NCBI RefSeq assembly: GCF_012927355.1
Contig: NZ_JABBGK010000004.1
Coordinates: 186,001-250,000, forward strand
Direction: 5' to 3'
Origin: Rhizobium terricola
GTDB taxonomy: Bacteria > Pseudomonadota > Alphaproteobacteria > Rhizobiales > Rhizobiaceae
DNA length: 64,000 nt
Below are positions 1 to 64,000 of this stretch, in pieces (within the stretch, counting starts at the first letter, position 1; each line of letters starts with the position of its first letter). Under the pieces are notes generated by a model, which saw only the letters and a list, made by a program, of their open reading frames with translations, was not told the DNA's origin and made no database searches. Position numbers and translations under genes: made by a program.

Positions 1-92
1 GTCTGGAAGGCACCTCATCGCCTGCAGCAGCAGGTCCAGATGAAAGCTCAACAGAAGAACAGATTCAGATGCGCCGCTATGCCTCGAACTAA
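1..92 (+). CDS. C-terminal end of an unidentified gene (partial)
   Basis: Frame 3 of the plus strand is open from the window edge to a TAA at 90-92 and reads as a hydrophilic tail rich in Ser, Ala and Glu that ends in RRYASN. A palindrome directly after the stop fits the end of a transcription unit that converges on the dehydratase gene. The piece is too short to assign a family, and it could be a chance open frame. Confidence 0.35.
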   Translation, partial: LEGTSSPAAAGPDESSTEEQIQMRRYASN

Positions 93-93
93 C

Positions 94-107
94 TGCCGGA
101 TCCGGCA
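94..107. terminator. Short palindrome between convergent genes
   Basis: TGCCGGATCCGGCA is a perfect 14-bp palindrome just after the stop at 90-92 and about 45 bp downstream of the minus-strand dehydratase stop. As RNA it would form a 5-bp GC stem with a 4-nt loop. There is no clear T-run, so a terminator role is only plausible. Confidence 0.3.
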
Positions 108-153
108 ATTCCGGCTCTGTGGCATCCTCTATCGGCAATAGCTGTGACTGTCG

Positions 154-1683
154 TCAAGTCACGGCGCCGACCTGCCACGGCACGAATTCGTTGTCGCCAT
201 ATTCGAATTCCTCGCTCCGCGTCTTCTTTCCGGACGCCACCGCTATCACCTCCTCGAAGATCCGTTCGCCCGCCGCCTCGATCGTGTCCTCGCCCGAGAC
301 GATGTCGCCGCAGTTGAGGTCCATGTCTTCCTGCATGTGGCGGTACATTTCGGAATTCGTGGCGATCTTGATGCACGGCGCCGGCTTGAATCCCGAGACC
401 GAGCCGCGACCGGTGGTGAAACAGATGACGTTGCAGCCGCCGGCCACCTGGCCGGTGACGGCGACCGGGTCGTATCCGGGCGTATCCATGAACACGAAGC
501 CGGGTTCGGTAATCATTTCAGCATATTCGTAGACGGCCGAAAGCGGCATCGATCCGCCCTTGGCGACGGCGCCCAAGGATTTTTCGAGAATGGTGGTGAG
601 CCCGCCGAGCTTGTTGCCGAAGGACGGGTTGTTGTTGAGTTCGTCGCCGTTGCGGGCGGTATACTGGCGCCACCACTCGATGCGATCGAGCAGCTTGCGC
701 GCGACATCCGCATTGACCGCACGCCGTGTCAGCAGGTGTTCCGCCCCATAGATCTCCGGCGTTTCGGCCAGCACCGTCGTCGCACCGTTACGAACCAGCA
801 TGTCGGAAGCGAAGCCAAGCGCCGGATTGGCCGAAATTCCGGAATATCCGTCGGACCCGCCGCATTCGAGCGCGAGCTTGATGCCGGAAAGCGGCTGTGG
901 CGTGCGCCCGACCGAATTGACGATCGGCAGCATTTCGTTGATCGCCTCGCAGGCGGCCTCGATGGTCTTGCGCGTGCCGCCCGTCTGCTGGATCGTCATC
1001 GTCCGCAGAAGCGTGCCTTCGGCCAGCTTGTAGTGTTCCAGGATCGGCGCGATCTGGTTGGTCTCGCAGCCGAGGCCGATCATCAGGATGCCGCCGAAAT
1101 TCGGATGACGGGCATAGCCCTGGATGGTCCGGGTGAGGATCCTATAACCCTCGGACTTGGTGTTGATCGCGCAGCCGCTGCCATGGGTCAGCGCCACGAC
1201 GCCGTCGACATTGGGGAAGCCATCGAGCCCGTGATGCCGGTTGAAATGCTCCGCCACATAGCGCGAGACGGTGGCGGAACAGTTCACCGACGAGATGATG
1301 CCGATATAGTTGCGGGTCCCGACGCCGCCCGGTCCGCGGTCGAAACCCATGAAGGTGCGCCGCTCGGCTTCGGGTAGAAGAGCGGGGCCTGCCACGCCGC
1401 CGAAATCGTAGTCGTGATGGGCGTCGATCATGTCCAGATTGTGCAGGTGGACATGGTCGCCCGCCTCGATGGGTGCGGAGGCGACCCCGATCACCTGGCC
1501 GAACTTCAGCACTTCCTGGCCCTTCGGGATCGCATGCAGCGCGATCTTGTGTCCGCGGCCGATCTGGCTTCTTGCGACAAGGCCTTCCGGTCCGGCTGCC
1601 GCGCCGGCCGGAATGACCTTGCGGGCCACACCGACATCGTCGGCAGCATTGAGAATCATGATCGGCGAAACGGCATCGGACAT
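154..1683 (-). CDS. UxaA/GarD-family sugar-acid dehydratase
   Basis: A 509-residue member of the altronate/galactarate dehydratase family, which removes water from C6 sugar acids to give 2-keto-3-deoxy acids. An N-terminal SAF-like domain (about residues 10-90) precedes the long catalytic domain. That domain carries the family motifs THGSGC and IGLGCETNQ and the C-terminal FTTGRGSVSG..P..IK..TN block. Length matches the family (about 495-510). The ATG at 1683 has a GGAGG 7 nt upstream; the frame stays open further upstream but without a ribosome site. It is the last gene of a minus-strand operon encoding a CUT2 sugar importer and an SMP-30 lactonase, so the imported compound is probably an aldonic or aldaric acid or its lactone. 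The exact substrate cannot be read from sequence. Confidence 0.88.
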   Translation of the reverse strand: MSDAVSPIMILNAADDVGVARKVIPAGAAAGPEGLVARSQIGRGHKIALHAIPKGQEVLKFGQVIGVASAPIEAGDHVHLHNLDMIDAHHDYDFGGVAGPALLPEAERRTFMGFDRGPGGVGTRNYIGIISSVNCSATVSRYVAEHFNRHHGLDGFPNVDGVVALTHGSGCAINTKSEGYRILTRTIQGYARHPNFGGILMIGLGCETNQIAPILEHYKLAEGTLLRTMTIQQTGGTRKTIEAACEAINEMLPIVNSVGRTPQPLSGIKLALECGGSDGYSGISANPALGFASDMLVRNGATTVLAETPEIYGAEHLLTRRAVNADVARKLLDRIEWWRQYTARNGDELNNNPSFGNKLGGLTTILEKSLGAVAKGGSMPLSAVYEYAEMITEPGFVFMDTPGYDPVAVTGQVAGGCNVICFTTGRGSVSGFKPAPCIKIATNSEMYRHMQEDMDLNCGDIVSGEDTIEAAGERIFEEVIAVASGKKTRSEEFEYGDNEFVPWQVGAVT

Positions 1684-1763
1684 CGCCGGGCCTCCCTGAA
1701 ATTCGAGAAATGAAGACATCGTAGCGCGATCCGTCGCGGTGTCATGCTTTACGGATGCTGGCC

Positions 1764-2684
1764 TTACGGATACTGGGCACCGGTCGCGGTCGTGTAGACG
1801 GCATAGAGCGACCGCGTCGCCGTGATGAAGAGGCGATTGCGCCGCGGCCCGCCGAAGGTCAGGTTGGCAACCGTCTGCGGCACGAGGATCTTGCCGAGCA
1901 ACGTACCGTCGGATGCGAAGCAATGCACGCCGTCGCCGGCCGAGGTCCAGACATTGCCGGCGATATCGACGCGAAAACCGTCCGGAATGCCGTTGTCCAG
2001 ATCGCAGAAGACGCGGCCGTTTTCGAGCCTGGTGCCGTCGACCACGTCGAAGACGCGGATATGGCTCGGAGCCGTCTCATCATGGCTTCGGGCGGAATCG
2101 GCCACATAGAGCTTGGTCTCGTCGGGCGAGAAGGCGAGCCCATTCGGCTGGCGAAAGTCGTCGACCACGACCGACAGCGCACCGGTCGCGGGATCGAGCC
2201 TGTAGACGTTGCGGGTCGGCTGTTCGGGCTCGGCCTGGTAGCCCTCGTAGTTGGAGAGGATGCCATAGGTCGGATCGGTGAACCACACGCTGCCATCGGT
2301 TTTCACCACGACATCGTTCGGAGCATTGAGGCGCCGGCCCTGATAGCTGTCGGCAAGCACGGTGATCCGCCCGTCGATTTCCGTGCGGGTGACGCGCCGA
2401 CCGCCGTGTTCGCAGGTGACGAGCCTCCCCTCCCGGTCCCGTGTGTTGCCGTTCGCAAAGTTCGACGGCGCCCGGAAGACGGAAACACCGTGTCCGGGAA
2501 CGTAGCGCAACATGCGCTGGTTCGGAATATCGCTGAAAACGAGGCAGTCGAGATCACCGAACCAGACCGGTCCCTCGGCCCAGCGGCAGTCGGAATAGAG
2601 TTCGTCGAGGCCGGCGCTTGCGACGATCAACTGCCTGAAGCGCGGGTCGCGGATCTCGTAGATCGAGGATTGGGCAGTCACCAT
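1764..2684 (-). CDS. SMP-30/gluconolactonase-family lactonase
   Basis: A 306-residue predicted six-bladed beta-propeller hydrolase of the SMP-30/LRE family, which opens sugar lactones with a bound divalent metal. Visible family features are the early Glu in WAEGPVW, the Asn in RLNAPNDVVV, the substrate-side stretch FTDPTYGI, and the blade motif QPNGLAFSPDE followed by LYVADS. No signal peptide is present, so it is cytosolic. It lies 44 nt from the permease upstream and 80 nt from the dehydratase downstream. The implied order is import, lactone opening, then dehydration. Family assignment is firm; the lactone is unknown. Confidence 0.88.
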   Translation of the reverse strand: MVTAQSSIYEIRDPRFRQLIVASAGLDELYSDCRWAEGPVWFGDLDCLVFSDIPNQRMLRYVPGHGVSVFRAPSNFANGNTRDREGRLVTCEHGGRRVTRTEIDGRITVLADSYQGRRLNAPNDVVVKTDGSVWFTDPTYGILSNYEGYQAEPEQPTRNVYRLDPATGALSVVVDDFRQPNGLAFSPDETKLYVADSARSHDETAPSHIRVFDVVDGTRLENGRVFCDLDNGIPDGFRVDIAGNVWTSAGDGVHCFASDGTLLGKILVPQTVANLTFGGPRRNRLFITATRSLYAVYTTATGAQYP

Positions 2685-2727
2685 GGCTTGATTTCCGAAA
2701 GGCTGGAGAAGGAATTGGAGTGCAATG

Positions 2728-3675
2728 TCAGGCTCCCCGCTGCGGCCGGCTGGCGACGAGGATGACGGTGAAGATGATCAGGCCGGTCAGGATCAGCCGG
2801 ATGCCGGCGCCGAAACCGTAGGTGTTGAGCATTGAGACGACCAGGAACATGAAGAGCGACGCGCCCCATATGCCCGGCACGTTGGAATTTCCGCCGGCGA
2901 CCGCTGAACCTCCGATGACCACCACGGCGATCGACATGAGCAGGTATTCCGAGCCCATGTTGAGTGCCGCACCGCCGGAGAAGCTCGCCAGGAGGTAGCC
3001 GCAGACCGCGGCCAGCACGGCGCACAGCACATAGGTAAGCAGCCGGCTTCCGTCGACCGGAATTCCGGCCATCCGGGCCGCAAAGCGGCTCTGGCCGATC
3101 GCCGAGATCCAGCGGCCGAAGACGGCACGGTCGAGCAACCACCAGACGATGACCGACAGCAGAAGCGCGACGAGCGCCATGTTGGGCACACCGAATGTCG
3201 TCGACGTGGTGAACTCCGCCAAAAGTTCCGGCGGCTTGATGCGCAGACCGCGATTGTACCAGATGGCAGAGGACTGCACGATGAAGCTCATCGACAGCGT
3301 CGCGATGATCGGCGGAATACGAAGGATCTTGATCAGCGCATAGTTGAGCATGCCGACCACGATGCCGATCAGGACTGCGACGAAAAGCCCGACGACGATC
3401 ATCGCGTCCTGCCCGTCCATCAGCTTGAGTGCGATGGTGCCGGAAAGGGTCATTGTCGCCGGAACGGAGAGGTCGACATTGCCAGGTCCGAGCGTGATGA
3501 CGAGCATCTGCCCGAGACCGACGATCACCGAAAACGCCGCAAAGGTCAGGGCCGCCTGCGACAGGCCGGCCGAACTCGCGCCGCCCGTGAAGAGAACGGT
3601 GACGATCCAGGTGGCAATAGCGGCGACGAAAGACCAGATCCAGGCCTTGCCGAAAAGCGCGGTAACGCGAGTCAT
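2728..3675 (-). CDS. CUT2-family ABC transporter permease (RbsC-like)
   Basis: A 315-residue integral membrane protein of the branched-chain/ribose permease fold with about eight to ten hydrophobic segments. The coupling-helix region GRWISAIGQSRFAARMAGI and the later VVVIGGSAVAGG stretch are typical of RbsC-like sugar permeases. It overlaps the second permease by 4 nt (ATGA), so the two are translationally coupled and probably form a heterodimeric channel with the ATPase encoded upstream in the operon. Confidence 0.9.
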   Translation of the reverse strand: MTRVTALFGKAWIWSFVAAIATWIVTVLFTGGASSAGLSQAALTFAAFSVIVGLGQMLVITLGPGNVDLSVPATMTLSGTIALKLMDGQDAMIVVGLFVAVLIGIVVGMLNYALIKILRIPPIIATLSMSFIVQSSAIWYNRGLRIKPPELLAEFTTSTTFGVPNMALVALLLSVIVWWLLDRAVFGRWISAIGQSRFAARMAGIPVDGSRLLTYVLCAVLAAVCGYLLASFSGGAALNMGSEYLLMSIAVVVIGGSAVAGGNSNVPGIWGASLFMFLVVSMLNTYGFGAGIRLILTGLIIFTVILVASRPQRGA

Positions 3676-4616
3676 GGCTGCTTCTCCTCCTGGCCGCGAC
3701 GGTTGAGCACCAGCCGAAGCCCGAGCACGATGATGAGGATCGCTCCCTGCGCGCCGATCTGCCAGTCGGGAGAAATGCGCAGGAAGGACAGGAAGGAGCC
3801 GGCAAGCGTCAGCGTGAGCGCACCGATGACCGCCCCGACCGGCGAGACCCGGCCACCGACGAATTCACCGCCGCCGAGGATTACGCCGGCGATCGAAAGC
3901 AGCGTGTAGCGAAGGGCGATGTTGGCATCGGCCGAGGTGGTGAGCCCGACGAGCGCGATGCCGGAAAGCACCGCGAAGAAGCCGGCGGCGGCATAGGTCG
4001 CTCCCCTGAGCCACAGCACCGACCAGCCGGCGCGGGCAACCGACCGGGCATTGCCGCCCACCCCGCGCATCAGCACGCCGAAGGTGGTGCGCATCACCAG
4101 AAGATGGGCGCAGACGGCAATCAGGATGCTTGCGATGATCGCCATCGGCACGAAGGGCGGCTTGGACACCATGACCGCCCGCAGCCAGGCCGGCGCTTCC
4201 CCGCCCGGTGCCGGCAGGATGATCACGGCAAGCCCGCCCCAGACGAAGCTCATGCCAAGCGTCACGACGATCGACGGAAGGTCGCGCAGGTGGATGATCA
4301 TGCCGAGCGCCGCATAGGTGGCAATTGCGGCTCCGAGGATCGCAATGGCGATGAAGGGCGAGGTCGGCATGTAGACGGCCGTCACGCAGGCGGCAAAGCT
4401 GACGAAGGTGCCGATCGACAGGTCGAGGTCGTTGACCGCGATGATCAGCATCTGCCCGATGGTCGCGAGCGCAATCGGCACCGCCAGATTGAAGAGCAGG
4501 TTGAGCCCGGTATAGCCCATGGCCCGCGGCTGGATGTAGAACACCGCCGCAAGCAGGACGGCGAGCGATACGGCCGGCAGCATCAGGCGCAGCGTATTGG
4601 CGGAAGGAGCCTTCAT
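3672..4616 (-). CDS. CUT2-family ABC transporter permease (RbsC-like)
   Basis: The second permease of the importer, 314 residues. The frame is open upstream, but ATG 4616 (MKAPSANTLRLML) was chosen because it overlaps the ATPase stop as ATGA and follows a purine-rich site. Hydrophobic segments fill the protein; GQMLIIAVNDLDLSIGTFVS and GVILGGGEFVGGRVSP match the substrate-channel and late loops of RbsC-type permeases. The C-terminus is basic (LNRRGQEEKQP), as is normal for the cytoplasmic end. Confidence 0.9.
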   Translation of the reverse strand: MKAPSANTLRLMLPAVSLAVLLAAVFYIQPRAMGYTGLNLLFNLAVPIALATIGQMLIIAVNDLDLSIGTFVSFAACVTAVYMPTSPFIAIAILGAAIATYAALGMIIHLRDLPSIVVTLGMSFVWGGLAVIILPAPGGEAPAWLRAVMVSKPPFVPMAIIASILIAVCAHLLVMRTTFGVLMRGVGGNARSVARAGWSVLWLRGATYAAAGFFAVLSGIALVGLTTSADANIALRYTLLSIAGVILGGGEFVGGRVSPVGAVIGALTLTLAGSFLSFLRISPDWQIGAQGAILIIVLGLRLVLNRRGQEEKQP

Positions 4617-6085
4617 GCGGCCTCTCCCGAAAACGATGCGGCAAGCACGTTCTTCTCCTCGATCTCCGCCCCGGCGAGTTCGGCGACGATGGCTCCGTCG
4701 CGGAAGACATAGACGCGATCGCAAAGGCAGATCTCATCCATCTCGGTCGAATACCAGACGAATGTCCGGCCGGCCTCCGCCTCCGCACGCAGGATGGCGT
4801 AGACCTCCTGCTTGGTACCGATATCGACGCCGCGCATCGGATCGTCCATCAGCACGATCTCGGCGCGGGTCGCAAGCGCGCGCGCAAACAGCACCTTCTG
4901 CTGGTTGCCGCCGGAAAGCGAGAGGATGGGATTGCCCATGTCGGGCGTCCGGATTTCCATGCGGTTCTTCCAGTCCGTGCCGAGCGCCTGCTCGCCTCGT
5001 TCATCGATCGTCGACATCCGCGCGAGGTGCGGCAGACTGCCGATCGACAGGTTCTTCAGGATGCTCCACAGCGGAAAGGTGCCGTTGAGGGCACGGTCGC
5101 CTGCGACGAAGGCGATCGCATCGCCGTGACCGGGAAGCCAGTTGCTGCTGCGATCGCGAAAGAGGTCGAGCAGCATGTCCGTCTGGCCATGCCCTCCGAG
5201 GCCGGCCAGCCCGATGATCTCGCCCTTGCGCGCCTTGAAGGCGATCTGCGAGCCGAAGGCAGGTGCCCGCTCGATCGAAGGCGGCGCGTCGGCCAGGGCA
5301 CGGGCGCCGCCCCGCGCACGCTCCTTGACCACGCTGCCCATCGCCTCGACGAGACTGTGGACAGTGAATTCTGCCGCCGGTCGCGAAGCCACGACCCGCC
5401 CGTCCTTCATCACGACGATGCGGCTCGAGGTCGACAGGATTTCGCCGAGGATGTGTGAAATCAGAAGAACCGCCCCGCCGGCCGCCACGTAGCGGCGCAC
5501 ATGAGCAAGCAGTTGTTCGGCAAGCCCCGCGTCGAGCGACGATGTCGGCTCGTCCAGGATGACAAGTTTCGGCGTGTCGGTGACCGCGGCAAAGGTGATG
5601 GCGATCTCGACCATCTGCCGCTCGGCGATCGAAAGCTCGCCGACGGTCGATGTGCAGTCGATGTGATTGCCGGGGAAGATTTCGTCGAGTTTGGCGCGAA
5701 TGAGGGAAAGCGCCCGCTGGCGCCAGCCGAAGCCGGACAATCCGGCATGCATCACCCGGGTATTTTCGACGATCGTCAGGTTCGGGCAGAGCGACAACTC
5801 CTGGAACACGCAGCGCACGCCGTTCGCCCGCGCCGTCGCAATCCCGCCCGAGCCGGTCGTGCCGCCATAGCCGATCGTGCCCTGATGCGGCAGGAGCCCG
5901 CCGTTGATGACGTTGACGATGGTCGACTTGCCGGCGCCGTTATGGCCGACAAGACCAAGCGCCTCGCCGGGCATGATCGACAGATCGACGCCGTCCAAAG
6001 CCTTGACCGCGCCAAACTCGACCTTGATTCCGCGAGCGGAGACAACCGCCTGGTGATCGGCTTCGATACTCATGCCTTTAGCCAC
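4613..6085 (-). CDS. CUT2 sugar ABC transporter ATP-binding protein (RbsA-like, two domains)
   Basis: A tandem ATPase of about 490 residues. The first domain has a canonical Walker A (GHNGAGKST, about residues 49-57) and Walker B (LVILDEPTSSLD). The second has an intact signature (LSGGNQQKVLFARAL) and LMDDPMRGVD, but its Walker A position reads GLGGHGQTD and lacks the Lys, the usual degenerate second site of RbsA proteins. The start is ambiguous: GTG 6085, or ATG 6073 with AAAGG 4 nt upstream. It sits between the binding-protein gene and the permeases of the same operon. Confidence 0.9.
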   Translation of the reverse strand: MAKGMSIEADHQAVVSARGIKVEFGAVKALDGVDLSIMPGEALGLVGHNGAGKSTIVNVINGGLLPHQGTIGYGGTTGSGGIATARANGVRCVFQELSLCPNLTIVENTRVMHAGLSGFGWRQRALSLIRAKLDEIFPGNHIDCTSTVGELSIAERQMVEIAITFAAVTDTPKLVILDEPTSSLDAGLAEQLLAHVRRYVAAGGAVLLISHILGEILSTSSRIVVMKDGRVVASRPAAEFTVHSLVEAMGSVVKERARGGARALADAPPSIERAPAFGSQIAFKARKGEIIGLAGLGGHGQTDMLLDLFRDRSSNWLPGHGDAIAFVAGDRALNGTFPLWSILKNLSIGSLPHLARMSTIDERGEQALGTDWKNRMEIRTPDMGNPILSLSGGNQQKVLFARALATRAEIVLMDDPMRGVDIGTKQEVYAILRAEAEAGRTFVWYSTEMDEICLCDRVYVFRDGAIVAELAGAEIEEKNVLAASFSGEAA

Positions 6086-6112
6086 TGCCTGTCCGAAAGC
6101 TTCGTGAATTGA

Positions 6113-6144
6113 CCACCCGGCGCCATCGAGACGGCGCCGGGTGG
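6113..6144. terminator. Intercistronic hairpin after the binding-protein gene
   Basis: CCACCCGGCGCC and GGCGCCGGGTGG form a perfect 12-bp stem around an 8-nt loop, between the stop of the binding-protein gene and the ATPase start. No T-run follows. Such hairpins commonly act as partial terminators or 3'-end stabilisers that keep binding-protein mRNA more abundant than the rest of the operon; that role is inferred here. Confidence 0.65.
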
Positions 6145-6183
6145 CGGGAGATCACGGCGTGAAGAGCACCGTGATGAAAAGGC

Positions 6184-7197
6184 TCACTTGCCGGCGATCA
6201 CCGCCTGGGCGTCCTCGAGCGAGTACTCGACGTTCGCGACGCCGCCCTTCTCGGTGGTTTCGAGGTTCTTTTCGAGCGTGTCCTGGTCGATACGCAGGAA
6301 CGGCACCACGAGATCCTTCTTGACGTCCTTGCCGTCGAGGATCTGCTGGGCGACCCAGAAGGCGAGCGTCGAGACGCCCGGCGCGATGGAGACGGACATG
6401 GTTTCGTAGCCGCTCGCATCCTTCTGCTTCTTCCACCACTGCAACTCGTCCTCGCGATTGCCCATCACGATGGTCGGCGTCGGACGCTTGGCAGCTTCGA
6501 AGGCCTGGGCAGCACCATAGCCGTCACCGCCCTGGGTCACGACGGCGGCGATTTCCGGCAGGCTGGGCAGGATGCCGGCGACGGCGCGCTGGGCGACGTC
6601 CTGTGCCCAGTCCCCATGCACCGATCCTGCGATCTTGAACTGCGGATACTGCTTCACGCCCTCGTGGATGCCGGCGGAGATCTCGTCATCGACGAAGACC
6701 CCGGCAAGGCCGCGGATTTCGAGCAGGTTGCCGCCGTTCGGCATCTTCTTGGACAGGTATTCGACCTGGCTGCGGCCCATTTCCTTGAAGTCGACGGCAA
6801 TGCGCCAGGCGCATGGCTCGCTGACGATGCCGTCGAAGGAAACCACGACGATACCGGCGTCGCACGCTTCCTTGACGGCGCCGTTGAGCGCGGTCGGAGA
6901 AGCGGCGTTGACGACGATGGCGTCATAGCCTTCGAGGATCATGTTCTGGATCTGCGCGGCCTGTTCGGTCGCCTGGTTTTCCGCGGTCGTGAACGGATCG
7001 GCGGCGGCGACGATGCCGCTCTTGACGGCTTCCTTGGTCACCTTGTCCCAGCTGGTCAGCATGGCCTGGCGCCAGGAATTGCCGGCATAGTTGTTCGACA
7101 GCGCAATCTTCTTGCCGGAAGTATCGGCATGGGCAGTCATCGGCATGGCGGCGCAGACAAGCGCAGCCGACGCCAGGAATACGTTCCTGAAGGTCAT
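6184..7197 (-). CDS. CUT2 sugar ABC transporter periplasmic binding protein
   Basis: A 337-residue periplasmic binding protein of the LacI-like type I fold. The N-terminus MTFRNVFLASAALVCAAMPMTAHA is a clear Sec signal peptide with a probable AHA-D cleavage. The mature part has family features such as KIALSNNYAGNSWRQAM, DAIVVNAASPTALNG and VVTQGGDGYGAAQAF. ATG 7197 is preceded by GGGAGAG, which favours it over upstream in-frame starts. First gene of the importer operon; its promoter must lie in the 259-bp gap shared with the divergent kinase gene. Confidence 0.92.
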   Translation of the reverse strand: MTFRNVFLASAALVCAAMPMTAHADTSGKKIALSNNYAGNSWRQAMLTSWDKVTKEAVKSGIVAAADPFTTAENQATEQAAQIQNMILEGYDAIVVNAASPTALNGAVKEACDAGIVVVSFDGIVSEPCAWRIAVDFKEMGRSQVEYLSKKMPNGGNLLEIRGLAGVFVDDEISAGIHEGVKQYPQFKIAGSVHGDWAQDVAQRAVAGILPSLPEIAAVVTQGGDGYGAAQAFEAAKRPTPTIVMGNREDELQWWKKQKDASGYETMSVSIAPGVSTLAFWVAQQILDGKDVKKDLVVPFLRIDQDTLEKNLETTEKGGVANVEYSLEDAQAVIAGK

Positions 7198-7351
7198 CTC
7201 TCTCTCCCTAGAGCCGGTAAGGTCCGGCGGATTTCCGGGACCGCTCCTCAACGGCCGCTCCGGAAATGTTGCTCCCCTGAGGATTTCGGCCTCAGTGAAT
7301 TCAGGATGGATGAAAGCGAAAAAGCTGTATAGACGAATTGAAGCAGGGAGC

Positions 7352-7387
7352 CTGCGGGATCCCGCAGGATATTTGCGGAATTCCGCA
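7352..7387. promoter_or_regulatory. Twin palindromic operator between importer and two-component genes
   Basis: Two palindromes stand side by side: CTGCGGGATCCCGCAG (7352-7367, perfect 16 bp) and TGCGGAATTCCGCA (7374-7387, perfect 14 bp). Their centres are 21 bp apart, two helical turns, so two dimers would bind the same DNA face. They share the form TGCGGRATYCCGCA. The rest of the 7198-7456 gap shows no gene. The natural candidate binder is the LuxR-type response regulator encoded at 8698; this is inference from position and symmetry. Confidence 0.65.
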
Positions 7388-7456
7388 GGACGCCGTATGC
7401 GCTTTTTGCGCTAATGGCAACAGAATGGAGGAGGCTTCGCGAGCTCTGGAGGGAGC

Positions 7457-8701
7457 ATGCCAAGCCGGGAGGTCATCATGCTCGAAGACGCCTCGGCATC
7501 GCTGCTGGGTCAGTACCTGGCGATTTCGCGCCTGCTGGCCGGGCAGCTCGAATTCCACTCCGCCATACGCGCGGTCGCCAAGGAAATCAACCTGATCATT
7601 CCGAACGACCATATGGACGTTTGCATCATCTCGCCCGACAACACCTATCATACAGCCTATGAGAGCGGCTTCGAGACCGACTGGGGCAAGATGCCCCCGG
7701 CCCTCGTCTCAAACAGCCCGATCCGCAAACTGCTGAAGGGCGAAGTGGAATGCATGCTGACTGCCGATGCAGGCGTCGATCCGGCCTTCAACTTCTCCGG
7801 CGCCTTCTCCCGGCCGATCTTCGAGCACGGGCTGCGCAGCCGCCTGCATGTGGCGCTCAAGGTGCAGGGCGAGACGATCGGCGCACTGTCCTGCTCCAGC
7901 CGTAAGCCCGACTTCTACACGCCCGCCGACGTCGCCCGCGCCCGGGCGATCGCCGACCTTCTGGCACCCTATTTCTTCGCGCTCAGGGCGGCCGAACAGG
8001 CCAAGCGCTCGGCGATCGTCGAAGCCGAGGCTCGCGCCCGGGAAGAGGGGCTGCGGCTCGGCGCCCTTCGCCTGACCGAAGCGCTCGAAGCCGAGCGCCA
8101 GCGGATCGGCATGGACCTGCACGACCAGACACTCGCCGACCTTACCCGCTTCGCCAAGCGCCTCGAGCGCCTGAGCCTGATGCCGACCATCAGCGGAGAA
8201 ACCCTTGAGCCCCTGTTCCGCAGCCTGCAACATTCCATGCAGGATCTTCGGCAGATCATCGAGGAGGCGCGCCCCTCGGTCCTGCAGCTCTTCGGACTGA
8301 CGGATGCGATCGAGAACCACCTCGAGCGCTCCGTCCGCGACAGCGGCCTGCCGATCGGACACACGCTGACCGACAGCACCGATGGCGCAACCGAACGTCT
8401 CGGCCATTCGGTTCGCGTCGCGTTGTTCCGCATCGCGCAAGAAGCGATCAACAACGCCATCCGCCATGCGCAGGGCGACTGCATCGCGGTCGGGCTGTCC
8501 TGTGCCGCGGGTCAGTTGCTGCTGGAGGTGCGGGACAATGGGATCGGCATCGGCAAGGTCGCGAGACGGCCCGGTAGCGGACTGGAAAACATGCGGACCC
8601 GAGCGCGGCTGATCTCTGCCGGGTTCAACTTTGGCCGCGAGCAGGACGAGACCTTTGTTCGGGTCAGCCTGCCCCTGCCGGACGAGGAGACTGAACAATG
8701 A
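7457..8701 (+). CDS. Soluble GAF-domain sensor histidine kinase (NarL-type HisKA_3)
   Basis: A 414-residue kinase with no membrane segment or signal peptide, hence cytosolic. Residues about 25-175 look like a GAF sensor domain, followed by a short charged linker. The HisKA_3 dimerisation helix has the phospho-acceptor His222 in GMDLHDQTLADL. The ATPase domain shows the N box (QEAINNAIRHAQ), G1 (VRDNGIGIG) and G2 (GSGLENM). The ATG at 7457 has GGAGGGAG directly upstream. It overlaps its response regulator by 4 nt. Its ligand is unknown; lying divergent from a sugar-acid importer, it probably senses a metabolite of that pathway inside the cell. Confidence 0.9.
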   Translation: MPSREVIMLEDASASLLGQYLAISRLLAGQLEFHSAIRAVAKEINLIIPNDHMDVCIISPDNTYHTAYESGFETDWGKMPPALVSNSPIRKLLKGEVECMLTADAGVDPAFNFSGAFSRPIFEHGLRSRLHVALKVQGETIGALSCSSRKPDFYTPADVARARAIADLLAPYFFALRAAEQAKRSAIVEAEARAREEGLRLGALRLTEALEAERQRIGMDLHDQTLADLTRFAKRLERLSLMPTISGETLEPLFRSLQHSMQDLRQIIEEARPSVLQLFGLTDAIENHLERSVRDSGLPIGHTLTDSTDGATERLGHSVRVALFRIAQEAINNAIRHAQGDCIAVGLSCAAGQLLLEVRDNGIGIGKVARRPGSGLENMRTRARLISAGFNFGREQDETFVRVSLPLPDEETEQ

Positions 8702-9456
8702 AAGTCCTAATCGTCGAGGATGACGCACTGCACAGGGCGTATCTCAATGAAGCCGTCCGTTCCGCCTTGCCGGAATGCGACATGGTCTTCGAGGCGGAGA
8801 ACGGGCTCGTCGGCGAAAAACTCGCGCGGGAACATCGCTCGGAGTTTATCGTCATGGACCTGCAGATGAGCCCGCGCAACGGCATCGAGGCGGCCCGCAC
8901 CATCTGGAAGGAACGGCCGGAAACCAGCATCCTGTTCTGGTCGAACTATGCCGACGAAGCGAATGTCCGCGGCATTTCCCGGATCGTTCCGGAAGGCGCG
9001 GCTTACGGTTACGTGCTGAAGTCGGCGTCCGACGAGCGGCTGAGGCTGGCCTTGCGCTCGATCTTCATCGAGGGGCAGTGCGTCATCGACCGGGAAGTGC
9101 GGGGACTGCAGCAGAAAAGCCAGGGACATGCCCGCGGCTTCACCGATTCCGAATACGAGATCCTGATCGACATCGCTCTTGGCCTCACCGACCGGGCGAT
9201 CGCGCGGCGGCGCAATCTCTCCCTGCGCAGCGTGCAGAACCGCCTCCAGCAGCTCTACGAAAAACTCGGCGTCTACCAGCCGATCGGCGAGGAACAGGAA
9301 GAAGGCCGTTTCAATCTGCGCGCCCGGGCCGTGACCGTCGCCCTGCTCCGCAAGCTTCTCAACCACAATGCACTCGAAAGGGCGGAAGCCGAGCTGGAAC
9401 AGTGGCTCGATCGCAGGCCGGCAAGCACAGTAGCCCGCCGCTCGGCATCTGCCTGA
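8698..9456 (+). CDS. LuxR/NarL-type response regulator
   Basis: A 252-residue regulator. The receiver domain (1-125) begins MKVLIVEDDA, has the phospho-acceptor Asp54 in FIVMDLQM and the conserved Lys in YVLKSASDER. A LuxR-type helix-turn-helix lies at about 143-195 (GFTDSEYEILIDIALGLTD, then IARRRNLSLRSVQNRLQQL). The tail after the HTH, about 55 residues with RARAVTVALLRKLL, is longer than in typical NarL proteins. It is translationally coupled to the kinase gene and is the likely binder of the palindromes at 7352-7387. Confidence 0.9.
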   Translation: MKVLIVEDDALHRAYLNEAVRSALPECDMVFEAENGLVGEKLAREHRSEFIVMDLQMSPRNGIEAARTIWKERPETSILFWSNYADEANVRGISRIVPEGAAYGYVLKSASDERLRLALRSIFIEGQCVIDREVRGLQQKSQGHARGFTDSEYEILIDIALGLTDRAIARRRNLSLRSVQNRLQQLYEKLGVYQPIGEEQEEGRFNLRARAVTVALLRKLLNHNALERAEAELEQWLDRRPASTVARRSASA

Positions 9457-9492
9457 CGCTTTCCTGAGGCAGTTGGACCGGACAGCGACATC

Positions 9493-9532
9493 TTGTCGGC
9501 AAAAAGAGATTGCACGATCTCGCTGTCGACAA
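9493..9532. promoter_or_regulatory. Candidate operator before the GntR gene
   Basis: TTGTCGGCAA (9493-9502) and CTGTCGACAA (9523-9532) are two near-palindromic copies of TTGTCGACAA, 30 bp apart in the same orientation, 52 bp before the GntR start. GACAGCGA (9481-9488) and TCGCTGTC (9520-9527) also form an inverted repeat. FCD-type GntR proteins usually bind such elements in their own promoter, so autoregulation is the simplest reading. Confidence 0.4.
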
Positions 9533-9583
9533 TATGCATGCAGATAGAAATCCAGTCATCCCTAACCGGCTGCAGGCGACATC

Positions 9584-10306
9584 ATGACAGACACGACGAC
9601 AGACGACGGCAACGTCGATACCCCGCGGTCCCGTGGTTCAGGAACGCAGACGGTCTATAACACGCTCCGGCAGGAAATTCTCGCGATGAGCCTGCCGCCG
9701 GGAAGCCCGCTGGATGAGGTCCGGCTCTCCGAGCGCTTCGGCATGTCCCGCACCCCCGTGCGCGAGGCGCTGCTCCGGCTTTCCTCCGACGGACTGGTGA
9801 CGACGCTACCGAACAGGAACACGATCGTCGCGACCATCGACTTCGCCAGCCTCCCCACCTATTTCGATGCGCTCACCTTGATGTATCGCGTCACCACGCG
9901 TGCCGCCGCCGGCAAGCGGAACCCTGCGGCGATGGCCGTCATTCGCCAGCGCCAGACGGAATTCGAGGCCGCGGTTCGCGCGCAAGATGCCTATGCGATG
10001 ATCGAGGCCAATCGCGAATTCCATGTCGCGATCGCCGAACTCGGCGGCAACGGTTATTACACCACCTTCTTCGCGCGCCTGCTCGACGAGGGACGGCGCA
10101 TCCTGCGCCTCTATTATTCCACCTTCGACGATCGCCTGCCGCTGCAATACGTGCGCGAGCACGAGGACATGATCGCCGCGATCGAAGCAGGCGACGTCGA
10201 GGGTGCCGACCGCCTGGCGATCGACCATGCCGCACAGATTGTCCGGCAGATCCAGGAATACGTGGCCCGCGACATGAACAATGCGCTGGCGATCGACAAG
10301 CTCTGA
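9584..10306 (+). CDS. GntR-family (FCD) transcriptional regulator
   Basis: A 240-residue regulator. The winged helix (about 20-88) contains the GntR signature DEVRLSERFGMSRTPVREAL. The C-terminal all-helical FCD ligand domain has the metal-type pattern NREFHVAIAEL with a later EHEDMIAAIEAGD and the final His in AIDHAAQ. It stands 52 nt before a DadA-like oxidase and an M24 peptidase on the same strand and probably controls them in response to their substrate. Confidence 0.88.
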   Translation: MTDTTTDDGNVDTPRSRGSGTQTVYNTLRQEILAMSLPPGSPLDEVRLSERFGMSRTPVREALLRLSSDGLVTTLPNRNTIVATIDFASLPTYFDALTLMYRVTTRAAAGKRNPAAMAVIRQRQTEFEAAVRAQDAYAMIEANREFHVAIAELGGNGYYTTFFARLLDEGRRILRLYYSTFDDRLPLQYVREHEDMIAAIEAGDVEGADRLAIDHAAQIVRQIQEYVARDMNNALAIDKL

Positions 10307-10357
10307 TCGCGGCGAGACACAGACCACATCAACACGGAAGAACGACGGGAAGATTTC

Positions 10358-11611
10358 ATGGCCGCTGAGACAAATGCCGACGTCATCGTCATCGGAGCCG
10401 GGATCGTGGGGGCAATGGCCGCTTTCCACCTCCAGAACGACGGGCGCAAGGTCACCATGATCGAGCGGGAAGAGGCCGCGGCGGGCGCCAGCGCCGGGAA
10501 TGCGGGCATTCTCGCTTTTCCCGAGATCATTCCCATTCCGTCGCCCGGCGTGATGTTCAAGGCGCCGAAGTGGTTGATTGACCCGCTCGGCCCGCTGAGC
10601 ATCCCGCCGGCCTATGCCTTGAAGATCGCACCCTGGCTGTGGCACTTCTGGCGCGCCAGTTCGCGCCGCGCCTTCGAACACGGGATAGCCGCGCAGACGA
10701 CGATGATGCACCTCGCCTCGACGGCGATGCACGGCGTCAGGGAGACTGCCGCGCTGGCCTCCTTCTTCGACAACACCGGCACCCTCGACCTTTACGACAG
10801 CGAGGCGAGCTTCGATGCTGCGGCCGCCGACTGGCGCGCGAAGGAAAAGGCCGGCTTCGAGTTCAACCGCGTCGGTCGTGCCGAGATCGACGCGCTCCAG
10901 CCGGGGCTCGCTCCGCAGTTTCGCCATGCCATCTATGCCTCCGACGGCATTCAGGTGAACGACCCGAAAGGTCTGACGAAGGCCCTCGTCGATCTTGTCA
11001 TGTCGCGCGGCGTGACCTTCCAGAAGGGCGAGGTGACGGCTGTCGCGCCGGCAGGAGCCGGAAATGTTGTGACACTCAGGGATGGCACGACGATCTCGGC
11101 CAACACGGTCGTTGTCGCCTGTGGGGCATGGTCGCGGAAACTGGCCGCAGGCCTCGGCGACCGGGTGCCGCTCGAAACCGAGCGCGGCTACAACACGACG
11201 CTGCCGCCCCAGACCTTCCGCCTCCAGCGACAGCTCTATTTCAACGATCACGCCTTCGTCGTCACCCCGCTCGCCGAAGGCATCCGCGTCGGTGGTGCTG
11301 TTGAACTCGGCGGCCTGGACCTTCCGCCGAACTACCAGCGCTCCAGGGCCCTGCTCGCCAAGGCCAAGCGTTTCCTGCCCGAACTCGAGACGACCGGCGG
11401 CCGCGAATGGATGGGCTTCCGTCCCTCCATGCCCGATTGCCTGCCGGTGATCGGACGCGCGAGCGGCAGCCGATCGGTCATCTACGCTTTCGGCCACGGC
11501 CACCTCGGCCTCACCCAGTCCGCCGGCACCGGCAGGTTGGTGGCAGAGCTCGCAGCCGACAGGCCGACCAGCATCGACATCACCCCCTTCCGGCCCGGTC
11601 GGTTCAACTGA
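10358..11611 (+). CDS. DadA-like FAD-dependent D-amino acid dehydrogenase
   Basis: A 417-residue flavoprotein of the DAO family. The N-terminus has the FAD-binding Rossmann fingerprint VIVIGAGIVGAMAAFHL followed by the acidic end of strand 2 (MIEREEAAAGASAGNAGIL). The C-terminus has GHGHLGLTQSAGTGRLVAEL, the usual second FAD contact of DadA proteins. It probably deaminates a D-amino or N-substituted amino acid, passing electrons to the respiratory chain. The neighbouring M24 peptidase suggests a peptide-like or N-modified amino acid as the source; the substrate itself is unknown. Confidence 0.85.
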   Translation: MAAETNADVIVIGAGIVGAMAAFHLQNDGRKVTMIEREEAAAGASAGNAGILAFPEIIPIPSPGVMFKAPKWLIDPLGPLSIPPAYALKIAPWLWHFWRASSRRAFEHGIAAQTTMMHLASTAMHGVRETAALASFFDNTGTLDLYDSEASFDAAAADWRAKEKAGFEFNRVGRAEIDALQPGLAPQFRHAIYASDGIQVNDPKGLTKALVDLVMSRGVTFQKGEVTAVAPAGAGNVVTLRDGTTISANTVVVACGAWSRKLAAGLGDRVPLETERGYNTTLPPQTFRLQRQLYFNDHAFVVTPLAEGIRVGGAVELGGLDLPPNYQRSRALLAKAKRFLPELETTGGREWMGFRPSMPDCLPVIGRASGSRSVIYAFGHGHLGLTQSAGTGRLVAELAADRPTSIDITPFRPGRFN

Positions 11612-11656
11612 ACGCCGCCGAGACCGGACCCGGACCCTATTGAAAGGCGCCCCCCA

Positions 11657-12793
11657 ATGAGCCTCCCCCACCCCAAGATCTCTGATCAGGAAAGATCGGC
11701 AAGGCTTTCGCGGCTGCGCAAAGCCATCGAGGAACAGAACCTCGGCGGTGTTCTGCTCGGCTCGACCGAGAGCCTGCGCTACTTTACCGGCCTTGTCTGG
11801 CATCAGAGCGAACGCCTGCTGGGCGCCGTCGTGACGCCGACGGCACGCCACTACATCGTGCCGGGCTTCGAACTCAGCCGCGTCGAGAGCCTTCGCCATC
11901 TTCCCGGCGAAATCCATGTCTGGCAGGAAGAGGAAAGCAGCGCTGCGCTCGTTGCCTCTCTTGTTCCGGATGGCGCCAAGCTCGCGCTGGACGATTCCCT
12001 GCCGCTCTTCGTCTATCATGCGCTGGCGCGCCAGCTTGGCGCGGAGCGCCTGCTCGACGGCGGCCCGCTCGTCCGCAGCCACCGCCTGCGCAAGTCGAAG
12101 ACGGAAATCGACATCATCCAGTATGCGATGAACCTCACGCTCGAGGTACATCGGCGCGCCCATGCCATCCTGAAGCCCGGCATCCGCGCCTCGGAGGTCG
12201 TCCGCTACATCGACGAACAGCACCGCGCCTTGGGCGCCGAAGGCGGCTCCACCTTCTGCATCGTCTCCTTCGGAGAGGCGACGTCTCTGCCGCACGGCGC
12301 GGACGGCGATCAGGTCTATGCGCCAGGTGACGTCGTGCTCGTTGACACCGGCTGCCGCATCGACGGCTATCACTCCGACCTCACCCGCACCTACATGCTG
12401 GACGAGCCTTCCGCCGATTTTGCCCGGATCTGGGCGATCGAGCGGGAAGCCCAGCAGGCCGTGTTCGACGCGGCGCAGATCGGTGCCCCGTGCGAAAGCC
12501 TCGACGCCGCTGCACGCGCGGCCCTCGCCCGCCATGGCCTCGGACCGGACTACCGCCTGCCCGGCCTTCCGCACCGCGCCGGCCACGGCCTCGGCCTGGA
12601 AATCCACGAGGAACCCTACATCGTCCGCGGCAATCAGGTTCGGTTGGAGGAAGGCATGTGCTTCTCCAACGAACCGATGATCGTCGTGCCCGGCCAGTTC
12701 GGCATCCGTCTCGAGGACCACATCCACATGACGGCATCGGGTCCGCGATGGTTCACGACGCCGGCAAAAGGCCCGACGGAACCCTTCGCCTGA
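11657..12793 (+). CDS. M24-family metallopeptidase (Xaa-Pro aminopeptidase/creatinase-like)
   Basis: A 378-residue pita-bread-fold protein with an N-terminal creatinase-like domain (about 10-145) and a catalytic M24 domain. All five dinuclear metal ligands are present: Asp230 (VDTGC), Asp241 (HSDLTRTY), His310 (HRAGHGLGLEIHE), Glu339 (SNEPMI) and Glu353 (IRLEDHIHM). It is therefore likely a working hydrolase of peptides or amidino compounds. It follows the DadA-like gene by 45 nt with an AAAGGCG site before ATG and presumably releases the substrate that gene oxidises. Confidence 0.88.
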   Translation: MSLPHPKISDQERSARLSRLRKAIEEQNLGGVLLGSTESLRYFTGLVWHQSERLLGAVVTPTARHYIVPGFELSRVESLRHLPGEIHVWQEEESSAALVASLVPDGAKLALDDSLPLFVYHALARQLGAERLLDGGPLVRSHRLRKSKTEIDIIQYAMNLTLEVHRRAHAILKPGIRASEVVRYIDEQHRALGAEGGSTFCIVSFGEATSLPHGADGDQVYAPGDVVLVDTGCRIDGYHSDLTRTYMLDEPSADFARIWAIEREAQQAVFDAAQIGAPCESLDAAARAALARHGLGPDYRLPGLPHRAGHGLGLEIHEEPYIVRGNQVRLEEGMCFSNEPMIVVPGQFGIRLEDHIHMTASGPRWFTTPAKGPTEPFA

Positions 12794-12982
12794 CATCGCT
12801 TCCCGCGGCCGTCGACAGGCGTCGCGGATAGCTCTTCACCAGGCTCCGCGACGCGGCAGATAACACTTCCGCGTCCGTCTTTTCCCGGTGCCCGACCCGG
12901 AAGCCGATGCGTTCCACCGCGTTCCCAACTCTCGCAAACAGCGAAGTAGGGCAACCTTCCACAAGTCAAAAAAGATCAACGA

Positions 12983-13036
12983 TTTGTAACAAACATTCAA
13001 AATAGCTTGACATTTCAAAGCCTGTTTTACGATAAA
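12983..13036 (+). promoter_or_regulatory. Promoter and GntR-like half-palindrome before the sugar-acid kinase
   Basis: The 272-bp gap 12794-13065 has an AT-rich end. TTGACA at 13007-13012 is followed after 17-18 bp by CGATAA/GATAAA (13030-13036), a plausible sigma-70 promoter. TTTGTAACAAA (12983-12993) just upstream is an odd-centred palindrome close to the FCD-GntR pattern TNGTNNNACNA. The regulator encoded at 14098 is the obvious candidate binder. The first 180 bp of the gap show nothing clear. Confidence 0.5.
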
Positions 13037-13065
13037 AGATAACAACAGGTTCTGAGGATTTGTCC

Positions 13066-14094
13066 ATGCTGGCGATCATCGCCGACGACTTGACCGGCGC
13101 ACTGGATACGGCTGCTCCGTTTGCTGGACGAGGGCTGCACACCGAAGTCGCGCTCCGGGTCGAAGCGGTTTCCGAGGCACTCGCCGAAAGACCCGAGGTC
13201 CTGACCATCAATACTGGCTCACGGGAGCTCGATGGCAACACCGCGCATCAGCTGGCGGCAGCAGCCGTCAGAGCTTTGCCCGCCGGTACGCGTCTTTTCA
13301 AGAAGATCGACTCGCGGCTGAAGGGCCATATCGTTGCCGAACTGGATGCGACACCATTTAAAACCGCGCTGGTGGCACCTGCCATTCCGGCCTTTGGACG
13401 CCTCGTCCGCGCCGGCCACATCGAAGGCTTCGGCGTCACAACGCCGATTTCGGTTTCAGAAAAGCTCGGTCCCCACGCCGCGCGTGCGACGATCCCCGAC
13501 ACCCTGACACCGGGCGACATGGAAGCGGCACTCGAGGCAGCGGAAAAGGCCGGCCTCGATCTCCTGATCGGTGCGCGAGGCCTCGCCGAAGCACTTGCGC
13601 GCCGGATGACCGGCCGCAGGGATGCAACCCCAGCGGACATTCCGGAAGGTCCGGTGCTGTTCGTGGTCGGCTCGCGCGATCCGATCACCCTGGCGCAGAT
13701 CGATGAACTGAGGGCCGCGTACCCGTTGCGCTATCTGCCGGCGCCGAACGGTCACCTCCGTGACCTGCAGGCCGATACCAGCCCGATCACTCTCGTCCAG
13801 GCCACCCCGGGCGACACGGAGATCACGCCGCTGGCGGTATCACAAAACCTCGCTGAAGGTGTCTGTCCGGCCTTGACCGAGACCGCGACGACCCTGCTGC
13901 TTTCCGGTGGGGCAACAGCCGAAGCCGTGCTGGAGCGTATGGGCATCACGCGCTTCAGGCTGCTGGGCGATTGCCTGCCGGGTTTGGGTCTGGCTCACGC
14001 CGGCGGACAATGTATCATCGCGAAGTCCGGAGGATTCGGGCAACCCGACACGCTCCGGACGATCGCCGGCAATATCCTCCAGAAACTGGGATGA
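13066..14094 (+). CDS. Four-carbon sugar-acid kinase family protein (DtnK/OtnK-like)
   Basis: A 342-residue member of the four-carbon acid sugar kinase family (formerly DUF1537), whose members phosphorylate threonate, erythronate or 2-oxotetronate on O4. It opens with the family N-terminus MLAIIADDLTGALDTAAPF, has FKKIDSRLKGHIVAEL and ends with the C-terminal nucleotide-domain blocks LLLSGGATAEAVL and ITKF-like SGGFGQPDTL. It is shorter than typical members (about 400-430). ATG 13066 follows TGAGGA by 7 nt; the TTG at 13060 is too close to it. A PdxA2 homologue 2 kb away supports a D-threonate-type route, in which kinase then PdxA2 yields dihydroxyacetone phosphate. Confidence 0.8.
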   Translation: MLAIIADDLTGALDTAAPFAGRGLHTEVALRVEAVSEALAERPEVLTINTGSRELDGNTAHQLAAAAVRALPAGTRLFKKIDSRLKGHIVAELDATPFKTALVAPAIPAFGRLVRAGHIEGFGVTTPISVSEKLGPHAARATIPDTLTPGDMEAALEAAEKAGLDLLIGARGLAEALARRMTGRRDATPADIPEGPVLFVVGSRDPITLAQIDELRAAYPLRYLPAPNGHLRDLQADTSPITLVQATPGDTEITPLAVSQNLAEGVCPALTETATTLLLSGGATAEAVLERMGITRFRLLGDCLPGLGLAHAGGQCIIAKSGGFGQPDTLRTIAGNILQKLG

Positions 14095-14097
14095 CGA

Positions 14098-14799
14098 ATG
14101 GGACTGGAGAACGGAACGACCCGCAAGAGCCTCGCCGACCTTGTCTTCGAACGGATGCACCGTGCGATCAAGTCGGGGGCCTATCAGCCGGATGAACGCC
14201 TGCCGACGGAACACGACCTCGCGGCCGAGTTCGAGGTGTCGCGGCCGATCATTCGCGAAGCGCTCCGCCGTCTGCGGGAACAGGGCCTGATCTACTCCCG
14301 TCGCGGCGCAGGCAGCTTCGTGCGAGCCCTCGGGATGAAGGAACCGCTCGGCTTCGGCCAGCTGGAAAACGTCGCGGACCTTCTCAATTGCTACGAATTC
14401 CGACTAACCCTGGAGCCGGCGGCGGCGGCCGCGGCGGCAGCCCGCCACGATGCGGTGAGCCTTGCCGCTATTCGCCAGGCGCTTGAGCTCATGCGTGACG
14501 CCACCAACCGCCAGTCCCACCGCGAAGATGCGGACTTCCAGTTTCACCTGGCCATCGCCCGCGCCGCGCAGAACAGCTACTTTTCCACCGCGATGGAGGC
14601 CCTGAAGGACCACATTGCCGTCGGCATGAAGTTCCACGGCGCCTCCGTCAAGCGCGAGACGGCCGGCCTCTCCCGCGTCTTTGCCGAGCACGAAGCGATC
14701 GCCGATGCCATCGCGGCCGGCGACGGCGCCGGCGCAAGACAGCTGATGCTCGACCACCTGACCGGATCGCGCGAACGTCTCTTCCAGACGACCCGCTAG
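14098..14799 (+). CDS. GntR-family (FCD) transcriptional regulator
   Basis: A 233-residue regulator: winged helix at about 12-80 with the signature PTEHDLAAEFEVSRPIIREA and wing residues GLIYSRRGAGSFV, then an FCD domain with DFQFHLAIARAAQNSYF, EHEAIADAIAAGDG and a final LDHLTGS. It starts 3 nt after the kinase stop, so the two form one transcript and the regulator likely controls that unit and perhaps the convergent pdxA2 operon. Confidence 0.88.
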   Translation: MGLENGTTRKSLADLVFERMHRAIKSGAYQPDERLPTEHDLAAEFEVSRPIIREALRRLREQGLIYSRRGAGSFVRALGMKEPLGFGQLENVADLLNCYEFRLTLEPAAAAAAAARHDAVSLAAIRQALELMRDATNRQSHREDADFQFHLAIARAAQNSYFSTAMEALKDHIAVGMKFHGASVKRETAGLSRVFAEHEAIADAIAAGDGAGARQLMLDHLTGSRERLFQTTR

Positions 14800-14815
14800 A
14801 AATTCACGCCTGAAC

Positions 14816-14850
14816 GCATGACGCCCCGGCCATCGACCGGGGTGTCATGC
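14816..14850. terminator. Bidirectional terminator hairpin
   Basis: GCATGACGCCCCGG and CCGGGGTGTCATGC form a 14-bp stem with one G-T wobble and a 7-nt loop. It lies between the convergent GntR and alcohol dehydrogenase genes, the expected place for a shared terminator. Confidence 0.7.
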
Positions 14851-14869
14851 GTCTTGGGAGAAGCAATCT

Positions 14870-15988
14870 TCAGAAGGCCGCCTTGTAGATTGCGTGCACG
14901 TCCTCGACCTGCATGTCGATCGGGTTGTTGTCCATCAGGCGACGGTTGGCATGCGCCTCGCTCGCCCAGAGCGGCAGATCCGCCTCTTTCGCGCCATGGG
15001 CCGAGAGCGACATCTCGATGCCGAGATCCTTGCAAAAGCCGTGCGCCGCACTCAACAGGGCTTGCTGCGACAGCCCGCCGCCCAGGCCGAGCGCCTGCGC
15101 GACCTCGTCGGTCTTTCCGGCAGCAACCGGCTGATTGAAAGCCAGCACATGCGGAAAGATGACGGCATTCGCCAGACCATGCGGCAACCGCAGGCGGGTG
15201 CCGAGCGGATAGGCGATGGCGTGGCCCGCGGCGGTATTGACGGGCCCGAGGCAGATGCCGCCATAGAAGGATGCGAGCATCATGCCCTCGCGCGCCTCGG
15301 TGTCCGAACCGTCGCGAACGGCACGGGCGAGATACTTGCCGACCAGGCGGAAGCCCATCCGCGCGAAACCATCGATCATCGGATGCGCGCGCCGGTTCGT
15401 GAAGGCCTCGACACAATGGGCCATCGCATCGACACCCGTTGCAGCGGTCACTGCCGGGGGGACCGAGTAGGTGAGCTCCGGATCGAGTACGGCAAAGTCC
15501 GCGATCATGTACGGGCTTTCGACGGCGATCTTGCTTCCCTTCTCGGGATCGGTGATCAGCGAACGGATCCCGGCTTCCGATCCCGTTCCCGCCGTCGTCG
15601 CGACCTGGACGAGACGAGTGTTGCGCCCGGCGACCCTGTTCGGGCCGGCAACGTCGGCAAGCGTCTGCTGCGTATCCCAGAGTGCCGCCACGAGCTTGGC
15701 GACATCCAGCACCGAACCACCCCCAAGGCCGACGATCACGTCGGGCCTGCACTGTCGCGCGGCTTCGAGCGCCGCCTCGAGCGTTGCGATATCCGGCTCT
15801 CCCGGGATTGCGTCGAACACCGTGACTTTTCCGGAGAATCCGAGGCGTTCGACGAAACCTGCCGTGATCGGCGTCGCAATGACGAGCGCCGAACCTGCAT
15901 CGCCAGCCCAGACGCCGACGTCGCCGATGGTGCCGGCGCCGACAGCCAGGCGACGCGGTTGATGAAGCGTGATGGAAGTGTTGGTCAT
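14870..15988 (-). CDS. Iron-containing alcohol dehydrogenase
   Basis: A 372-residue group III alcohol dehydrogenase. The NAD-binding part has GLGGGSVLDVAKLVAAL; metal-site residues are in GVDAMAHCVEAF, GHAIAYPLG and the downstream HG (RLPHGLANAV). ATG 15988 (MTNTSITLHQ) was preferred to an in-frame start 48 nt upstream, which would lie inside pdxA2. It follows pdxA2 by 7 nt and is the last gene of the sialidase-like/pdxA2/ADH operon. It may oxidise a hydroxy acid or reduce an aldehyde of the same four-carbon pathway. Confidence 0.88.
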   Translation of the reverse strand: MTNTSITLHQPRRLAVGAGTIGDVGVWAGDAGSALVIATPITAGFVERLGFSGKVTVFDAIPGEPDIATLEAALEAARQCRPDVIVGLGGGSVLDVAKLVAALWDTQQTLADVAGPNRVAGRNTRLVQVATTAGTGSEAGIRSLITDPEKGSKIAVESPYMIADFAVLDPELTYSVPPAVTAATGVDAMAHCVEAFTNRRAHPMIDGFARMGFRLVGKYLARAVRDGSDTEAREGMMLASFYGGICLGPVNTAAGHAIAYPLGTRLRLPHGLANAVIFPHVLAFNQPVAAGKTDEVAQALGLGGGLSQQALLSAAHGFCKDLGIEMSLSAHGAKEADLPLWASEAHANRRLMDNNPIDMQVEDVHAIYKAAF

Positions 15989-15995
15989 GGCTTGG

Positions 15996-16952
15996 TCATC
16001 CTTGCTTGGCACGGCCAGCCACCAGCTTGCGGGCATAGGCGATGGCGGAGTTCATGTTGCCGTGGTTGGCAATCCCCTTCCCGGCGATGTCGAAGGCCGT
16101 GCCGTGATCGACCGAGGTGCGGTCGATCGGCAGCTCGACCGAGACATTGACGGCCGTATCGAAGGCAACGAGCTTGATCGGGATGTGGCCCTGGTCGTGA
16201 TACTGGGCGACGACGAGATCGAAGGCACCCGAATAGGCACGGTGGAAGACGGTGTCCGCAGAGATCGGACCATAGGCGTCGATACCTTCGGCACGCGCCG
16301 CCGCAACGGCGGGGGCGATCTGGTCGTCGTCTTCGGTGCCAAACAGGCCGTTCTCCCCGCAATGCGGATTGATACCGGCGACGGCAATCTTCGGCGCGGC
16401 ATAACCGATGCGCTTCAGATGATCGTTGCCGGCACGGATCGTCGCGAGAACCCGCTCGGTCGTCGCCCGGCGGATCGCCTCCTGGAGCGAGACGTGGGTC
16501 GACACGTGGATGACCTTCAGGCGCTCCGAGGCGAGCAGCATATAGGCCGCCTTCGAACCGGTGAGGCTGCGCAGCATGCCGGTATGGCCGTCATAGTGAT
16601 GGCCGGCAAGGTTCAGCGCTTCCTTGTTGATCGGCGCGGTGACGATGCAGCCGATCTCGCCTGCCTCTGCGTCGCGGACCGCCTTTTCGATGAAGCGGAA
16701 AGCCGCGTCGCCGGCCACCGGGCTCAGTTGCCCCCAGGGGAGCGGCGCGCCTTCGACAGGCAGGTCGACCACGTAGGGCACGAGATCGATATCAACGCCG
16801 AGCGCTTCCCGGGCCGCCTCGAGCGTGGCGAGATTGCCGTAGATTCGGGTCTGCGCCCGGTCCGCTGCCGGCATTTCCGCCAGCGCACGAACGGAGATCT
16901 CGGGACCAACCCCGCACGGATCGCCCATGGTAATGCCGATAATGGTGCTCAT
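15996..16952 (-). CDS. pdxA2: PdxA2-type 4-phospho-D-threonate dehydrogenase
   Basis: A 318-residue PdxA-family NAD-dependent dehydrogenase/decarboxylase with the N-terminal signature [14 protein letters not shown], metal-ligand histidines in HVSTHVSL and [12 protein letters not shown], and the C-terminal [14 protein letters not shown]. Biosynthetic PdxA is usually near ksgA/surA; here it lies in a catabolic operon, typical of PdxA2, which converts D-threonate 4-phosphate to dihydroxyacetone phosphate and CO2. It overlaps the sialidase-like gene by 4 nt. The matching kinase candidate is at 13066. Confidence 0.85.
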
Positions 16953-18145
16953 TCCTCACTCCGTCCTGCCGCACTGTCCCAACCGGGGGCCAGGCGGACA
17001 TATTTGATAGCGCGCCGATGATAGGTGCAGGCGATATGCATGGTTCCGTCCGGTCCTTCGAGCAGCCAGGGATAGGACATCTCCTTGTTGCGGCCGTCGG
17101 TCGAATCGTTCGAAAGACAGGTGCCCGGTCCATCCTCGATCAGCACGCGGACAGGGAAGGTCTTTCCCCCGTCCTGCGAAAGGCAGATCGAGACCGGCGC
17201 ACGCGGCACGCCCCAGATCGGCACGCAGCCGCCCGTCGGATCCGCATCGGGCCGACTGTCGTCCTCGCCCAGCTCGTCGTAAAGCGATGCGCGGCGATCC
17301 GGCGACAGCGCCGCATTCACGGGATTGCAGATCATAGCGATCCGGCCGTCGCGCAGGCGCGTCGTCGCGATCGAGGAATTGTTGTTGGGCACGTCGGTCG
17401 CCTGCGGAACTGACCAGCTGCGCCCGGCATCCCCGCTCTCCGTGCGATAGACGAAGTCAGCCTGGCGGCGCCGGAAGAACGCGGCGAGACGCCCGCCATC
17501 GAGACGGACGGGGGCCATATGGACGCAGCCGGTGGACTGACCGAGGTCTTCGAGGCGCCACGTCTTGCCGCTGTCCTCGGACACGCCGACCGCGGCAGTG
17601 TCGTGACTACCGTTCCACTTCTGGCCGGGGCGCTGCACGCAGCGAAAGATGGGCAGCAGCCATGCGCCGTCGTCGCGAACCAGGAGCGGCGCCCGCACGA
17701 AACACCCGCGCGGCAGATCCAGATAGCGCCCGGCTTCGGCCGACAGGACCAAAGGGTCTGCCGCATCGCGACGGACTTCGGCCATGCGGATGCGGCATTC
17801 ATCCTGATTGCCGGACGGCTGGGACGTGTGGAACAGCCACAACGTCCCGTCCGGCGCCGCAAAGAGCACCGGATTCTGCTCCGAATGCAGAGGGTCGAAG
17901 CTCAACCGCTGCGCCGGCCCCCATGCCGTCGCCCCTCGGGCAAGCACGGATGCGAAGATCGAAATATCGGACTTGCCTTCGAGCGTTCCGCCGAACCATG
18001 CGCAGACAAGCGCGCCGTCGTCCGCCAGATGCAGGAAGGCTGCATGGTTCTGCACCATCGGCGAGGGCAGCAGCGCCTCCTCGCGCCCAGGGGATACGAC
18101 ATGAAGGACGCCGCTCATGTTGCGGGCAATTTCATCAGGATGCAT
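16949..18145 (-). CDS. Sialidase-like (BNR/Asp-box) beta-propeller protein, cytosolic
   Basis: A 398-residue six-bladed propeller with three Asp-box motifs, [16 protein letters not shown] and SQDGGKTF, and an early [14 protein letters not shown] segment. ATG 18145 has AGGAGG upstream and the N-terminus ([14 protein letters not shown]) is not a signal peptide, so unlike classical exo-sialidases it should act in the cytoplasm. It is the first gene of an operon with pdxA2 and an iron alcohol dehydrogenase, which argues for a sugar-acid conjugate or lactone substrate rather than surface sialic acid. Catalytic residues cannot be assigned confidently by eye. Confidence 0.75.
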
Positions 18146-18190
18146 GAGACCCTCCTCTTGCGACGAGAAAAATCACCAAACAAGCAAAGT

Positions 18191-18215
18191 TGTCAAGTTT
18201 TTTGATGTCATCAAA
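18191..18215. promoter_or_regulatory. Divergent AT-rich promoter region with a TTTGATG-CATCAAA palindrome
   Basis: The 235-bp gap 18146-18380 is strongly AT-rich. TTTGATGTCATCAAA (18201-18215) is a palindrome around one centre base. It lies next to a minus-strand TTGACA (18191-18196) that could drive the sialidase-like/pdxA2 operon. A plus-strand TTGACA at 18311-18316 may serve the EamA gene, without a good -10. The palindrome is the best operator candidate for a GntR-type repressor. Confidence 0.5.
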
Positions 18216-18380
18216 CCTCTAGAAATTCAAAAGTAAAGTGATTAAACATATGATTTAACTCATTTTTATTCAGAACAAAATTTCAAGATTATTTTACATT
18301 GCGAAATAATTTGACAAACTTATAGGAAAGATGGATGGTCATGCCGAGCCGGCAGGAGGATGCTGGACAGGGAGGTTTTC

Positions 18381-19259
18381 ATGCAGGATGCCCGGAGCCG
18401 CCGGACGGCGACGATGGCCGTCGCCTTTGCAGCGGGCGCAGCGACGCTCGCCGCAGCGGACGCGGTGATCGTTCGCGCCCTGAGCGGCGCGGTTCATCCT
18501 TTCGTGATCGGCTTCTTCCGTGCTTTCTTCGGCGCGGTGATCCTCCTGCCCTGGATTGCCTTGCGCCCGGCTGTGCTGCAGTCGAACCACCGCCTACGCC
18601 AGCATGCGCTGCGTGCCGGCTTCAAGCTTCTCGCGATGATCGCCTTCTTTGCGGCATTCAGCTGGGGACCGCTCGCGGACGTCACTGCGATCGCCTTCAT
18701 GTCACCGATTTTCGTTGTGCTGGGCGCAGCCCTGACCTTGGGCGAACGCCCCGGTCTCCCGATGTTGGCCGCGGTCGCCGTCGGCTTCGCCGGCGCCATG
18801 CTGGTCATCGGCCCCTCCGCCACCGGCTTCAGCCTTGCGGTCGGCCTGGCGCTCGTCGGCGCCGTCCTGCAGTCGGCGATCCAGCTGCTGCTGAAATCGA
18901 TGTCGAAGGGTGACGCCACCTCGACGCTCGTCGTCTGGAACCTGTTGCTGACGGTTCCGATCGCCCTCGTTTTTGCCTTGCCCTTCTGGTCCACGCCGGG
19001 CTGGCGGGAGATCGGCCTGCTCGCACTTCAGGGCGCGGTCGGAACGGCATGCATGGGCATGATGACCCACGCCTTCTCTCTCGCCCCGGCGACGGTGGTG
19101 GCGCCGGTCGACTTTCTGCGCCTTCCGCTCGTGGCGCTCAGCGGCTTCGCCCTCTTCGGCGAAAGCGTCGCCCTGACGACCATCGCCGGCGGCGCGCTCA
19201 TCTGTTCCGCAGCGCTGCTCGCAGCACGCGCGGGGAGCTTTAAATCCACATCGAACTGA
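18381..19259 (+). CDS. EamA/DMT-family permease
   Basis: A 292-residue membrane protein with ten predicted hydrophobic segments arranged as two EamA repeats (about 15-140 and 155-285). The motif FMSPIFVVLGAALTLGE closes the first repeat and FLRLPLVALSGFALFGE the second. ATG 18381 has AGGGAGG 5 nt upstream; the ATG at 18360 abuts its AGGAGG without spacing, so the later start is preferred. It precedes the dipeptide-type ABC operon by 26 nt and may export or import a related metabolite. Confidence 0.88.
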   Translation: MQDARSRRTATMAVAFAAGAATLAAADAVIVRALSGAVHPFVIGFFRAFFGAVILLPWIALRPAVLQSNHRLRQHALRAGFKLLAMIAFFAAFSWGPLADVTAIAFMSPIFVVLGAALTLGERPGLPMLAAVAVGFAGAMLVIGPSATGFSLAVGLALVGAVLQSAIQLLLKSMSKGDATSTLVVWNLLLTVPIALVFALPFWSTPGWREIGLLALQGAVGTACMGMMTHAFSLAPATVVAPVDFLRLPLVALSGFALFGESVALTTIAGGALICSAALLAARAGSFKSTSN

Positions 19260-19285
19260 ACGACTTTACTAGGGAGGAGAATGAA

Positions 19286-20785
19286 ATGAGAAAGACACTT
19301 ATCCTGGGTGCCCTGATGTTGGGCTCGGCGCTGTCGCCGGCCTTTGCCGGATCAGGCCCGGTCAAGATCGTCCTCGCGGAAGAGGCCGATCTCCTGGAGC
19401 CCTGCATGGCGACCCGCTCGAACATCGGCCGCGTCATCATGCAGAACGTCTCCGAAACACTGACCGAGCTCGACGTCCGCAACGACAAGGGCCTGATGCC
19501 GCGTCTTGCTGAAAAATGGGAGCAGAATGCTGACGGAAGCTGGCGCTTCCATCTGCGCCAGGGGGTGAAGTTCTCGGACGGCAGCACCTTCGACGCCAAG
19601 GACGTCAAGCACAGCTTCGACCGCATCATGAGCGACAAGAACGCCTGCGAGTCACGTCGCTATTTCGGCGGCATGACGGTTGCCGCGAACGTAGTCGACG
19701 ACCACACGATCGAATTCAAGGCCGATCCGGTTCAGCCGATCCTGCCGTTGCTGATGTCCCTCGTGACGATCGTGCCGGAAGAAACTCCGCTCGAATTCGT
19801 CCGCGAGCCGGTCGGTACCGGCCCCTTCAAGCTCACCAACTGGACCCCCGGCCAGCAGATCGTGCTGACGAGCCGCGACGACTATTGGGGCGACAAGCCA
19901 CAGGTTACCGAAGCGACCTATCTCTTCCGTGCCGATCCGGCCGTGCGCGCCGCCATGGTCCAGGCAGGCGAAGCCGATCTGTCGCCGTCGATCTCGCAGC
20001 TCGATGCGACCAACCCTGCCACCGACTTCTCCTACCTCGACAGCGAGACCGTCTACCTGCGCATCGACCACAACATCGAGCCGCTTAACGACGTACGCGT
20101 CCGCCGCGCCCTGAACATGGCCATCGATCGCCAGGCATTCCTCGGCACGCTGGTCCCGGCCAGCGCCCTGCTCGCCACCGCGATCGTCCCGCCGCCGACC
20201 CTCGGCTGGAACCCGGACGTCAAGGTTCCCGCCTTCGACACCGAAGGCGCCAAGAAGCTTCTCGAGGAAGCCAAGGCGGATGGCGTCAAGGTCGACACCC
20301 CGATCACCATCATCGCGCGTTCGGCAAACTTCCCGAACGTCACGGAGATCATGGAAGCCATCCAGGCACAGTTGCAGGAAGCCGGCTTCAAGATCGAACT
20401 GAAGTTCGTCGAAGTCGCGGAGCATGAAGGCTACTACTCCAAGCCGTTCAAGGAAGGCCGAGGCCCGCAGATCGTCGCCGCCATGCACGACAACTCCAAG
20501 GGCGACCCGTCTTTCTCGATGTTCTTCAAATACGCATCGGAAGGCACCCAGTCCGGCTTCTCCGACCCGAAGGTCGATGATCTGATCAAGCGCGCTTCCG
20601 CAGCCGTCGGCGACGAACGTGCCAAGCTGTGGTCCGAGCTGATCGCCTACCTGCACGACGACGTGGTCGCCGACGTTCTGCTCTTCCACATGGTCGGCTT
20701 CTCGCGCGTTTCCGAACGCCTGGAATTCAAGCCGACCATGGCAACGAACTCAATGCTCCAGCTGTCGGAGATCACCATCAAGTAA
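19286..20785 (+). CDS. ABC transporter substrate-binding protein, family 5 (peptide/opine type)
   Basis: A 499-residue periplasmic binding protein of the DppA/OppA cluster. MRKTLILGALMLGSALSPAFA is a Sec signal peptide. The mature protein has the family stretch WRFHLRQGVKFSDGSTFDAKD followed by a serine-and-phenylalanine-rich segment, and GTGPFKLTNWTPGQ. A strong AGGGAGGAGA lies before ATG 19286. It heads an operon with two permeases, a fused double ATPase and a DapA-family aldolase. That last gene suggests the cargo is an acidic sugar or opine rather than a plain peptide. Confidence 0.92.
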   Translation: MRKTLILGALMLGSALSPAFAGSGPVKIVLAEEADLLEPCMATRSNIGRVIMQNVSETLTELDVRNDKGLMPRLAEKWEQNADGSWRFHLRQGVKFSDGSTFDAKDVKHSFDRIMSDKNACESRRYFGGMTVAANVVDDHTIEFKADPVQPILPLLMSLVTIVPEETPLEFVREPVGTGPFKLTNWTPGQQIVLTSRDDYWGDKPQVTEATYLFRADPAVRAAMVQAGEADLSPSISQLDATNPATDFSYLDSETVYLRIDHNIEPLNDVRVRRALNMAIDRQAFLGTLVPASALLATAIVPPPTLGWNPDVKVPAFDTEGAKKLLEEAKADGVKVDTPITIIARSANFPNVTEIMEAIQAQLQEAGFKIELKFVEVAEHEGYYSKPFKEGRGPQIVAAMHDNSKGDPSFSMFFKYASEGTQSGFSDPKVDDLIKRASAAVGDERAKLWSELIAYLHDDVVADVLLFHMVGFSRVSERLEFKPTMATNSMLQLSEITIK

Positions 20786-20830
20786 CCCGTGCTGGCGGGC
20801 TTCTGCATCGCCAGTCAGAAAGGCAATCAA

Positions 20831-20853
20831 GGCGGCGGGATGATCCCGCCGCC
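20831..20853. terminator. Intercistronic hairpin after the binding-protein gene
   Basis: GGCGGCGGGA-TGA-TCCCGCCGCC is a perfect 10-bp stem with a 3-nt loop in the 88-bp gap before the first permease. Without a T-run it is more likely an attenuator or mRNA stabiliser than a full terminator, giving excess binding protein. Confidence 0.65.
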
Positions 20854-20873
20854 CGATGCAATAGAGAGGCGCC

Positions 20874-21788
20874 ATGCTGAGCTTCATCCGAAAACGCGCC
20901 GTGGCCAGTCTGATTTCACTCGTCGGACTGATCGTCATGGTCTTCTTTCTCTCGCGCTTGACGGGCGATCCGGCCGCGCTGTTCCTGCCTGTCGAGGCTT
21001 CGGCCGAAATGAAGGAACAGTTCCGCGAGATCCACGGCCTCAACGACCCCTTGCTGGTGCAGTTCACCCGCTATGTCGGGGATGTGGCCACCGGTGATTT
21101 CGGTGAATCCCTGCGCAAGGCGCGCCCGGCGCTCGACGTGGTGATCGAGGCCTTCATGTGGACCCTGTGGCTCGCGGTCATCACCATGACGCTGGTCACC
21201 GCCGCCGCCATCGTTGTCGGTTCGCTCGCGGCCTTTCGTGCGGGCGGCTTCTTCGACCGCCTCTCCTCCGTGATTTCCCTGATCGGCGCATCCGTGCCGG
21301 ACTTCTGGCTCGCAATTGTCGCGATCGTCGTCTTCGCCGTGAACCTCGCCTGGCTGCCGACCTCCGGAACCGGCTCCTTGCTGCACTGGATCCTGCCGAT
21401 CTGCGTGCTGTTCGTGCGCCCCTTCGGCATCATCGTCCAGGTCGTCCGCGGCTCGATGATCGGCGCGCTCTCGTCGGCTTATGTGAAAACGGCCCGCGCC
21501 AAGGGCGTAAGATCCGGCCCGATCATCTTCGTCCATGCGCTCCGCAACGCCATGCTTCCGGTCATCACCGTGATCGGCGACCAGGCGGCCAGCCTTCTGA
21601 ACGGCGCGGTCATCGTCGAGACCATCTTCGGCTTTCCCGGCGTCGGCAAGCTGATGATCGATTCCATTCTCCAGCGTGACTTCAACGTCGTCCTGGCCGC
21701 CATCCTCGTCACGGCCCTGGCAATCTTCCTGATGAACCTCCTGATCGACCTCGCCTATGCGCTGCTCGATCCGCGCATCCGTCATTGA
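20874..21788 (+). CDS. Dipeptide-type ABC transporter permease (DppB-like)
   Basis: A 304-residue permease with six hydrophobic segments. The N-terminal TM1 motif (RKRAVASLISLVGLIVMVFF), the GLNDPLLVQFTRYVGDVATG stretch and the EAA coupling loop (SAYVKTARAKGV ... HALRNAMLPVITVIG) identify the DppB branch. It ends 11 nt before the next permease. Confidence 0.92.
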   Translation: MLSFIRKRAVASLISLVGLIVMVFFLSRLTGDPAALFLPVEASAEMKEQFREIHGLNDPLLVQFTRYVGDVATGDFGESLRKARPALDVVIEAFMWTLWLAVITMTLVTAAAIVVGSLAAFRAGGFFDRLSSVISLIGASVPDFWLAIVAIVVFAVNLAWLPTSGTGSLLHWILPICVLFVRPFGIIVQVVRGSMIGALSSAYVKTARAKGVRSGPIIFVHALRNAMLPVITVIGDQAASLLNGAVIVETIFGFPGVGKLMIDSILQRDFNVVLAAILVTALAIFLMNLLIDLAYALLDPRIRH

Positions 21789-21799
21789 GGAGGCCGACG

Positions 21800-22723
21800 A
21801 TGACCCTTCAAACGACAGAGACCTCGATCCCCGCCGAGCCACGTTTTGTGGTGCGCATGGCGCGGATGCTCTGGGCCGACAAGTTCGCGCTCTGCGCCGC
21901 GATCTTCCTCGTCACCATCCTCGTTCTCGCCATCGTCGGGCCGAGCTGGCTCGGCGATCTCGCCACCAAGCAGAACCTGCGCGGCCGCAATGCCGCCCCC
22001 TTTGAATGGGAGCGCGGCTGGGTCTGGTGGATGGGCGCCGATGCGCTCGGCCGGCCGCTGCTCGCCCGTATCATCGTCGCGACGCAGAACACCCTGATGG
22101 TCGCCGCCGGCGCGGTCGCCATCTCGGCGATCATCGGCACCGTCCTCGGCCTGATCGCCGGCTTTTCCTCGCCGCGCATCAACCAGGTGATCATGCGCCT
22201 CGCCGACGTCATCATGTCGTTTCCCTCGCTGCTGATCGCGGTCATCGTGCTCTACGTGCTTGGCTCGTCGATCCTCAACCTGATGCTGGTCCTGTCGATC
22301 ACCCGCATCCCGGTCTATCTCCGGACCACCCGTGCCGAGGTACTGGAAATACGAGAACGCATGTTCGTCCAGGCCGCCCGCGTCATGGGCGCCTCCAGCA
22401 AACGCATCCTCTTCCGCCACATCCTGCCGGTCGTCCTGCCCACGCTGACGACGCTGGCAACGCTCGACTTCGCTTATGTGATGCTTGCCGAAAGCGCGCT
22501 TTCCTTCCTCGGCATCGGCATCCAGCCTCCGGAAATCACGTGGGGCCTGATGATCTCCCAGGGACGGCAGTACCTCACCAATGCCTGGTGGCTGTCCTTC
22601 TGGCCGGGTCTCGCAATCATCCTGACCACAATGTCGCTGAACCTGTTGTCGAACTGGATGCGCATCGCGCTCGATCCGGTCCAGCGCTGGCGGCTCGAAA
22701 TGAAAGGTCGCAACAATGGCTGA
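21800..22723 (+). CDS. Dipeptide-type ABC transporter permease (DppC-like)
   Basis: A 307-residue partner permease. ATG 21800 follows GAGGAGG by 7 nt; an in-frame TTG at 21785 overlaps the previous gene and lacks such a site. It has the DppC features WWMGADALGRPLLARII, the EAA loop (FVQAARVMGASSKRILFRHILP) and the late EITWGLMISQGRQYL. It overlaps the ATPase gene by 8 nt. Confidence 0.92.
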   Translation: MTLQTTETSIPAEPRFVVRMARMLWADKFALCAAIFLVTILVLAIVGPSWLGDLATKQNLRGRNAAPFEWERGWVWWMGADALGRPLLARIIVATQNTLMVAAGAVAISAIIGTVLGLIAGFSSPRINQVIMRLADVIMSFPSLLIAVIVLYVLGSSILNLMLVLSITRIPVYLRTTRAEVLEIRERMFVQAARVMGASSKRILFRHILPVVLPTLTTLATLDFAYVMLAESALSFLGIGIQPPEITWGLMISQGRQYLTNAWWLSFWPGLAIILTTMSLNLLSNWMRIALDPVQRWRLEMKGRNNG

Positions 22724-24335
22724 CCATCTGCTGGAAGTGCGCAATCTGTCGGTCGAGTTCCACACCGCCATGGGCGTGGTCAAGGCGGTGCGTGACATCT
22801 CCTACCACCTGGACCGCGGCGAGACGCTGGCCATCCTCGGTGAAAGCGGTTCGGGCAAATCCGTCTCCTCGTCGGCGATCATGAACCTCATCGACATGCC
22901 GCCCGGCCGGATCAGCTCGGGCGAGATCCTGCTCGACGGCGTCGACCTCCTGAAAATGCCGGCGCATCAGCGTCGCGAGGTGAACGGCCGGCGCATCGCC
23001 ATGATCTTCCAGGATCCCCTCAGCCACCTGAACCCGGTCTACACTGTAGGCTGGCAGATCCGCGAAGCCCTGACCACCCACGGAACGGACGCAACCAAGG
23101 CGCAGGCCGAAGCCCTTCGTCTGCTGGGCCGCGTCGGAATTCCTGATCCGGAACACTCGCTCGACAAGTATCCGCACGAGTTTTCCGGCGGCCAGCGCCA
23201 GCGCGTGATGATCGCCATGGCTCTAGCCCTGCGTCCCGATCTCCTGATCGCCGACGAGCCGACGACGGCACTCGACGTGACCGTGCAGGCCGAAGTGCTG
23301 GCACTCCTGGAGGAGCTGCAGGAAGAGACCGGCATGGCGGTGCTGATCATCACCCATGACCTCGGCGTCGTCGCCGAGGTCGCCGACCGCGTCGTCGTGA
23401 TGGAAAAAGGCGTGTTGGTCGAGGCCGGCACCGTGCGGGACGTCTACAAGAACCCCCAGCATCCCTATACGCGCAAACTGATCGCGGCGGCCCCCGGCAA
23501 GGGGGAGATGCATGCGCCCGCCGCCCGCGGCGAGCCGGTCCTTTCCGTCCGTGATGTCCGCAAGCACTACGGCGCCTTCGAGGCACTGAAAGGCGTCTCC
23601 TTCGATCTGATGCCCGGCGAGACGATGGCCGTGGTCGGAGAAAGCGGATCCGGCAAGTCGACGCTCGCCCGGATCCTGCTACGCCTCGACGAGCCGGACG
23701 GCGGCAGCGCCTTGTGGAAGGGACGCGACCTCTTCAAGCTCTCGCCGGCCGAACTCTACAAACTGCGCCGTGATCTGCAGATGGTATTCCAGGATCCGAC
23801 CCAATCGCTCAACCCGCGCATGACCGTCTACCAGCTGATCTCCGAAGCCTGGGTGATCCACCCGGATATCCTGCCCCGGTCCAAGTGGCGGGAGCGCGTC
23901 GCCGAACTCCTGGTTCAGGTCGGGCTCGGCCCGGAACATATGGGACGCTACCCCCACCAGTTTTCCGGCGGCCAGCGCCAACGCATCGCGATTGCCCGCG
24001 CCCTCGCCCTCGAACCGCAGCTCATCATCTGCGACGAGGCAGTCTCCGCCCTCGACGTCTCGGTCCAGGCGCAGGTCATCGCCCTTCTCGACCGGCTGCG
24101 CCGCGAAATGGGTCTTGCCTTCATCTTCATCGCTCACGACCTCCCCGTCGTCCGCGATTTCGCGGACCATGTGATGGTCATGCAGAAAGGCAATGTCGTG
24201 GAACTCGGCACCGTCCGTGAGGTCTTCGAAACGCCACGCGAGGAATACACGCGCGCCCTTCTCTCCGCCGGCCTCGACCCCGATCCCGATGTGCAGGCCG
24301 CCCACCGGGCCGCCCGCCTTGCGCGCGCCTCCTGA
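22716..24335 (+). CDS. Fused double ATP-binding protein of the dipeptide-type importer (DppDF)
   Basis: A 539-residue protein joining both ATPases of the importer. Domain 1 (about 5-255): Walker A GESGSGKSV, signature FSGGQRQRVMIAMAL, Walker B LLIADEPTTALD. Domain 2 (about 275-525): Walker A GESGSGKST, signature FSGGQRQRIAIARAL, and ICDEAVSALD, where Ala replaces the usual Pro after DE. The oligopeptide C-terminal motif (NPQHPYTRKLIAAAP) closes domain 1. Such fusions are common in rhizobial peptide-type importers. Confidence 0.93.
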   Translation: MADHLLEVRNLSVEFHTAMGVVKAVRDISYHLDRGETLAILGESGSGKSVSSSAIMNLIDMPPGRISSGEILLDGVDLLKMPAHQRREVNGRRIAMIFQDPLSHLNPVYTVGWQIREALTTHGTDATKAQAEALRLLGRVGIPDPEHSLDKYPHEFSGGQRQRVMIAMALALRPDLLIADEPTTALDVTVQAEVLALLEELQEETGMAVLIITHDLGVVAEVADRVVVMEKGVLVEAGTVRDVYKNPQHPYTRKLIAAAPGKGEMHAPAARGEPVLSVRDVRKHYGAFEALKGVSFDLMPGETMAVVGESGSGKSTLARILLRLDEPDGGSALWKGRDLFKLSPAELYKLRRDLQMVFQDPTQSLNPRMTVYQLISEAWVIHPDILPRSKWRERVAELLVQVGLGPEHMGRYPHQFSGGQRQRIAIARALALEPQLIICDEAVSALDVSVQAQVIALLDRLRREMGLAFIFIAHDLPVVRDFADHVMVMQKGNVVELGTVREVFETPREEYTRALLSAGLDPDPDVQAAHRAARLARAS

Positions 24336-24366
24336 GGCGCCGTCACCCCGTTCACAGGAGACTGCC

Positions 24367-25248
24367 ATGTCCAGACAAGCCTTCGTCGCGCTCGTGACCT
24401 GCTTCAACGAAGACGAAACCATCAACTACCAGGCAACCCGCGCCCAGGTGCGCCGCCAGGTCGAGGCCGGAAACAACATCATGTGCGCCGGCACCAACGG
24501 CGACTTCACCGCCCTCACCTTCGAAGAAAAGGTTCGCCTGACGGAAGAAGTCGTCGACGAGGTGGCAGGGCGGGTCAGGGTCATCGTCAACGCCGGCATG
24601 CCGGCCACCTTCGAAACGCTGAAACTGGCACGCGAATTCGACCGTATCGGCGTCGACGGCATTGCCGTCATCACTCCCTTTTTCATCGCCTGCACCCAGG
24701 ACGGCCTGATCCGTCACTTCTCGACCGTCGCCGACGCGGTGAAGACACCGGTCTATCTCTACGACATCCCGGCCCGCACCCAGAACCACATCGAACCCGA
24801 AACGGCGCGCCTTCTGGCAGGCCACGGCAACATTGCCGGGATCAAGGATTCAGGCGGCGCCAAGGAGACGCTAGAGGCCTATCTCGAGGTCGCCCGGGAC
24901 ATCGACGGCTTTGAAGTCTATTCCGGGCCGGACCATCTGGTGCTCTGGGCGCTGCAGAATGGAGCGGCCGGCTGCATATCCGGTCTCGGCAATGCGATGC
25001 CGCACGTCCTCTCGGGCATCCTCAGCGCCTTCAATGCCGGCGATATAGCCGAGGCAGAACGGCAGCAGGCGACCTTCGCCGCCTTCCGCACCGACCTCTA
25101 CGCGCTCGGCTTCGCCCCCGCCATGGTCAAGCGCTCGCTCTATCTCCAGGACGCCTCGGTCGGCGCCAGCCGCCAGCCGGCTCTCCTGCCGAACGCCGAA
25201 CAGGATGAGAAGATCGCCGAGATCCTTCGCAGCTATAATCTTCTCTGA
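24367..25248 (+). CDS. DapA/NanA-family aldolase or lyase
   Basis: A 293-residue TIM-barrel class I aldolase. The Schiff-base Lys160 is in GIKDSGG and Tyr132 in LYDIPART. The phosphate/carboxylate loop reads GTNGDF instead of the DapA consensus GTTGE, so it is probably not dihydrodipicolinate synthase but a catabolic relative (N-acetylneuraminate lyase or keto-deoxy sugar-acid aldolase/dehydratase type). ATG 24367 follows CAGGAG. As last gene of the importer operon it probably cleaves the imported compound to pyruvate and an aldehyde. Confidence 0.8.
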   Translation: MSRQAFVALVTCFNEDETINYQATRAQVRRQVEAGNNIMCAGTNGDFTALTFEEKVRLTEEVVDEVAGRVRVIVNAGMPATFETLKLAREFDRIGVDGIAVITPFFIACTQDGLIRHFSTVADAVKTPVYLYDIPARTQNHIEPETARLLAGHGNIAGIKDSGGAKETLEAYLEVARDIDGFEVYSGPDHLVLWALQNGAAGCISGLGNAMPHVLSGILSAFNAGDIAEAERQQATFAAFRTDLYALGFAPAMVKRSLYLQDASVGASRQPALLPNAEQDEKIAEILRSYNLL

Positions 25249-25289
25249 ATCGCGCTGCTCAGCGCGCCAGCCGGCAGCCATCGGCCGAC

Positions 25290-25400
25290 AAGATGTCCTT
25301 CCCAATGAGCGCCGTGGGTATTCCCGCGGCGCTTCGATATTATTGGTCGCGACGTCGCCGGGGCAATCGCATTGACGTTGACGCCTCTGGCCGCCCATTC
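25290..25400 (-). pseudogene. Remnant of a KduD-like short-chain dehydrogenase
   Basis: In the 420-bp gap 25249-25668 the minus strand encodes EWAARGVNVNAIAP and, after a one-base shift, GDVATNNIEA. This matches the SDR segment xWAxxGINVNAIAPGYxATNN of 2-deoxy-D-gluconate 3-dehydrogenase (KduD). Nothing recognisable follows on either side, so this is a frameshifted scrap of a gene. Its position beside uxu genes fits a lost pectin/uronate gene. The call rests on about 25 residues read by eye. Confidence 0.55.
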
Positions 25401-25611
25401 CCAACCAGAAGTCTCGTCACCCCGGCGGCACCACTTTCGACGCTCGACGCTTGAACAGGCAGGACGGCCCTGCCAGGCCCGCACGCGACCGAAAACCCGG
25501 CAAGGCGAGGGAAGTGTGCTCTGCTTCAAGGCTCGTCATTTTCTCCGCGACCTTGAGACTTTGCCGCTTCATTCCGATTGACTCGGCGACTCTCTGCGTT
25601 CTAATGGAAAA

Positions 25612-25632
25612 TTGGTAAGACCACCTTACCAA
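25612..25632. promoter_or_regulatory. UxuR-type operator before the uronate operon
   Basis: TTGGTAAG-ACCAC-CTTACCAA is a perfect 8-bp inverted repeat with a 5-bp spacer. It contains TGGTAAGACCA, the classic FCD-GntR core TGGTNNNACCA also found in UxuR/ExuR operators (established for E. coli). It lies 37 bp before the regulator start, so the regulator likely represses its own operon. Confidence 0.65.
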
Positions 25633-25668
25633 AGCGCGTGAGAGGACCTGCGCACAGGGAGGATGACG

Positions 25669-26409
25669 ATGTTTGTGGCCTTGGAGCCGCGCCGCCTCTA
25701 TCGGCAGGTCGCGGACCAGATACGCACACTGATCGAAGCGGGCGAACTGCGCGTCGGCGAACGCCTGCCCGCCGAGCGCGACCTTGCAGACCGGTTCGGC
25801 GTGTCCCGCCCGACCGTGCGAGAGGCGCTGATCGTGCTCGAGGTCGAGGGCCTTATTCAGATCCGCATGGGTTCGGGCGTCTACATCGCGCGGAAACCCG
25901 CCACGGCGCCTGCTATCCGGCCCCTTGCCGACGGCGACGGTCCGTTCGAAATTCTTGAGGCCCGCCGCATCGTCGAGAGTGCCATTGCCGAAGAGGCCGC
26001 GCGTCGGCCCTCGCCGGAAGGCATTGCACGCCTCGACGAGATGCTCGGGCGCATGGAGCAATCGCTCGATGCGCCGGAACGCGCCATCGCGGCCGACCTC
26101 GGCTTCCACGCCGCGATCGTCGACATGGTCGGCAATACCGCCCTCCGTCATGTCATTGGACTCGTGAGCGACAACCGCACGTCGCCCTACTTCGAGAAAT
26201 TGGCAAGCTATTTCGAAGGCCCCCACACCTGGAAGCGGGCGGTCGAGGAGCACCGGCATATTCGCGACGCCATTGCCGCCGGTGATCCGGCTGCCGCTCG
26301 CGAGGCGATGCGCCGACATCTGACCCTCGCACAACAGAGATTTTCGGAAAGCTTCGGGGAGGAGCCGGGAGGAGAAGACGGATCGGGCAGCAATGCAGGC
26401 GCGAGCTGA
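25669..26409 (+). CDS. UxuR/ExuR-like GntR-family (FCD) regulator
   Basis: A 246-residue regulator with the signature RLPAERDLADRFGVSRPTVREA (about residues 33-54; wing IQIRMGSGVYIA) and an FCD domain with DLGFHAAIVDM, EHRHIRDAIAAGD and a late MRRHLTLAQ. ATG 25669 is 6 nt after AGGGAGG, whereas ATG 25663 is too close. It is the first gene of the uronate operon and probably responds to fructuronate or a related hexuronate. Confidence 0.87.
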   Translation: MFVALEPRRLYRQVADQIRTLIEAGELRVGERLPAERDLADRFGVSRPTVREALIVLEVEGLIQIRMGSGVYIARKPATAPAIRPLADGDGPFEILEARRIVESAIAEEAARRPSPEGIARLDEMLGRMEQSLDAPERAIAADLGFHAAIVDMVGNTALRHVIGLVSDNRTSPYFEKLASYFEGPHTWKRAVEEHRHIRDAIAAGDPAAAREAMRRHLTLAQQRFSESFGEEPGGEDGSGSNAGAS

Positions 26410-26445
26410 GCCTCGATCAAACGACGGGAGGCGGAGGACAAGACG

Positions 26446-27642
26446 ATGAAGCACACATGGCGCTGGTTTGGCCCGGTTGACAAAGTGACGGTGCGCGACG
26501 CCGCGCAGGCCGGCGCAGAAGGCATTGTCAGCGCGCTGCATCATGTACCGACCGGCGTCGCCTGGACCATCGACGGCATTCGCCAGCGCCAGGACGAGAT
26601 CAAGGCCGGCGGCCTCTACTGGGACGTGGTCGAGAGCGTGCCCGTTTCGGAAGACATCAAGACCCAGACCGGGGAATGGCGCACCCATCTCGCCAAATGG
26701 CAGGAGACGCTGCGCCGCCTGTCGGCCTGCGGCATCCGCACCGTCTGCTACAATTTCATGCCGGTGCTCGACTGGACCCGCACCGACCTGCGCTGGGAAA
26801 CCCGCCATGGCGCGCGGGCCATGCGCTTCGATCTTACTGATTTCGCCGCCTTCGACATCCATATCCTCAAGCGCCCTGACGCCGCCGGCGATTATCCCGA
26901 CTGGCTGGTCGAGGATGCGGCCAGGCGCTTTTCCGAAATGGCCGACGGCAAGATCGCCGCGCTTGGCCGCAACATCTGCGCCGGGCTGCCGGGTTCCGCC
27001 GACGGCTACACGCTTGACCAGTTGCTCGAAAAGCTGCGTTCCTACCAGGGCATCGATCGCGCCCGGCTGCAGCAGAACCTCGTCGACTTCCTCTCCGAGG
27101 TGACGCCAGTGGCGGAACAGGTCGGCATCAACATCTGCGCCCACGGCGACGATCCGCCGTGGCCGCTGCTAGGCCTGCCGCGCATTCTTTCGACTGAAGC
27201 CGATTATGCCCACATGCTGTCCCAGATCGACAGCCGCGCCAATGGCGTGACGCTCTGCACCGGCTCACTCGGCGCCCGCTCCGACAACGACCTGCCCTTC
27301 TTCGCCAGCCGCTTCGCCGACCGCATCCATTTCGTGCACCTGCGCAACGTCACCCGCGATACCGATACAGTGCCCTGCTCCTTCTTCGAGGACGAACATC
27401 TGGAGGGCGGCACCGACATGGTCGCGGTACTCGCCGCGCTGCTGACCGAGGAAAAGCGCCGCCGCGACGAGGGCCGGGAAGACCATCGCATCGCCATGCG
27501 CCCCGATCACGGCCAGGAAATCCTCGACGACCTGACGCGCAGCGCACAACCCGGCTATCCGGCGATCGGCCGCCTCAAGGGGCTGGCCGAGTTGCGCGGC
27601 ATCGAACGCACCCTGCTTCACTCCCGATACGGACTGGCCTGA
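26446..27642 (+). CDS. uxuA: Mannonate dehydratase UxuA
   Basis: A 398-residue enzyme converting D-mannonate to 2-keto-3-deoxy-D-gluconate. Family hallmarks are the N-terminus MKHTWRWFGPVDKV, SALHHVPTGVAW, the metal-site segments NICAHGDDPPWPLLGLPRI and FVHLRNVTRD, and the late AMRPDHGQEILDD. Length matches UxuA (about 394). It stands 36 nt after the regulator and 5 nt before uxuB. Confidence 0.95.
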   Translation: MKHTWRWFGPVDKVTVRDAAQAGAEGIVSALHHVPTGVAWTIDGIRQRQDEIKAGGLYWDVVESVPVSEDIKTQTGEWRTHLAKWQETLRRLSACGIRTVCYNFMPVLDWTRTDLRWETRHGARAMRFDLTDFAAFDIHILKRPDAAGDYPDWLVEDAARRFSEMADGKIAALGRNICAGLPGSADGYTLDQLLEKLRSYQGIDRARLQQNLVDFLSEVTPVAEQVGINICAHGDDPPWPLLGLPRILSTEADYAHMLSQIDSRANGVTLCTGSLGARSDNDLPFFASRFADRIHFVHLRNVTRDTDTVPCSFFEDEHLEGGTDMVAVLAALLTEEKRRRDEGREDHRIAMRPDHGQEILDDLTRSAQPGYPAIGRLKGLAELRGIERTLLHSRYGLA

Positions 27643-27647
27643 CACCG

Positions 27648-29075
27648 ATGGAACGCCTTTCAACCTCGACCAACCTGCCCGCCGGCGTTCTTCGCCCAAC
27701 CTATGACCGCGCGGCACTGCGCCCCGGCATCGTTCACTTCGGTCTCGGCGCGTTCCACCGGGCGCATCAGGCCGTCTACACGCAACGCGCCCTCGCATCG
27801 GCCTTCGGCCCTTGGGGGATCGTGGCTGTCAACCTGCGTTCCCCGGAACCGGTGGATGCCCTGGGCGAACAGTACGGCCTCTATTCGATCATCGTGCGCG
27901 GTTCGGGCGAAGACACCGCCGAAATCATCGGCGCGACGGTGGACTGGGTCTGCGCGGCGCAAGACAGGCAGAAGGTCCTCGACTATCTGGCACACCCCGG
28001 CATTCGCGTGGTGACCCTGACGGTTTCGGAAAAGGCCTATGGCCTCCACCCTGCGACCGGTGGCCTCGATGTCGATCATCCCGCCGTCGCGGCGGACCTC
28101 GCCAACCCGCACGCACCCGTCGGCGCACTCGGATTTCTGGTCGAGGGGCTGGCACTGCGCCGCGACCGGGGCGTTGCGCCCTACACCGTGCTCTGCTGCG
28201 ACAATCTTCCCTCCAACGGCACGATCGTCCGCCGTCTCGTGCTGGAAATGGCCGAGCGCCGAGACGCGGACCTTGCCCGCTGGATCGCCGGCAACGGCGC
28301 CTTCCCCTGCAGCATGGTGGACCGTATCGTACCCGCCGCGACCGCCGACACCAGGGCACGCGCGGCCGACCTGCTCGGCGTCGAGGACAGGCTCGCCCTC
28401 GAGACGGAACCTTTCCTGCAATGGGTCATCGAGGATCGCTTCGTCTCCGGCCGTCCCGCCTGGGAAGCCGGCGGCGCGATCTTCGCAAGCCATGTCGAAC
28501 CCTATGAGAAGATGAAGCTCAGGCTTCTCAACGGCTCGCACACCCTGATCGCCCATCTTGGTCTGCTCCACGGACTGGAATTCGTGCGCGACGTCATGGC
28601 CGTCCCGGAACTGGTCGAGGAGGTCCACCGCCACATGAAGGCGGTCGTGCCGACGCTTGACCCCGTTCCCGGCATCGACCTCGAACAATACCAGCGGCAG
28701 TTGATCGAGCGCTTTGCCAACAGGGCGATCGCCCACCGCAACATCCAGATCGCCATGGACTGCAGCCAGAAGCTGCCGCAGCGCATCTTCGCGGCCGCGG
28801 TCGAAGCGCTGGCAACCGGCGACAGGGCTACGGAATTCGCCCATGTCGTCGCCCTGTGGATCGCCGTCCTTCGCAGGCGCATGGATTGCGACGACCCGCG
28901 CCGCGACGAAATTCTCGAAGCCGCCCGGACCGTCGATGCGACGGACCCCTCCGCCCCGTTCTTCGCCATCTCCGGTCTCTTCCCGCCGGAACTGGTCTCG
29001 GGGCGCGCGTGGCGCGACCACGTCAATGCCGACCTTCAAGTCATCGCTGCCAAGACAGACAGGAATACCCAATGA
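27648..29075 (+). CDS. uxuB: Fructuronate reductase UxuB (mannitol dehydrogenase family)
   Basis: A 475-residue polyol dehydrogenase-family enzyme. The Rossmann start HFGLGAFHRAHQAVY and the active-site motif KLRLLNGSHTLIAHLG (Lys-x4-Asn-x2-His) are intact. In this operon it should reduce D-fructuronate to D-mannonate, the substrate of UxuA. It overlaps the zinc dehydrogenase gene by 4 nt. Confidence 0.92.
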   Translation: MERLSTSTNLPAGVLRPTYDRAALRPGIVHFGLGAFHRAHQAVYTQRALASAFGPWGIVAVNLRSPEPVDALGEQYGLYSIIVRGSGEDTAEIIGATVDWVCAAQDRQKVLDYLAHPGIRVVTLTVSEKAYGLHPATGGLDVDHPAVAADLANPHAPVGALGFLVEGLALRRDRGVAPYTVLCCDNLPSNGTIVRRLVLEMAERRDADLARWIAGNGAFPCSMVDRIVPAATADTRARAADLLGVEDRLALETEPFLQWVIEDRFVSGRPAWEAGGAIFASHVEPYEKMKLRLLNGSHTLIAHLGLLHGLEFVRDVMAVPELVEEVHRHMKAVVPTLDPVPGIDLEQYQRQLIERFANRAIAHRNIQIAMDCSQKLPQRIFAAAVEALATGDRATEFAHVVALWIAVLRRRMDCDDPRRDEILEAARTVDATDPSAPFFAISGLFPPELVSGRAWRDHVNADLQVIAAKTDRNTQ

Positions 29076-30082
29076 AAGCGCTCGTTTGCGACGAACCCGG
29101 CCGCCTCTCTCTCGTCTCCCGCCCCGATCCCGTCCGCGGTGACGGCGAGGTCCTGGTCCGCATCCGCCATGTCGGCATCTGCGGCACGGATTTCCACATC
29201 TTCGCCGGCAAGCATCCCTTCCTCGAATATCCGCGCGTCATGGGACACGAACTGTCCGGTACGGTCGAGGAGGCGCCGTCCGGCAGCGCTCTCCGCAAGG
29301 GCGACCCGGTCTACATCGTGCCATACCTGTCCTGCGGCGGCTGCCAGGCCTGTCGCAAGGGCCTGACCAATGCCTGCTGCAACATTCGCGTGCTCGGCGT
29401 CCATTGCGACGGCGGCATGGCCGACTATGTCTCGGTACCGGAACGGAATGTCGTGCCGACCGGCGGCATCGCGCTCGAAGACGCGGCCATGATCGAGTTC
29501 CTCGCGATCGGTGCCCATGGCGTGAAGCGCGGCAACATCAGCGCGGCGAATCGCGTCCTGGTGACCGGCTCGGGCCCGATCGGCATGTCTGCGATCATCT
29601 TCGCCAAGGCCCGCGGCGCCCATGTGACGGTCATGGACACCCGCGAATATCGCCTTGCCTTTGCCGTGGATCGGCTGGGCGCCGATGCGGTCCTGATCGC
29701 CGACGACCGGGCGGAAGCGAGTGCCGAAAGACAGACCGGCGGCGAATGGTTCGACGTGGTCGTCGATGCCACCGGAAACGCGGTGCCCATGCAGCGCGGC
29801 TTCAACTTCCTGAACCACGGCGCCCGCTACGTGCTGCTTTCGGTGGTGCGCCAGGACATCGCCTTTTCCGATCCGGAATTCCACAAGCGCGAGGCGACAC
29901 TTCTTGCCAGCCGCAACGCCCAGCCCGACGATTTCGCCGAGGTGGTGCGGCAGATCGAGGCGGGCCGGGTGCCGACCCGCGCGCTCAACACCCACCGCGG
30001 CAGACTGGAAGACGCGGTAGGCCTTTTCTCCGAATGGTCGCGCCCCGAGGCCGGCGTCATCAAGGCCATCTTGGAAGTCTGA
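29072..30082 (+). CDS. Zinc-binding alcohol dehydrogenase (hexonate dehydrogenase-like)
   Basis: A 336-residue medium-chain dehydrogenase. Catalytic-zinc residues lie in GICGTDFHIF and MGHELSG; the structural-zinc cysteines are in SCGGCQACRKGLTNACC; the NAD motif is VLVTGSGPIGMSAI. Enzymes of this branch often stand in uronate operons and oxidise L-galactonate or L-gulonate at C5 to a keto-uronate (known for E. coli LgoD-like proteins). That role is inferred from context. Translationally coupled to uxuB. Confidence 0.85.
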   Translation: MKALVCDEPGRLSLVSRPDPVRGDGEVLVRIRHVGICGTDFHIFAGKHPFLEYPRVMGHELSGTVEEAPSGSALRKGDPVYIVPYLSCGGCQACRKGLTNACCNIRVLGVHCDGGMADYVSVPERNVVPTGGIALEDAAMIEFLAIGAHGVKRGNISAANRVLVTGSGPIGMSAIIFAKARGAHVTVMDTREYRLAFAVDRLGADAVLIADDRAEASAERQTGGEWFDVVVDATGNAVPMQRGFNFLNHGARYVLLSVVRQDIAFSDPEFHKREATLLASRNAQPDDFAEVVRQIEAGRVPTRALNTHRGRLEDAVGLFSEWSRPEAGVIKAILEV

Positions 30083-30398
30083 TCCCATTTCCACCGGCCC
30101 TCGCCCCGAAACGAAATTCGGGCGGTAAGAGCTGGACAAGCCCTGCGAACCCTGCGGCGCCAAAGGCCCCTCGCAAAAGCCGGGTATCAGGTTCAGGCAA
30201 GCTTATGCCCTCATAAATTGTCCCGTGCATGGGAATGCCGGGATGCCGTCCTGCGTCTTCGATTCGCGAGGACAGGCCGATTTCGGCAATTTTTCCGCGC
30301 GCATAGAGGCTTGCGGCAACCGCATGGGGCACGTCTTCCGGGGATCGGCAGCAGGGCGAAATGATTTGAGCAATGGATAACATCAAAGGGCTTCTCTT
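30083..30398. other. Gap of 316 bp before the repeat protein, nothing firm
   Basis: A weak hairpin CCCGAA-ACGAAA-TTCGGG (30105-30122) follows the dehydrogenase stop and might end the uronate transcript. The rest shows no recognisable gene. An open frame on the minus strand covers it but matches nothing I know and runs into the repeat gene. The promoter of the repeat gene should lie here; I cannot pick one. AAAGGG (30385-30390) is its ribosome site. Confidence 0.4.
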
Positions 30399-33300
30399 AT
30401 GACCACGACCATTCCTACGCTTAGCGTGAGCCAAATCAGGAGCCTCTCGACCTCTCAGGTCGCGGCGTGGACGACGGAAGATGCGGCCGCCCTGTCGACC
30501 ACCCAGATCAAGGCCCTTTCATCGGCCCAGATCGCCGCACTCGAAACCGAAGACCTCGCCGTATTCTCGACGACCCAGGTCAGCGCGATCTCCGCATCGG
30601 TCATCGTCGGCCTCACCCTCGACCAGCTCGCCATACTCACCACCGACAAGATCGAAAACCTGAACACGGCACAGGTCGCGGCTCTGAGCACCAAGCAGGT
30701 GAACGCCTTCGACTCGTCTCAGGTCGAAGCCCTGACCTCCACCCAGGTGGCAGCCCTCACCTCCGCTCAATTGGCGACGCTGACGACCGATGAAATCGCC
30801 ACTTTCTCGACGGCCGACATCGCGGCGATCACGGCCAAGGCCCTGCCCGGCCTCTCGACGACCAACATCGCGACGCTGAGCTCGGACCAGATCGCGGCGT
30901 TGAAGACCACCCAGATTGCAGCCCTGACGACGGCCCAGATCGCCGCCCTGACATCGGATCAGGTGACCGCGCTCTCGACACTTCAGTTCGCCGCCTTGAC
31001 CTCGGCGCAGGTCAGGGCCTTGTCCACCGACAACATTGCCGCCCTCTCGACGGCGCAGATGGCAGCTCTGAGCACGAAGGCCGTTCCGGGCCTGACAGCC
31101 ACCCAGATCGACGCCCTGTCCTCGGGACAGGTTGACATCCTGTCCTCCCTTCAGATCGCCGCGCTGACGTCCACCCAGATCGCCGCGCTGACCACCGAAG
31201 ATGTCGCGACCTTCTCGACCGCCGAAATCGCGGCGATCAGCTCGGCGGCAATTACCGGCCTGTCGAGCGAAACCATTGCCGTGCTGGGCACCGGTCAACT
31301 GGCCGCGCTGAAGACCAATCAGATCGTCGCGCTGAAGACCAGCCAGGTCGCGGTGCTGACGTCCGATCAGATTGCCGCACTGACAACGGCACAACTGGGA
31401 GCCTTGACATCGCTCCAGGTCAAGGCCCTGTCCAGCACCAGCGTTCCGGCCTTGTCCTCCACCCAGATCGCCGCCCTCAGCACCAAGGCGGTCTCCGGCC
31501 TGACCTCCGCGCAGATCAGGGCGCTGACGTCCGACCAGATCGATGTCCTGTCGACCGCACAGATTGCCGCGCTGAGCTCGATCCAGATTGCGGCGCTGAC
31601 CTCGGAAGATCTCGCGACTTTCTCGAGTGCTGATATCGCCGCGATCAGCTCGTCCGCCGTGATGGGTCTGACCACGAGCAATGTTGCCGGCCTCACCTCG
31701 GAGCAGATCGGCGCGCTGAAGACGACCCAGGTCGCGGCGCTGACCACCGCCCAGATCGCCGCCCTCACATCGACCCAGATCGTTCTTCTGTCATCGACGC
31801 AGATCGGTGCGCTGACCTCACTGCAGATCAAGGCTCTGTCGAGCACCAGCATTCCCGCGCTGACGACCGACCAGATAGCCGCGCTCGGCACCAAGGCGAT
31901 CCCCGGTCTCACCTCGACCCAGATCGATGCCCTGACAAGCGCTCAGATTGACGTTCTGACCTCGGCCCAGATCGCCGCCCTGACCTCGACCCAGGTCGCC
32001 GCCTTGTCCTCCGAGGACATCGCGACCTTCTCGACCGCCGAAATTGCGGCGATCAGCGCCTCGGCGATCGGCGGGCTTTCGACCGCAAACATCGCCGGAC
32101 TGACCACCGAACAAGCCGCGGCCCTCAAGACCGCGCAGGTCGCAGTCCTGAAAACCACCCAGATCGCGGCGCTGACGACCGACCAGCTCGCAGCCCTGAC
32201 CACGCTGCAGGTCGCCGCCCTGAACTCCGCCCAGATCCGGGCGATTTCCTCGGACAGCATCCCCGCCCTCTCGACCGGCCAGATTGCCGCCTTGAGCTCG
32301 AGGGCTGTTCCCGGCCTGACATCCGCCCAGATCGACGCCTTCTCCACCAGTCAATCTGAAGCACTGACCTCCGTTCTGGTCGGAGCAATGAGCTCGGCAC
32401 AGATCGCCGCCCTGACGGACCAGGATATCGCGACCTTCTCGACGGCGGACATTGCCGCGATCGCAGCCAAGTCCGTGGTTGGACTGACCACCTTGAACAT
32501 TGCCGCTCTGAGCCCCGACCAGATAGCGGCGCTGAAGACGACCCAGATCGCGGCTCTGACCACGGTTCAGGTCGCCGCTCTTACACCGTCGCAGATTTCG
32601 AACCTGAGCACGTCCCAGATTGCCTCACTCACCCAGGCGCAGGTCGCAGCACTGACGGACGACAATATCGCGGCTCTTTCGACCGCACAGGTGGCAGCCC
32701 TCAGCACCAAGGGTGTTACCGGCTTCACCAGCGCGCAGATCGACGCCCTCTCCGTCATCCAGGTCGAAGCCCTGACCTCCGCCCAGATCGCCTATCTGAC
32801 ATCGGCGCAGATCGCAGCCCTGAGCACCGCGGATCTTGCCAGCTTCACGACCACCGAAATCGCCTCGATCAGCACGCTCGGGATTGGTGGCCTCTCGTCC
32901 GACAACCTCGCGGCTTTGAGCTCGAACCACACGGCGGCACTGAAGACCAGCCAGATCGCGGCGCTGAAGACCGGCCAGATCGCTGCACTCACCTCAAGCC
33001 AGATCGCGGCCCTGACGGCGACCCAGTTCGGCGCCCTGACTTCAACGCAGATCAAGGCTCTTTCCACCAGCAGCATCGCCGCTCTTTCGACCGACAAGGT
33101 CGCGGCACTTAGCACGACAGCGGTTGCCGGCCTGACCGCCGCCCAGGTCGAGGCTCTGTCACCCGAGCAGGTCGACGTCCTGTCGTCCGCTCAGATCGCG
33201 GCTCTCGGATCCGTTCAGTCCGCCGCACTGACGGCAGAGGACCTCGCGACCTTCTCGGCGGACGAAATCGCGGCCCTCTCCTCGGCCGCAGTTTCCGCTC

Positions 33301-35870
33301 TTTCGACGAGCAACATCGCTTCGCTCAGCAATGAGCAGATCTCTGCGATGACGACCAACCAGTTCGCCGCCCTGTCGTCGGGTCAGGTCGAAGCCTTGAG
33401 CTCCACCCAGATCGGCAACCTCTCCACCTCGCAGATTGCCGCCTTGAGCTCGGCCGGCATTTCGGGCCTGTCGACGGCCAAGATCTCCGCGCTCTCTGCC
33501 GATCAGATTGCCGCCATCAGCACCAAGGCGATCACCGGACTGAGCTCCGCCCAGATCGAAGCCCTGTCGACGGGGCAGGCCGCCGCCCTGACCTCTGCCC
33601 TTGTCGGCGCGATGACCTCGGTCCAGATCGCCGCGCTGTCGACCGAGGATATCGCTACCTTCTCGACCGACGACATCGCAGCAATCAGCTCGACGGCGAT
33701 TGCCGCCCTCGCGACCGAGACGATTGCCGCCCTCAGCCCCGACCAGGTTTCCGCGCTCAAGACCACCCAGCTCGCTGCGCTGTCTTCGAGCCAGGTCGAT
33801 GCATTCGGCTCCGAACAGCTCGAGGCGTTCTCCACCCTCCAGATTGCCGCATTGAGCTCCGGCGGCATCTCCGGTCTGTCGACGGCGAGCATCGCATCGC
33901 TGACGACCGAACAGGTCGCAGCGCTGAGCGCCAAGACGATCGCCGGTCTGACCTCGGCACAGGTCGAGGCCCTGACGACCGCGCAGGTCGAGTCGCTGAC
34001 CTCGGTGCAGATCGCGGCCATGAGCTCGGCGCAGATCTCCGCGCTGAGCACCGCCGATCTCGCGACCTTCACGACCGAGGAGATTGCCGCCGTCGGTTCC
34101 GCGGCTATTACCGGCCTGTCGACCGAAACCCTCGCATCGCTGAACACCGACCAGATCGCGGCACTGTCGACAACCCAGGTCGCCGCCCTTACCGCGAGCC
34201 AGGTCGGCGCACTCGGTTCAGGACAGGTCGCCGCCCTGACGACGGCCCAGATCGCCGCGCTGACCGCGACCCAGATCAAGACCGTATCCACCGCGAATAT
34301 TGCGGCACTCTCCACGGACCAGGTCGCAGCCCTGAGTGCCAAGGCGATTGCCGGCCTCACGGCAGGGCAGATCGAGGCACTCAGCACCGATCAGATCGAC
34401 ACCCTGTCCTCCACCCAGATCGCCGCGCTGACATCGACGCAGATCGCGGCCCTCAGCGCCGACGATCTTGAGACCTTCTCGTCTTCCGACATTGCGGCCA
34501 TCGGCTCTGCGGCCCTTGCCGGATTGTCGACCGGCAACATCGCCGCCCTCAGCCAGGAACAGGTCGCGGCGCTCACCACGGCACAGATCGCGTCGCTGAC
34601 CTCCGGACAGGCCGCCGCCCTGACATCGACGCAGGTCTCCGGCCTGACGGCGGCCCAGGTCGGCGCTCTGAGCTCCACTGCCGTCGCCGGACTGACGACT
34701 GCAAGCGTCGCCATTCTTTCCTCGGAACAAATGGCGGCCCTGAGCTCGAAGGCGATCCCGGGCCTGAATGCCGCCCAGATTACCGCGCTTTCGAGCATGC
34801 AGATCGAGGTGCTCTCCTCGGCTCAGATCGCCGCCCTCAGTTCCGACCAGATCGCGGCCCTTTCCGTCGCCGATCTGTCGACCTTCACCACCAGTGAAAT
34901 CGCCGCGATCAGTTCGTCCGCCATCCCGGGCCTTTCGGCCGCGAACATCTCTGCGCTCACTGTCGAGCGTGTTGCGGTACTGACCAGCGGCCAGATCGCC
35001 GCACTGTCTGCCGCCCAGGTCGAAGCCCTGAGCTCGATGCAGGTCGGCAGCCTGACGACGGCGCAGATCGGCGCACTGAGCTCTGCCGGTATCTCCGGTC
35101 TGTCGACCGGCACGATCGCCGCGCTCTCGTCGGAACAGATTGCAGCGCTGAGCACCAAGGCCCTGCCGGGCCTGACATCCGGCCAGATCGGCGCGCTGTC
35201 GACTGCTCAGTTCGACACGCTGTCCTCGGCGCAGCTCGGAGCCCTTGGCTCAACCCAGGTTGCCGCCTTGTCGACGGGCCACCTCGCGACGCTCTCGACC
35301 GATGATCTCAATGCAATCAGTGCATCGGCGATCGCAGGTCTGTCGACGGCCAACATTGCCGCTCTGAGCACGGAAAAGGTCGCAGCCCTCTCGACCGCGC
35401 AGATGGCGGCCCTGAGCTTCAGCCAGATCCGCAGCCTGACCTCCACCCAGATCGCCGCGCTGACCACCGGGCAGATCGGCGCGCTGAATGCGGTCCAGGT
35501 GGCTGCGCTCGGCGCCGGCAACATCGCGGCACTGACCACGACTCAGGTGGTCGCCTTGAGTTCCAAGGCGCTCGCCGGCTTGACGACGGCGCAGGTCGCG
35601 GCCCTCTCGACCGTACAGGTCGAGGCTCTGACGGCATCCCAGGTCAGCGGTTTGAGTTCCATCCAGATCGCTGCCTTCGGCACCGAGGATTTTGCCACCT
35701 TCTCGACCGCCGACATCGCCTCGATCAGCACATCGGCACTTGCCGGCCTGTCAACCGAGGATATCCACAACCTGTCGAGCGAGCAGTTGCAGGCGATCAC
35801 CACCGACCAGATGGCCGCCCTCAACGCCGAGCAGATCGCAGCAATCGTCGAAGCCTACCAGTCCGTCTGA
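30399..35870 (+). CDS. Giant octapeptide-repeat protein (1823 residues), function unknown
   Basis: The whole protein except the last seven residues (VEAYQSV) divides into 227 consecutive octads of the form [ST][ST]x[QDE][IVL]x[AG][LFI], for example TSAQIAAL or STTQIKAL. Position 1 is Ser/Thr, position 4 mostly Gln, position 5 branched, positions 7-8 Ala-Leu. There is no signal peptide, membrane segment, Cys, or separate globular or secretion domain, and the start codon itself begins octad 1. Composition is dominated by Ala, Ser, Thr, Leu, Ile and Gln; Lys and acidic residues sit at fixed places of a larger period. Each octad could be a short helix capped by Ser/Thr-x-x-Gln, or half a coil of a beta-solenoid. 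ATG 30399 is 8 nt after AAAGGG; a strong terminator follows, so it is transcribed alone or from the uronate operon. Adhesin, surface layer or ruler protein are guesses only. Confidence 0.93.
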   Translation: MTTTIPTLSVSQIRSLSTSQVAAWTTEDAAALSTTQIKALSSAQIAALETEDLAVFSTTQVSAISASVIVGLTLDQLAILTTDKIENLNTAQVAALSTKQVNAFDSSQVEALTSTQVAALTSAQLATLTTDEIATFSTADIAAITAKALPGLSTTNIATLSSDQIAALKTTQIAALTTAQIAALTSDQVTALSTLQFAALTSAQVRALSTDNIAALSTAQMAALSTKAVPGLTATQIDALSSGQVDILSSLQIAALTSTQIAALTTEDVATFSTAEIAAISSAAITGLSSETIAVLGTGQLAALKTNQIVALKTSQVAVLTSDQIAALTTAQLGALTSLQVKALSSTSVPALSSTQIAALSTKAVSGLTSAQIRALTSDQIDVLSTAQIAALSSIQIAALTSEDLATFSSADIAAISSSAVMGLTTSNVAGLTSEQIGALKTTQVAALTTAQIAALTSTQIVLLSSTQIGALTSLQIKALSSTSIPALTTDQIAALGTKAIPGLTSTQIDALTSAQIDVLTSAQIAALTSTQVAALSSEDIATFSTAEIAAISASAIGGLSTANIAGLTTEQAAALKTAQVAVLKTTQIAALTTDQLAALTTLQVAALNSAQIRAISSDSIPALSTGQIAALSSRAVPGLTSAQIDAFSTSQSEALTSVLVGAMSSAQIAALTDQDIATFSTADIAAIAAKSVVGLTTLNIAALSPDQIAALKTTQIAALTTVQVAALTPSQISNLSTSQIASLTQAQVAALTDDNIAALSTAQVAALSTKGVTGFTSAQIDALSVIQVEALTSAQIAYLTSAQIAALSTADLASFTTTEIASISTLGIGGLSSDNLAALSSNHTAALKTSQIAALKTGQIAALTSSQIAALTATQFGALTSTQIKALSTSSIAALSTDKVAALSTTAVAGLTAAQVEALSPEQVDVLSSAQIAALGSVQSAALTAEDLATFSADEIAALSSAAVSALSTSNIASLSNEQISAMTTNQFAALSSGQVEALSSTQIGNLSTSQIAALSSAGISGLSTAKISALSADQIAAISTKAITGLSSAQIEALSTGQAAALTSALVGAMTSVQIAALSTEDIATFSTDDIAAISSTAIAALATETIAALSPDQVSALKTTQLAALSSSQVDAFGSEQLEAFSTLQIAALSSGGISGLSTASIASLTTEQVAALSAKTIAGLTSAQVEALTTAQVESLTSVQIAAMSSAQISALSTADLATFTTEEIAAVGSAAITGLSTETLASLNTDQIAALSTTQVAALTASQVGALGSGQVAALTTAQIAALTATQIKTVSTANIAALSTDQVAALSAKAIAGLTAGQIEALSTDQIDTLSSTQIAALTSTQIAALSADDLETFSSSDIAAIGSAALAGLSTGNIAALSQEQVAALTTAQIASLTSGQAAALTSTQVSGLTAAQVGALSSTAVAGLTTASVAILSSEQMAALSSKAIPGLNAAQITALSSMQIEVLSSAQIAALSSDQIAALSVADLSTFTTSEIAAISSSAIPGLSAANISALTVERVAVLTSGQIAALSAAQVEALSSMQVGSLTTAQIGALSSAGISGLSTGTIAALSSEQIAALSTKALPGLTSGQIGALSTAQFDTLSSAQLGALGSTQVAALSTGHLATLSTDDLNAISASAIAGLSTANIAALSTEKVAALSTAQMAALSFSQIRSLTSTQIAALTTGQIGALNAVQVAALGAGNIAALTTTQVVALSSKALAGLTTAQVAALSTVQVEALTASQVSGLSSIQIAAFGTEDFATFSTADIASISTSALAGLSTEDIHNLSSEQLQAITTDQMAALNAEQIAAIVEAYQSV
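30783..35678 (+). repeat. Twelve tandem 408-bp super-repeats (17 octads each)
   Basis: Aligned on the octad [ED][DE][LI]ATF, the protein shows a second period of exactly 17 octads (136 residues). Typical slots: 1 EDLATF, 2 STADIAAI, 3 SSAAITGL, 4 STxNIAAL, 5 SxDQIAAL, 6 KTTQIAAL, 10 TSLQIKAL, 13 STKAIPGL, 14 TSAQIDAL, 15 SSAQIDVL, 16-17 SSAQIAAL TSTQIAAL. Twelve complete copies run from residue 129 to 1760. Before them stand 16 octads, the last ten of which look like a shortened unit, and after them seven octads and the tail. Copies are well diverged in sequence yet none has lost or gained a codon. Confidence 0.95.
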
Positions 35871-35909
35871 CAAGCGCCGCGGCGACGTCAGGAATGACAA
35901 CGACCACAG

Positions 35910-35936
35910 CAACGGCCCCACCCTGTGGGGCCGTTG
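35910..35936 (+). terminator. Strong terminator after the repeat gene
   Basis: CAACGGCCCCAC-CCT-GTGGGGCCGTTG is a perfect 12-bp stem with a 3-nt loop, 40 bp after the stop, followed by TTCC. It isolates the repeat gene from the LacI gene. Confidence 0.8.
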
Positions 35937-36055
35937 TTCCGTGGCTCTTGCCCAGACACAGCGTTTCTGCCTTCAAACCAGTGTCACGACCGCCAGCTAC
36001 CTGATCGCGATCACCCGGGTTCGACCCGTGCTTCACGATCGGGGACATCGCGACA

Positions 36056-37051
36056 ATGCCGACGCTGGAAGAAATTGCTCTGAGGGCCGGTTGCTCCATG
36101 GCAACCGTCAGCCGCGTCCTCAATCGCGGCGGACCGGCCAGCGAGGGCATGGTCCGCCGGGTGCGCAAGGCCGCCTCGGACCTCGGCTACCATCGCGCCG
36201 ACCGTCCGAACCCGGGGACACGCCGCCGCCCCGTCGTCGGGGTCCTCATTCCGAGCATCACCAATCCCGTGTTCGCCGCCTCCCTCTCCGGCATTCAGAA
36301 CCGGATGCGGGTTGCCGGCCATGGCGTGCTGATCGCCCAATCCGACTATGATCCGGCCCGCGAGATCGACGCGGTCGAGTACCTGCTGGCGGAAAAGCCG
36401 ACGGGGTTGATCCTGACGGTCTGCGACCCGGTTCGGAGCCAACACGCCCTGCCGGTCCAGCTGCCGCCGACCGTCCTGCTCAACAATCTGCCCAATGCCC
36501 GCTTTCCCGCGGCCGTGACCGTGGACAACCGCTTCGCCGGCCGCGAGATTGCCGAACATCTGATCGAGCACGGGCATCGCGACATTCTCTTCGTCTCTGG
36601 CCATTTCGAGGCTTCCGACCGCGCACGCCTGCGGTACGACGGTTATTGCGAAGCCATGCTTGCTGCCGGATTGCCGGTGCTCGACGCGCTGCAGATCCCC
36701 TTCGTCACCGGCTATGACGGCCTCGATCTCGGCCTTGCCATGCATCGCCCGCGGCCGACCGCGATCATCGCCTCGAACGACCTCCTGGCCCTCGGCGTAA
36801 TCGGCGCGCTGCGCCGGGAAGGGCTCTCGGTGCCGGACCACGTTTCGGTTACAGGCTTCGACGGCATCCCGATCGGCCGGCTGATGCATCCACAGCTGAC
36901 GACGATCGAAATGGCCGATGCCAGCATGGGCGCGACGGCCGCCTCTCTTCTGCTCGACATGGCCGAGAATTCCGCCGCTCCCCGTCACCTCCGGCTCGCC
37001 CACAAGCTGAACCCCGGCGGGACGGTCCGCCGGATTTCCACGGCAAACTGA
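36056..37051 (+). CDS. LacI-family transcriptional regulator
   Basis: A 331-residue repressor. The N-terminal HTH reads TLEEIALRAGCSMATVSRVLN, and the hinge region includes VRRVRKAASDLGYHRA. A periplasmic-binding-protein-like sensor domain begins PVVGVLIPSITNPVFAASL and contains AIIASNDLLALGVIGAL. It converges with the CUT1 importer operon at a shared terminator and probably controls that operon; the operator is not evident. Confidence 0.9.
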   Translation: MPTLEEIALRAGCSMATVSRVLNRGGPASEGMVRRVRKAASDLGYHRADRPNPGTRRRPVVGVLIPSITNPVFAASLSGIQNRMRVAGHGVLIAQSDYDPAREIDAVEYLLAEKPTGLILTVCDPVRSQHALPVQLPPTVLLNNLPNARFPAAVTVDNRFAGREIAEHLIEHGHRDILFVSGHFEASDRARLRYDGYCEAMLAAGLPVLDALQIPFVTGYDGLDLGLAMHRPRPTAIIASNDLLALGVIGALRREGLSVPDHVSVTGFDGIPIGRLMHPQLTTIEMADASMGATAASLLLDMAENSAAPRHLRLAHKLNPGGTVRRISTAN

Positions 37052-37060
37052 TAAAATAGA

Positions 37061-37085
37061 ATGCGCCGCCTTGTGAGCGGCGCAT
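37061..37085. terminator. Bidirectional terminator
   Basis: ATGCGCCGC-CTTGTGA-GCGGCGCAT is a perfect 9-bp stem with a 7-nt loop between the convergent lacI and binding-protein genes. AT-rich DNA (TAAAATAGA) lies on the lacI side, giving a T-run for the minus-strand transcript. Confidence 0.75.
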
Positions 37086-37113
37086 CCGTTTCAGGAGAGC
37101 GAAGTCTCTCGTG

Positions 37114-38379
37114 TCAGCTGCGAGGCAGCAGGGCCTCGACTTCGGCAGCGGCATCGTCGAGCGCTTCCTTCGGCTCGGCCGACTGCTCGACCACGCGCGA
37201 CAGGTTCTCGACGATCGTCTGGGTGACCTTCACGCCGTTCGAGCCGGGGAAGGCATACCAGGGCTGCATCAGCGGCATCTGTTCGAGGCCGGCGCGGAAC
37301 AGCGGGTTTTCCTTGTAGAAGTTGCCGAGATAGTCCGGCGACTTGGCGGCGAGTTCGTTGTTCGGCACGTAGCCGGTGCCGGGAACGACGACCGAGGCGC
37401 CGAACGGGCCGGATGCGAACTTGATGAACTTCCAGGCAGCGTCCTGCTTTTCGGCATCACGGGTCAGCATGACGGCCGCGTTGCCGCCGGTCGGAAGCTT
37501 GCCGTTGGCCGGGTCGATCAGCGGGATATGACCGGTGCGCAGCTCGAACTTGTCGCCGACATTCTTGATGGTGTTGCGAAGCGCACCGGTCGTCATGAAG
37601 GCAAAGCCGACCTTGCCGGCAACGAAGGCCTGTTCGCCGGCCTGCTTGGTGAACACCGGAAGGCCGCCTTCCTTGACCAGGCGGTCGACCAGTTCGAAGG
37701 CCTTCTGACCTTCCGGACCGTTGAACGCCACGCCGCTTTCGTCATCCTTCAGCATCTGGCCACCGGCGCCGAACAGCAGCGCGGAGAACATCCAGTCGTC
37801 GCCCTGCCAGCGGAAGTCGATGCCTTCATTGCCGTCACCGAGCGCCTTGATCTTGGACGACAGCGCGATCACTTCGTCCCAGGTCTTCGGCGGCTGATCC
37901 GGGTTGCCGCCGACTTTGCGGACGAGATCGGCGTTGTAGTACATGATCGGGTTGGAGGTGGCGAAGGCGAGGCCGACCTGCTTGCCCTTGACCTGGGCGA
38001 GCTTTAGGATGTTGTCGGAAAAGCCCTGCTCGGCCATGTTGCCGTCCTTGGCCATGAAGGGAGCGAGGTCGACCGGGATGTCGCGCTCGTTGACCATGCG
38101 CAGGCGGTTGAGGCCGATGAAGGTGACATCCGGCATTTCGGCCGTGCCGGCCTGGCGCATGATGGTCTGGATGCCTTCTTCATAGGTCGCCGAAGGATTG
38201 GCGAAGGTGATCTTGATGTCCGGGTTTTCTTCCATGAACTTCTTCGAGATCGTGTCCATCACGTCCTTGAAGAAGCCGGGCATCGGATAGTGCACATTGA
38301 GCGTGGTCTCGGCATGGGCAGGCATGCTGACGGCGAGCGTCACAGCTGCCGCAGCCAGCGCCTTCTTGAGATAGGTCAT
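37114..38379 (-). CDS. CUT1-family ABC transporter substrate-binding protein
   Basis: A 421-residue family 1 binding protein. MTYLKKALAAAAVTLAVSMPAHA is a Sec signal peptide, with cleavage likely at AHA-E. The mature start TTLNVHYPMPGFFKDVMDTI, the FMEENPDIKITFANPSATYEEG segment and FKFASGPFGASVV-like C-terminal parts resemble binding proteins for glycerol-3-phosphate or oligosaccharides. The frame is open far upstream, but only ATG 38379 gives a signal peptide. It is the last gene of the operon, an unusual place for a binding protein. Confidence 0.9.
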   Translation of the reverse strand: MTYLKKALAAAAVTLAVSMPAHAETTLNVHYPMPGFFKDVMDTISKKFMEENPDIKITFANPSATYEEGIQTIMRQAGTAEMPDVTFIGLNRLRMVNERDIPVDLAPFMAKDGNMAEQGFSDNILKLAQVKGKQVGLAFATSNPIMYYNADLVRKVGGNPDQPPKTWDEVIALSSKIKALGDGNEGIDFRWQGDDWMFSALLFGAGGQMLKDDESGVAFNGPEGQKAFELVDRLVKEGGLPVFTKQAGEQAFVAGKVGFAFMTTGALRNTIKNVGDKFELRTGHIPLIDPANGKLPTGGNAAVMLTRDAEKQDAAWKFIKFASGPFGASVVVPGTGYVPNNELAAKSPDYLGNFYKENPLFRAGLEQMPLMQPWYAFPGSNGVKVTQTIVENLSRVVEQSAEPKEALDDAAAEVEALLPRS

Positions 38380-38405
38380 CGCAGGTCTCCTTGGGTTGCG
38401 ACCGA

Positions 38406-39245
38406 TCAGCCTTTCAGACCGGTCATGGTGATGCCCTCGACGAAACGCTTCTGCGCGAGCAGGAAGGCGAGCACGAGGGGAAGGGTGATGATGAGGGTGG
38501 CCGCCATCAGCGCGCCGTAGTCGTCGCCTGCTTCCGCCGCGCGGAAGTAGAGAAGGCCGAGCGGCGGCGTTGCATAGGCCTGGTTGGTGACGACGATCAG
38601 CGGCCAGAACAGGTCGTTCCAGTGCGCCACGACCGAAAAGATCGAAAAGGCGGTGATCGCCGGCCAGGCATTCGGCACGATGACACGCGCGACGATGCCG
38701 ACCTCGGACATGCCGTCGAGCCGCGCCGCATGGATCAGGTCGTCGGGAATGCCCCGAAAGAACTGCAGGAACAGGAAGATCGCGAAGACCGAGATCGAGA
38801 ACGGCGCGACCAGCGCGAAATAGCTGTTGAGCACAGCCAAGCGATCGAAGGCGACATAGAGCGGCAAGGCCGTGGCATGGATCGGCACCAGCAGACCGAG
38901 CATGACCAGCGCCATCATCACCCGCGCCGCCCGGAAGGACAGCTTGGCCATGGCATAGGCGCACGGAATGGCGACGATCACCTGAACGACCAGGATGAGG
39001 CCGGAAACGATAACACCGTTGACGAGCAGCCCGCCCATGGAAACCCGGCCGAACGCCTTGGCGAAATTCTCCGCATAGGACCAGGTCTGCGGGATCAGCG
39101 ACAGGGACGAGGAGAAGATCTCGCTCTGGGCCTTGCCGGCGGTCGAAATCATGAAGATGTAGGGCGCGAGAAAGATAATGGCCCCGAGGGTCAGCAGGCC
39201 CAGACGCAGCGCCCGCGCCGGTGTGAAGCGGTCGGTCGTGGTCAT
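38406..39245 (-). CDS. CUT1 ABC transporter permease (MalG/UgpE-like)
   Basis: A 279-residue permease with six hydrophobic segments. The coupling EAA loop reads LIHAARLDGMSEVGIVARVIVPNAWP, and the C-terminus (FLLAQKRFVEGITMTGLKG) is the typical MalG-type end. ATG 39245 overlaps the other permease's stop as ATGA. Confidence 0.92.
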   Translation of the reverse strand: MTTTDRFTPARALRLGLLTLGAIIFLAPYIFMISTAGKAQSEIFSSSLSLIPQTWSYAENFAKAFGRVSMGGLLVNGVIVSGLILVVQVIVAIPCAYAMAKLSFRAARVMMALVMLGLLVPIHATALPLYVAFDRLAVLNSYFALVAPFSISVFAIFLFLQFFRGIPDDLIHAARLDGMSEVGIVARVIVPNAWPAITAFSIFSVVAHWNDLFWPLIVVTNQAYATPPLGLLYFRAAEAGDDYGALMAATLIITLPLVLAFLLAQKRFVEGITMTGLKG

Positions 39246-40177
39246 GCGTAGTGCACCTTCCGGTCCATGACGCGGTATTGGAGGAACATCAGGGAGACGA
39301 GGATCGCCAGGAAGATGACGGTCATGGCCGAGGCGTAGCCGACCTTCAGATAGACAAATCCCTCCTGGTAGATGGTGAAGAGCAGGACCTCGGAGGCCTT
39401 GTTGGGGCCGCCTTCGGTCAGCGTTTTCACGGTCTCGAACACCTTGACCGAATTGATGATGCTGATCGTCGTGACGAACAGTGTGGTCGGCCCGAGCATA
39501 GGCCAAGTGACGAGGCGGAAGCGGGAGAGCGCCGAGCGCGCGCCGTCGACTTCCGCCGCCTGGTAGAGCTCGCGCGGAATGGCGGAGAGGCCGGCGAGGA
39601 ACAGCACCATGTTGAAGCCGGTCGCCTGCCAGATGCCGATGATCGACAGGCTGGTCATCACCGTGCTGGAGGCGCCGAGCCAGTTGGGGCCCTCGACGCC
39701 GATCATCGCCGAAGCCGCGTTGATCGGCCCGATGGTCGGGTGAAAGAGATATTGCCAAACAGTGGCCATGGCGACGAGCAAAGAGGCGACCGGCAGGAAA
39801 TAGACGGTCCGGAACAGGCTCTTGCCCCATCCCTCCGCCTCGATCAGCAGCGCGATGCCGAGACCGAGGGCCATCGAGACCGGCGCGACGATCGCCGCAT
39901 AGACCGTGGTGTTCCACAGCGATCTCTTGAAGGTGCGATCGTTCAGCAGTTCGGCATAGTTCTCGAAGCCGACGAAATTGAAACTGCCGTAGCCCAGCTC
40001 GAAATCGGTAAAGCCAAGGAAGAGCACCGCGATCGTCGGCAGGATGATGAAGAGCAGAAGCAGCACCAGCGCCGGAGCCGAAAGCATCATCGCCAGCCTA
40101 GCCTCGCGGCGGCCTGCGACTTCGGCCGCCGAAGGTGCGGGCCGGGCAGTAGCCGGGAAAGACACGACGCTAGCCAT
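39242..40177 (-). CDS. CUT1 ABC transporter permease (MalF/UgpA-like)
   Basis: A 311-residue permease, start ATG 40177 (MASVVSFPATARP), which overlaps the ATPase gene by 8 nt. It has six hydrophobic segments from about residue 33, the early LFLGFTDFELGYGSFNFVGFENY stretch and the EAA loop LYQAAEVDGARSALSRFRLVTWPML. It forms the channel together with the permease at 38406. Confidence 0.92.
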   Translation of the reverse strand: MASVVSFPATARPAPSAAEVAGRREARLAMMLSAPALVLLLLFIILPTIAVLFLGFTDFELGYGSFNFVGFENYAELLNDRTFKRSLWNTTVYAAIVAPVSMALGLGIALLIEAEGWGKSLFRTVYFLPVASLLVAMATVWQYLFHPTIGPINAASAMIGVEGPNWLGASSTVMTSLSIIGIWQATGFNMVLFLAGLSAIPRELYQAAEVDGARSALSRFRLVTWPMLGPTTLFVTTISIINSVKVFETVKTLTEGGPNKASEVLLFTIYQEGFVYLKVGYASAMTVIFLAILVSLMFLQYRVMDRKVHYA

Positions 40178-41339
40178 GCAGGACTTCCTCCTGCCCGGCA
40201 GAGACCGTGGCAACGCTGGCGGCAAGTCGCTCGCCGTGTTCGTCGAACAGCAGGATCGTCCTCGGGTCGAGTTTCAGCTCGACGCGCTGCCCAGCCTCGA
40301 GCCCGATCGCCGCGGACGGCGCGAGCTTGGCGACGACCACGCCGTCCATCGCCGCGAGCTTGGTGAACACCACCACTTCCGAGCCGAGGAATTCGAGCCG
40401 CTCGATACGAGCCGGCATGCCGCCCTCGCCGGCACCGGCAAGCCGAACGAATTCCGGACGGAAGGCGACCGTCACCGCGGTTGCGGATTTCAGATGGCTG
40501 CGCGGTGCGAGGCGAACGTCGCCCGCCTGCACGAGCCCGCGATTGTCGACCACCGTCTGCAGCACGTTGATCCGCGGTTGCCCGAGGAACTTGGCGACCT
40601 CCAGATGGGCCGGATCGTCGTAGATCCTGCGCGGGCTGTCGAGCTGCAGGAGCCGGCCGCCGATCATCACCGCGACGCGGTCGGCCATCGATAGCGCTTC
40701 CGACTGGTCATGCGTGACATAGAGTGTCGGAACGCCGGCCTTGCGATGCAGTTCGACGATTTCGCCCCGCGCATGGACGCGAAGGTTGGCGTCGAGGTTG
40801 GAAAGCGGCTCGTCCATCAGGAAGACGTTGGGGTGGCGCACCATGGCACGGGCGAGCGCCACACGCTGGCGCTGGCCGCCCGACATCTGCCCGGGCTTGC
40901 GGTCGAGCAGATGGTCGATCTTCAGCGATGCCGCCATTTCCTGGACCTGCCGCTGGATGTCGGCGCGAACCCGGCGTTGCTCCGCCAGCATCGCCCCGAT
41001 CAGAGGCAGGCGCCCGGCCGTCGACAGGCGCCGCATGGCAAGCGGTACCGCGATGTTCTGCCCCGCCGTCAGATGCGGATAGAGCGCGTAGGACTGGAAC
41101 ACCATGGCGATGTTGCGATCACCGGCCGCCTTGCCGGAAACCTCTTCGCCACCGATGACGATCTCGCCGCGGTCGGCATGGTCGAGGCCGGCGACGATAC
41201 GCAGAAGCGTGCTCTTGCCGCAGCCGGAGGGACCGACCAGCGCGATGAACTCGCCCGGCTCTGCCTCAAGGCTCACGCCCTTCAGGATGCTGTTGCCTGC
41301 ATAGGACTTGTTGATGTCGCGAAGGCTGAAGACGCTCAT
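40170..41339 (-). CDS. CUT1 ABC transporter ATP-binding protein (UgpC/MalK-like)
   Basis: A 389-residue ATPase: Walker A GPSGCGKST, signature MSGGQRQRVALARAM, Walker B FLMDEPLSNLDA, switch His in YVTHDQSEAL. The C-terminal third (about 240-389) is the OB-fold (TOBE) regulatory domain of UgpC/MalK proteins. It has an extra stretch after Walker A (LPLIGAMLAEQRRVRADIQRQ), longer than in MalK. It overlaps the phosphoesterase gene by 4 nt. Confidence 0.92.
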   Translation of the reverse strand: MSVFSLRDINKSYAGNSILKGVSLEAEPGEFIALVGPSGCGKSTLLRIVAGLDHADRGEIVIGGEEVSGKAAGDRNIAMVFQSYALYPHLTAGQNIAVPLAMRRLSTAGRLPLIGAMLAEQRRVRADIQRQVQEMAASLKIDHLLDRKPGQMSGGQRQRVALARAMVRHPNVFLMDEPLSNLDANLRVHARGEIVELHRKAGVPTLYVTHDQSEALSMADRVAVMIGGRLLQLDSPRRIYDDPAHLEVAKFLGQPRINVLQTVVDNRGLVQAGDVRLAPRSHLKSATAVTVAFRPEFVRLAGAGEGGMPARIERLEFLGSEVVVFTKLAAMDGVVVAKLAPSAAIGLEAGQRVELKLDPRTILLFDEHGERLAASVATVSAGQEEVLHG

Positions 41340-42172
41340 TCCGCCGCCTCCGTGGGAACCGCGGTGATGTTGCGCGGATAGACCTCGTCGATCACGTCGT
41401 CGAGAACATGAGCGGTCATTCCTGGAACGCGAACGATCTCGCTCTTCACGTCATCGGCGAAATGATGCACCACCGCGCCGACCAGCCGCTCGCCGGGCAT
41501 CAGTCGCTCCAGCTTGTCGAGGATGAAGGAGGTGGGCGGTGCCCAGACGAGCTGCGTGTTCCCGACAGCGCCCTGCCAGGTCCAGTGCAGGTGGCCGCTG
41601 GCATAGAGCGCCACGTCGTGAGCCGCCAGAAGGCCTAGCAGGCGCTGGCGTTCGCTCGGACGCGCACCCCAGTAGCCGGTGTCGCCTTCGTCCGCATCGT
41701 CGACGAACAGCGGCTTGTGCGCGAAGATCGCGATCCGACGTGCTTCGCGCGTTTCGAGCATTTCGGTCAGCCAGACGAACTGCTCTTCTTCCTCAGGGTG
41801 GCCCGATCCGACGAGCAGGCTGTTCAGCCCGATCAGGCGCCAGTTGCCGACATCCTTGGCAAAACGGTCAGGACCGGCAAGCCGGCGCCAGCGCTCGAGC
41901 CGCAGGTCGTCGATCGGCTGGTGCGAACCCGGCATGTGGCCGACGTCGTGATTGCCCGGGACGATCAGGACCGGCACGCCGAGTTCGTTCATCAGCCCCA
42001 TCGAAAACAGGATGTCGTCCTCGCGGTCCGCTCCATCGATGGTCAGGTCACCGGTATGCACGACGAGATCGGGCGCGATCTCGTCGATCCAGCGCCGGAT
42101 GGGATCCCAGTTGCCGTTGAAATGCGACTTGGTGGGACTGAAATGGGTATCGCTGATCTGGACGATCTTCAT
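41336..42172 (-). CDS. Metallophosphoesterase (Icc/GpdQ-like)
   Basis: A 278-residue calcineurin-type phosphoesterase with a complete dinuclear metal site: IVQISDTHF (Asp-x-His), HTGDLTIDG, PGNHDVGH and GHLHWTW. ATG 42172 is preferred to an in-frame start 21 nt upstream. It is the first gene of the CUT1 importer operon. In this setting a cytosolic phosphodiesterase like GpdQ suggests import of a glycerophosphodiester or other phosphodiester, but a cyclic nucleotide phosphodiesterase role is also open. Confidence 0.85.
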   Translation of the reverse strand: MKIVQISDTHFSPTKSHFNGNWDPIRRWIDEIAPDLVVHTGDLTIDGADREDDILFSMGLMNELGVPVLIVPGNHDVGHMPGSHQPIDDLRLERWRRLAGPDRFAKDVGNWRLIGLNSLLVGSGHPEEEEQFVWLTEMLETREARRIAIFAHKPLFVDDADEGDTGYWGARPSERQRLLGLLAAHDVALYASGHLHWTWQGAVGNTQLVWAPPTSFILDKLERLMPGERLVGAVVHHFADDVKSEIVRVPGMTAHVLDDVIDEVYPRNITAVPTEAAE

Positions 42173-42425
42173 GGTCGGGCACCTTCTGAACACAGGGCCG
42201 CACAGGTCCTCTGGAAACCGCGGCGCGCTGCCGAACTCTCTTAGGTGCTCTCCGTGTCAGCTGCGTAAGGCGTCTTTCAGCGTTCTTTCAAAACCGTCAT
42301 CAATCCGTCAGCAACGGCTTTCTGCCCGGCTTTCAAGGGGCCCCGCACAACGGATTGCGGCAGGCGGTCGAGGCCACCTCCTGCACTCGCCCACTGATCG
42401 GGAAACGACCGCATTCGGAATTTAT

Positions 42426-42466
42426 TTGACACATGTATGATAAGTGACATATTTTGCATTCAAACA
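42426..42466 (+). promoter_or_regulatory. hyuA promoter with shared ATGATAAGTGACAT motif
   Basis: The 406-bp gap 42173-42578 holds TTGACA at 42426-42431 and, 17 bp on, ATATTT (42449-42454) as a plausible promoter for hyuA. ATGATAAGTGACAT (42437-42450) lies between them and CATTCAAACA (42457-42466) just after. Both elements recur elsewhere in the window (52132 and 55252), so this is a likely operator overlapping the promoter. The phosphoesterase-importer operon promoter should also lie in this gap, but I see no clear one. Confidence 0.55.
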
Positions 42467-42578
42467 CGCAGAGCACCGCTGCAGGCGACTTGGGGACAGC
42501 AGGCGAAAAGCGCTTGAACATCCGCCGCCAAACGCAGGAATAATCTGACATCGCAGCCTTTCCAAACTGGGGAACAAC

Positions 42579-44663
42579 ATGGCGAACAGCGCGCCACGCA
42601 ACTGCCGCGTCGGGGTCGACATCGGTGGAACTTTCACGGACATCGCCCTGGATCTCGACGGAACCCTCCACTCCACCAAGATCCTCACCGACTACACCGC
42701 CCCCGAGCGCGCCATCCTCGCCGGCGTGAAGTCGGTCGCCACGACGGCAGGCATCGCCCTCTCGGACATCGACATCCTGATCCATGGCACCACCCTTGCC
42801 ACGAATGCGCTGATCGAACGGCGCGGCGCAAAAACCGCCTTCATCACCACCGAGGGCTTTCGCGACGTGCTGGAGATGCGCACCGAGAACCGGTTCGAAC
42901 AATACGACCTGAACATCGCCTTGCCTCCGGCCCTCATCGCCCGAGCCGACCGCCATGTCGTTCGCGAACGCATCGACGCCACCGGAAAGGTCCTGCTGCC
43001 GCTCGACGAGGCATCCGTCGCGGCAGTCGTCGAGCAGATCGCCGCCGGCGGCTACGAGAGCGTCGCGATCGGCTTGATCCATGCCTATGCCAACGGAGAC
43101 CACGAGGCGCGCGTTCGCGCAGCCCTTCTGGAGCGCCTCCCGCACCTGTCGGTATCGATCTCCTCCGAGGTCTCCCCGCAGATGCGCGAGTTCGAGCGCT
43201 TCAACACCGTTTGCGCCAACGCCTATGTCAAGCCGGCGATCAAGTCCTACCTGGACCGCCTCGTCGTCTCGCTGAAGGAAATCGGCGTCGGCTGCCCGGT
43301 CTTCATGATCCATTCCGGCGGCGGCATCGTCTCTGTCGAAAGCGCATCGGAATTCCCGGTTCGCCTCGTTGAATCAGGCCCGGCCGGCGGCGCCATCTTT
43401 GCCGCCGACATCGCCCGCCACCACGGGCTCGATACCGTACTTTCCTTCGACATGGGCGGCACGACCGCCAAGATCTGCCTGATCGAGAACCAGGTGCCGA
43501 AGACGGCCAAGACCTTCGAGGTCGCCCGGACCTACCGGTTCCGCAAGGGCTCGGGCATGCCGATCTCCATTCCTGTGGTCGAGATGGTCGAAATCGGCGC
43601 CGGCGGCGGCTCGATCGCCAGCGTCGATGCCATGCGCCAGATCCGTGTCGGCCCGCACAGCGCAGCCTCCGAGCCCGGTCCGGCCTGCTACCAGCGCGGC
43701 GGCACCAGGCCCACGGTGACGGATGCCGACCTCATCCTCGGCAAGCTCGACCCCGACAACTTCGCCGGCGGCGCCATTCCTCTCTCCATAGAGGCAAGCC
43801 GCAGCGCGATGACGAACGAGATCGGCAGCGTCATCAATCTCGATGCCGAGGCCGCCGCCTACGGCACCTGTGAAATGGTCGACGAGAACATGGCGAATGC
43901 CGGCCGCGTCCACGCCGTCGAGAACGGCAAGGACATTTCCGACTTCACGATGATCACGTTTGGTGGTGCCGGTCCGCTTCACGCAGCGCGCCTCTGCGAG
44001 AAGATGGGCATCTCGACCTTCCTCGTCCCTCCGGGTGCAGGCGTCGGCTCGGCGATCGGCTTCCTTAAGGCGCCGTTCGGCTACGAGTCCGTCCGCAGCG
44101 CCGTGTTCAGCCTGTCCCGCTTCGATGTGGCCGAGGCCAACCGGCTGCTCGCGGTGATGCGCGACGAGGCGATGCGCTTCGTCGAGGGCGGACTCGAAAC
44201 CGCAGACCCCGTGATCGAGCGCACGGTCTTCATGCGTTATGCCGGCCAGGGCTGGGACATTCCGGTATCCCTGCCCTTCGGCGAATTCGACGCCGCGAGC
44301 GCTGCAAGGGTGGTCGAACTTTTCGAGCAGGAATATGCACGCTTCTTCGGCCGCGCGATCGAGGGTCTCGAAATCGAGATCGTCAGCTGGTCGGTCAAGG
44401 TCAGTTCACCGCTGGCCGAAGTGACCCGTGTTCCGCCGGTTGCCGCCGGCGCCGTCGTCGAGCCGCCCCTGCGCCGCAAGGTCTTCGATGCCGCAAGCCA
44501 TGTCTATCTCGACGCCGGCATTCACAACCGCACCGACCTAAAGCCCGGCGACGTCGTCAACGGCCCCGCCGTCATCGTCGAGCGGGAAACCTCGACCCTG
44601 CTCACATCCTCGTTCAAGGCAATCCCGCAGAACGACGGCTGCCTTCTCGTAACCCGCCGCTGA
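42579..44663 (+). CDS. hyuA: HyuA-type hydantoinase/oxoprolinase subunit A
   Basis: A 694-residue ATP-dependent hydantoinase/oxoprolinase A subunit. The N-terminal domain starts RVGVDIGGTFTDIALDLDG; the central actin-like ATPase part has LSFDMGGTTAKICLIEN and VEIGAGGGSIASVD, and later TFGGAGPLHAARLCE. Such enzymes use ATP to open hydantoins, 5-oxoproline or N-methylhydantoin, or carboxylate ketones. Length matches HyuA (about 690). It is followed after 10 nt by hyuB and heads a six-gene unit to 51289. Confidence 0.9.
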   Translation: MANSAPRNCRVGVDIGGTFTDIALDLDGTLHSTKILTDYTAPERAILAGVKSVATTAGIALSDIDILIHGTTLATNALIERRGAKTAFITTEGFRDVLEMRTENRFEQYDLNIALPPALIARADRHVVRERIDATGKVLLPLDEASVAAVVEQIAAGGYESVAIGLIHAYANGDHEARVRAALLERLPHLSVSISSEVSPQMREFERFNTVCANAYVKPAIKSYLDRLVVSLKEIGVGCPVFMIHSGGGIVSVESASEFPVRLVESGPAGGAIFAADIARHHGLDTVLSFDMGGTTAKICLIENQVPKTAKTFEVARTYRFRKGSGMPISIPVVEMVEIGAGGGSIASVDAMRQIRVGPHSAASEPGPACYQRGGTRPTVTDADLILGKLDPDNFAGGAIPLSIEASRSAMTNEIGSVINLDAEAAAYGTCEMVDENMANAGRVHAVENGKDISDFTMITFGGAGPLHAARLCEKMGISTFLVPPGAGVGSAIGFLKAPFGYESVRSAVFSLSRFDVAEANRLLAVMRDEAMRFVEGGLETADPVIERTVFMRYAGQGWDIPVSLPFGEFDAASAARVVELFEQEYARFFGRAIEGLEIEIVSWSVKVSSPLAEVTRVPPVAAGAVVEPPLRRKVFDAASHVYLDAGIHNRTDLKPGDVVNGPAVIVERETSTLLTSSFKAIPQNDGCLLVTRR

Positions 44664-44673
44664 GGACCCTGCC

Positions 44674-46341
44674 ATGAACCAGTCCATGATCGACATCCAT
44701 ATGCAGGTGATGTGGAACCGGCTCATCTCGGTCGTCGAGGAACAGGCCCAGACGCTGATCCGCACGGCGTTTTCGACCAGCGTACGCGAGGCGGGCGACC
44801 TGTCCGCCGGCGTCTTCGACCTGAAAGGACAGATGCTCGCCCAGGCCGTCACCGGCACGCCCGGCCACGTCAACGCCATGGCGGAATCGGTCGCCCACTT
44901 CATCAACGACATCGGCCCCGACAACATCTTCGAGGGCGATGTCTATATCACCAACGACCCCTGGAAGGGCACCGGCCACCTGCACGACATCACGATCGTC
45001 ACTCCGTCCTTCCACCGCGGCAAGCTGGTCGGTTACTTCGCCTCCACCGCGCATGTTGTCGACGTCGGCGGTCGCGGCTTCGGTCCCGATGCGCGCGAAG
45101 TCTATGAGGAAGGACTGTTCATCCCGATCATGAAGTTCTTCGAGCGCGGTCAGGTCAACCGGACTCTGGTCGAGATCGTCAAGAACAACGTGCGCGAAAA
45201 CGACAAGGTCGTCGGCGACCTCTACGCGCTCGCCGCCTGCAACGAGACCGGACACCGCCGCCTCGTCGACATGCTGACCGAGTTCAACCTCGACGACCTC
45301 GGCATGATCGGCTCCTTCATCCTGAAGCACAGCCGGGAAGCCACGCTGGAGCGCCTGCGCAACCTGCCGCACGGCTCCTGGTCCTACAGCCTCGATCTCG
45401 ACGGCTATGACGAGCCGGTGAAGCTCGCCGCGAAACTGACCATCGGCGCGGACGGCGTCGTCGTCGATTTCGACGGCACCTCGGGCATGAGCAAGTTCGG
45501 CATCAACGTTCCGCTCGTCTATGCCAAGGCCTATGCCTGCTACGGCATCAAATGCGTGGTCGCGCCCGAGATCCCCAACAACGCGGCGTCGTTGGCCCCC
45601 TTCGACGTCGTGGCGCCGGAAGGCTGCATCCTCAACGCCAAGCGCCCGGCACCGGTCGCCGTGCGCCACGTGCTCGGCCATTTCGTTCCGGATCTGGTGC
45701 TCGGCGCCCTTCACCAGGCATTGCCCGGCCAGGTGCCGGCAGAAGGTGCGAGCGCCCTTTGGAACCTGCACATGAGCGTCCGTCCGGTCGCCGACCAGAT
45801 CGGCGGCAAGGGCGCGGAAATCCTGATGTTCAATTCCGGCGGCACCGGCGCCCGTCCCGCGCTCGACGGCCTCAACGCCACCGCCTTCCCGAGCGGCGTG
45901 CACACCATGCCGATCGAGGCGACGGAAAATGTCGGCCCGATCATCGTCTGGCGCAAGGAGCTTCGCGAAGGTTCGGGCGGCGCCGGCGCGCAGCGCGGCG
46001 GCCTCGGGCAGACCATCGAGATTGCCGCCGCGGAGGGATACAGCTTCCGCTTCTCGGCGATGTTCGACCGTCTCGGCCATCCGGCCCGCGGACGTGACGG
46101 CGGTGGCGCAGGCGCGGCCGGCTCCGTCTCGCTCGACGACGGAACCACACTCCGGGGCAAGGGCCTGCAATTCGTGCCGGAGGGCCGCAAGCTGGTGCTG
46201 CAGCTTCCCGGCGGCGGCGGTTACGGCAACCCGGCCGAGCGACCCGCCGCAGCCGTCGACCACGACCTTGCACAAGGTTACATCACCGCCGAACAGGCAG
46301 CGGACTATGGAGCCGCGAAGAATTCAGGACCGAAAGCATGA
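44674..46341 (+). CDS. hyuB: HyuB-type hydantoinase/oxoprolinase subunit B
   Basis: A 555-residue B subunit with the conserved stretches SVREAGDLSAGVFD, ITNDPWKGTGHLHDITIV and, near the end, RGGLGQTIEIAA and LPGGGGYGNPAERP. It overlaps the aminotransferase gene by 4 nt. Paired A and B subunits in one transcript indicate a complete heteromeric enzyme. Confidence 0.9.
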   Translation: MNQSMIDIHMQVMWNRLISVVEEQAQTLIRTAFSTSVREAGDLSAGVFDLKGQMLAQAVTGTPGHVNAMAESVAHFINDIGPDNIFEGDVYITNDPWKGTGHLHDITIVTPSFHRGKLVGYFASTAHVVDVGGRGFGPDAREVYEEGLFIPIMKFFERGQVNRTLVEIVKNNVRENDKVVGDLYALAACNETGHRRLVDMLTEFNLDDLGMIGSFILKHSREATLERLRNLPHGSWSYSLDLDGYDEPVKLAAKLTIGADGVVVDFDGTSGMSKFGINVPLVYAKAYACYGIKCVVAPEIPNNAASLAPFDVVAPEGCILNAKRPAPVAVRHVLGHFVPDLVLGALHQALPGQVPAEGASALWNLHMSVRPVADQIGGKGAEILMFNSGGTGARPALDGLNATAFPSGVHTMPIEATENVGPIIVWRKELREGSGGAGAQRGGLGQTIEIAAAEGYSFRFSAMFDRLGHPARGRDGGGAGAAGSVSLDDGTTLRGKGLQFVPEGRKLVLQLPGGGGYGNPAERPAAAVDHDLAQGYITAEQAADYGAAKNSGPKA

Positions 46342-47546
46342 CCGTCACGTTCGAAAGCGCCCGCGCCGCCAGCATCAAGTCCTCGCCCTCGATGGCCGTA
46401 TCGATGGCGGCCAAGGCCATGCGTGCGAAGGGTGAAGACGTCATCGACCTTTCGCTGGGCGAACCCGATTTCGACACGCCCGCCTTCATCGTCGAGGCGG
46501 CGATCGAGGCGATGCGGAGCGGCAAGACGCGTTACACCAGCCCCGACGGGCTGCCGGAACTGCGCGCCGCGATCGTCGCGAAGTTCAAGCGCGAGAACGG
46601 CCTGGACTTCGAGATGGACGAGATCTCGATCGGCAACGGCGCCAAGCAGATCCTGTTCAACGCCTTCCTCGGAACGCTCGAACCGGGCGGCGAAGTGATC
46701 GTGCCGGCCCCCTACTGGGTGTCCTACACCGACATCGTCATCCTGCATGGTGGCGTGCCGCGGATCGTTCCCTGCGGCGTCGAGGAGGACTTCAAGCTCA
46801 CACCTGCGAAACTCGAGGCGGCGATCACGCCGAGAACCCGCTGGTTCCTGTTCAACTCGCCGTCCAACCCGACCGGTGCGATCTATTCGGCCGCCGAGCT
46901 CGTGGCCCTCGGCGAGGTGCTCGAACGGCATCCCCATGTCTGCGTGATGTCGGACGAGATCTACGAGCACATCGTCTGCGGCGACGTACCCTTCGTCTCC
47001 TTCGGCGTCGCCTGCCCTTCGCTGCGGGGGCGGACCCTGATCATCAACGGCGTCTCCAAGGCCTATGCGATGACCGGCTGGCGGCTCGGCTATGCGGCCG
47101 GTCCGAAGAGCCTGACGAAGGTGCTCAACAAGATGCAGTCGCAGAGCACGACCTGCCCTTCCTCGATCTCGCAGATCGCAGCCGCCGCCGCGCTCAACGG
47201 CCCCCAGGATTTCGTGACGACCGCGGTTGCCGAGTACAAGGCCCGCGGCGCCCTCGTCGCGAGCGGCTTTGCCGCGATCCCGGGCCTTGACGTGCGCGCG
47301 CCGGAAGGTGCCTTCTACCTGTTCCCGAAATGCGAGGCCTATATCGGCAAGATGGCTCCCGACGGAACACGGATCGAGACGGACACGCAGCTGGCGAGCT
47401 ACCTGCTCACCGAGGGCAAGGTGGCAACCGTCCCGGGTGCCGCCTTCGGTGTCGAGCCCTATATCCGCCTTTCCTTCGCGACCTCGCGCGAAAATCTCTC
47501 CATTGCGGTCGAGCGGGTCGGCCAGGCCCTCTCCAAGCTCAGATAA
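46338..47546 (+). CDS. Class I/II aminotransferase (aspartate aminotransferase-like)
   Basis: A 402-residue PLP enzyme. Lys241 in GVSKAYAMTGWRLGYAAG binds PLP; FNSPSNPTGAIYS, SDEIYEHIV and the Arg in YIRLSFATS (substrate carboxylate) are intact. It probably removes the amino group of the amino acid freed by the HyuAB reaction. Translationally coupled to hyuB. Confidence 0.9.
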   Translation: MTVTFESARAASIKSSPSMAVSMAAKAMRAKGEDVIDLSLGEPDFDTPAFIVEAAIEAMRSGKTRYTSPDGLPELRAAIVAKFKRENGLDFEMDEISIGNGAKQILFNAFLGTLEPGGEVIVPAPYWVSYTDIVILHGGVPRIVPCGVEEDFKLTPAKLEAAITPRTRWFLFNSPSNPTGAIYSAAELVALGEVLERHPHVCVMSDEIYEHIVCGDVPFVSFGVACPSLRGRTLIINGVSKAYAMTGWRLGYAAGPKSLTKVLNKMQSQSTTCPSSISQIAAAAALNGPQDFVTTAVAEYKARGALVASGFAAIPGLDVRAPEGAFYLFPKCEAYIGKMAPDGTRIETDTQLASYLLTEGKVATVPGAAFGVEPYIRLSFATSRENLSIAVERVGQALSKLR

Positions 47547-47567
47547 CCGGTTTCAAGGATTGCTCCC

Positions 47568-48380
47568 GTGACTGACTTTCAATGCACGCTTCTGACCGGC
47601 GCGGCCGGCGCCCTCGGAACGCAACTGCGCCAATCCGGAACGAAGCTCGGCAAGACCGTTCGCCTTTCCGACCGCCGGCCTTGCGAAAACCTCGAGGCCC
47701 ACGAAGAGGATTTCCCCCTCGACCTGTCCGATTTCGAGGCTGTCTCGAAAGCCGTCAAGGGTTGCGATGCGATCGTCCACATGGGCGGCCAGCCGCTGGA
47801 GGGACCGTGGGAGACGATCCTCAACTCCAACATCGTCGGCGGCTACAACATCTATGAAGCCGCCCGCCAACACGGCGTGAAGCGCATTGTCTATGCAAGC
47901 TCCGTGCATGCCATCGGCTATTACGAGCGCACCGAGACGATCGACGGCACCGTGCCGACCCGCCCGGACAGCCTGTACGGCGTGTCGAAGACCTTCGTCG
48001 AAAACCTCGCCCGCTACTACTTCGACAAGTTCGGCATCGAGACGGTGTGCATCCGCATCGGCTCGAGCTTTCCCGAGCCGACCGATCGGCGCCATCTGAT
48101 CACCTGGCTCTCCTATGCCGATTGCCGCCAACTGGTCGAGAAGTGCCTGTCCGCGCCCCGCGTCGGCTTCATGATCGCCTACGGCATGTCCAACAACAGC
48201 GAGGCCTTCTGGGACAACCGGACGGCCGCCGTGCTCGGCTACAAGCCGCAGGACAGCGCCGACGACTACCGCGAAAAGGTCTTCGCCTCGACGACGCAGG
48301 GCGACCCGAACGATCCGGCCGTGCGTTTCCAGGGCGGCAGCTTCTGCGCTGCCGGACATTTCGAAGACGAGAAGAAGTGA
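47568..48380 (+). CDS. udh: NAD-dependent uronate dehydrogenase-like epimerase-family protein
   Basis: A 270-residue extended SDR close to uronate dehydrogenases: Rossmann TGAAGALGTQL, substrate Ser in YASSVHAIGYY, catalytic YGVSK, and the C-terminal DPNDPAVRFQGGSF. Known Udh oxidises galacturonate/glucuronate to aldarolactones. GTG 47568 has AAGGAT 7 nt upstream and no better ATG lies near it. Its place between an aminotransferase and an FAD oxidoreductase is unusual for a uronate enzyme, so a different cyclic substrate is possible. Confidence 0.8.
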   Translation: MTDFQCTLLTGAAGALGTQLRQSGTKLGKTVRLSDRRPCENLEAHEEDFPLDLSDFEAVSKAVKGCDAIVHMGGQPLEGPWETILNSNIVGGYNIYEAARQHGVKRIVYASSVHAIGYYERTETIDGTVPTRPDSLYGVSKTFVENLARYYFDKFGIETVCIRIGSSFPEPTDRRHLITWLSYADCRQLVEKCLSAPRVGFMIAYGMSNNSEAFWDNRTAAVLGYKPQDSADDYREKVFASTTQGDPNDPAVRFQGGSFCAAGHFEDEKK

Positions 48381-48388
48381 GGCAAGAA

Positions 48389-49582
48389 ATGCAGGCCTCA
48401 AAGTCTTCCTATGATGTGGTGATCGTCGGCGGTGCCGTCGTCGGCAGCTCGGCCGCATTTTTCCTGGCGTCCAATCCCGATTTCAAAGGCTCGATCCTGG
48501 TCATCGAGAAGGACTGGACCTATGCACGCTCGGCAACGGCGCTGTCGTCGAGCTCGATCCGGCATCAGTTTTCCAATGCCATCAATGTGCAGATCTCGCA
48601 ATTCGGCACCGAATTCATCCGCGAGTTCACGAAGCATGTGGCGGTAGACGGAGACGCCCCGGAACTCGGCTTCCACGAGAACGGCTATCTGTTCCTCGCC
48701 GGCGACGCTCGCGGCCGGGCCGTTCTGGAGCGAAACCATGAAACGCAGGTCGCCTGCGGCGCCGAGATCACGCTGCTCGAGCCGGAAGCGCTCGGCCAGC
48801 GCTTCCCCTGGCTCAACCTCGATGGCCTGACCCTCGGCAGCTACGGCGAGCGCGGCGAAGGCTGGTTCGACAGTTCGGGGCTGATGAACGGCTTTCGCAA
48901 GAAGGCCCGTTCGCTCGGCGTCGAATATATCGAGGACGAGGTGGTCGAGATCACCCGCGAGGGCGACCGGATCGTCTCCGTGACGACGAAGGGCGGCCAG
49001 ACGATCGCCTGCGGCACGTTGGTCAATACGTCGGGCACCCGCGGCAAGAAGATGGCGCGGCTCGCCGGCCTCGACATCCCGGTCGAGCCGCGCCGCCGTT
49101 CCCTCTTCGTCGTCAGCTGCAAGACGCCGCTTCCTGGCGTCGTCGGCCTCACCATCGATCCGACCGGTGTCTTCTTCAGGCCGGAAGGCCAGTTCTACCT
49201 GATGGGGACCTATCCGAGACATGATCCCGAAGTGGATCCGGAAGACTTCGACGTCATGCATGCGGAATTCGAGGAAGAGATCTGGCCGATCCTCGCCGAG
49301 CGCGTTCCGGCCTTCGAGGCGATCAAGGTGGTCAATTCCTGGGCCGGTCACTACGACTACTGCACGCTGGACCATAACGTCATCCTCGGACCGCATACGG
49401 AGGTGAAGAACTTCCTGTTCGCCAACGGCTTCAGCGGCCATGGCCTGCAGCAGTCGCCGGCCATGGGCCGCGGCCTCAGCGAACTCATCACCTACGGGAC
49501 CTTCAGGACACTCGACCTCTCACCCTTCGGGTACCAGCGGGTCGTGGCGAACGAGCCGTTCCTCGAAGACGCCGTCATCTGA
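48389..49582 (+). CDS. FAD-dependent oxidoreductase (DAO family)
   Basis: A 397-residue DAO-family flavoprotein: FAD fingerprint DVVIVGGAVVGSSAAFFLA, then SSSIRHQFSNAINVQIS, and the C-terminal FANGFSGHGLQQSPAMGRGL. It resembles FOXRED1-like, dimethylglycine- or sarcosine-type oxidases that act on secondary or tertiary amines. ATG 48389 follows GAGGCAAGAA. The frame is open far upstream, but that part overlaps the udh gene and lacks the fold's N-terminus. Confidence 0.85.
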   Translation: MQASKSSYDVVIVGGAVVGSSAAFFLASNPDFKGSILVIEKDWTYARSATALSSSSIRHQFSNAINVQISQFGTEFIREFTKHVAVDGDAPELGFHENGYLFLAGDARGRAVLERNHETQVACGAEITLLEPEALGQRFPWLNLDGLTLGSYGERGEGWFDSSGLMNGFRKKARSLGVEYIEDEVVEITREGDRIVSVTTKGGQTIACGTLVNTSGTRGKKMARLAGLDIPVEPRRRSLFVVSCKTPLPGVVGLTIDPTGVFFRPEGQFYLMGTYPRHDPEVDPEDFDVMHAEFEEEIWPILAERVPAFEAIKVVNSWAGHYDYCTLDHNVILGPHTEVKNFLFANGFSGHGLQQSPAMGRGLSELITYGTFRTLDLSPFGYQRVVANEPFLEDAVI

Positions 49583-49603
49583 CACTCAAATCTGGGGATC
49601 CCC

Positions 49604-51289
49604 ATGGAAGCGACCAGGACCACCCGCACCGGCGGGCAGGTGCTCATTGATGCACTCAAGATTCACGGCGTGGATCGCGTCTTCTGCGTGCCGGGTGAAA
49701 GCTACCTCGCCGCGCTAGACGCGCTGCACGACGCAGCCGACGCGATCGACCTGGTCGTCTGCCGCCAGGAAGGCGGGGCGGCCTACATGGCCGAGGCGCA
49801 CGGCAAGCTGACCGGCAGGCCCGGCATCTGCTTCGTGACGCGCGGCCCGGGCGCCACCAACGCCGCCGTCGGCGTGCACACCGCCTTCCAGGATTCCACC
49901 CCGATGCTGCTGTTCATCGGCCAGGTCGCCCGCGACCAGGTGGAACGCGAAGCCTTTCAGGAACTGGATTACCGCCGCGTCTTCGGCCAGATGGCCAAGT
50001 GGGTCGTCGAGATCGACGACGCCGCCCGCATCCCGGAACTCGTCAGCCAGGCATTCCATCGCGCGGTCAACGGTCGCCCTGGCCCGGTCGTCGTCGCCCT
50101 GCCCGAGGACATGCTGACCGATCTGGTGGATGTCGCCGACACCCCCGCCTACAAGCGGGTCGAGGCCTATCCCGGCCCCGGGCAGCTGGACGAATTGCTG
50201 GTACTGCTGAAGACGGCCAAGCGGCCGATGGTGGTTGCCGGCGGTGGCGGATGGACGTCACGGGCCGTCGCCGATCTCCGCGCCTTTTCCGAAGTCTTCG
50301 CGCTTCCGGTCGCCGCTTCCTTCCGCTGCCAGGACCTCTTCGACAACACGCATCCGAACTACGCCGGCGATCTCGGCCTCGCGGCGGGGCCGAAGCTGAT
50401 CCAGCGCATGAAGGACTGCGACGTGCTGATCTCGATCGGCGCACGGCTCGGCGAGATGACCACCGGCGCCTATACGCTGATCGACATTCCCGTGCCGAAG
50501 CAGGCGCTGGTCCATGTGCATCCGGGTTCGGACGAACTCGGCCGCGTTTATCATGCGACCCTGCCGATCAACGCCGGCGTCGGCGCCTTCCTGTCGCTGG
50601 CGAGCCGCCTGACGCCCGACGCAGCGCCCGCTTGGAAGGATTGGACCGCCGCGGCCCATGCCGACTACCTGGAAAATCTGAAACATCCCCAGACCCCCGG
50701 CGACGTACAGATGGGCGACGTCATGGCCTGGCTTCGCGACCATCTGGCCGAGGATGCGATCCTCACCACCGGCGCCGGCAACTACTCCGCCTGGGCGCAC
50801 CGCTTCTACCAGTATCGCAGCTTCCGCACGCAGCTTGGACCGACCAACGGCTCAATGGGCTACGGCGTCCCGGCGGCGATCGCCGCCAAGCTCGCCGACC
50901 GTAACCGCACCGTCGTCGCCTTCGCAGGCGACGGCTGCTTCCTGATGAACGGCCAGGAACTCGCGACCGCCGTCCAGTATGACGCCGACGTCATCTTCCT
51001 CGTGATCAACAACGGCATGTACGGCACGATCCGCATGCATCAGGAGCGCAGCTATCCCGGACGCGTCTCCGGAACGCAGCTGACCAATCCGGATTTTGCC
51101 GCCCTCGCCCGCTCCTACGGCCTGCACGGCGAGACCGTCGAGAAGACGGCAGACTTCGCCGAAGCCTTCAAGCGGTGTGAAGCCTCCGGCAAGCCGTCGT
51201 TGATCGAAGTGAGGATCGACCCCGAGGCACTGACGGTGAAAATGAGCCTCTCGCAGATCCGCGACCAGGCGATTGCCGCCGGCAAGTAG
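49604..51289 (+). CDS. Thiamine diphosphate-dependent enzyme (acetolactate synthase-like)
   Basis: A 561-residue ThDP enzyme with three domains. Glu56 in CRQEGGAAYMAEA activates the cofactor; the ThDP/Mg motif is GDGCFLMNGQELATAVQ through NNGMYGTIRMHQ. It resembles IlvB but lies in a catabolic unit without an IlvN subunit, so it more likely decarboxylates or ligates a 2-keto acid, for example the aminotransferase product. It is the last gene before a strong terminator. Confidence 0.87.
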   Translation: MEATRTTRTGGQVLIDALKIHGVDRVFCVPGESYLAALDALHDAADAIDLVVCRQEGGAAYMAEAHGKLTGRPGICFVTRGPGATNAAVGVHTAFQDSTPMLLFIGQVARDQVEREAFQELDYRRVFGQMAKWVVEIDDAARIPELVSQAFHRAVNGRPGPVVVALPEDMLTDLVDVADTPAYKRVEAYPGPGQLDELLVLLKTAKRPMVVAGGGGWTSRAVADLRAFSEVFALPVAASFRCQDLFDNTHPNYAGDLGLAAGPKLIQRMKDCDVLISIGARLGEMTTGAYTLIDIPVPKQALVHVHPGSDELGRVYHATLPINAGVGAFLSLASRLTPDAAPAWKDWTAAAHADYLENLKHPQTPGDVQMGDVMAWLRDHLAEDAILTTGAGNYSAWAHRFYQYRSFRTQLGPTNGSMGYGVPAAIAAKLADRNRTVVAFAGDGCFLMNGQELATAVQYDADVIFLVINNGMYGTIRMHQERSYPGRVSGTQLTNPDFAALARSYGLHGETVEKTADFAEAFKRCEASGKPSLIEVRIDPEALTVKMSLSQIRDQAIAAGK

Positions 51290-51303
51290 GCCAAAAGACG
51301 AAA

Positions 51304-51327
51304 CGCCGCCCGGACAGCCGGGCGGCG
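51304..51327. terminator. Bidirectional terminator
   Basis: CGCCGCCCGG-ACAG-CCGGGCGGCG is a perfect 10-bp stem with a 4-nt loop between the convergent ThDP-enzyme and GntR genes. An A-run (AAAAG) precedes it, supplying Ts for the minus-strand transcript. Confidence 0.8.
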
Positions 51328-51358
51328 GAAAATGCAGCGGTCGTGCGGGTCGCGCAGA

Positions 51359-52090
51359 CTATTCCGCGACTTCCGCGCTCGCCGGCTCGTCGAGCATGGC
51401 GCGGTAGCGGTTGAGGCTTTCCTCGAGATGGGCGGCAAGGGCGCTCTTGGCAGCCTTCGCATCGCCCTGGGTGATCGCCGCAAGGATTGCCGCATGCTCC
51501 TTGTTGATCTTCTTCAGATAGCTCTGGTGGGTGCGCGCCGACTGGCGGTGCTTCAGAACCAGATCGAAGCTGATCTCGCCCATCACCGCTTCGAGAAAGC
51601 GGGGGAAATGCGGGTTGCGCGTCGCCTTGGCGATCGCCAGGTGAAACTCGAAATCCGCCTGGGCTTCGACTTCGGCGTCGTCGCTGTCGAGGTTGTCCAG
51701 GTGATCATAGGCGCGGGCGATCTCGGCCAGCGCCTCGGGCGTGCGGCGGGTAGCGGCAAGCGCAACGGATTGCATCTCGACGCCCAGTCGCAGCTCGAGG
51801 ATCTGCATGGCTGAGCGGATGTCCTCGATCCGGCTGATCTCGAAATTGAGCGTCTTTGCATCCTTGTCGGTGACATAGACGCCCGCCCCCTGGCGGGTGA
51901 TGACCCGTCCAGCAACCTTGAGCGAGGTCAAGGCTTCGCGGATCACCGTCCGGCTCACGCCGAATTCCTCGCAAAGCTGCGCGCTTGACGGTATCTTCTC
52001 GCCCGGTGGATAGAGACCGGAATCGATGCGGGAGGTCAGCTGCGCCACCACGATCTCGGCAAGGTTGCCGCGCTGCGTAATCACGGACAC
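51359..52090 (-). CDS. GntR-family (FCD) transcriptional regulator
   Basis: A 243-residue regulator. The winged helix has KIPSSAQLCEEFGVSRTVIREALTSLK and the wing VITRQGAGVYV; the FCD domain has DFEFHLAIAKATRNPHF and EHAAILAAITQGDAKAA. GTG 52090 has AGGGGAG 7 nt upstream; an earlier in-frame GTG at 52138 would overlap the operator-like repeat and has no such site. It is co-directional with the dehydrogenase gene and convergent with the hyu unit. A motif 42 bp before its start recurs at hyuA. Confidence 0.87.
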   Translation of the reverse strand: MSVITQRGNLAEIVVAQLTSRIDSGLYPPGEKIPSSAQLCEEFGVSRTVIREALTSLKVAGRVITRQGAGVYVTDKDAKTLNFEISRIEDIRSAMQILELRLGVEMQSVALAATRRTPEALAEIARAYDHLDNLDSDDAEVEAQADFEFHLAIAKATRNPHFPRFLEAVMGEISFDLVLKHRQSARTHQSYLKKINKEHAAILAAITQGDAKAAKSALAAHLEESLNRYRAMLDEPASAEVAE

Positions 52091-52131
52091 TGTCGGTCTC
52101 CCCTTCTCTCCCGGATGGCACCCGCCATCAC

Positions 52132-52145
52132 ATATCACATATCAT
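52132..52145 (-). promoter_or_regulatory. GntR autoregulatory site (ATGATATGTGATAT)
   Basis: Read on the minus strand, ATGATATGTGATAT differs at only two of 14 positions from ATGATAAGTGACAT in the hyuA promoter. It continues as tandem TGATATG repeats. It lies 42 bp before the GntR start, straddling the end of the upstream gene. A role as the regulator's own operator is inferred. Confidence 0.5.
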
Positions 52146-55100
52146 GCCACAAGCGACAGGGAACCGGCACCGTCCGGTATCAGTGCGTTGAGAACCTGCA
52201 GCGGATGCCGCGGAGCCCGTCCCTCCATCAGCTTGACCTGGGATCGGCAGGAATAACCCGTCGCCATGACGTCGTCGCCTCCCGCGGCGCCCTCGAGGGC
52301 GGGCTTCCAGCTGAGCGTATAGATCTCCTCCGAAAGCGCCCTGTTGCGAACCTCGTGCCCGAACGTCCCCGCCATGCCGCAGCAGCCGACCTGCGCCTCG
52401 ACGACCTCAACGCCCCATCCCCGGAACAGGGCGATCCACTGGCGCGCCGCGGCCGGAACCTGGCTGCGTTCCGTGCAGTGGAGAAAGAGCCGGAAGCGCC
52501 GCTCGCCGACATCGGCAATGCGCGGCCGCAGGGTTGCAGCATGGAAGGAGAGCCATTCCTGCGGAAGCAGCACGGGCGGCAGTGTCGCAACGCCCGGAAG
52601 CCGCGTGTACTCACCGCGATAGGTGAGCGTCATCGATGGATCCAGACCGACCAGCGTAACCCCCGGCTGACCGATCGCCGCCAGATAGGCCGCGTTGCGC
52701 GCCGCCTGTTCCTCGAACCGCCGCAGATAGCCGTGAACATGCAGCGCCTTGCCGTTGGGTCGCAGCTCAGACACGAAAACGATGAAGCCCAGCTTACGGG
52801 CGAGATCGACCGCATCGAGCACCACCTCGCCGTCGAAATGGCTGGTGAATGCATCCTGCACGAAGACCACGGCGCGGTTTCTCTCGCTCGCGGAAAGGTT
52901 CGAGACAAGCTCCGGCGTCGCGAAGGCCACGCCGCGCCGCCGAAGCTCTCGCTTCAGGGACAGGCGCCCGAGCGTCGGCATCGCAGTGAGGCCGGCCCAG
53001 CCCATGAGGCGACGCCCGACGCCGCTCCCGACGAAGGCGTTGTAGGCGGGCCACACGGAACCGAGCCAGGGCAACAGTTTTTCGATCGACGCGACCAGCG
53101 GATCCTTCACCGGGCGCAGATAGCGACCATGGTAGAGCTCGAGGAATTTCGCCCGGAAGGCCGGCACATCGACCTTGACCGGACATTGGCCCGCACAGGC
53201 CTTGCACGACAGGCAGGTGTCCATCGCCCTGCGCACCTCGTGGGAAAAATCGTCACGGTTCGCTGGGCTCAGCGAGTTCCATGCCCGCGCAAGAAATGCC
53301 GACAGGCCGCGCGTCCAGCGTATCTGCTCCGTTTCCGCCCGCGGATCGATGCCGGCAAGGGCAAGCAGCCTCAGCCATTCGCGCAGCAGCGACGCCCTGC
53401 CCTTCGGCGAATGGCGGCGATCCCGGCTCCCCTTGTAGGACGGGCACATCAGCGATGTCTCGCTGAAATCGAAGCAGGCTCCGTTGCCGTTGCAATAGGC
53501 GGCATTGTCGAAGGCGGCCCGGATCTCCGCGCCGATCGCGCGATCGAGGGCACCACGCAGCGGAACCGTATCGATCCGCTTCAACTCTCCCTCTTCCGGC
53601 AATGCGATCTTGCCCGGATTGAGCTGGTTGCGGGGATCGAAAGCCCGCTTGATCTCCTGCAGGCACGGATAGAGCGGTCCGAACACCTCGGGCACGTATT
53701 CCGACCGCATGCCCTTGCCATGCTCTCCCCAGAGCACGCCGCCATGTTTGCGCGTCAGCGCCACGACGGCGTCGCTTACGCGGCGGACCAGGCGTTCGTG
53801 TTCGGGCCGGGTCAGGTCGAGCGCCGGCCGCACATGCAGCACGCCCGCGTCCACATGGCCGAACATGCCATAGGAAAGCCCTTCTGCGTCGAGAAGCGCG
53901 CGGAACTCGCGGATATAGGCCGCGAGGTTTTCCGGCGGCACCGCCGTGTCTTCGACGAAGGCGACCGGCCGCGTCGGTCCCTCGACATTGCCAAGCAGGC
54001 CGACGGCACGCTTGCGCATGGTCCAGATCGCCTCGACCGCCTCAGGCGTCCGGGCGACCGTGTGCCCGCCACGACCGGCAAGCGGCAACGCCTCGAGCCC
54101 TGCGAGCACGGCGGCAATCTTTTGCTCGATCTCGTCCGCATCTTCGCCGAGCACCTCGACGATGTTGATGCCGTTGGAGAAACCCTGCCCGTCCGCCGGG
54201 AAATAGGCGGCGATCTCCGGCCAGACATAGTCGCCCCTGGCGAGGCCGAGCACCGTCTCGTCGACCGTCTCCACCGAAGCCACCTGCAGCGCCACCAGGT
54301 TGCGGGCATCTTCGAGCGCGGCATTGAAATTCGAGTAGCGGATGTTGATCAGCGCCGCGCAGGTCGGAATCGGCAACAGGTTGAGCTCGGCCTCGGCGAT
54401 CATCGCCAGCGTACCCTCCGAGCCGCAGAGCACGGCATTGACGTCGAGCCCACCGCCCTCCGTCCGCAGATGTGCCAGGTCATAGCCGGTGAGATAGCGG
54501 TTGAGCTTCGGAAAAATCTTCTCGATCGACGCGCGATTGTCCCGCTCGATGCGGTCGAGTGTCCGGCAGATCTCGCCGACACGGCCGGTTCCGGCCATTG
54601 CCGCTTCGAGCGCCTGCGGATCGAGCCGCCGCGACCACCATTCGCAGCCGTCCGCCAGCACGACCCGTAGCCCAAGCACATGATTGCTGGTCTTGCCGTA
54701 GATGCAGGATCCCTGGCCGCACGCATCCGTGCTGACCATGCCGCCGATCGTCGCCCGGTTGGAGGTCGACAGTTCCGGCGCAAAGAACAACCCGTGCGGT
54801 GCGAGCGCCCGGTTCAGCTGGTCCTTCACGACGCCGGCCTCGACACGGGCCATCCGGCGGACGGGGTCGATCTCGAGGATCCGGGTCATGTGGCGCGAAC
54901 AGTCGACGACGAAACCGTCGGTCAGCGACTGGCCATTGGTACCGGTGCCGCCGCCCCGCATGGTCAGCACCACGCGAGCGAACTCGGCGCGCGAGGCAAC
55001 CCGCGCAATCGTCCTGAGATCGTTGCCGTCGCGGGGAAAGAGAATGCCGACCGGCTTCACCTGGTAGATGGAGTTGTCGGTGGAGAAAACCGTCCTTGCC

Positions 55101-55207
55101 GCCTGATCGAGCTCGATGTCACCGCGAAATCCCTGCTCTGCCAGGCACTCGACGAAGTCGGACCGCGGGAGAATTTCGTGGGATGGATGGGCGAGCCGGG
55201 GTATCAT
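52142..55207 (-). CDS. FAD/FMN and iron-sulfur dehydrogenase (YdiJ-like)
   Basis: A 1021-residue fusion. The N-terminal half is a GlcD-type FAD-binding oxidase (VVLTMRGGGTGTNGQSL, GGMVSTDACGQGS, VLCGSEGTLAMI). The middle and C-terminus carry cysteine clusters (CNGNGACFDFSETSLMCPS and CLSCKACAGQCPVKVDVP) and a CCG-like end (QVGCCGMAGTFGHE). This layout matches YdiJ, a D-2-hydroxy acid dehydrogenase of about 1018 residues feeding electrons to the respiratory chain. ATG 55207 gives the expected N-terminus; the upstream extension to 55270 has no ribosome site. Confidence 0.85.
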   Translation of the reverse strand: MIPRLAHPSHEILPRSDFVECLAEQGFRGDIELDQAARTVFSTDNSIYQVKPVGILFPRDGNDLRTIARVASRAEFARVVLTMRGGGTGTNGQSLTDGFVVDCSRHMTRILEIDPVRRMARVEAGVVKDQLNRALAPHGLFFAPELSTSNRATIGGMVSTDACGQGSCIYGKTSNHVLGLRVVLADGCEWWSRRLDPQALEAAMAGTGRVGEICRTLDRIERDNRASIEKIFPKLNRYLTGYDLAHLRTEGGGLDVNAVLCGSEGTLAMIAEAELNLLPIPTCAALINIRYSNFNAALEDARNLVALQVASVETVDETVLGLARGDYVWPEIAAYFPADGQGFSNGINIVEVLGEDADEIEQKIAAVLAGLEALPLAGRGGHTVARTPEAVEAIWTMRKRAVGLLGNVEGPTRPVAFVEDTAVPPENLAAYIREFRALLDAEGLSYGMFGHVDAGVLHVRPALDLTRPEHERLVRRVSDAVVALTRKHGGVLWGEHGKGMRSEYVPEVFGPLYPCLQEIKRAFDPRNQLNPGKIALPEEGELKRIDTVPLRGALDRAIGAEIRAAFDNAAYCNGNGACFDFSETSLMCPSYKGSRDRRHSPKGRASLLREWLRLLALAGIDPRAETEQIRWTRGLSAFLARAWNSLSPANRDDFSHEVRRAMDTCLSCKACAGQCPVKVDVPAFRAKFLELYHGRYLRPVKDPLVASIEKLLPWLGSVWPAYNAFVGSGVGRRLMGWAGLTAMPTLGRLSLKRELRRRGVAFATPELVSNLSASERNRAVVFVQDAFTSHFDGEVVLDAVDLARKLGFIVFVSELRPNGKALHVHGYLRRFEEQAARNAAYLAAIGQPGVTLVGLDPSMTLTYRGEYTRLPGVATLPPVLLPQEWLSFHAATLRPRIADVGERRFRLFLHCTERSQVPAAARQWIALFRGWGVEVVEAQVGCCGMAGTFGHEVRNRALSEEIYTLSWKPALEGAAGGDDVMATGYSCRSQVKLMEGRAPRHPLQVLNALIPDGAGSLSLVA

Positions 55208-55251
55208 CGACGGGTCCGAAAAGAGATCGCGAGCTGCTTGAAAGTTGGCAC

Positions 55252-55277
55252 ATAAGTGATAACATACCATTCAAACA
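55252..55277. promoter_or_regulatory. Divergent promoter element shared with hyuA
   Basis: ATAAGTGA (55252-55259) followed by CATTCAAACA (55268-55277) lies in the 94-bp gap between the dehydrogenase and SDR genes. The same two words occur in the same order before hyuA (42440 and 42457), with spacing differing by one base. Likely a common operator or promoter element. Confidence 0.5.
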
Positions 55278-55301
55278 ACGCAATCGGCACGGAGAATTAA
55301 A

Positions 55302-56051
55302 GTGAAAGACCAGACTTCGGTCATCGTCGGCGGCGCATCGGGACTGGGGCTTGCGACCGCAAAGCTCATGGTCGCTCATGGCGCGGCAAAGATCGGTCTC
55401 ATCGACCGCAACGAGGCGCTTCTCGCCACCTCCGCGGCCGCACTTCGCGATCTCGGCGCCGAAGTGGCGACAGCCACCGCCGACATTGCCGTCGGCGAAA
55501 GCGCCCATCGCGGTTTTGAATCGATCGTCGAGCAGCTCGGTCGCGTGCATTCACTGGTGAACAGCGCGGCGATCTATCCGCGCAAGCCGATCCTCGAGAT
55601 CACCGATGCCGACTGGGATCTGGAAAACGCGATCAACATCAAGGGCACCTATCACATGATGGTGGCCGCCGTTCTGCACATGCGCCAGTTCGTGGATCTG
55701 CCCCATGTCAGCGGCCGCATCGTCAACGTCACCTCGGTCGACGCGTTCAAGGCCCATCCGCAGAACGCCCATTATGCCGCCACCAAGGCGGCCGTCGTCA
55801 GCCTGACCAAGTCCTTCGCCCAGGAATGCGCAAAGGACCAGATCCTGGTCAATTCAGTGGCGCCGGCAGGCTTTGCGACCGACCGCGCCAAGGAACTTGG
55901 CTTCCTGCCGGAACTGGCCAAGGCAAGCGCGCTTGGCCGGGCCGCCGAGCCGACCGAGATGGCCGAGTGGATCGTCATGATGGCGTCGAGCCGCAACACC
56001 TATGCGACCGGCGAAAACGTCGTGATCAGCGGGGGCTACATCTATGTCTGA
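55302..56051 (+). CDS. Short-chain dehydrogenase/reductase
   Basis: A 249-residue classical SDR: cofactor motif [18 protein letters not shown]-type motif LVNSAAIYP, catalytic Ser in NVTSVDAF and YAATK (Tyr/Lys). The Asp at the end of strand 2 (IDRNEAL) suggests NAD. GTG 55302 follows GGAGAA. It overlaps the next SDR by 8 nt; the pair stands next to a carnitine cluster and may oxidise a hydroxy acid or alcohol of that or the hyu pathway. Confidence 0.85.
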
Positions 56052-56790
56052 GGTGCGCGCCTATCGCACCGCCGTCGTCACCGGCGCGACCTCCGGCATC
56101 GGCCAGGCGACCGTGGTGAAGCTTCGCGAACTCGGGCTGGAAGTCTACGCCATCGGCCGCAACGAAGCCACGCTTGAGAGCCTCGCCGCCGACTGCGGCG
56201 CGGTTCCCGTCCGTGCCGATGTCCGTGACACGGCGGCGATCGTCGCGGCTCTCGCCGGCGTCGAGGTCGACATTCTCGTCAACAATGCCGGGATCCTCTC
56301 AACCCGGGCGACCTTCCACGAGATCGATCCGGCCGAGATCGACGCGATGATCGACATCAACCTGAAGGCGCCGATGCACCTGACCCGCGCCTTCCTGCCC
56401 GGCATGGTGAGCCGCCGGCGCGGCCATCTTATCTACATCGGTTCGAGCGGCGGGCAGGCACCCTATCCGTCGATGGCGGCTTACGGTCCGTCCAAGGCCG
56501 GCCTCAGCCTCTTCTGCGATGATCTCCGTTGCGACCTGCTCGGAACCTCGGTTCGCGTCAGCGAGATCGTCCCGGGCCGGGTTCAGACGGAGCTCTACCG
56601 CACCGCGATCGCCGACAACCAGGCGAAGGCCCTGCTCTATGACGGCTATCGCCCGATCCAGCCGTCACATATCGCCACGATCATCGCCAACGTGATCGAA
56701 CTGCCGACCTTCGTCGACGTCGCGCGCGTCGAAGTCTTCCCGACCGACCAGGCGACCGGTGGCGGCTCGATGGTCAAGCACGAAGGCTGA
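56044..56790 (+). CDS. Short-chain dehydrogenase/reductase
   Basis: A 248-residue classical SDR with [23 protein letters not shown], the catalytic Ser in [12 protein letters not shown] and YGPSK. It belongs to the YdfG-like branch (serine/3-hydroxy acid oxidising). Translationally coupled to the SDR before it; two paralogous SDRs in series might oxidise opposite stereoisomers, which is conjecture. Confidence 0.85.
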
Positions 56791-56817
56791 GCCGGACAGT
56801 TCCGCCCCTTTCGGGCA

Positions 56818-57813
56818 TCAGCCGGAACCCGTCCCCGCACCTGAAAACTTCAGGCGGCGACGGGTTTCCGATGGGCTCTCGCGAAAATGCGCACGGTAGC
56901 TTCGGGCAAAGGCCGAGGCGGAGTTGAAACCGGTGGCCGCCGCGACATCGGCAAAAGCCAGCCGCGTCTCGATCACCTTGCGGCGCGCCGCATTGAGCCT
57001 GAGTGCCAGATAATGCACATGCGGCGGAACGCCGATCGCGGCCGTGAACAGCGACTGCAGTCGGCGCTCGCTGACCCCGACGCGCCTTGCGAGCCGCACG
57101 AGCGGCAGAGGCTGCTCGATATACTCCTCCATCACCCGCATCGCCTGGCTGACGCGGGGATCGGCAAGACGGATGCTGCCGGTCGAGGGCATCGCGGTCG
57201 CCTCGCCGCTGACACCGCCCTGCTCATAGATGAACTGGCGCGAAACCTCGAGCGCGAGCGAATATCCATGCCGGCGGCGGATCAGTTCGAGCATCAGGTC
57301 GAGCGTCGGCAGCGAGCCGCCCGTCGTGATCCGCTTCCCGTCGATCACGAAGCGTTCCCGGACCGCGCGGATCTGCGGATAGGCGGCGGCAAACTCCTCG
57401 TAGTCCTCCCAATGGGTGGTGGCGCTGAAATTGTCGAGGAGTGCGGTGTCGGCAAGCAGCCATGAACCCGATTCGATGCCCGCCATCATGGTCCGGTGAC
57501 GGGCGGCTCTCGCAATCTGCATCTTCAGCCCGGAGGTCGCATAGCGCCGCCAGTTGTGGCTCGACAGCACGAAGAGCGGAGCACTGTCAGCGTCCGGCCG
57601 GAACGCCCCTTCGACCGGGATCGGGATCTGGCTCTTGGTTTCGATCGGCTGGCCGTCGGGGCTGAAGATGCGCCAGCGATAGAGCTCCAGCCCACTCACC
57701 CGGTTGGCGACGCGCAGCGGCTCGATGACGGAGGCGACCAGGATGAGATTGGTCTCCGGCACGACCAGCAGATCGAGCAGGGTCGATGCCGGGCTTTGGT
57801 CGCTCATGCGCAT
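56818..57813 (-). CDS. GlxA-family AraC-type regulator (CdhR-like)
   Basis: A 331-residue regulator. The N-terminal DJ-1/PfpI-like domain (about 10-190) starts STLLDLLVVPETNLILVASVIEPL and contains IESGSWLLADTALL. The C-terminal AraC domain (about 220-320) has RLARRVGVSERRLQSLF and the second HTH AFADVAAATGFNSASAFARSY. Regulators of this architecture beside carnitine dehydrogenase activate carnitine catabolism (CdhR, established in Pseudomonas). Divergent from the BKACE gene. Confidence 0.87.
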   Translation of the reverse strand: MRMSDQSPASTLLDLLVVPETNLILVASVIEPLRVANRVSGLELYRWRIFSPDGQPIETKSQIPIPVEGAFRPDADSAPLFVLSSHNWRRYATSGLKMQIARAARHRTMMAGIESGSWLLADTALLDNFSATTHWEDYEEFAAAYPQIRAVRERFVIDGKRITTGGSLPTLDLMLELIRRRHGYSLALEVSRQFIYEQGGVSGEATAMPSTGSIRLADPRVSQAMRVMEEYIEQPLPLVRLARRVGVSERRLQSLFTAAIGVPPHVHYLALRLNAARRKVIETRLAFADVAAATGFNSASAFARSYRAHFRESPSETRRRLKFSGAGTGSG

Positions 57814-57831
57814 TGATCTCCATCAATTTCT

Positions 57832-57868
57832 GATAATGTACAAAAGATATCCGATAATGCAAAGCATT
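57832..57868. promoter_or_regulatory. AraC-type direct repeats in the carnitine promoter
   Basis: GATAATG occurs at 57832-57838 and 57853-57859, exactly 21 bp apart, within TCTGATAATGTA and TCCGATAATGCA. Two same-face direct repeats are the classic arrangement for an AraC-family dimer. AATGC-AAA-GCATT (57856-57868) adds an overlapping inverted repeat. The likely binder is the regulator encoded at 56818. Confidence 0.6.
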
Positions 57869-57918
57869 GCCAGAAATTCTGCCCCGTAATAGCGCTAACA
57901 AACGAGGGAGAACCGATC

Positions 57919-58821
57919 GTGCCTTTAGCCATGAACCGCGATGTTTTCATCACCTGCGCCGTCACCGGGGCGGGCGACACGACCTCCAAGTCGCAACATG
58001 TGCCCATCACTCCGAAGCAGATCGCCGAGTCGGCCATCGATGCGGCCAAGGCCGGCGCGGCCATCGTCCACTGCCACGTGCGCGATCCGGAAACCGGCGC
58101 TGCAAGCCGCCGCAACGCACTCTACAAGGAAGTGACCGACCGCATCCGATCGGCCGATGTCGACGTGGTGCTGAACCTCACCGCCGGCATGGGCGGCGAC
58201 CTTGTGTTCGGCAATGTCGAGGCCCCCTTCCCGGTCAATCCGAACGGCACCGACATGGCCGGCGCGACCGAACGCGTCTCCCACGTCGCCGAATGCCTGC
58301 CGGAAATCTGCACGCTCGACTGCGGCACGATGAACTTTTCGCTCGGCGACTACGTGATGACCAATACCCCGTCCATGCTGCGCACCATGGCCAAGATGAT
58401 GACCGATCTCGGCGTACGCCCCGAGATCGAGGCCTTCGACACCGGCCATCTCTGGTTCGCCAAGCAGCTCGTCGAGGAAGGCCTGATCGAGGATCCGGTG
58501 CTGATCCAGCTCTGCATGGGCATTCCGTGGGGCGCGCCCGACGACCTCAACACCTTCATGGCCATGGTCAATAACGTGCCGTCGAATTGGACCTTTTCCG
58601 CCTTCTCGATCGGCCGCAATGCGCTCGCCTATCCCGCGGCCGCCGTGCTCGCCGGCGGCAATGTCCGCGTCGGCCTCGAGGACAACCTCTACATCGGCAA
58701 GGGCCAGCTTGCCACCAATGCCCAACTGGTCGAAAAAGCCGTCGGGGTCGTCGAGGGCATGGGCGCCCGGATCATCGGGCCGGCCGAGGTGCGCGAGAAA
58801 CTCAAGCTGGTTAAGCGCTGA
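57919..58821 (+). CDS. BKACE-family 3-dehydrocarnitine cleavage enzyme
   Basis: A 300-residue beta-keto acid cleavage enzyme (former DUF849) with the zinc-binding HCHVRDPETG, early FITCAVTGAG, and the late GRNALAYPAAAVLAGGNVRVGLEDN. BKACEs condense a beta-keto acid with acetyl-CoA, giving acetoacetate and a new CoA ester. Beside a carnitine dehydrogenase the substrate should be 3-dehydrocarnitine, giving betainyl-CoA. GTG 57919 has GAGGGAG 8 nt upstream; the ATG at 57931 is 20 nt away from it. Confidence 0.9.
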   Translation: MPLAMNRDVFITCAVTGAGDTTSKSQHVPITPKQIAESAIDAAKAGAAIVHCHVRDPETGAASRRNALYKEVTDRIRSADVDVVLNLTAGMGGDLVFGNVEAPFPVNPNGTDMAGATERVSHVAECLPEICTLDCGTMNFSLGDYVMTNTPSMLRTMAKMMTDLGVRPEIEAFDTGHLWFAKQLVEEGLIEDPVLIQLCMGIPWGAPDDLNTFMAMVNNVPSNWTFSAFSIGRNALAYPAAAVLAGGNVRVGLEDNLYIGKGQLATNAQLVEKAVGVVEGMGARIIGPAEVREKLKLVKR

Positions 58822-58839
58822 CGCATTCGCAATGAGCAC

Positions 58840-58870
58840 GGTCTTCCCGCCCGTCCGGGATGGGAAGACC
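58840..58870 (+). terminator. Intercistronic hairpin
   Basis: GGTCTTCCC and GGGAAGACC form a 9-bp stem with a 13-nt loop, between the BKACE and carnitine dehydrogenase genes, followed after 12 bp by TCTTTT. It may reduce read-through or stabilise the upstream message. Confidence 0.55.
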
Positions 58871-58902
58871 GGCGACGGGATCTTTTGAGGCGGAATGAAA
58901 AA

Positions 58903-60390
58903 ATGAGCAAAATCAACAAGGCAGCCTGTATCGGTGGTGGGGTTATCGGCGGAGCATGGGCGGCCCGCTTCCTGCTCTCCGGCATAGACGTCAACATGTT
59001 CGACCCGCACCCGGAAGCCGAGCGCATCGTCGGCGAGGTCATCGCCAATGCGGAGCGGGCCTATGCCATGCTGACCATGGCGCCGCTGCCGCCGCGCGGT
59101 AAGCTCACCTTCATCAAGAGCATCGAGGAAGCGGTAAAGGGCGCGGACTGGATCCAGGAAAGCGTTCCCGAGCGCATCGACCTCAAGCGCGGCGTCATCA
59201 CCCAGATCGATGCGGCTTCCGATCCCGAGGCTCTCATCGGTTCATCGACGTCGGGCATCCTGCCTACCGAGCTGCAGCGCGACATGAAGCACCCCGAGCG
59301 GATGTTCGTCGCCCACCCCTACAATCCTGTTTACCTCCTGCCGCTCGCCGAACTGGTCGGCGGAGAAAAGACCTCGCCCGCAGTCCTTGAGGATGCCAAG
59401 GCGAAGCTCGCCACCATCGGCATGAAGGGCGTCATCCTCAAGAAGGAAATCGAGGCCTTTGTCGGCGACCGCCTGCTCGAAGCCGTCTGGCGCGAAGGTC
59501 TTTGGCTGATCAAGGACGATATCTGCGACACCGAGACGCTCGATGACGTGATCCGCTATTCCTTCGGTATGCGCTGGGCACAGATGGGCATGTTCGAGAC
59601 CTATCGTATCGCCGGCGGCGAGGCGGGCATGCGCCACTTCATCGCCCAGTTCGGTCCCTGCCTCTCCTGGCCCTGGACCAAGCTGACCGACGTCGTCGAC
59701 CTCGATGACGCACTGACCGACAAGATCGCCAACCAGTCCGACGCCCAGTCAGGCGCATACGGCATCCGCGAACTGGAACGCATCCGCGACGAGAACCTCG
59801 TCGGCATCATGCACGCCCTTAAGGGCGCCAACGGCGGCAAGGGCTGGGGCTCGGGCAAGCTGCTGGCCGAGTTCGAGGCGCATCTGTGGGAGAACGCACC
59901 GAAGCCGGAAGCCGCGATCGGCGCCGAGCCAATCCGCTTGCTTGACACGAAGGTCAATCCGTCCTGGGTCGACTACAACGGCCACATGACCGAGTTTCGC
60001 TACAACCAGTGCTTCGCCGACAGCGCCGACGCGCTGCTGCGCCTGATCGGCGTGGACATGGACTATGTCGCCGCCGGCCACAGCTACTACACCGTCGAGG
60101 CCCACAACCAGTGGATCGACGAGGCCAAGCTCGGCGACGCGCTCTACGTGAAGGCGCAGATCCTCCCCTGCGACGGCAAGAAGCTCCACACCTTCATGTG
60201 GCTGCACCGCGTCGCCGATGACGCAGTCTTGGCGAGCTGCGAGCACCTGATGCTTCACGTCGCCTCGAAGGAAGGCAAGGTCGTACCGCCACTGCCGGCG
60301 GTCAAGGACAGGCTGCAGCCTTTGATCGACGCCCATGCCGGTCTGCCGCTGCCGGCCAATGCCGGGCGCGTGGTCGGACAGAAGAAATAA
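58903..60390 (+). CDS. lcdH: L-carnitine 3-dehydrogenase fused to a betainyl-CoA thioesterase
   Basis: A 495-residue two-domain enzyme. Residues 1-315 are a 3-hydroxyacyl-CoA dehydrogenase-fold carnitine dehydrogenase: NAD motif ACIGGGVIGGAWAARFL, active-site region FVAHPYNPVYLLPLAELVGG. From about 345 a hotdog thioesterase follows (VNPSWVDYNGHMTEFRYNQCF). Unfused LcdH is about 320 residues. The fusion couples oxidation of carnitine with hydrolysis of the betainyl-CoA made by BKACE, releasing glycine betaine. ATG 58903 follows GAGGCGGA; an in-frame TTG 18 nt earlier is weaker. Confidence 0.93.
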   Translation: MSKINKAACIGGGVIGGAWAARFLLSGIDVNMFDPHPEAERIVGEVIANAERAYAMLTMAPLPPRGKLTFIKSIEEAVKGADWIQESVPERIDLKRGVITQIDAASDPEALIGSSTSGILPTELQRDMKHPERMFVAHPYNPVYLLPLAELVGGEKTSPAVLEDAKAKLATIGMKGVILKKEIEAFVGDRLLEAVWREGLWLIKDDICDTETLDDVIRYSFGMRWAQMGMFETYRIAGGEAGMRHFIAQFGPCLSWPWTKLTDVVDLDDALTDKIANQSDAQSGAYGIRELERIRDENLVGIMHALKGANGGKGWGSGKLLAEFEAHLWENAPKPEAAIGAEPIRLLDTKVNPSWVDYNGHMTEFRYNQCFADSADALLRLIGVDMDYVAAGHSYYTVEAHNQWIDEAKLGDALYVKAQILPCDGKKLHTFMWLHRVADDAVLASCEHLMLHVASKEGKVVPPLPAVKDRLQPLIDAHAGLPLPANAGRVVGQKK

Positions 60391-60402
60391 GGACGTAGCG
60401 CT

Positions 60403-61563
60403 ATGCATTTCGGACTGACCGAAGAACAGGACATGATCGTCAACACGGTGCGCAGCTTCGTGGAAACGGAGCTCTATCCGCTCGAGGACCAGGTCGAGAA
60501 GCAGGGTTTCGTGCCCCCGGAAATGGGTCAGGAAATTGCCCGCAAGGTCAAGGAACTCGGCTTCTTCGGCTGCAACATGCCGGAAGACGTCGGCGGCGCC
60601 GGCCTTGACCATCTGACCTTCACCCTGGTCGAGCGCGAGCTCGGCCGCGCCTCCATGGCCCTCACGGTCTTCTTCGGCCGCCCTTCGGGCATCCTGATGG
60701 GCTGCAACGACGACCAGCGTGAGCGTTACCTGATCCCGGCCACCAAGGGCGAGAAGTTTGATGCGCTCGCCATGACGGAGCCCGGCGCAGGCTCAGACGT
60801 GCGCGGCATGAAGTGCTTCGCAAAGAAGGATGGCGACGACTGGGTGGTCAACGGCACCAAGCACTTCATCAGCCATGCCAACATCGCCGACTTCGTCATC
60901 GTCTTCATCGCCACCGGCGAAGAGCAGACGCCCCGTGGGCCGAAGAAGCTGATCACCTGCTTCCTCGTCGACCGCGGCACGCCGGGCTTCGAGATCCGCG
61001 AAGGCTACAATTCGGTTTCCCATCGCGGCTACCAGAACTGCATCCTGAACTTCGACGACTGTCGCCTCCCCTCGGCCCAGATCCTCGGCGAGGTGCACAA
61101 GGGCTTCGACCTCGCCAACGACTGGCTCTACGGCACCCGCCTGACGGTTGCCGCCAACTGTGTCGGACGCGCCCGCCGCGTCTTCGACTACTGCGTTCCC
61201 TACGCAGCCGAACGCCACCAGTTCGGCAAGCCGATCGGCGCCAACCAGGGCGTCTCCTTCAAGCTCGCCGACATGATCACGGAAATCGACGCGGCCGACT
61301 ACCTGACGCTGGCCGGCGCTTGGCGGCTCGACCAGAAGCTCCCGGCAAACCGCGAGATCGCTTCGGCCAAGCTCTACGCCTCCGAGATGCTGGCCCGCGT
61401 CACCGATCAGGCGATCCAGATCTATGGCGGTATGGGGCTGATGGACGATCTGCCGCTCGCCCGCTTCTGGCGCGACGCCCGCGTCGAGCGGATCTGGGAC
61501 GGCACCAGCGAGATCCAGCGTCACATCATCAGCCGCGACCTGTTGCGGCCATTTGGAGCCTGA
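60403..61563 (+). CDS. Acyl-CoA dehydrogenase (probably gamma-butyrobetainyl-CoA)
   Basis: A 386-residue acyl-CoA dehydrogenase with the FAD/substrate segments AMTEPGAGSDVRGM and QIYGGMGLMDDLPLARFWRDA through WDGTSEIQRH. At the position of the usual catalytic Glu before the proline (TEYP in MCAD) it has Asp349 (DDLP). It follows the carnitine dehydrogenase by 12 nt and precedes a CoA ligase and crotonase, so a role in desaturating gamma-butyrobetainyl-CoA to crotonobetainyl-CoA is likely. Confidence 0.88.
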   Translation: MHFGLTEEQDMIVNTVRSFVETELYPLEDQVEKQGFVPPEMGQEIARKVKELGFFGCNMPEDVGGAGLDHLTFTLVERELGRASMALTVFFGRPSGILMGCNDDQRERYLIPATKGEKFDALAMTEPGAGSDVRGMKCFAKKDGDDWVVNGTKHFISHANIADFVIVFIATGEEQTPRGPKKLITCFLVDRGTPGFEIREGYNSVSHRGYQNCILNFDDCRLPSAQILGEVHKGFDLANDWLYGTRLTVAANCVGRARRVFDYCVPYAAERHQFGKPIGANQGVSFKLADMITEIDAADYLTLAGAWRLDQKLPANREIASAKLYASEMLARVTDQAIQIYGGMGLMDDLPLARFWRDARVERIWDGTSEIQRHIISRDLLRPFGA

Positions 61564-61567
61564 CACC

Positions 61568-61768
61568 ATGCGCGGCACCGCCCCCGGCCTGAGCTTGCTC
61601 AAGAAGATCGCCCAGCTGGCGAGCGGCGGCGGCACCGACACGAGCTTCCTCAACATTTCCGGCGACGGTCCACACACGACACCGAAGACGGCTCCGGACC
61701 CCGGAGCCGCCTCGCTCTTCAAGGCTCTCGAGCCTGGCGTATTCCTCAGCAGCAGGTGGCTTGGATGA
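61568..61768 (+). other. Small open frame of doubtful status
   Basis: ATG 61568 opens 66 codons that fill the gap between the acyl-CoA dehydrogenase and the CoA ligase and end 4 nt inside the latter. TTGGAG lies 9 nt upstream. The product, a Gly/Ser/Pro-rich stretch, matches no family I know and the frame contains a strong hairpin. It may be a small gene or merely spacer. Confidence 0.25.
61689..61709. terminator. Intercistronic GC hairpin
   Basis: CGGCTCCGG-ACC-CCGGAGCCG is a perfect 9-bp stem with a 3-nt loop in the gap before the CoA ligase gene. No T-run follows, so attenuation or RNA processing is more likely than full termination. Confidence 0.55.
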
Positions 61769-63834
61769 AAACACTCTCCCCGAACGCGCTTTCCCGACTG
61801 ATCCGTCCAGGTTCGATCGCCGTCTTCGGCGGCAAGGAAGCCGGGCGCGTCGTCGAACAGTGCCGCAAGATGGGCTACCGGGGAGAGATCTGGCCCGTTC
61901 ATCCGACCAGAGACGAAGTACACGGTTATCGCTGCTATCGTTCGGTCGCCGACCTTCCGGCGGCGCCCGACGCCGCTTTCGTCGGCGTCAACCGGTTGGC
62001 CACGATCGACATCATGCGCGACCTGTCTAAGCGTGGCGCCGGCGGCGCGGTCTGCTATGCCTCGGGCTTCTCCGAAGCCGTCGAGGAATTGCCTGACGGC
62101 CATGAGCTGCAGGCGAAACTGGTCGAGGCGGCCGGCGACATGGCCGTGCTCGGCCCCAATTGCTACGGCTTCATCAACATGCTCGACGGTGCGCTGCTCT
62201 GGCCGGACCAGCACGGCATGATCCGCACCGACAGGGGCGTCGCCATCCTGACGCAATCCTCCAACATCGCCTGCAACATCTCGATGCAGGCGCGCGGCTT
62301 GCCGCTGGCCTATCTGATGACCGCCGGCAACCAGGCGCAGACGGGCCTCTCCGCCCTTGCGGTCGCGGCACTCGAGGATCCGCGCGTCACCGCGGTCGGC
62401 CTGCATATCGAGGGCTTCGACGATCTCGACATGCTGGAGCACCTGGCATCCCGCGCGCGGGAACTCGGAAAGCCGGTCATCGGCCTCAAGGTCGGAAAAT
62501 CCGAAGCCGCCCAGCGCGCGACCGTGTCGCACACGGCCTCACTGGCCGGCAATGACAAGGTCTCGTCGGCAGTCTTGAAGCGCCTGGGCATCGGGCGTGT
62601 CGATACCCTGCCGGAACTGCTCGAAACGCTGAAGCTCCTGCATGTCTGCGGGCCGCTTGCCTCCAATACGGTCTCCTCGATGAGCTGTTCGGGCGGCGAG
62701 GCCTCGCTGGTCGCCGATGCCGGCGTCGGTCGCAACGTGAAATTCCGCGACCTGAAGCCCGAGCAGCTGCCGGTTCTGCGCGAGGTGCTCGGCCAGATGG
62801 TGACCCTCTCCAACCCTCTCGACTACCACACCTTTGTCTGGGGAAATCGAGAGAAACAGACGACGGCCTTCGCGACGATGATGAAGGGCGACTACGCCCT
62901 CAATCTCGTGGTCCTCGACTTTCCGAGAACCGATCGTTGCGACCCGGCAGACTGGATGACCACGGTCCATGCCATCATCGATGCGCGCAACGCGACCGGC
63001 GCCAATGCCGGCGTGGTCGCGTCGATGGGTGAGAACATGCCGGAGGAGATTGCGATTGCCCTCGTCAACGCCGGCGTCGTGCCCTTCTGCGGCATCGATG
63101 AGGCGCTGGCCGCGGTGGAAATCGCCAACGGCATCCACGAAACCTGGTCCCGGCCGGCACCCGCCCGGCGCCTCGATGCAACCATCGCCGGCACCGACCT
63201 TGTCACCCTGTTCGAGGATCGCGCCAAGCCGGAACTGGCCCGCTTTGGCGTCACGGTCCCCGAAGGTGTCGTGGCGGCGGATCCCGCAGAAGCGGTGAAG
63301 GCCGCCGACCGGCTCGGCTATCCCGTCGTTCTCAAGGGCCTCGGCATTGCTCACAAGACGGAGGCAGGCGCCGTCCGCCTCAACCTGCAGAACGCCACCG
63401 ACGTCAGTGCCGCGGCGACCGCCATGGCCCCGATCTCCTCCCGTTTTCTCGTCGAGAAGATGGTGATGACGAAGCCCGTCGCCGAGGTGATCGTCGGCGT
63501 CATGCGCGATCCGGTCGCTGGCCTCGTCCTGACGATCGGCGCCGGCGGAATTCTCGTGGAATTGCTCGATGACGGCGCGGTCCTGCCGTTGCCGGTGACC
63601 ACCGACGAAATCCGGTCGGCAATCGCCAGCCTGAAGGTTTCGAAACTGATGGCCGGCTACCGCGGTGCACCGCCCGGCGATGTCGAAGCCCTGATCGACA
63701 TGGTCGCAGCCGTATCACAATATGTCGCAGCCAATGCGTCCAAGGTGGAAGAACTCGACCTTAATCCGGTGATGGTGTTTCCGGAAGGTTCCGGTGTCAT
63801 CGCCGTAGACGCCCTCATCAGGACAAGGAGTTGA
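61765..63834 (+). CDS. ADP-forming acyl-CoA synthetase family protein
   Basis: A 689-residue nucleoside-diphosphate-forming acyl-CoA ligase with fused alpha and beta parts. The CoA-binding Rossmann region starts IRPGSIAVFGGKEAGRVV; the alpha part has LGPNCYGFIN, LTQSSNIACNI and the phospho-His region VSHTASLAGND. The beta part is an ATP-grasp domain (GYPVVLKGLGIAHKTEAGAV). ATG 61765 (GTG 61756 possible). In this operon it probably activates gamma-butyrobetaine or crotonobetaine to the CoA ester, a job done by the AMP-forming CaiC in enterobacteria. Confidence 0.85.
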   Translation: MKTLSPNALSRLIRPGSIAVFGGKEAGRVVEQCRKMGYRGEIWPVHPTRDEVHGYRCYRSVADLPAAPDAAFVGVNRLATIDIMRDLSKRGAGGAVCYASGFSEAVEELPDGHELQAKLVEAAGDMAVLGPNCYGFINMLDGALLWPDQHGMIRTDRGVAILTQSSNIACNISMQARGLPLAYLMTAGNQAQTGLSALAVAALEDPRVTAVGLHIEGFDDLDMLEHLASRARELGKPVIGLKVGKSEAAQRATVSHTASLAGNDKVSSAVLKRLGIGRVDTLPELLETLKLLHVCGPLASNTVSSMSCSGGEASLVADAGVGRNVKFRDLKPEQLPVLREVLGQMVTLSNPLDYHTFVWGNREKQTTAFATMMKGDYALNLVVLDFPRTDRCDPADWMTTVHAIIDARNATGANAGVVASMGENMPEEIAIALVNAGVVPFCGIDEALAAVEIANGIHETWSRPAPARRLDATIAGTDLVTLFEDRAKPELARFGVTVPEGVVAADPAEAVKAADRLGYPVVLKGLGIAHKTEAGAVRLNLQNATDVSAAATAMAPISSRFLVEKMVMTKPVAEVIVGVMRDPVAGLVLTIGAGGILVELLDDGAVLPLPVTTDEIRSAIASLKVSKLMAGYRGAPPGDVEALIDMVAAVSQYVAANASKVEELDLNPVMVFPEGSGVIAVDALIRTRS

Positions 63835-63837
63835 CGC

Positions 63838-64000
63838 GTGACTGACCCGATCCGCACCCGCCGCGAAAACGGCATTCTCGAGGTCACGATCGACCGCCCC
63901 AAGGCCAATGCGATCGATCTGGTAACAAGCCGGATCATGGGCGAGATATTCCGGGATTTCCGCGATGACGAAAGCCTGCGCGTAGCCATCATCACCGGCG
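63838..64000 (+). CDS. Enoyl-CoA hydratase/crotonobetainyl-CoA hydratase (partial)
   Basis: Runs off the window. GTG 63838 has AAGGAG 7 nt upstream and the first 54 codons show the crotonase N-terminus: LEVTIDRPKANAIDLVTSRI and the start of VAIITG, the first oxyanion-hole strand. As the last visible gene of the carnitine operon it fits a CaiD-like hydratase turning crotonobetainyl-CoA into carnitinyl-CoA. Confidence 0.82.
   Translation, partial: MTDPIRTRRENGILEVTIDRPKANAIDLVTSRIMGEIFRDFRDDESLRVAIITG

Follow-up and report, generated by a model that had tools for sequence, protein, structure and literature searches.

What kind of protein consists of 227 consecutive octapeptides, why do its octads recur in groups of seventeen, and what might such a protein do? 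These questions are raised by a gene on contig C14, found in a 64,000-nucleotide stretch of DNA (the window). The gene and its parts lie as follows.

30399..35870, plus strand: octad-repeat gene, 1823 aa from ATG to stop, PF20080 throughout
30399..35846, plus strand: 227-octad array without indel, one short helix per octad predicted (fold predicted for residues 137-544)
30807..35702, plus strand: twelve 136-residue (17-octad) units in a single phase, residues 137-1768
35847..35867, plus strand: seven-residue tail VEAYQSV, related to the tails of Rhizobiaceae homologues
35910..35936, plus strand: 12-bp perfect hairpin, 40 bases past the stop codon (z -5.55)

An octad array of a catalogued family

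Octad parsing of the open reading frame (ORF) places residues 1-1816 in 227 octads of one register with no insertion or deletion, as the original prediction had claimed, and leaves seven residues over. Column counts for the window protein give Leu at position 8 in 185 of 227 octads, Ile or Val at position 5 in 186, Gln at position 4 in 136, and Ser or Thr at positions 1 and 2 in 196 and 187. There are five N-x-S/T sites in the 1823 residues. The tail is a possible cap or export signal, and the hairpin is likely the terminator of the gene. Several long minus-strand frames (up to 294 aa, window positions 30519-34730) lie antisense within the gene and are expected as shadow frames of a GC-rich repeat. 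The gene sits between sugar-catabolism genes (UxuA, mannitol dehydrogenase, and LacI). A tie to these was rejected, since the genes beside relatives give no more than weak matches of LacI and ABC-transporter type.

The octad had been thought to belong to no described family. It is Pfam PF20080 (ALTTAQ repeat), which matches the window protein with 1186 bits (cut-off 26.4) over 78 stretches, and a solved PDB chain, 9zem_A (HeliScrew4), is made of such octads (phmmer 6.5e-18). That chain has 120 residues, whereas the window protein has 1823 and a 17-octad super-period. A family was thus found and a function was not: the literature search, with preprints and most subscription journals outside its coverage, returned no function or paper for PF20080 or HeliScrew4.

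An AlphaFold2 model of residues 137-544 has a pLDDT of 96.4 and contains a helix of at least four residues in 49 of 51 octads. On this model the window protein very probably folds as a helical octad screw or solenoid; the solenoid of the original prediction is thereby borne out as a predicted fold, while its novelty is not, given PF20080 and 9zem. A torsion scan allows two to four octads per turn and resolves nothing finer. We also considered a leucine-rich-repeat or beta-solenoid protein, as PF23952 (LRR_EndoS) scores 54.7 bits (cut-off 27.9) and the PDB sequence search gives weak matches to LRR chains. The PF20080 score, the period of eight, and the model, which has no beta-strand per repeat of the PF23952 kind in residues 137-544, argue against this fold, and we rule it out as extremely improbable. 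No family link is shown to mesothelin or armadillo-type solenoids, the TM-score (query) being at most 0.24 among the mesothelin matches listed.

Signal peptide, anchor, and globular domain were judged by Pfam and NCBIfam scans and by eye only; by eye, no cleavable signal is seen at the N-terminus. Three other readings were dropped: phage (no match in the phage collection by tblastn), defence (no PADLOC match), and lanthipeptide (NCBIfam lanthipeptide and sigma-factor matches all below their cut-offs). A family of unknown function, phrog_15773, matches the window octads (2.3e-58) though tblastn of phage records gave no octad relative, which implies that phage or prophage members exist.

The super-period, its age and the predicted pitch

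Identity of the window protein with itself is 0.554 at a lag of 136 residues, compared with 0.32-0.43 at the remaining octad multiples (lags up to 992 residues, multiples of 136 excluded). Counted in octads, it is 0.557, 0.544, and 0.549 at lags of 17, 34, and 51 (z 17.3, 15.0, and 14.4). When the order of intact octads was shuffled 1000 times, identity never rose above 0.439 at lags up to 60 octads; the octad repeat by itself therefore does not produce the super-period. The second period of 136 residues claimed originally therefore stands, with 13 full units in the protein in place of the twelve that had been given.

The units appear to be old. They share 51-56% protein identity, and at four-fold sites (within one codon box) their third bases agree at 0.41-0.46, compared with 0.39 at random, which indicates age and conservation by selection at the protein level; the earlier claim of strong selection on register, without recent duplication, is in line with this. 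The same values, together with recurrence of the 1823-aa length in the orthologue L040, rule out recent duplication and an assembly artefact. In L040 the best-matching unit is at the same place in only five of 12 cases, so units may have turned over between the two genes.

Octad relatives were found at 15 loci in genome contigs (Rhizobiales and Betaproteobacteria) and in 57 plasmid records. A phylum-wide sample of 398 genomes gave 28 with matches, the own genome among them; 25 exceeded the cut-off. The 8 x 17 architecture, once considered undescribed, recurs among Rhizobiaceae and Betaproteobacteria relatives. ORF length is 8n+7 in 28 of 51 complete octad ORFs, and many Rhizobiaceae octad proteins end in a short AYQ-like tail. 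Strict keeping of length holds for the window gene and does not extend to all relatives: a 5-residue unit is present in L038 and L039, and the L051 ORF has one additional Leu per ~27 octads. L051:6947-17221 is a near-perfect 217-residue repeat (27 octads plus Leu) whose neighbouring units are ~78% identical; this array is apparently young beside the old Rhizobiaceae arrays. In G124, G163, G175, and G428, open frames with PF20080 matches reach lengths between 5,333 and 6,436 aa, with several of them in a single genome. At L079:4125-5800 two short octad ORFs beside a GT41 gene, near an intact 2495-aa octad gene, look like fragments of one disrupted gene.

The window and 47 loci yielded 52 octad ORFs, 50 with at least 500 aa and 38 after removal of near-duplicates. 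The shuffle, fit, and position-4 analyses used 36 of these, with L050 (a fragment) and L051 (register shifts one residue per ~27 octads) omitted. With octad-order shuffles as reference, 27 of the 36 ORFs have their strongest lag at 17 and four at 10, while 34, 58, 27, 24, and 44 each lead in one ORF; under a different shuffle, 17 is strongest in 24 of 36. The twelve lags with the highest mean z are 17, 34, 10, 51, 27, 44, 7, 24, 20, 41, 37, and 54, and with 0.295 turn per octad every one of them is within 0.11 of a whole turn. This value is the best fit over all lags (r 0.56). It remains best when multiples of 17 are left out (r 0.53, reached by none of 300 permutations).

We predict that one turn probably takes 3.39 octads (27 residues, ~106 degrees per octad) and that the 17-octad unit makes five turns. 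As the strongest spacings fall near whole turns at about this value, the 17-octad period most plausibly reflects the pitch of the screw, a simpler reading that replaces the molecular ruler suggested earlier. With 5/17 turn per octad in the window protein, octads 12 and 2 (Ala at position 4, GL ending) become neighbours, as do octads 3, 10, and 17 (Asn, Ser/Asn, and Asp at position 4); arithmetically, 5/17 is the sole k/17 that gives both sets. The individual genes are more varied. The first analysis, of 38 genes, had its joint maximum at 0.295 with other lines at 0.41 and 0.115, which we interpret as folded second and third harmonics, and 0.295 was the top peak in 10 of 38 single-gene fits. 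For a position 4 other than Gln, 27 of 36 genes show the strongest signal at 0.115 and two at 0.295. Among other possible readings, this could fit three stripes round the screw, against a simple one-stripe picture.

The period might alternatively be history only, with an ancestral block amplified before the lineages split and 17 octads having no structural meaning. Block content is similar in most Rhizobiaceae members, and unequal crossing-over can spread repeats. Other members, however, favour 10, 24, 27, 44, or 58 octads, which 0.295 again brings close to whole turns, and that value is also the best fit for six distant genes (r 0.69), with lags 3 and 4 elevated too. We consider the purely historical origin unlikely and retain the pitch.

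Genes that accompany octad genes

A gene for a glycosyltransferase often lies near the octad gene. All five neighbour proteins scanned match PF13844 (Glyco_transf_41, GT41; 246-295 bits), four of the five also have TPR models, and the nearest matches are Xanthomonas and human OGT. Residues H218 and K388 of the Xanthomonas enzyme, which we take to be catalytic, align with His and Lys in both GT41 enzymes compared. By tblastn (E <=1e-20), 28 of the 48 octad loci contain a GT41 gene, among them the locus of the own-genome paralogue, L053. This count is neither independent nor complete, because some loci represent the same gene or genome (L040/L057; L041/L069/L070 come from a single genome) and several offer only short flanking sequence (L038, L048, L050, and L073). 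Per ORF, the gene is found at 32 of 52 and lies no more than 3 kb away in 30, in varying orientations. Four plasmid regions were inspected: the octad gene is adjoined by a "tetratricopeptide repeat protein" in L110 and by a "glycosyl transferase" in L113, a glycosyltransferase gene lies a few kilobases away in L111, and none was found by tblastn in L112.

Among related genomes, a close GT41 clade (>600 bits) is present in 29 of 30 octad-positive and none of 30 octad-negative genomes, where the Fisher value of 5e-16 is overstated because the genomes are related, and where the threshold, like the 250 bits used for the mutase below, was chosen after the scores were known. The sole exception, G026, has octads with neither the clade nor the mutase. 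Nine octad-negative relatives contain distant or weaker GT41 genes, the best with 357 bits. Beyond the genus the link is weak: of 27 octad-positive genomes 18 have GT41, as do 14 of 43 octad-negative ones, which were hand-picked and not random; G448 and G252 have real octad proteins and no GT41. In G215, G163, G187, and G124 there are frames of 2,400-3,800 aa with several consecutive GT41 catalytic matches, which appear from sequence to be multi-domain GT41 proteins; G215 is octad-negative.

UDP-galactopyranose mutase is encoded in 19 of the 28 GT41 octad loci and none of the 20 other loci, and GalE in six GT41 loci. Within the genus, the mutase (>250 bits) is found in 27 of 29 octad-positive genomes (absent in G016 and G045) and in none of seven octad-negative ones, and it lies within 5 kb of GT41 in 22 of 27. 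There are 30 mutase matches above 250 bits. Of these, 21 exceed the cut-off set for the model (303.75), including three from octad-negative genomes beyond the genus (G039, G047, and G054). Mutase and glycosyltransferase flank the octad gene on opposite sides in L061-L064, and the mutase sits between the two in L074, which shows that the genes do not form a single fixed operon. The own genome encodes GalE, mutase, GT41, and a 1439-aa octad paralogue together (G000:C1, ~366-376 kb). A tblastn search of all 64 kb of the window gave neither a GT41 nor a mutase partner, and the orthologues of the window gene (L038-L042, L049, and L057) also lack adjacent glycosyltransferase or type I secretion system (T1SS) genes.

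These neighbours lead us to favour glycosylation of the octad protein by the GT41 partner. Ser/Thr at octad position 1 is also accounted for by helix capping, which counts against that reading. An exported or surface rod could also be unglycosylated, the GT41 enzyme modifying another protein such as flagellin and the locus being shared as a cell-surface island. The L052 GT41 gene is among flagellin genes, GT41 is absent in nine of the 27 octad-positive genomes beyond the genus, and the TPR glycosyltransferase FlmG has flagellin as its substrate (PMC7591256). Against this stand the distribution of the close GT41 clade and the neighbourhood kept across differing gene orders, and we judge an unglycosylated rod rather improbable.

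We predict that the octad rod is exported by a T1SS, a route to which we give somewhat better than even chances. T1SS genes adjoin octad genes at three loci. In Duganella (L051), downstream of the octad gene come a T1SS-type ABC gene (best model TIGR01846, 636 bits, below the cut-off of 726) and an HlyD gene above its cut-off (TIGR01843, 312 bits), and the C-terminus of the octad protein resembles FrpC (6sjw, 1.6e-39). Homologues of this ABC-HlyD pair adjoin the octad gene of a Comamonadaceae member (L048), and on a Pseudomonas plasmid (L110) genes for ABC, HlyD, and TolC lie ~3 kb from it. The octad proteins of L044, L045, and L047 have, by eye, an acidic, EF-hand-like end that resembles the one in L051; Pfam EF-hand scores are below cut-off and, among these three, occur in L044 only. 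The own genome has three HlyD genes above cut-off, each near a T1SS-like ABC gene, two of these ABC genes exceeding the PrtD cut-off. No T1SS genes were seen beside the window gene or the Rhizobiaceae octad genes, and the window protein has no GGxGxD motif and no RTX model in the Pfam scan.

Some of these observations could also be explained by an intracellular scaffold or structural rod, for example one that organises the cytoplasm or division apparatus. The N-terminus has no cleavable signal by eye, Rhizobiaceae members lack an adjacent T1SS gene, and GT41 enzymes are cytoplasmic. The three loci with T1SS genes at octad genes and the FrpC-like end in L051 point outward, and we regard an intracellular rod as quite unlikely. 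An extracellular fibre, proposed originally as a surface or biofilm fibre, is the best-supported kind of role.

Flagellin genes (Pfam Flagellin_N/C) occur at two octad loci. In L052:1673-16552 they are near the octad gene with the GT41 gene between, and in L048:473-9866 one lies past the T1SS pair from the octad gene.

Proposed role and known systems

The best explanation, to which we give an even chance, is a helical rod that receives O-linked sugars in the cytoplasm and then leaves the cell by type I secretion. The octad protein would be a long rigid rod, a screw with one short alpha-helix per octad, whose blocks may duplicate by whole turns. Rich in Ser/Thr and made in the cytoplasm, it would be O-glycosylated there by the TPR-GT41 enzyme; from sequence alone, O-linkage is more likely than N-linkage because the window protein has only five N-x-S/T sites. 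In Rhizobiaceae the sugar is probably derived from galactose, as UDP-galactofuranose made through GalE and UDP-galactopyranose mutase; galactofuranose itself as the donor is possible, at a little under even chances. We know of no GT41 enzyme that transfers galactofuranose to protein, and no paper on such transfer was found, judged by title. The rod would then leave through a T1SS, a route we infer for Rhizobiaceae, and may serve extracellularly as an adhesive or matrix fibre. The window gene would be an orphan copy that uses the enzyme encoded by its paralogue's locus on another contig. What the analysis establishes is the repeat with its period and family, the gene neighbourhoods, and the co-occurrence of the partner genes; role, export, glycosylation, donor sugar, and pitch follow by inference.

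More tentatively, and with the chances against it, we suggest an undescribed secretion-coupled glycosylation system. GT41 would decorate the octad screw prior to its type I export, using galactofuranose in Rhizobiaceae, and the product would be an extracellular rod striped with sugar, tens of nanometres in length, with 17 octads as an exact five-turn repeat. We consider the partner genes and the pitch to be new here, the octad family itself being already catalogued. If the proposal is true, the PF20080 repeat family gains a function, the octad rod joins flagellin and HMW adhesins as a GT41-type substrate, the donor sugar is perhaps new for GT41, and the pitch of a natural rod becomes readable from its sequence alone.

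Three known systems are comparable. With type I cargo such as FrpC, L051 shares an FrpC-like end and ABC/HlyD genes, whereas the window protein has no FrpC-like domain. Flagellin leaves the cell by the flagellar route. The enzyme gene adjoins the presumed substrate gene in 28 of 48 octad loci, as in FlmG-like systems, the window gene not being among them. FlmG of Caulobacter (PMC7591256) binds flagellin through its TPR part; it is a cytoplasmic TPR and glycosyltransferase enzyme with a dedicated extracellular polymer substrate, as proposed here, and differs in that the substrate is flagellin and the donor pseudaminic acid. The HMW1C/HMW1 system (PMC3012730 and PMC3983070) is N-linked and uses two-partner secretion, whereas the octad protein has only five N-x-S/T sites; it resembles our proposal in that a GT41-related enzyme modifies a large exported adhesin.
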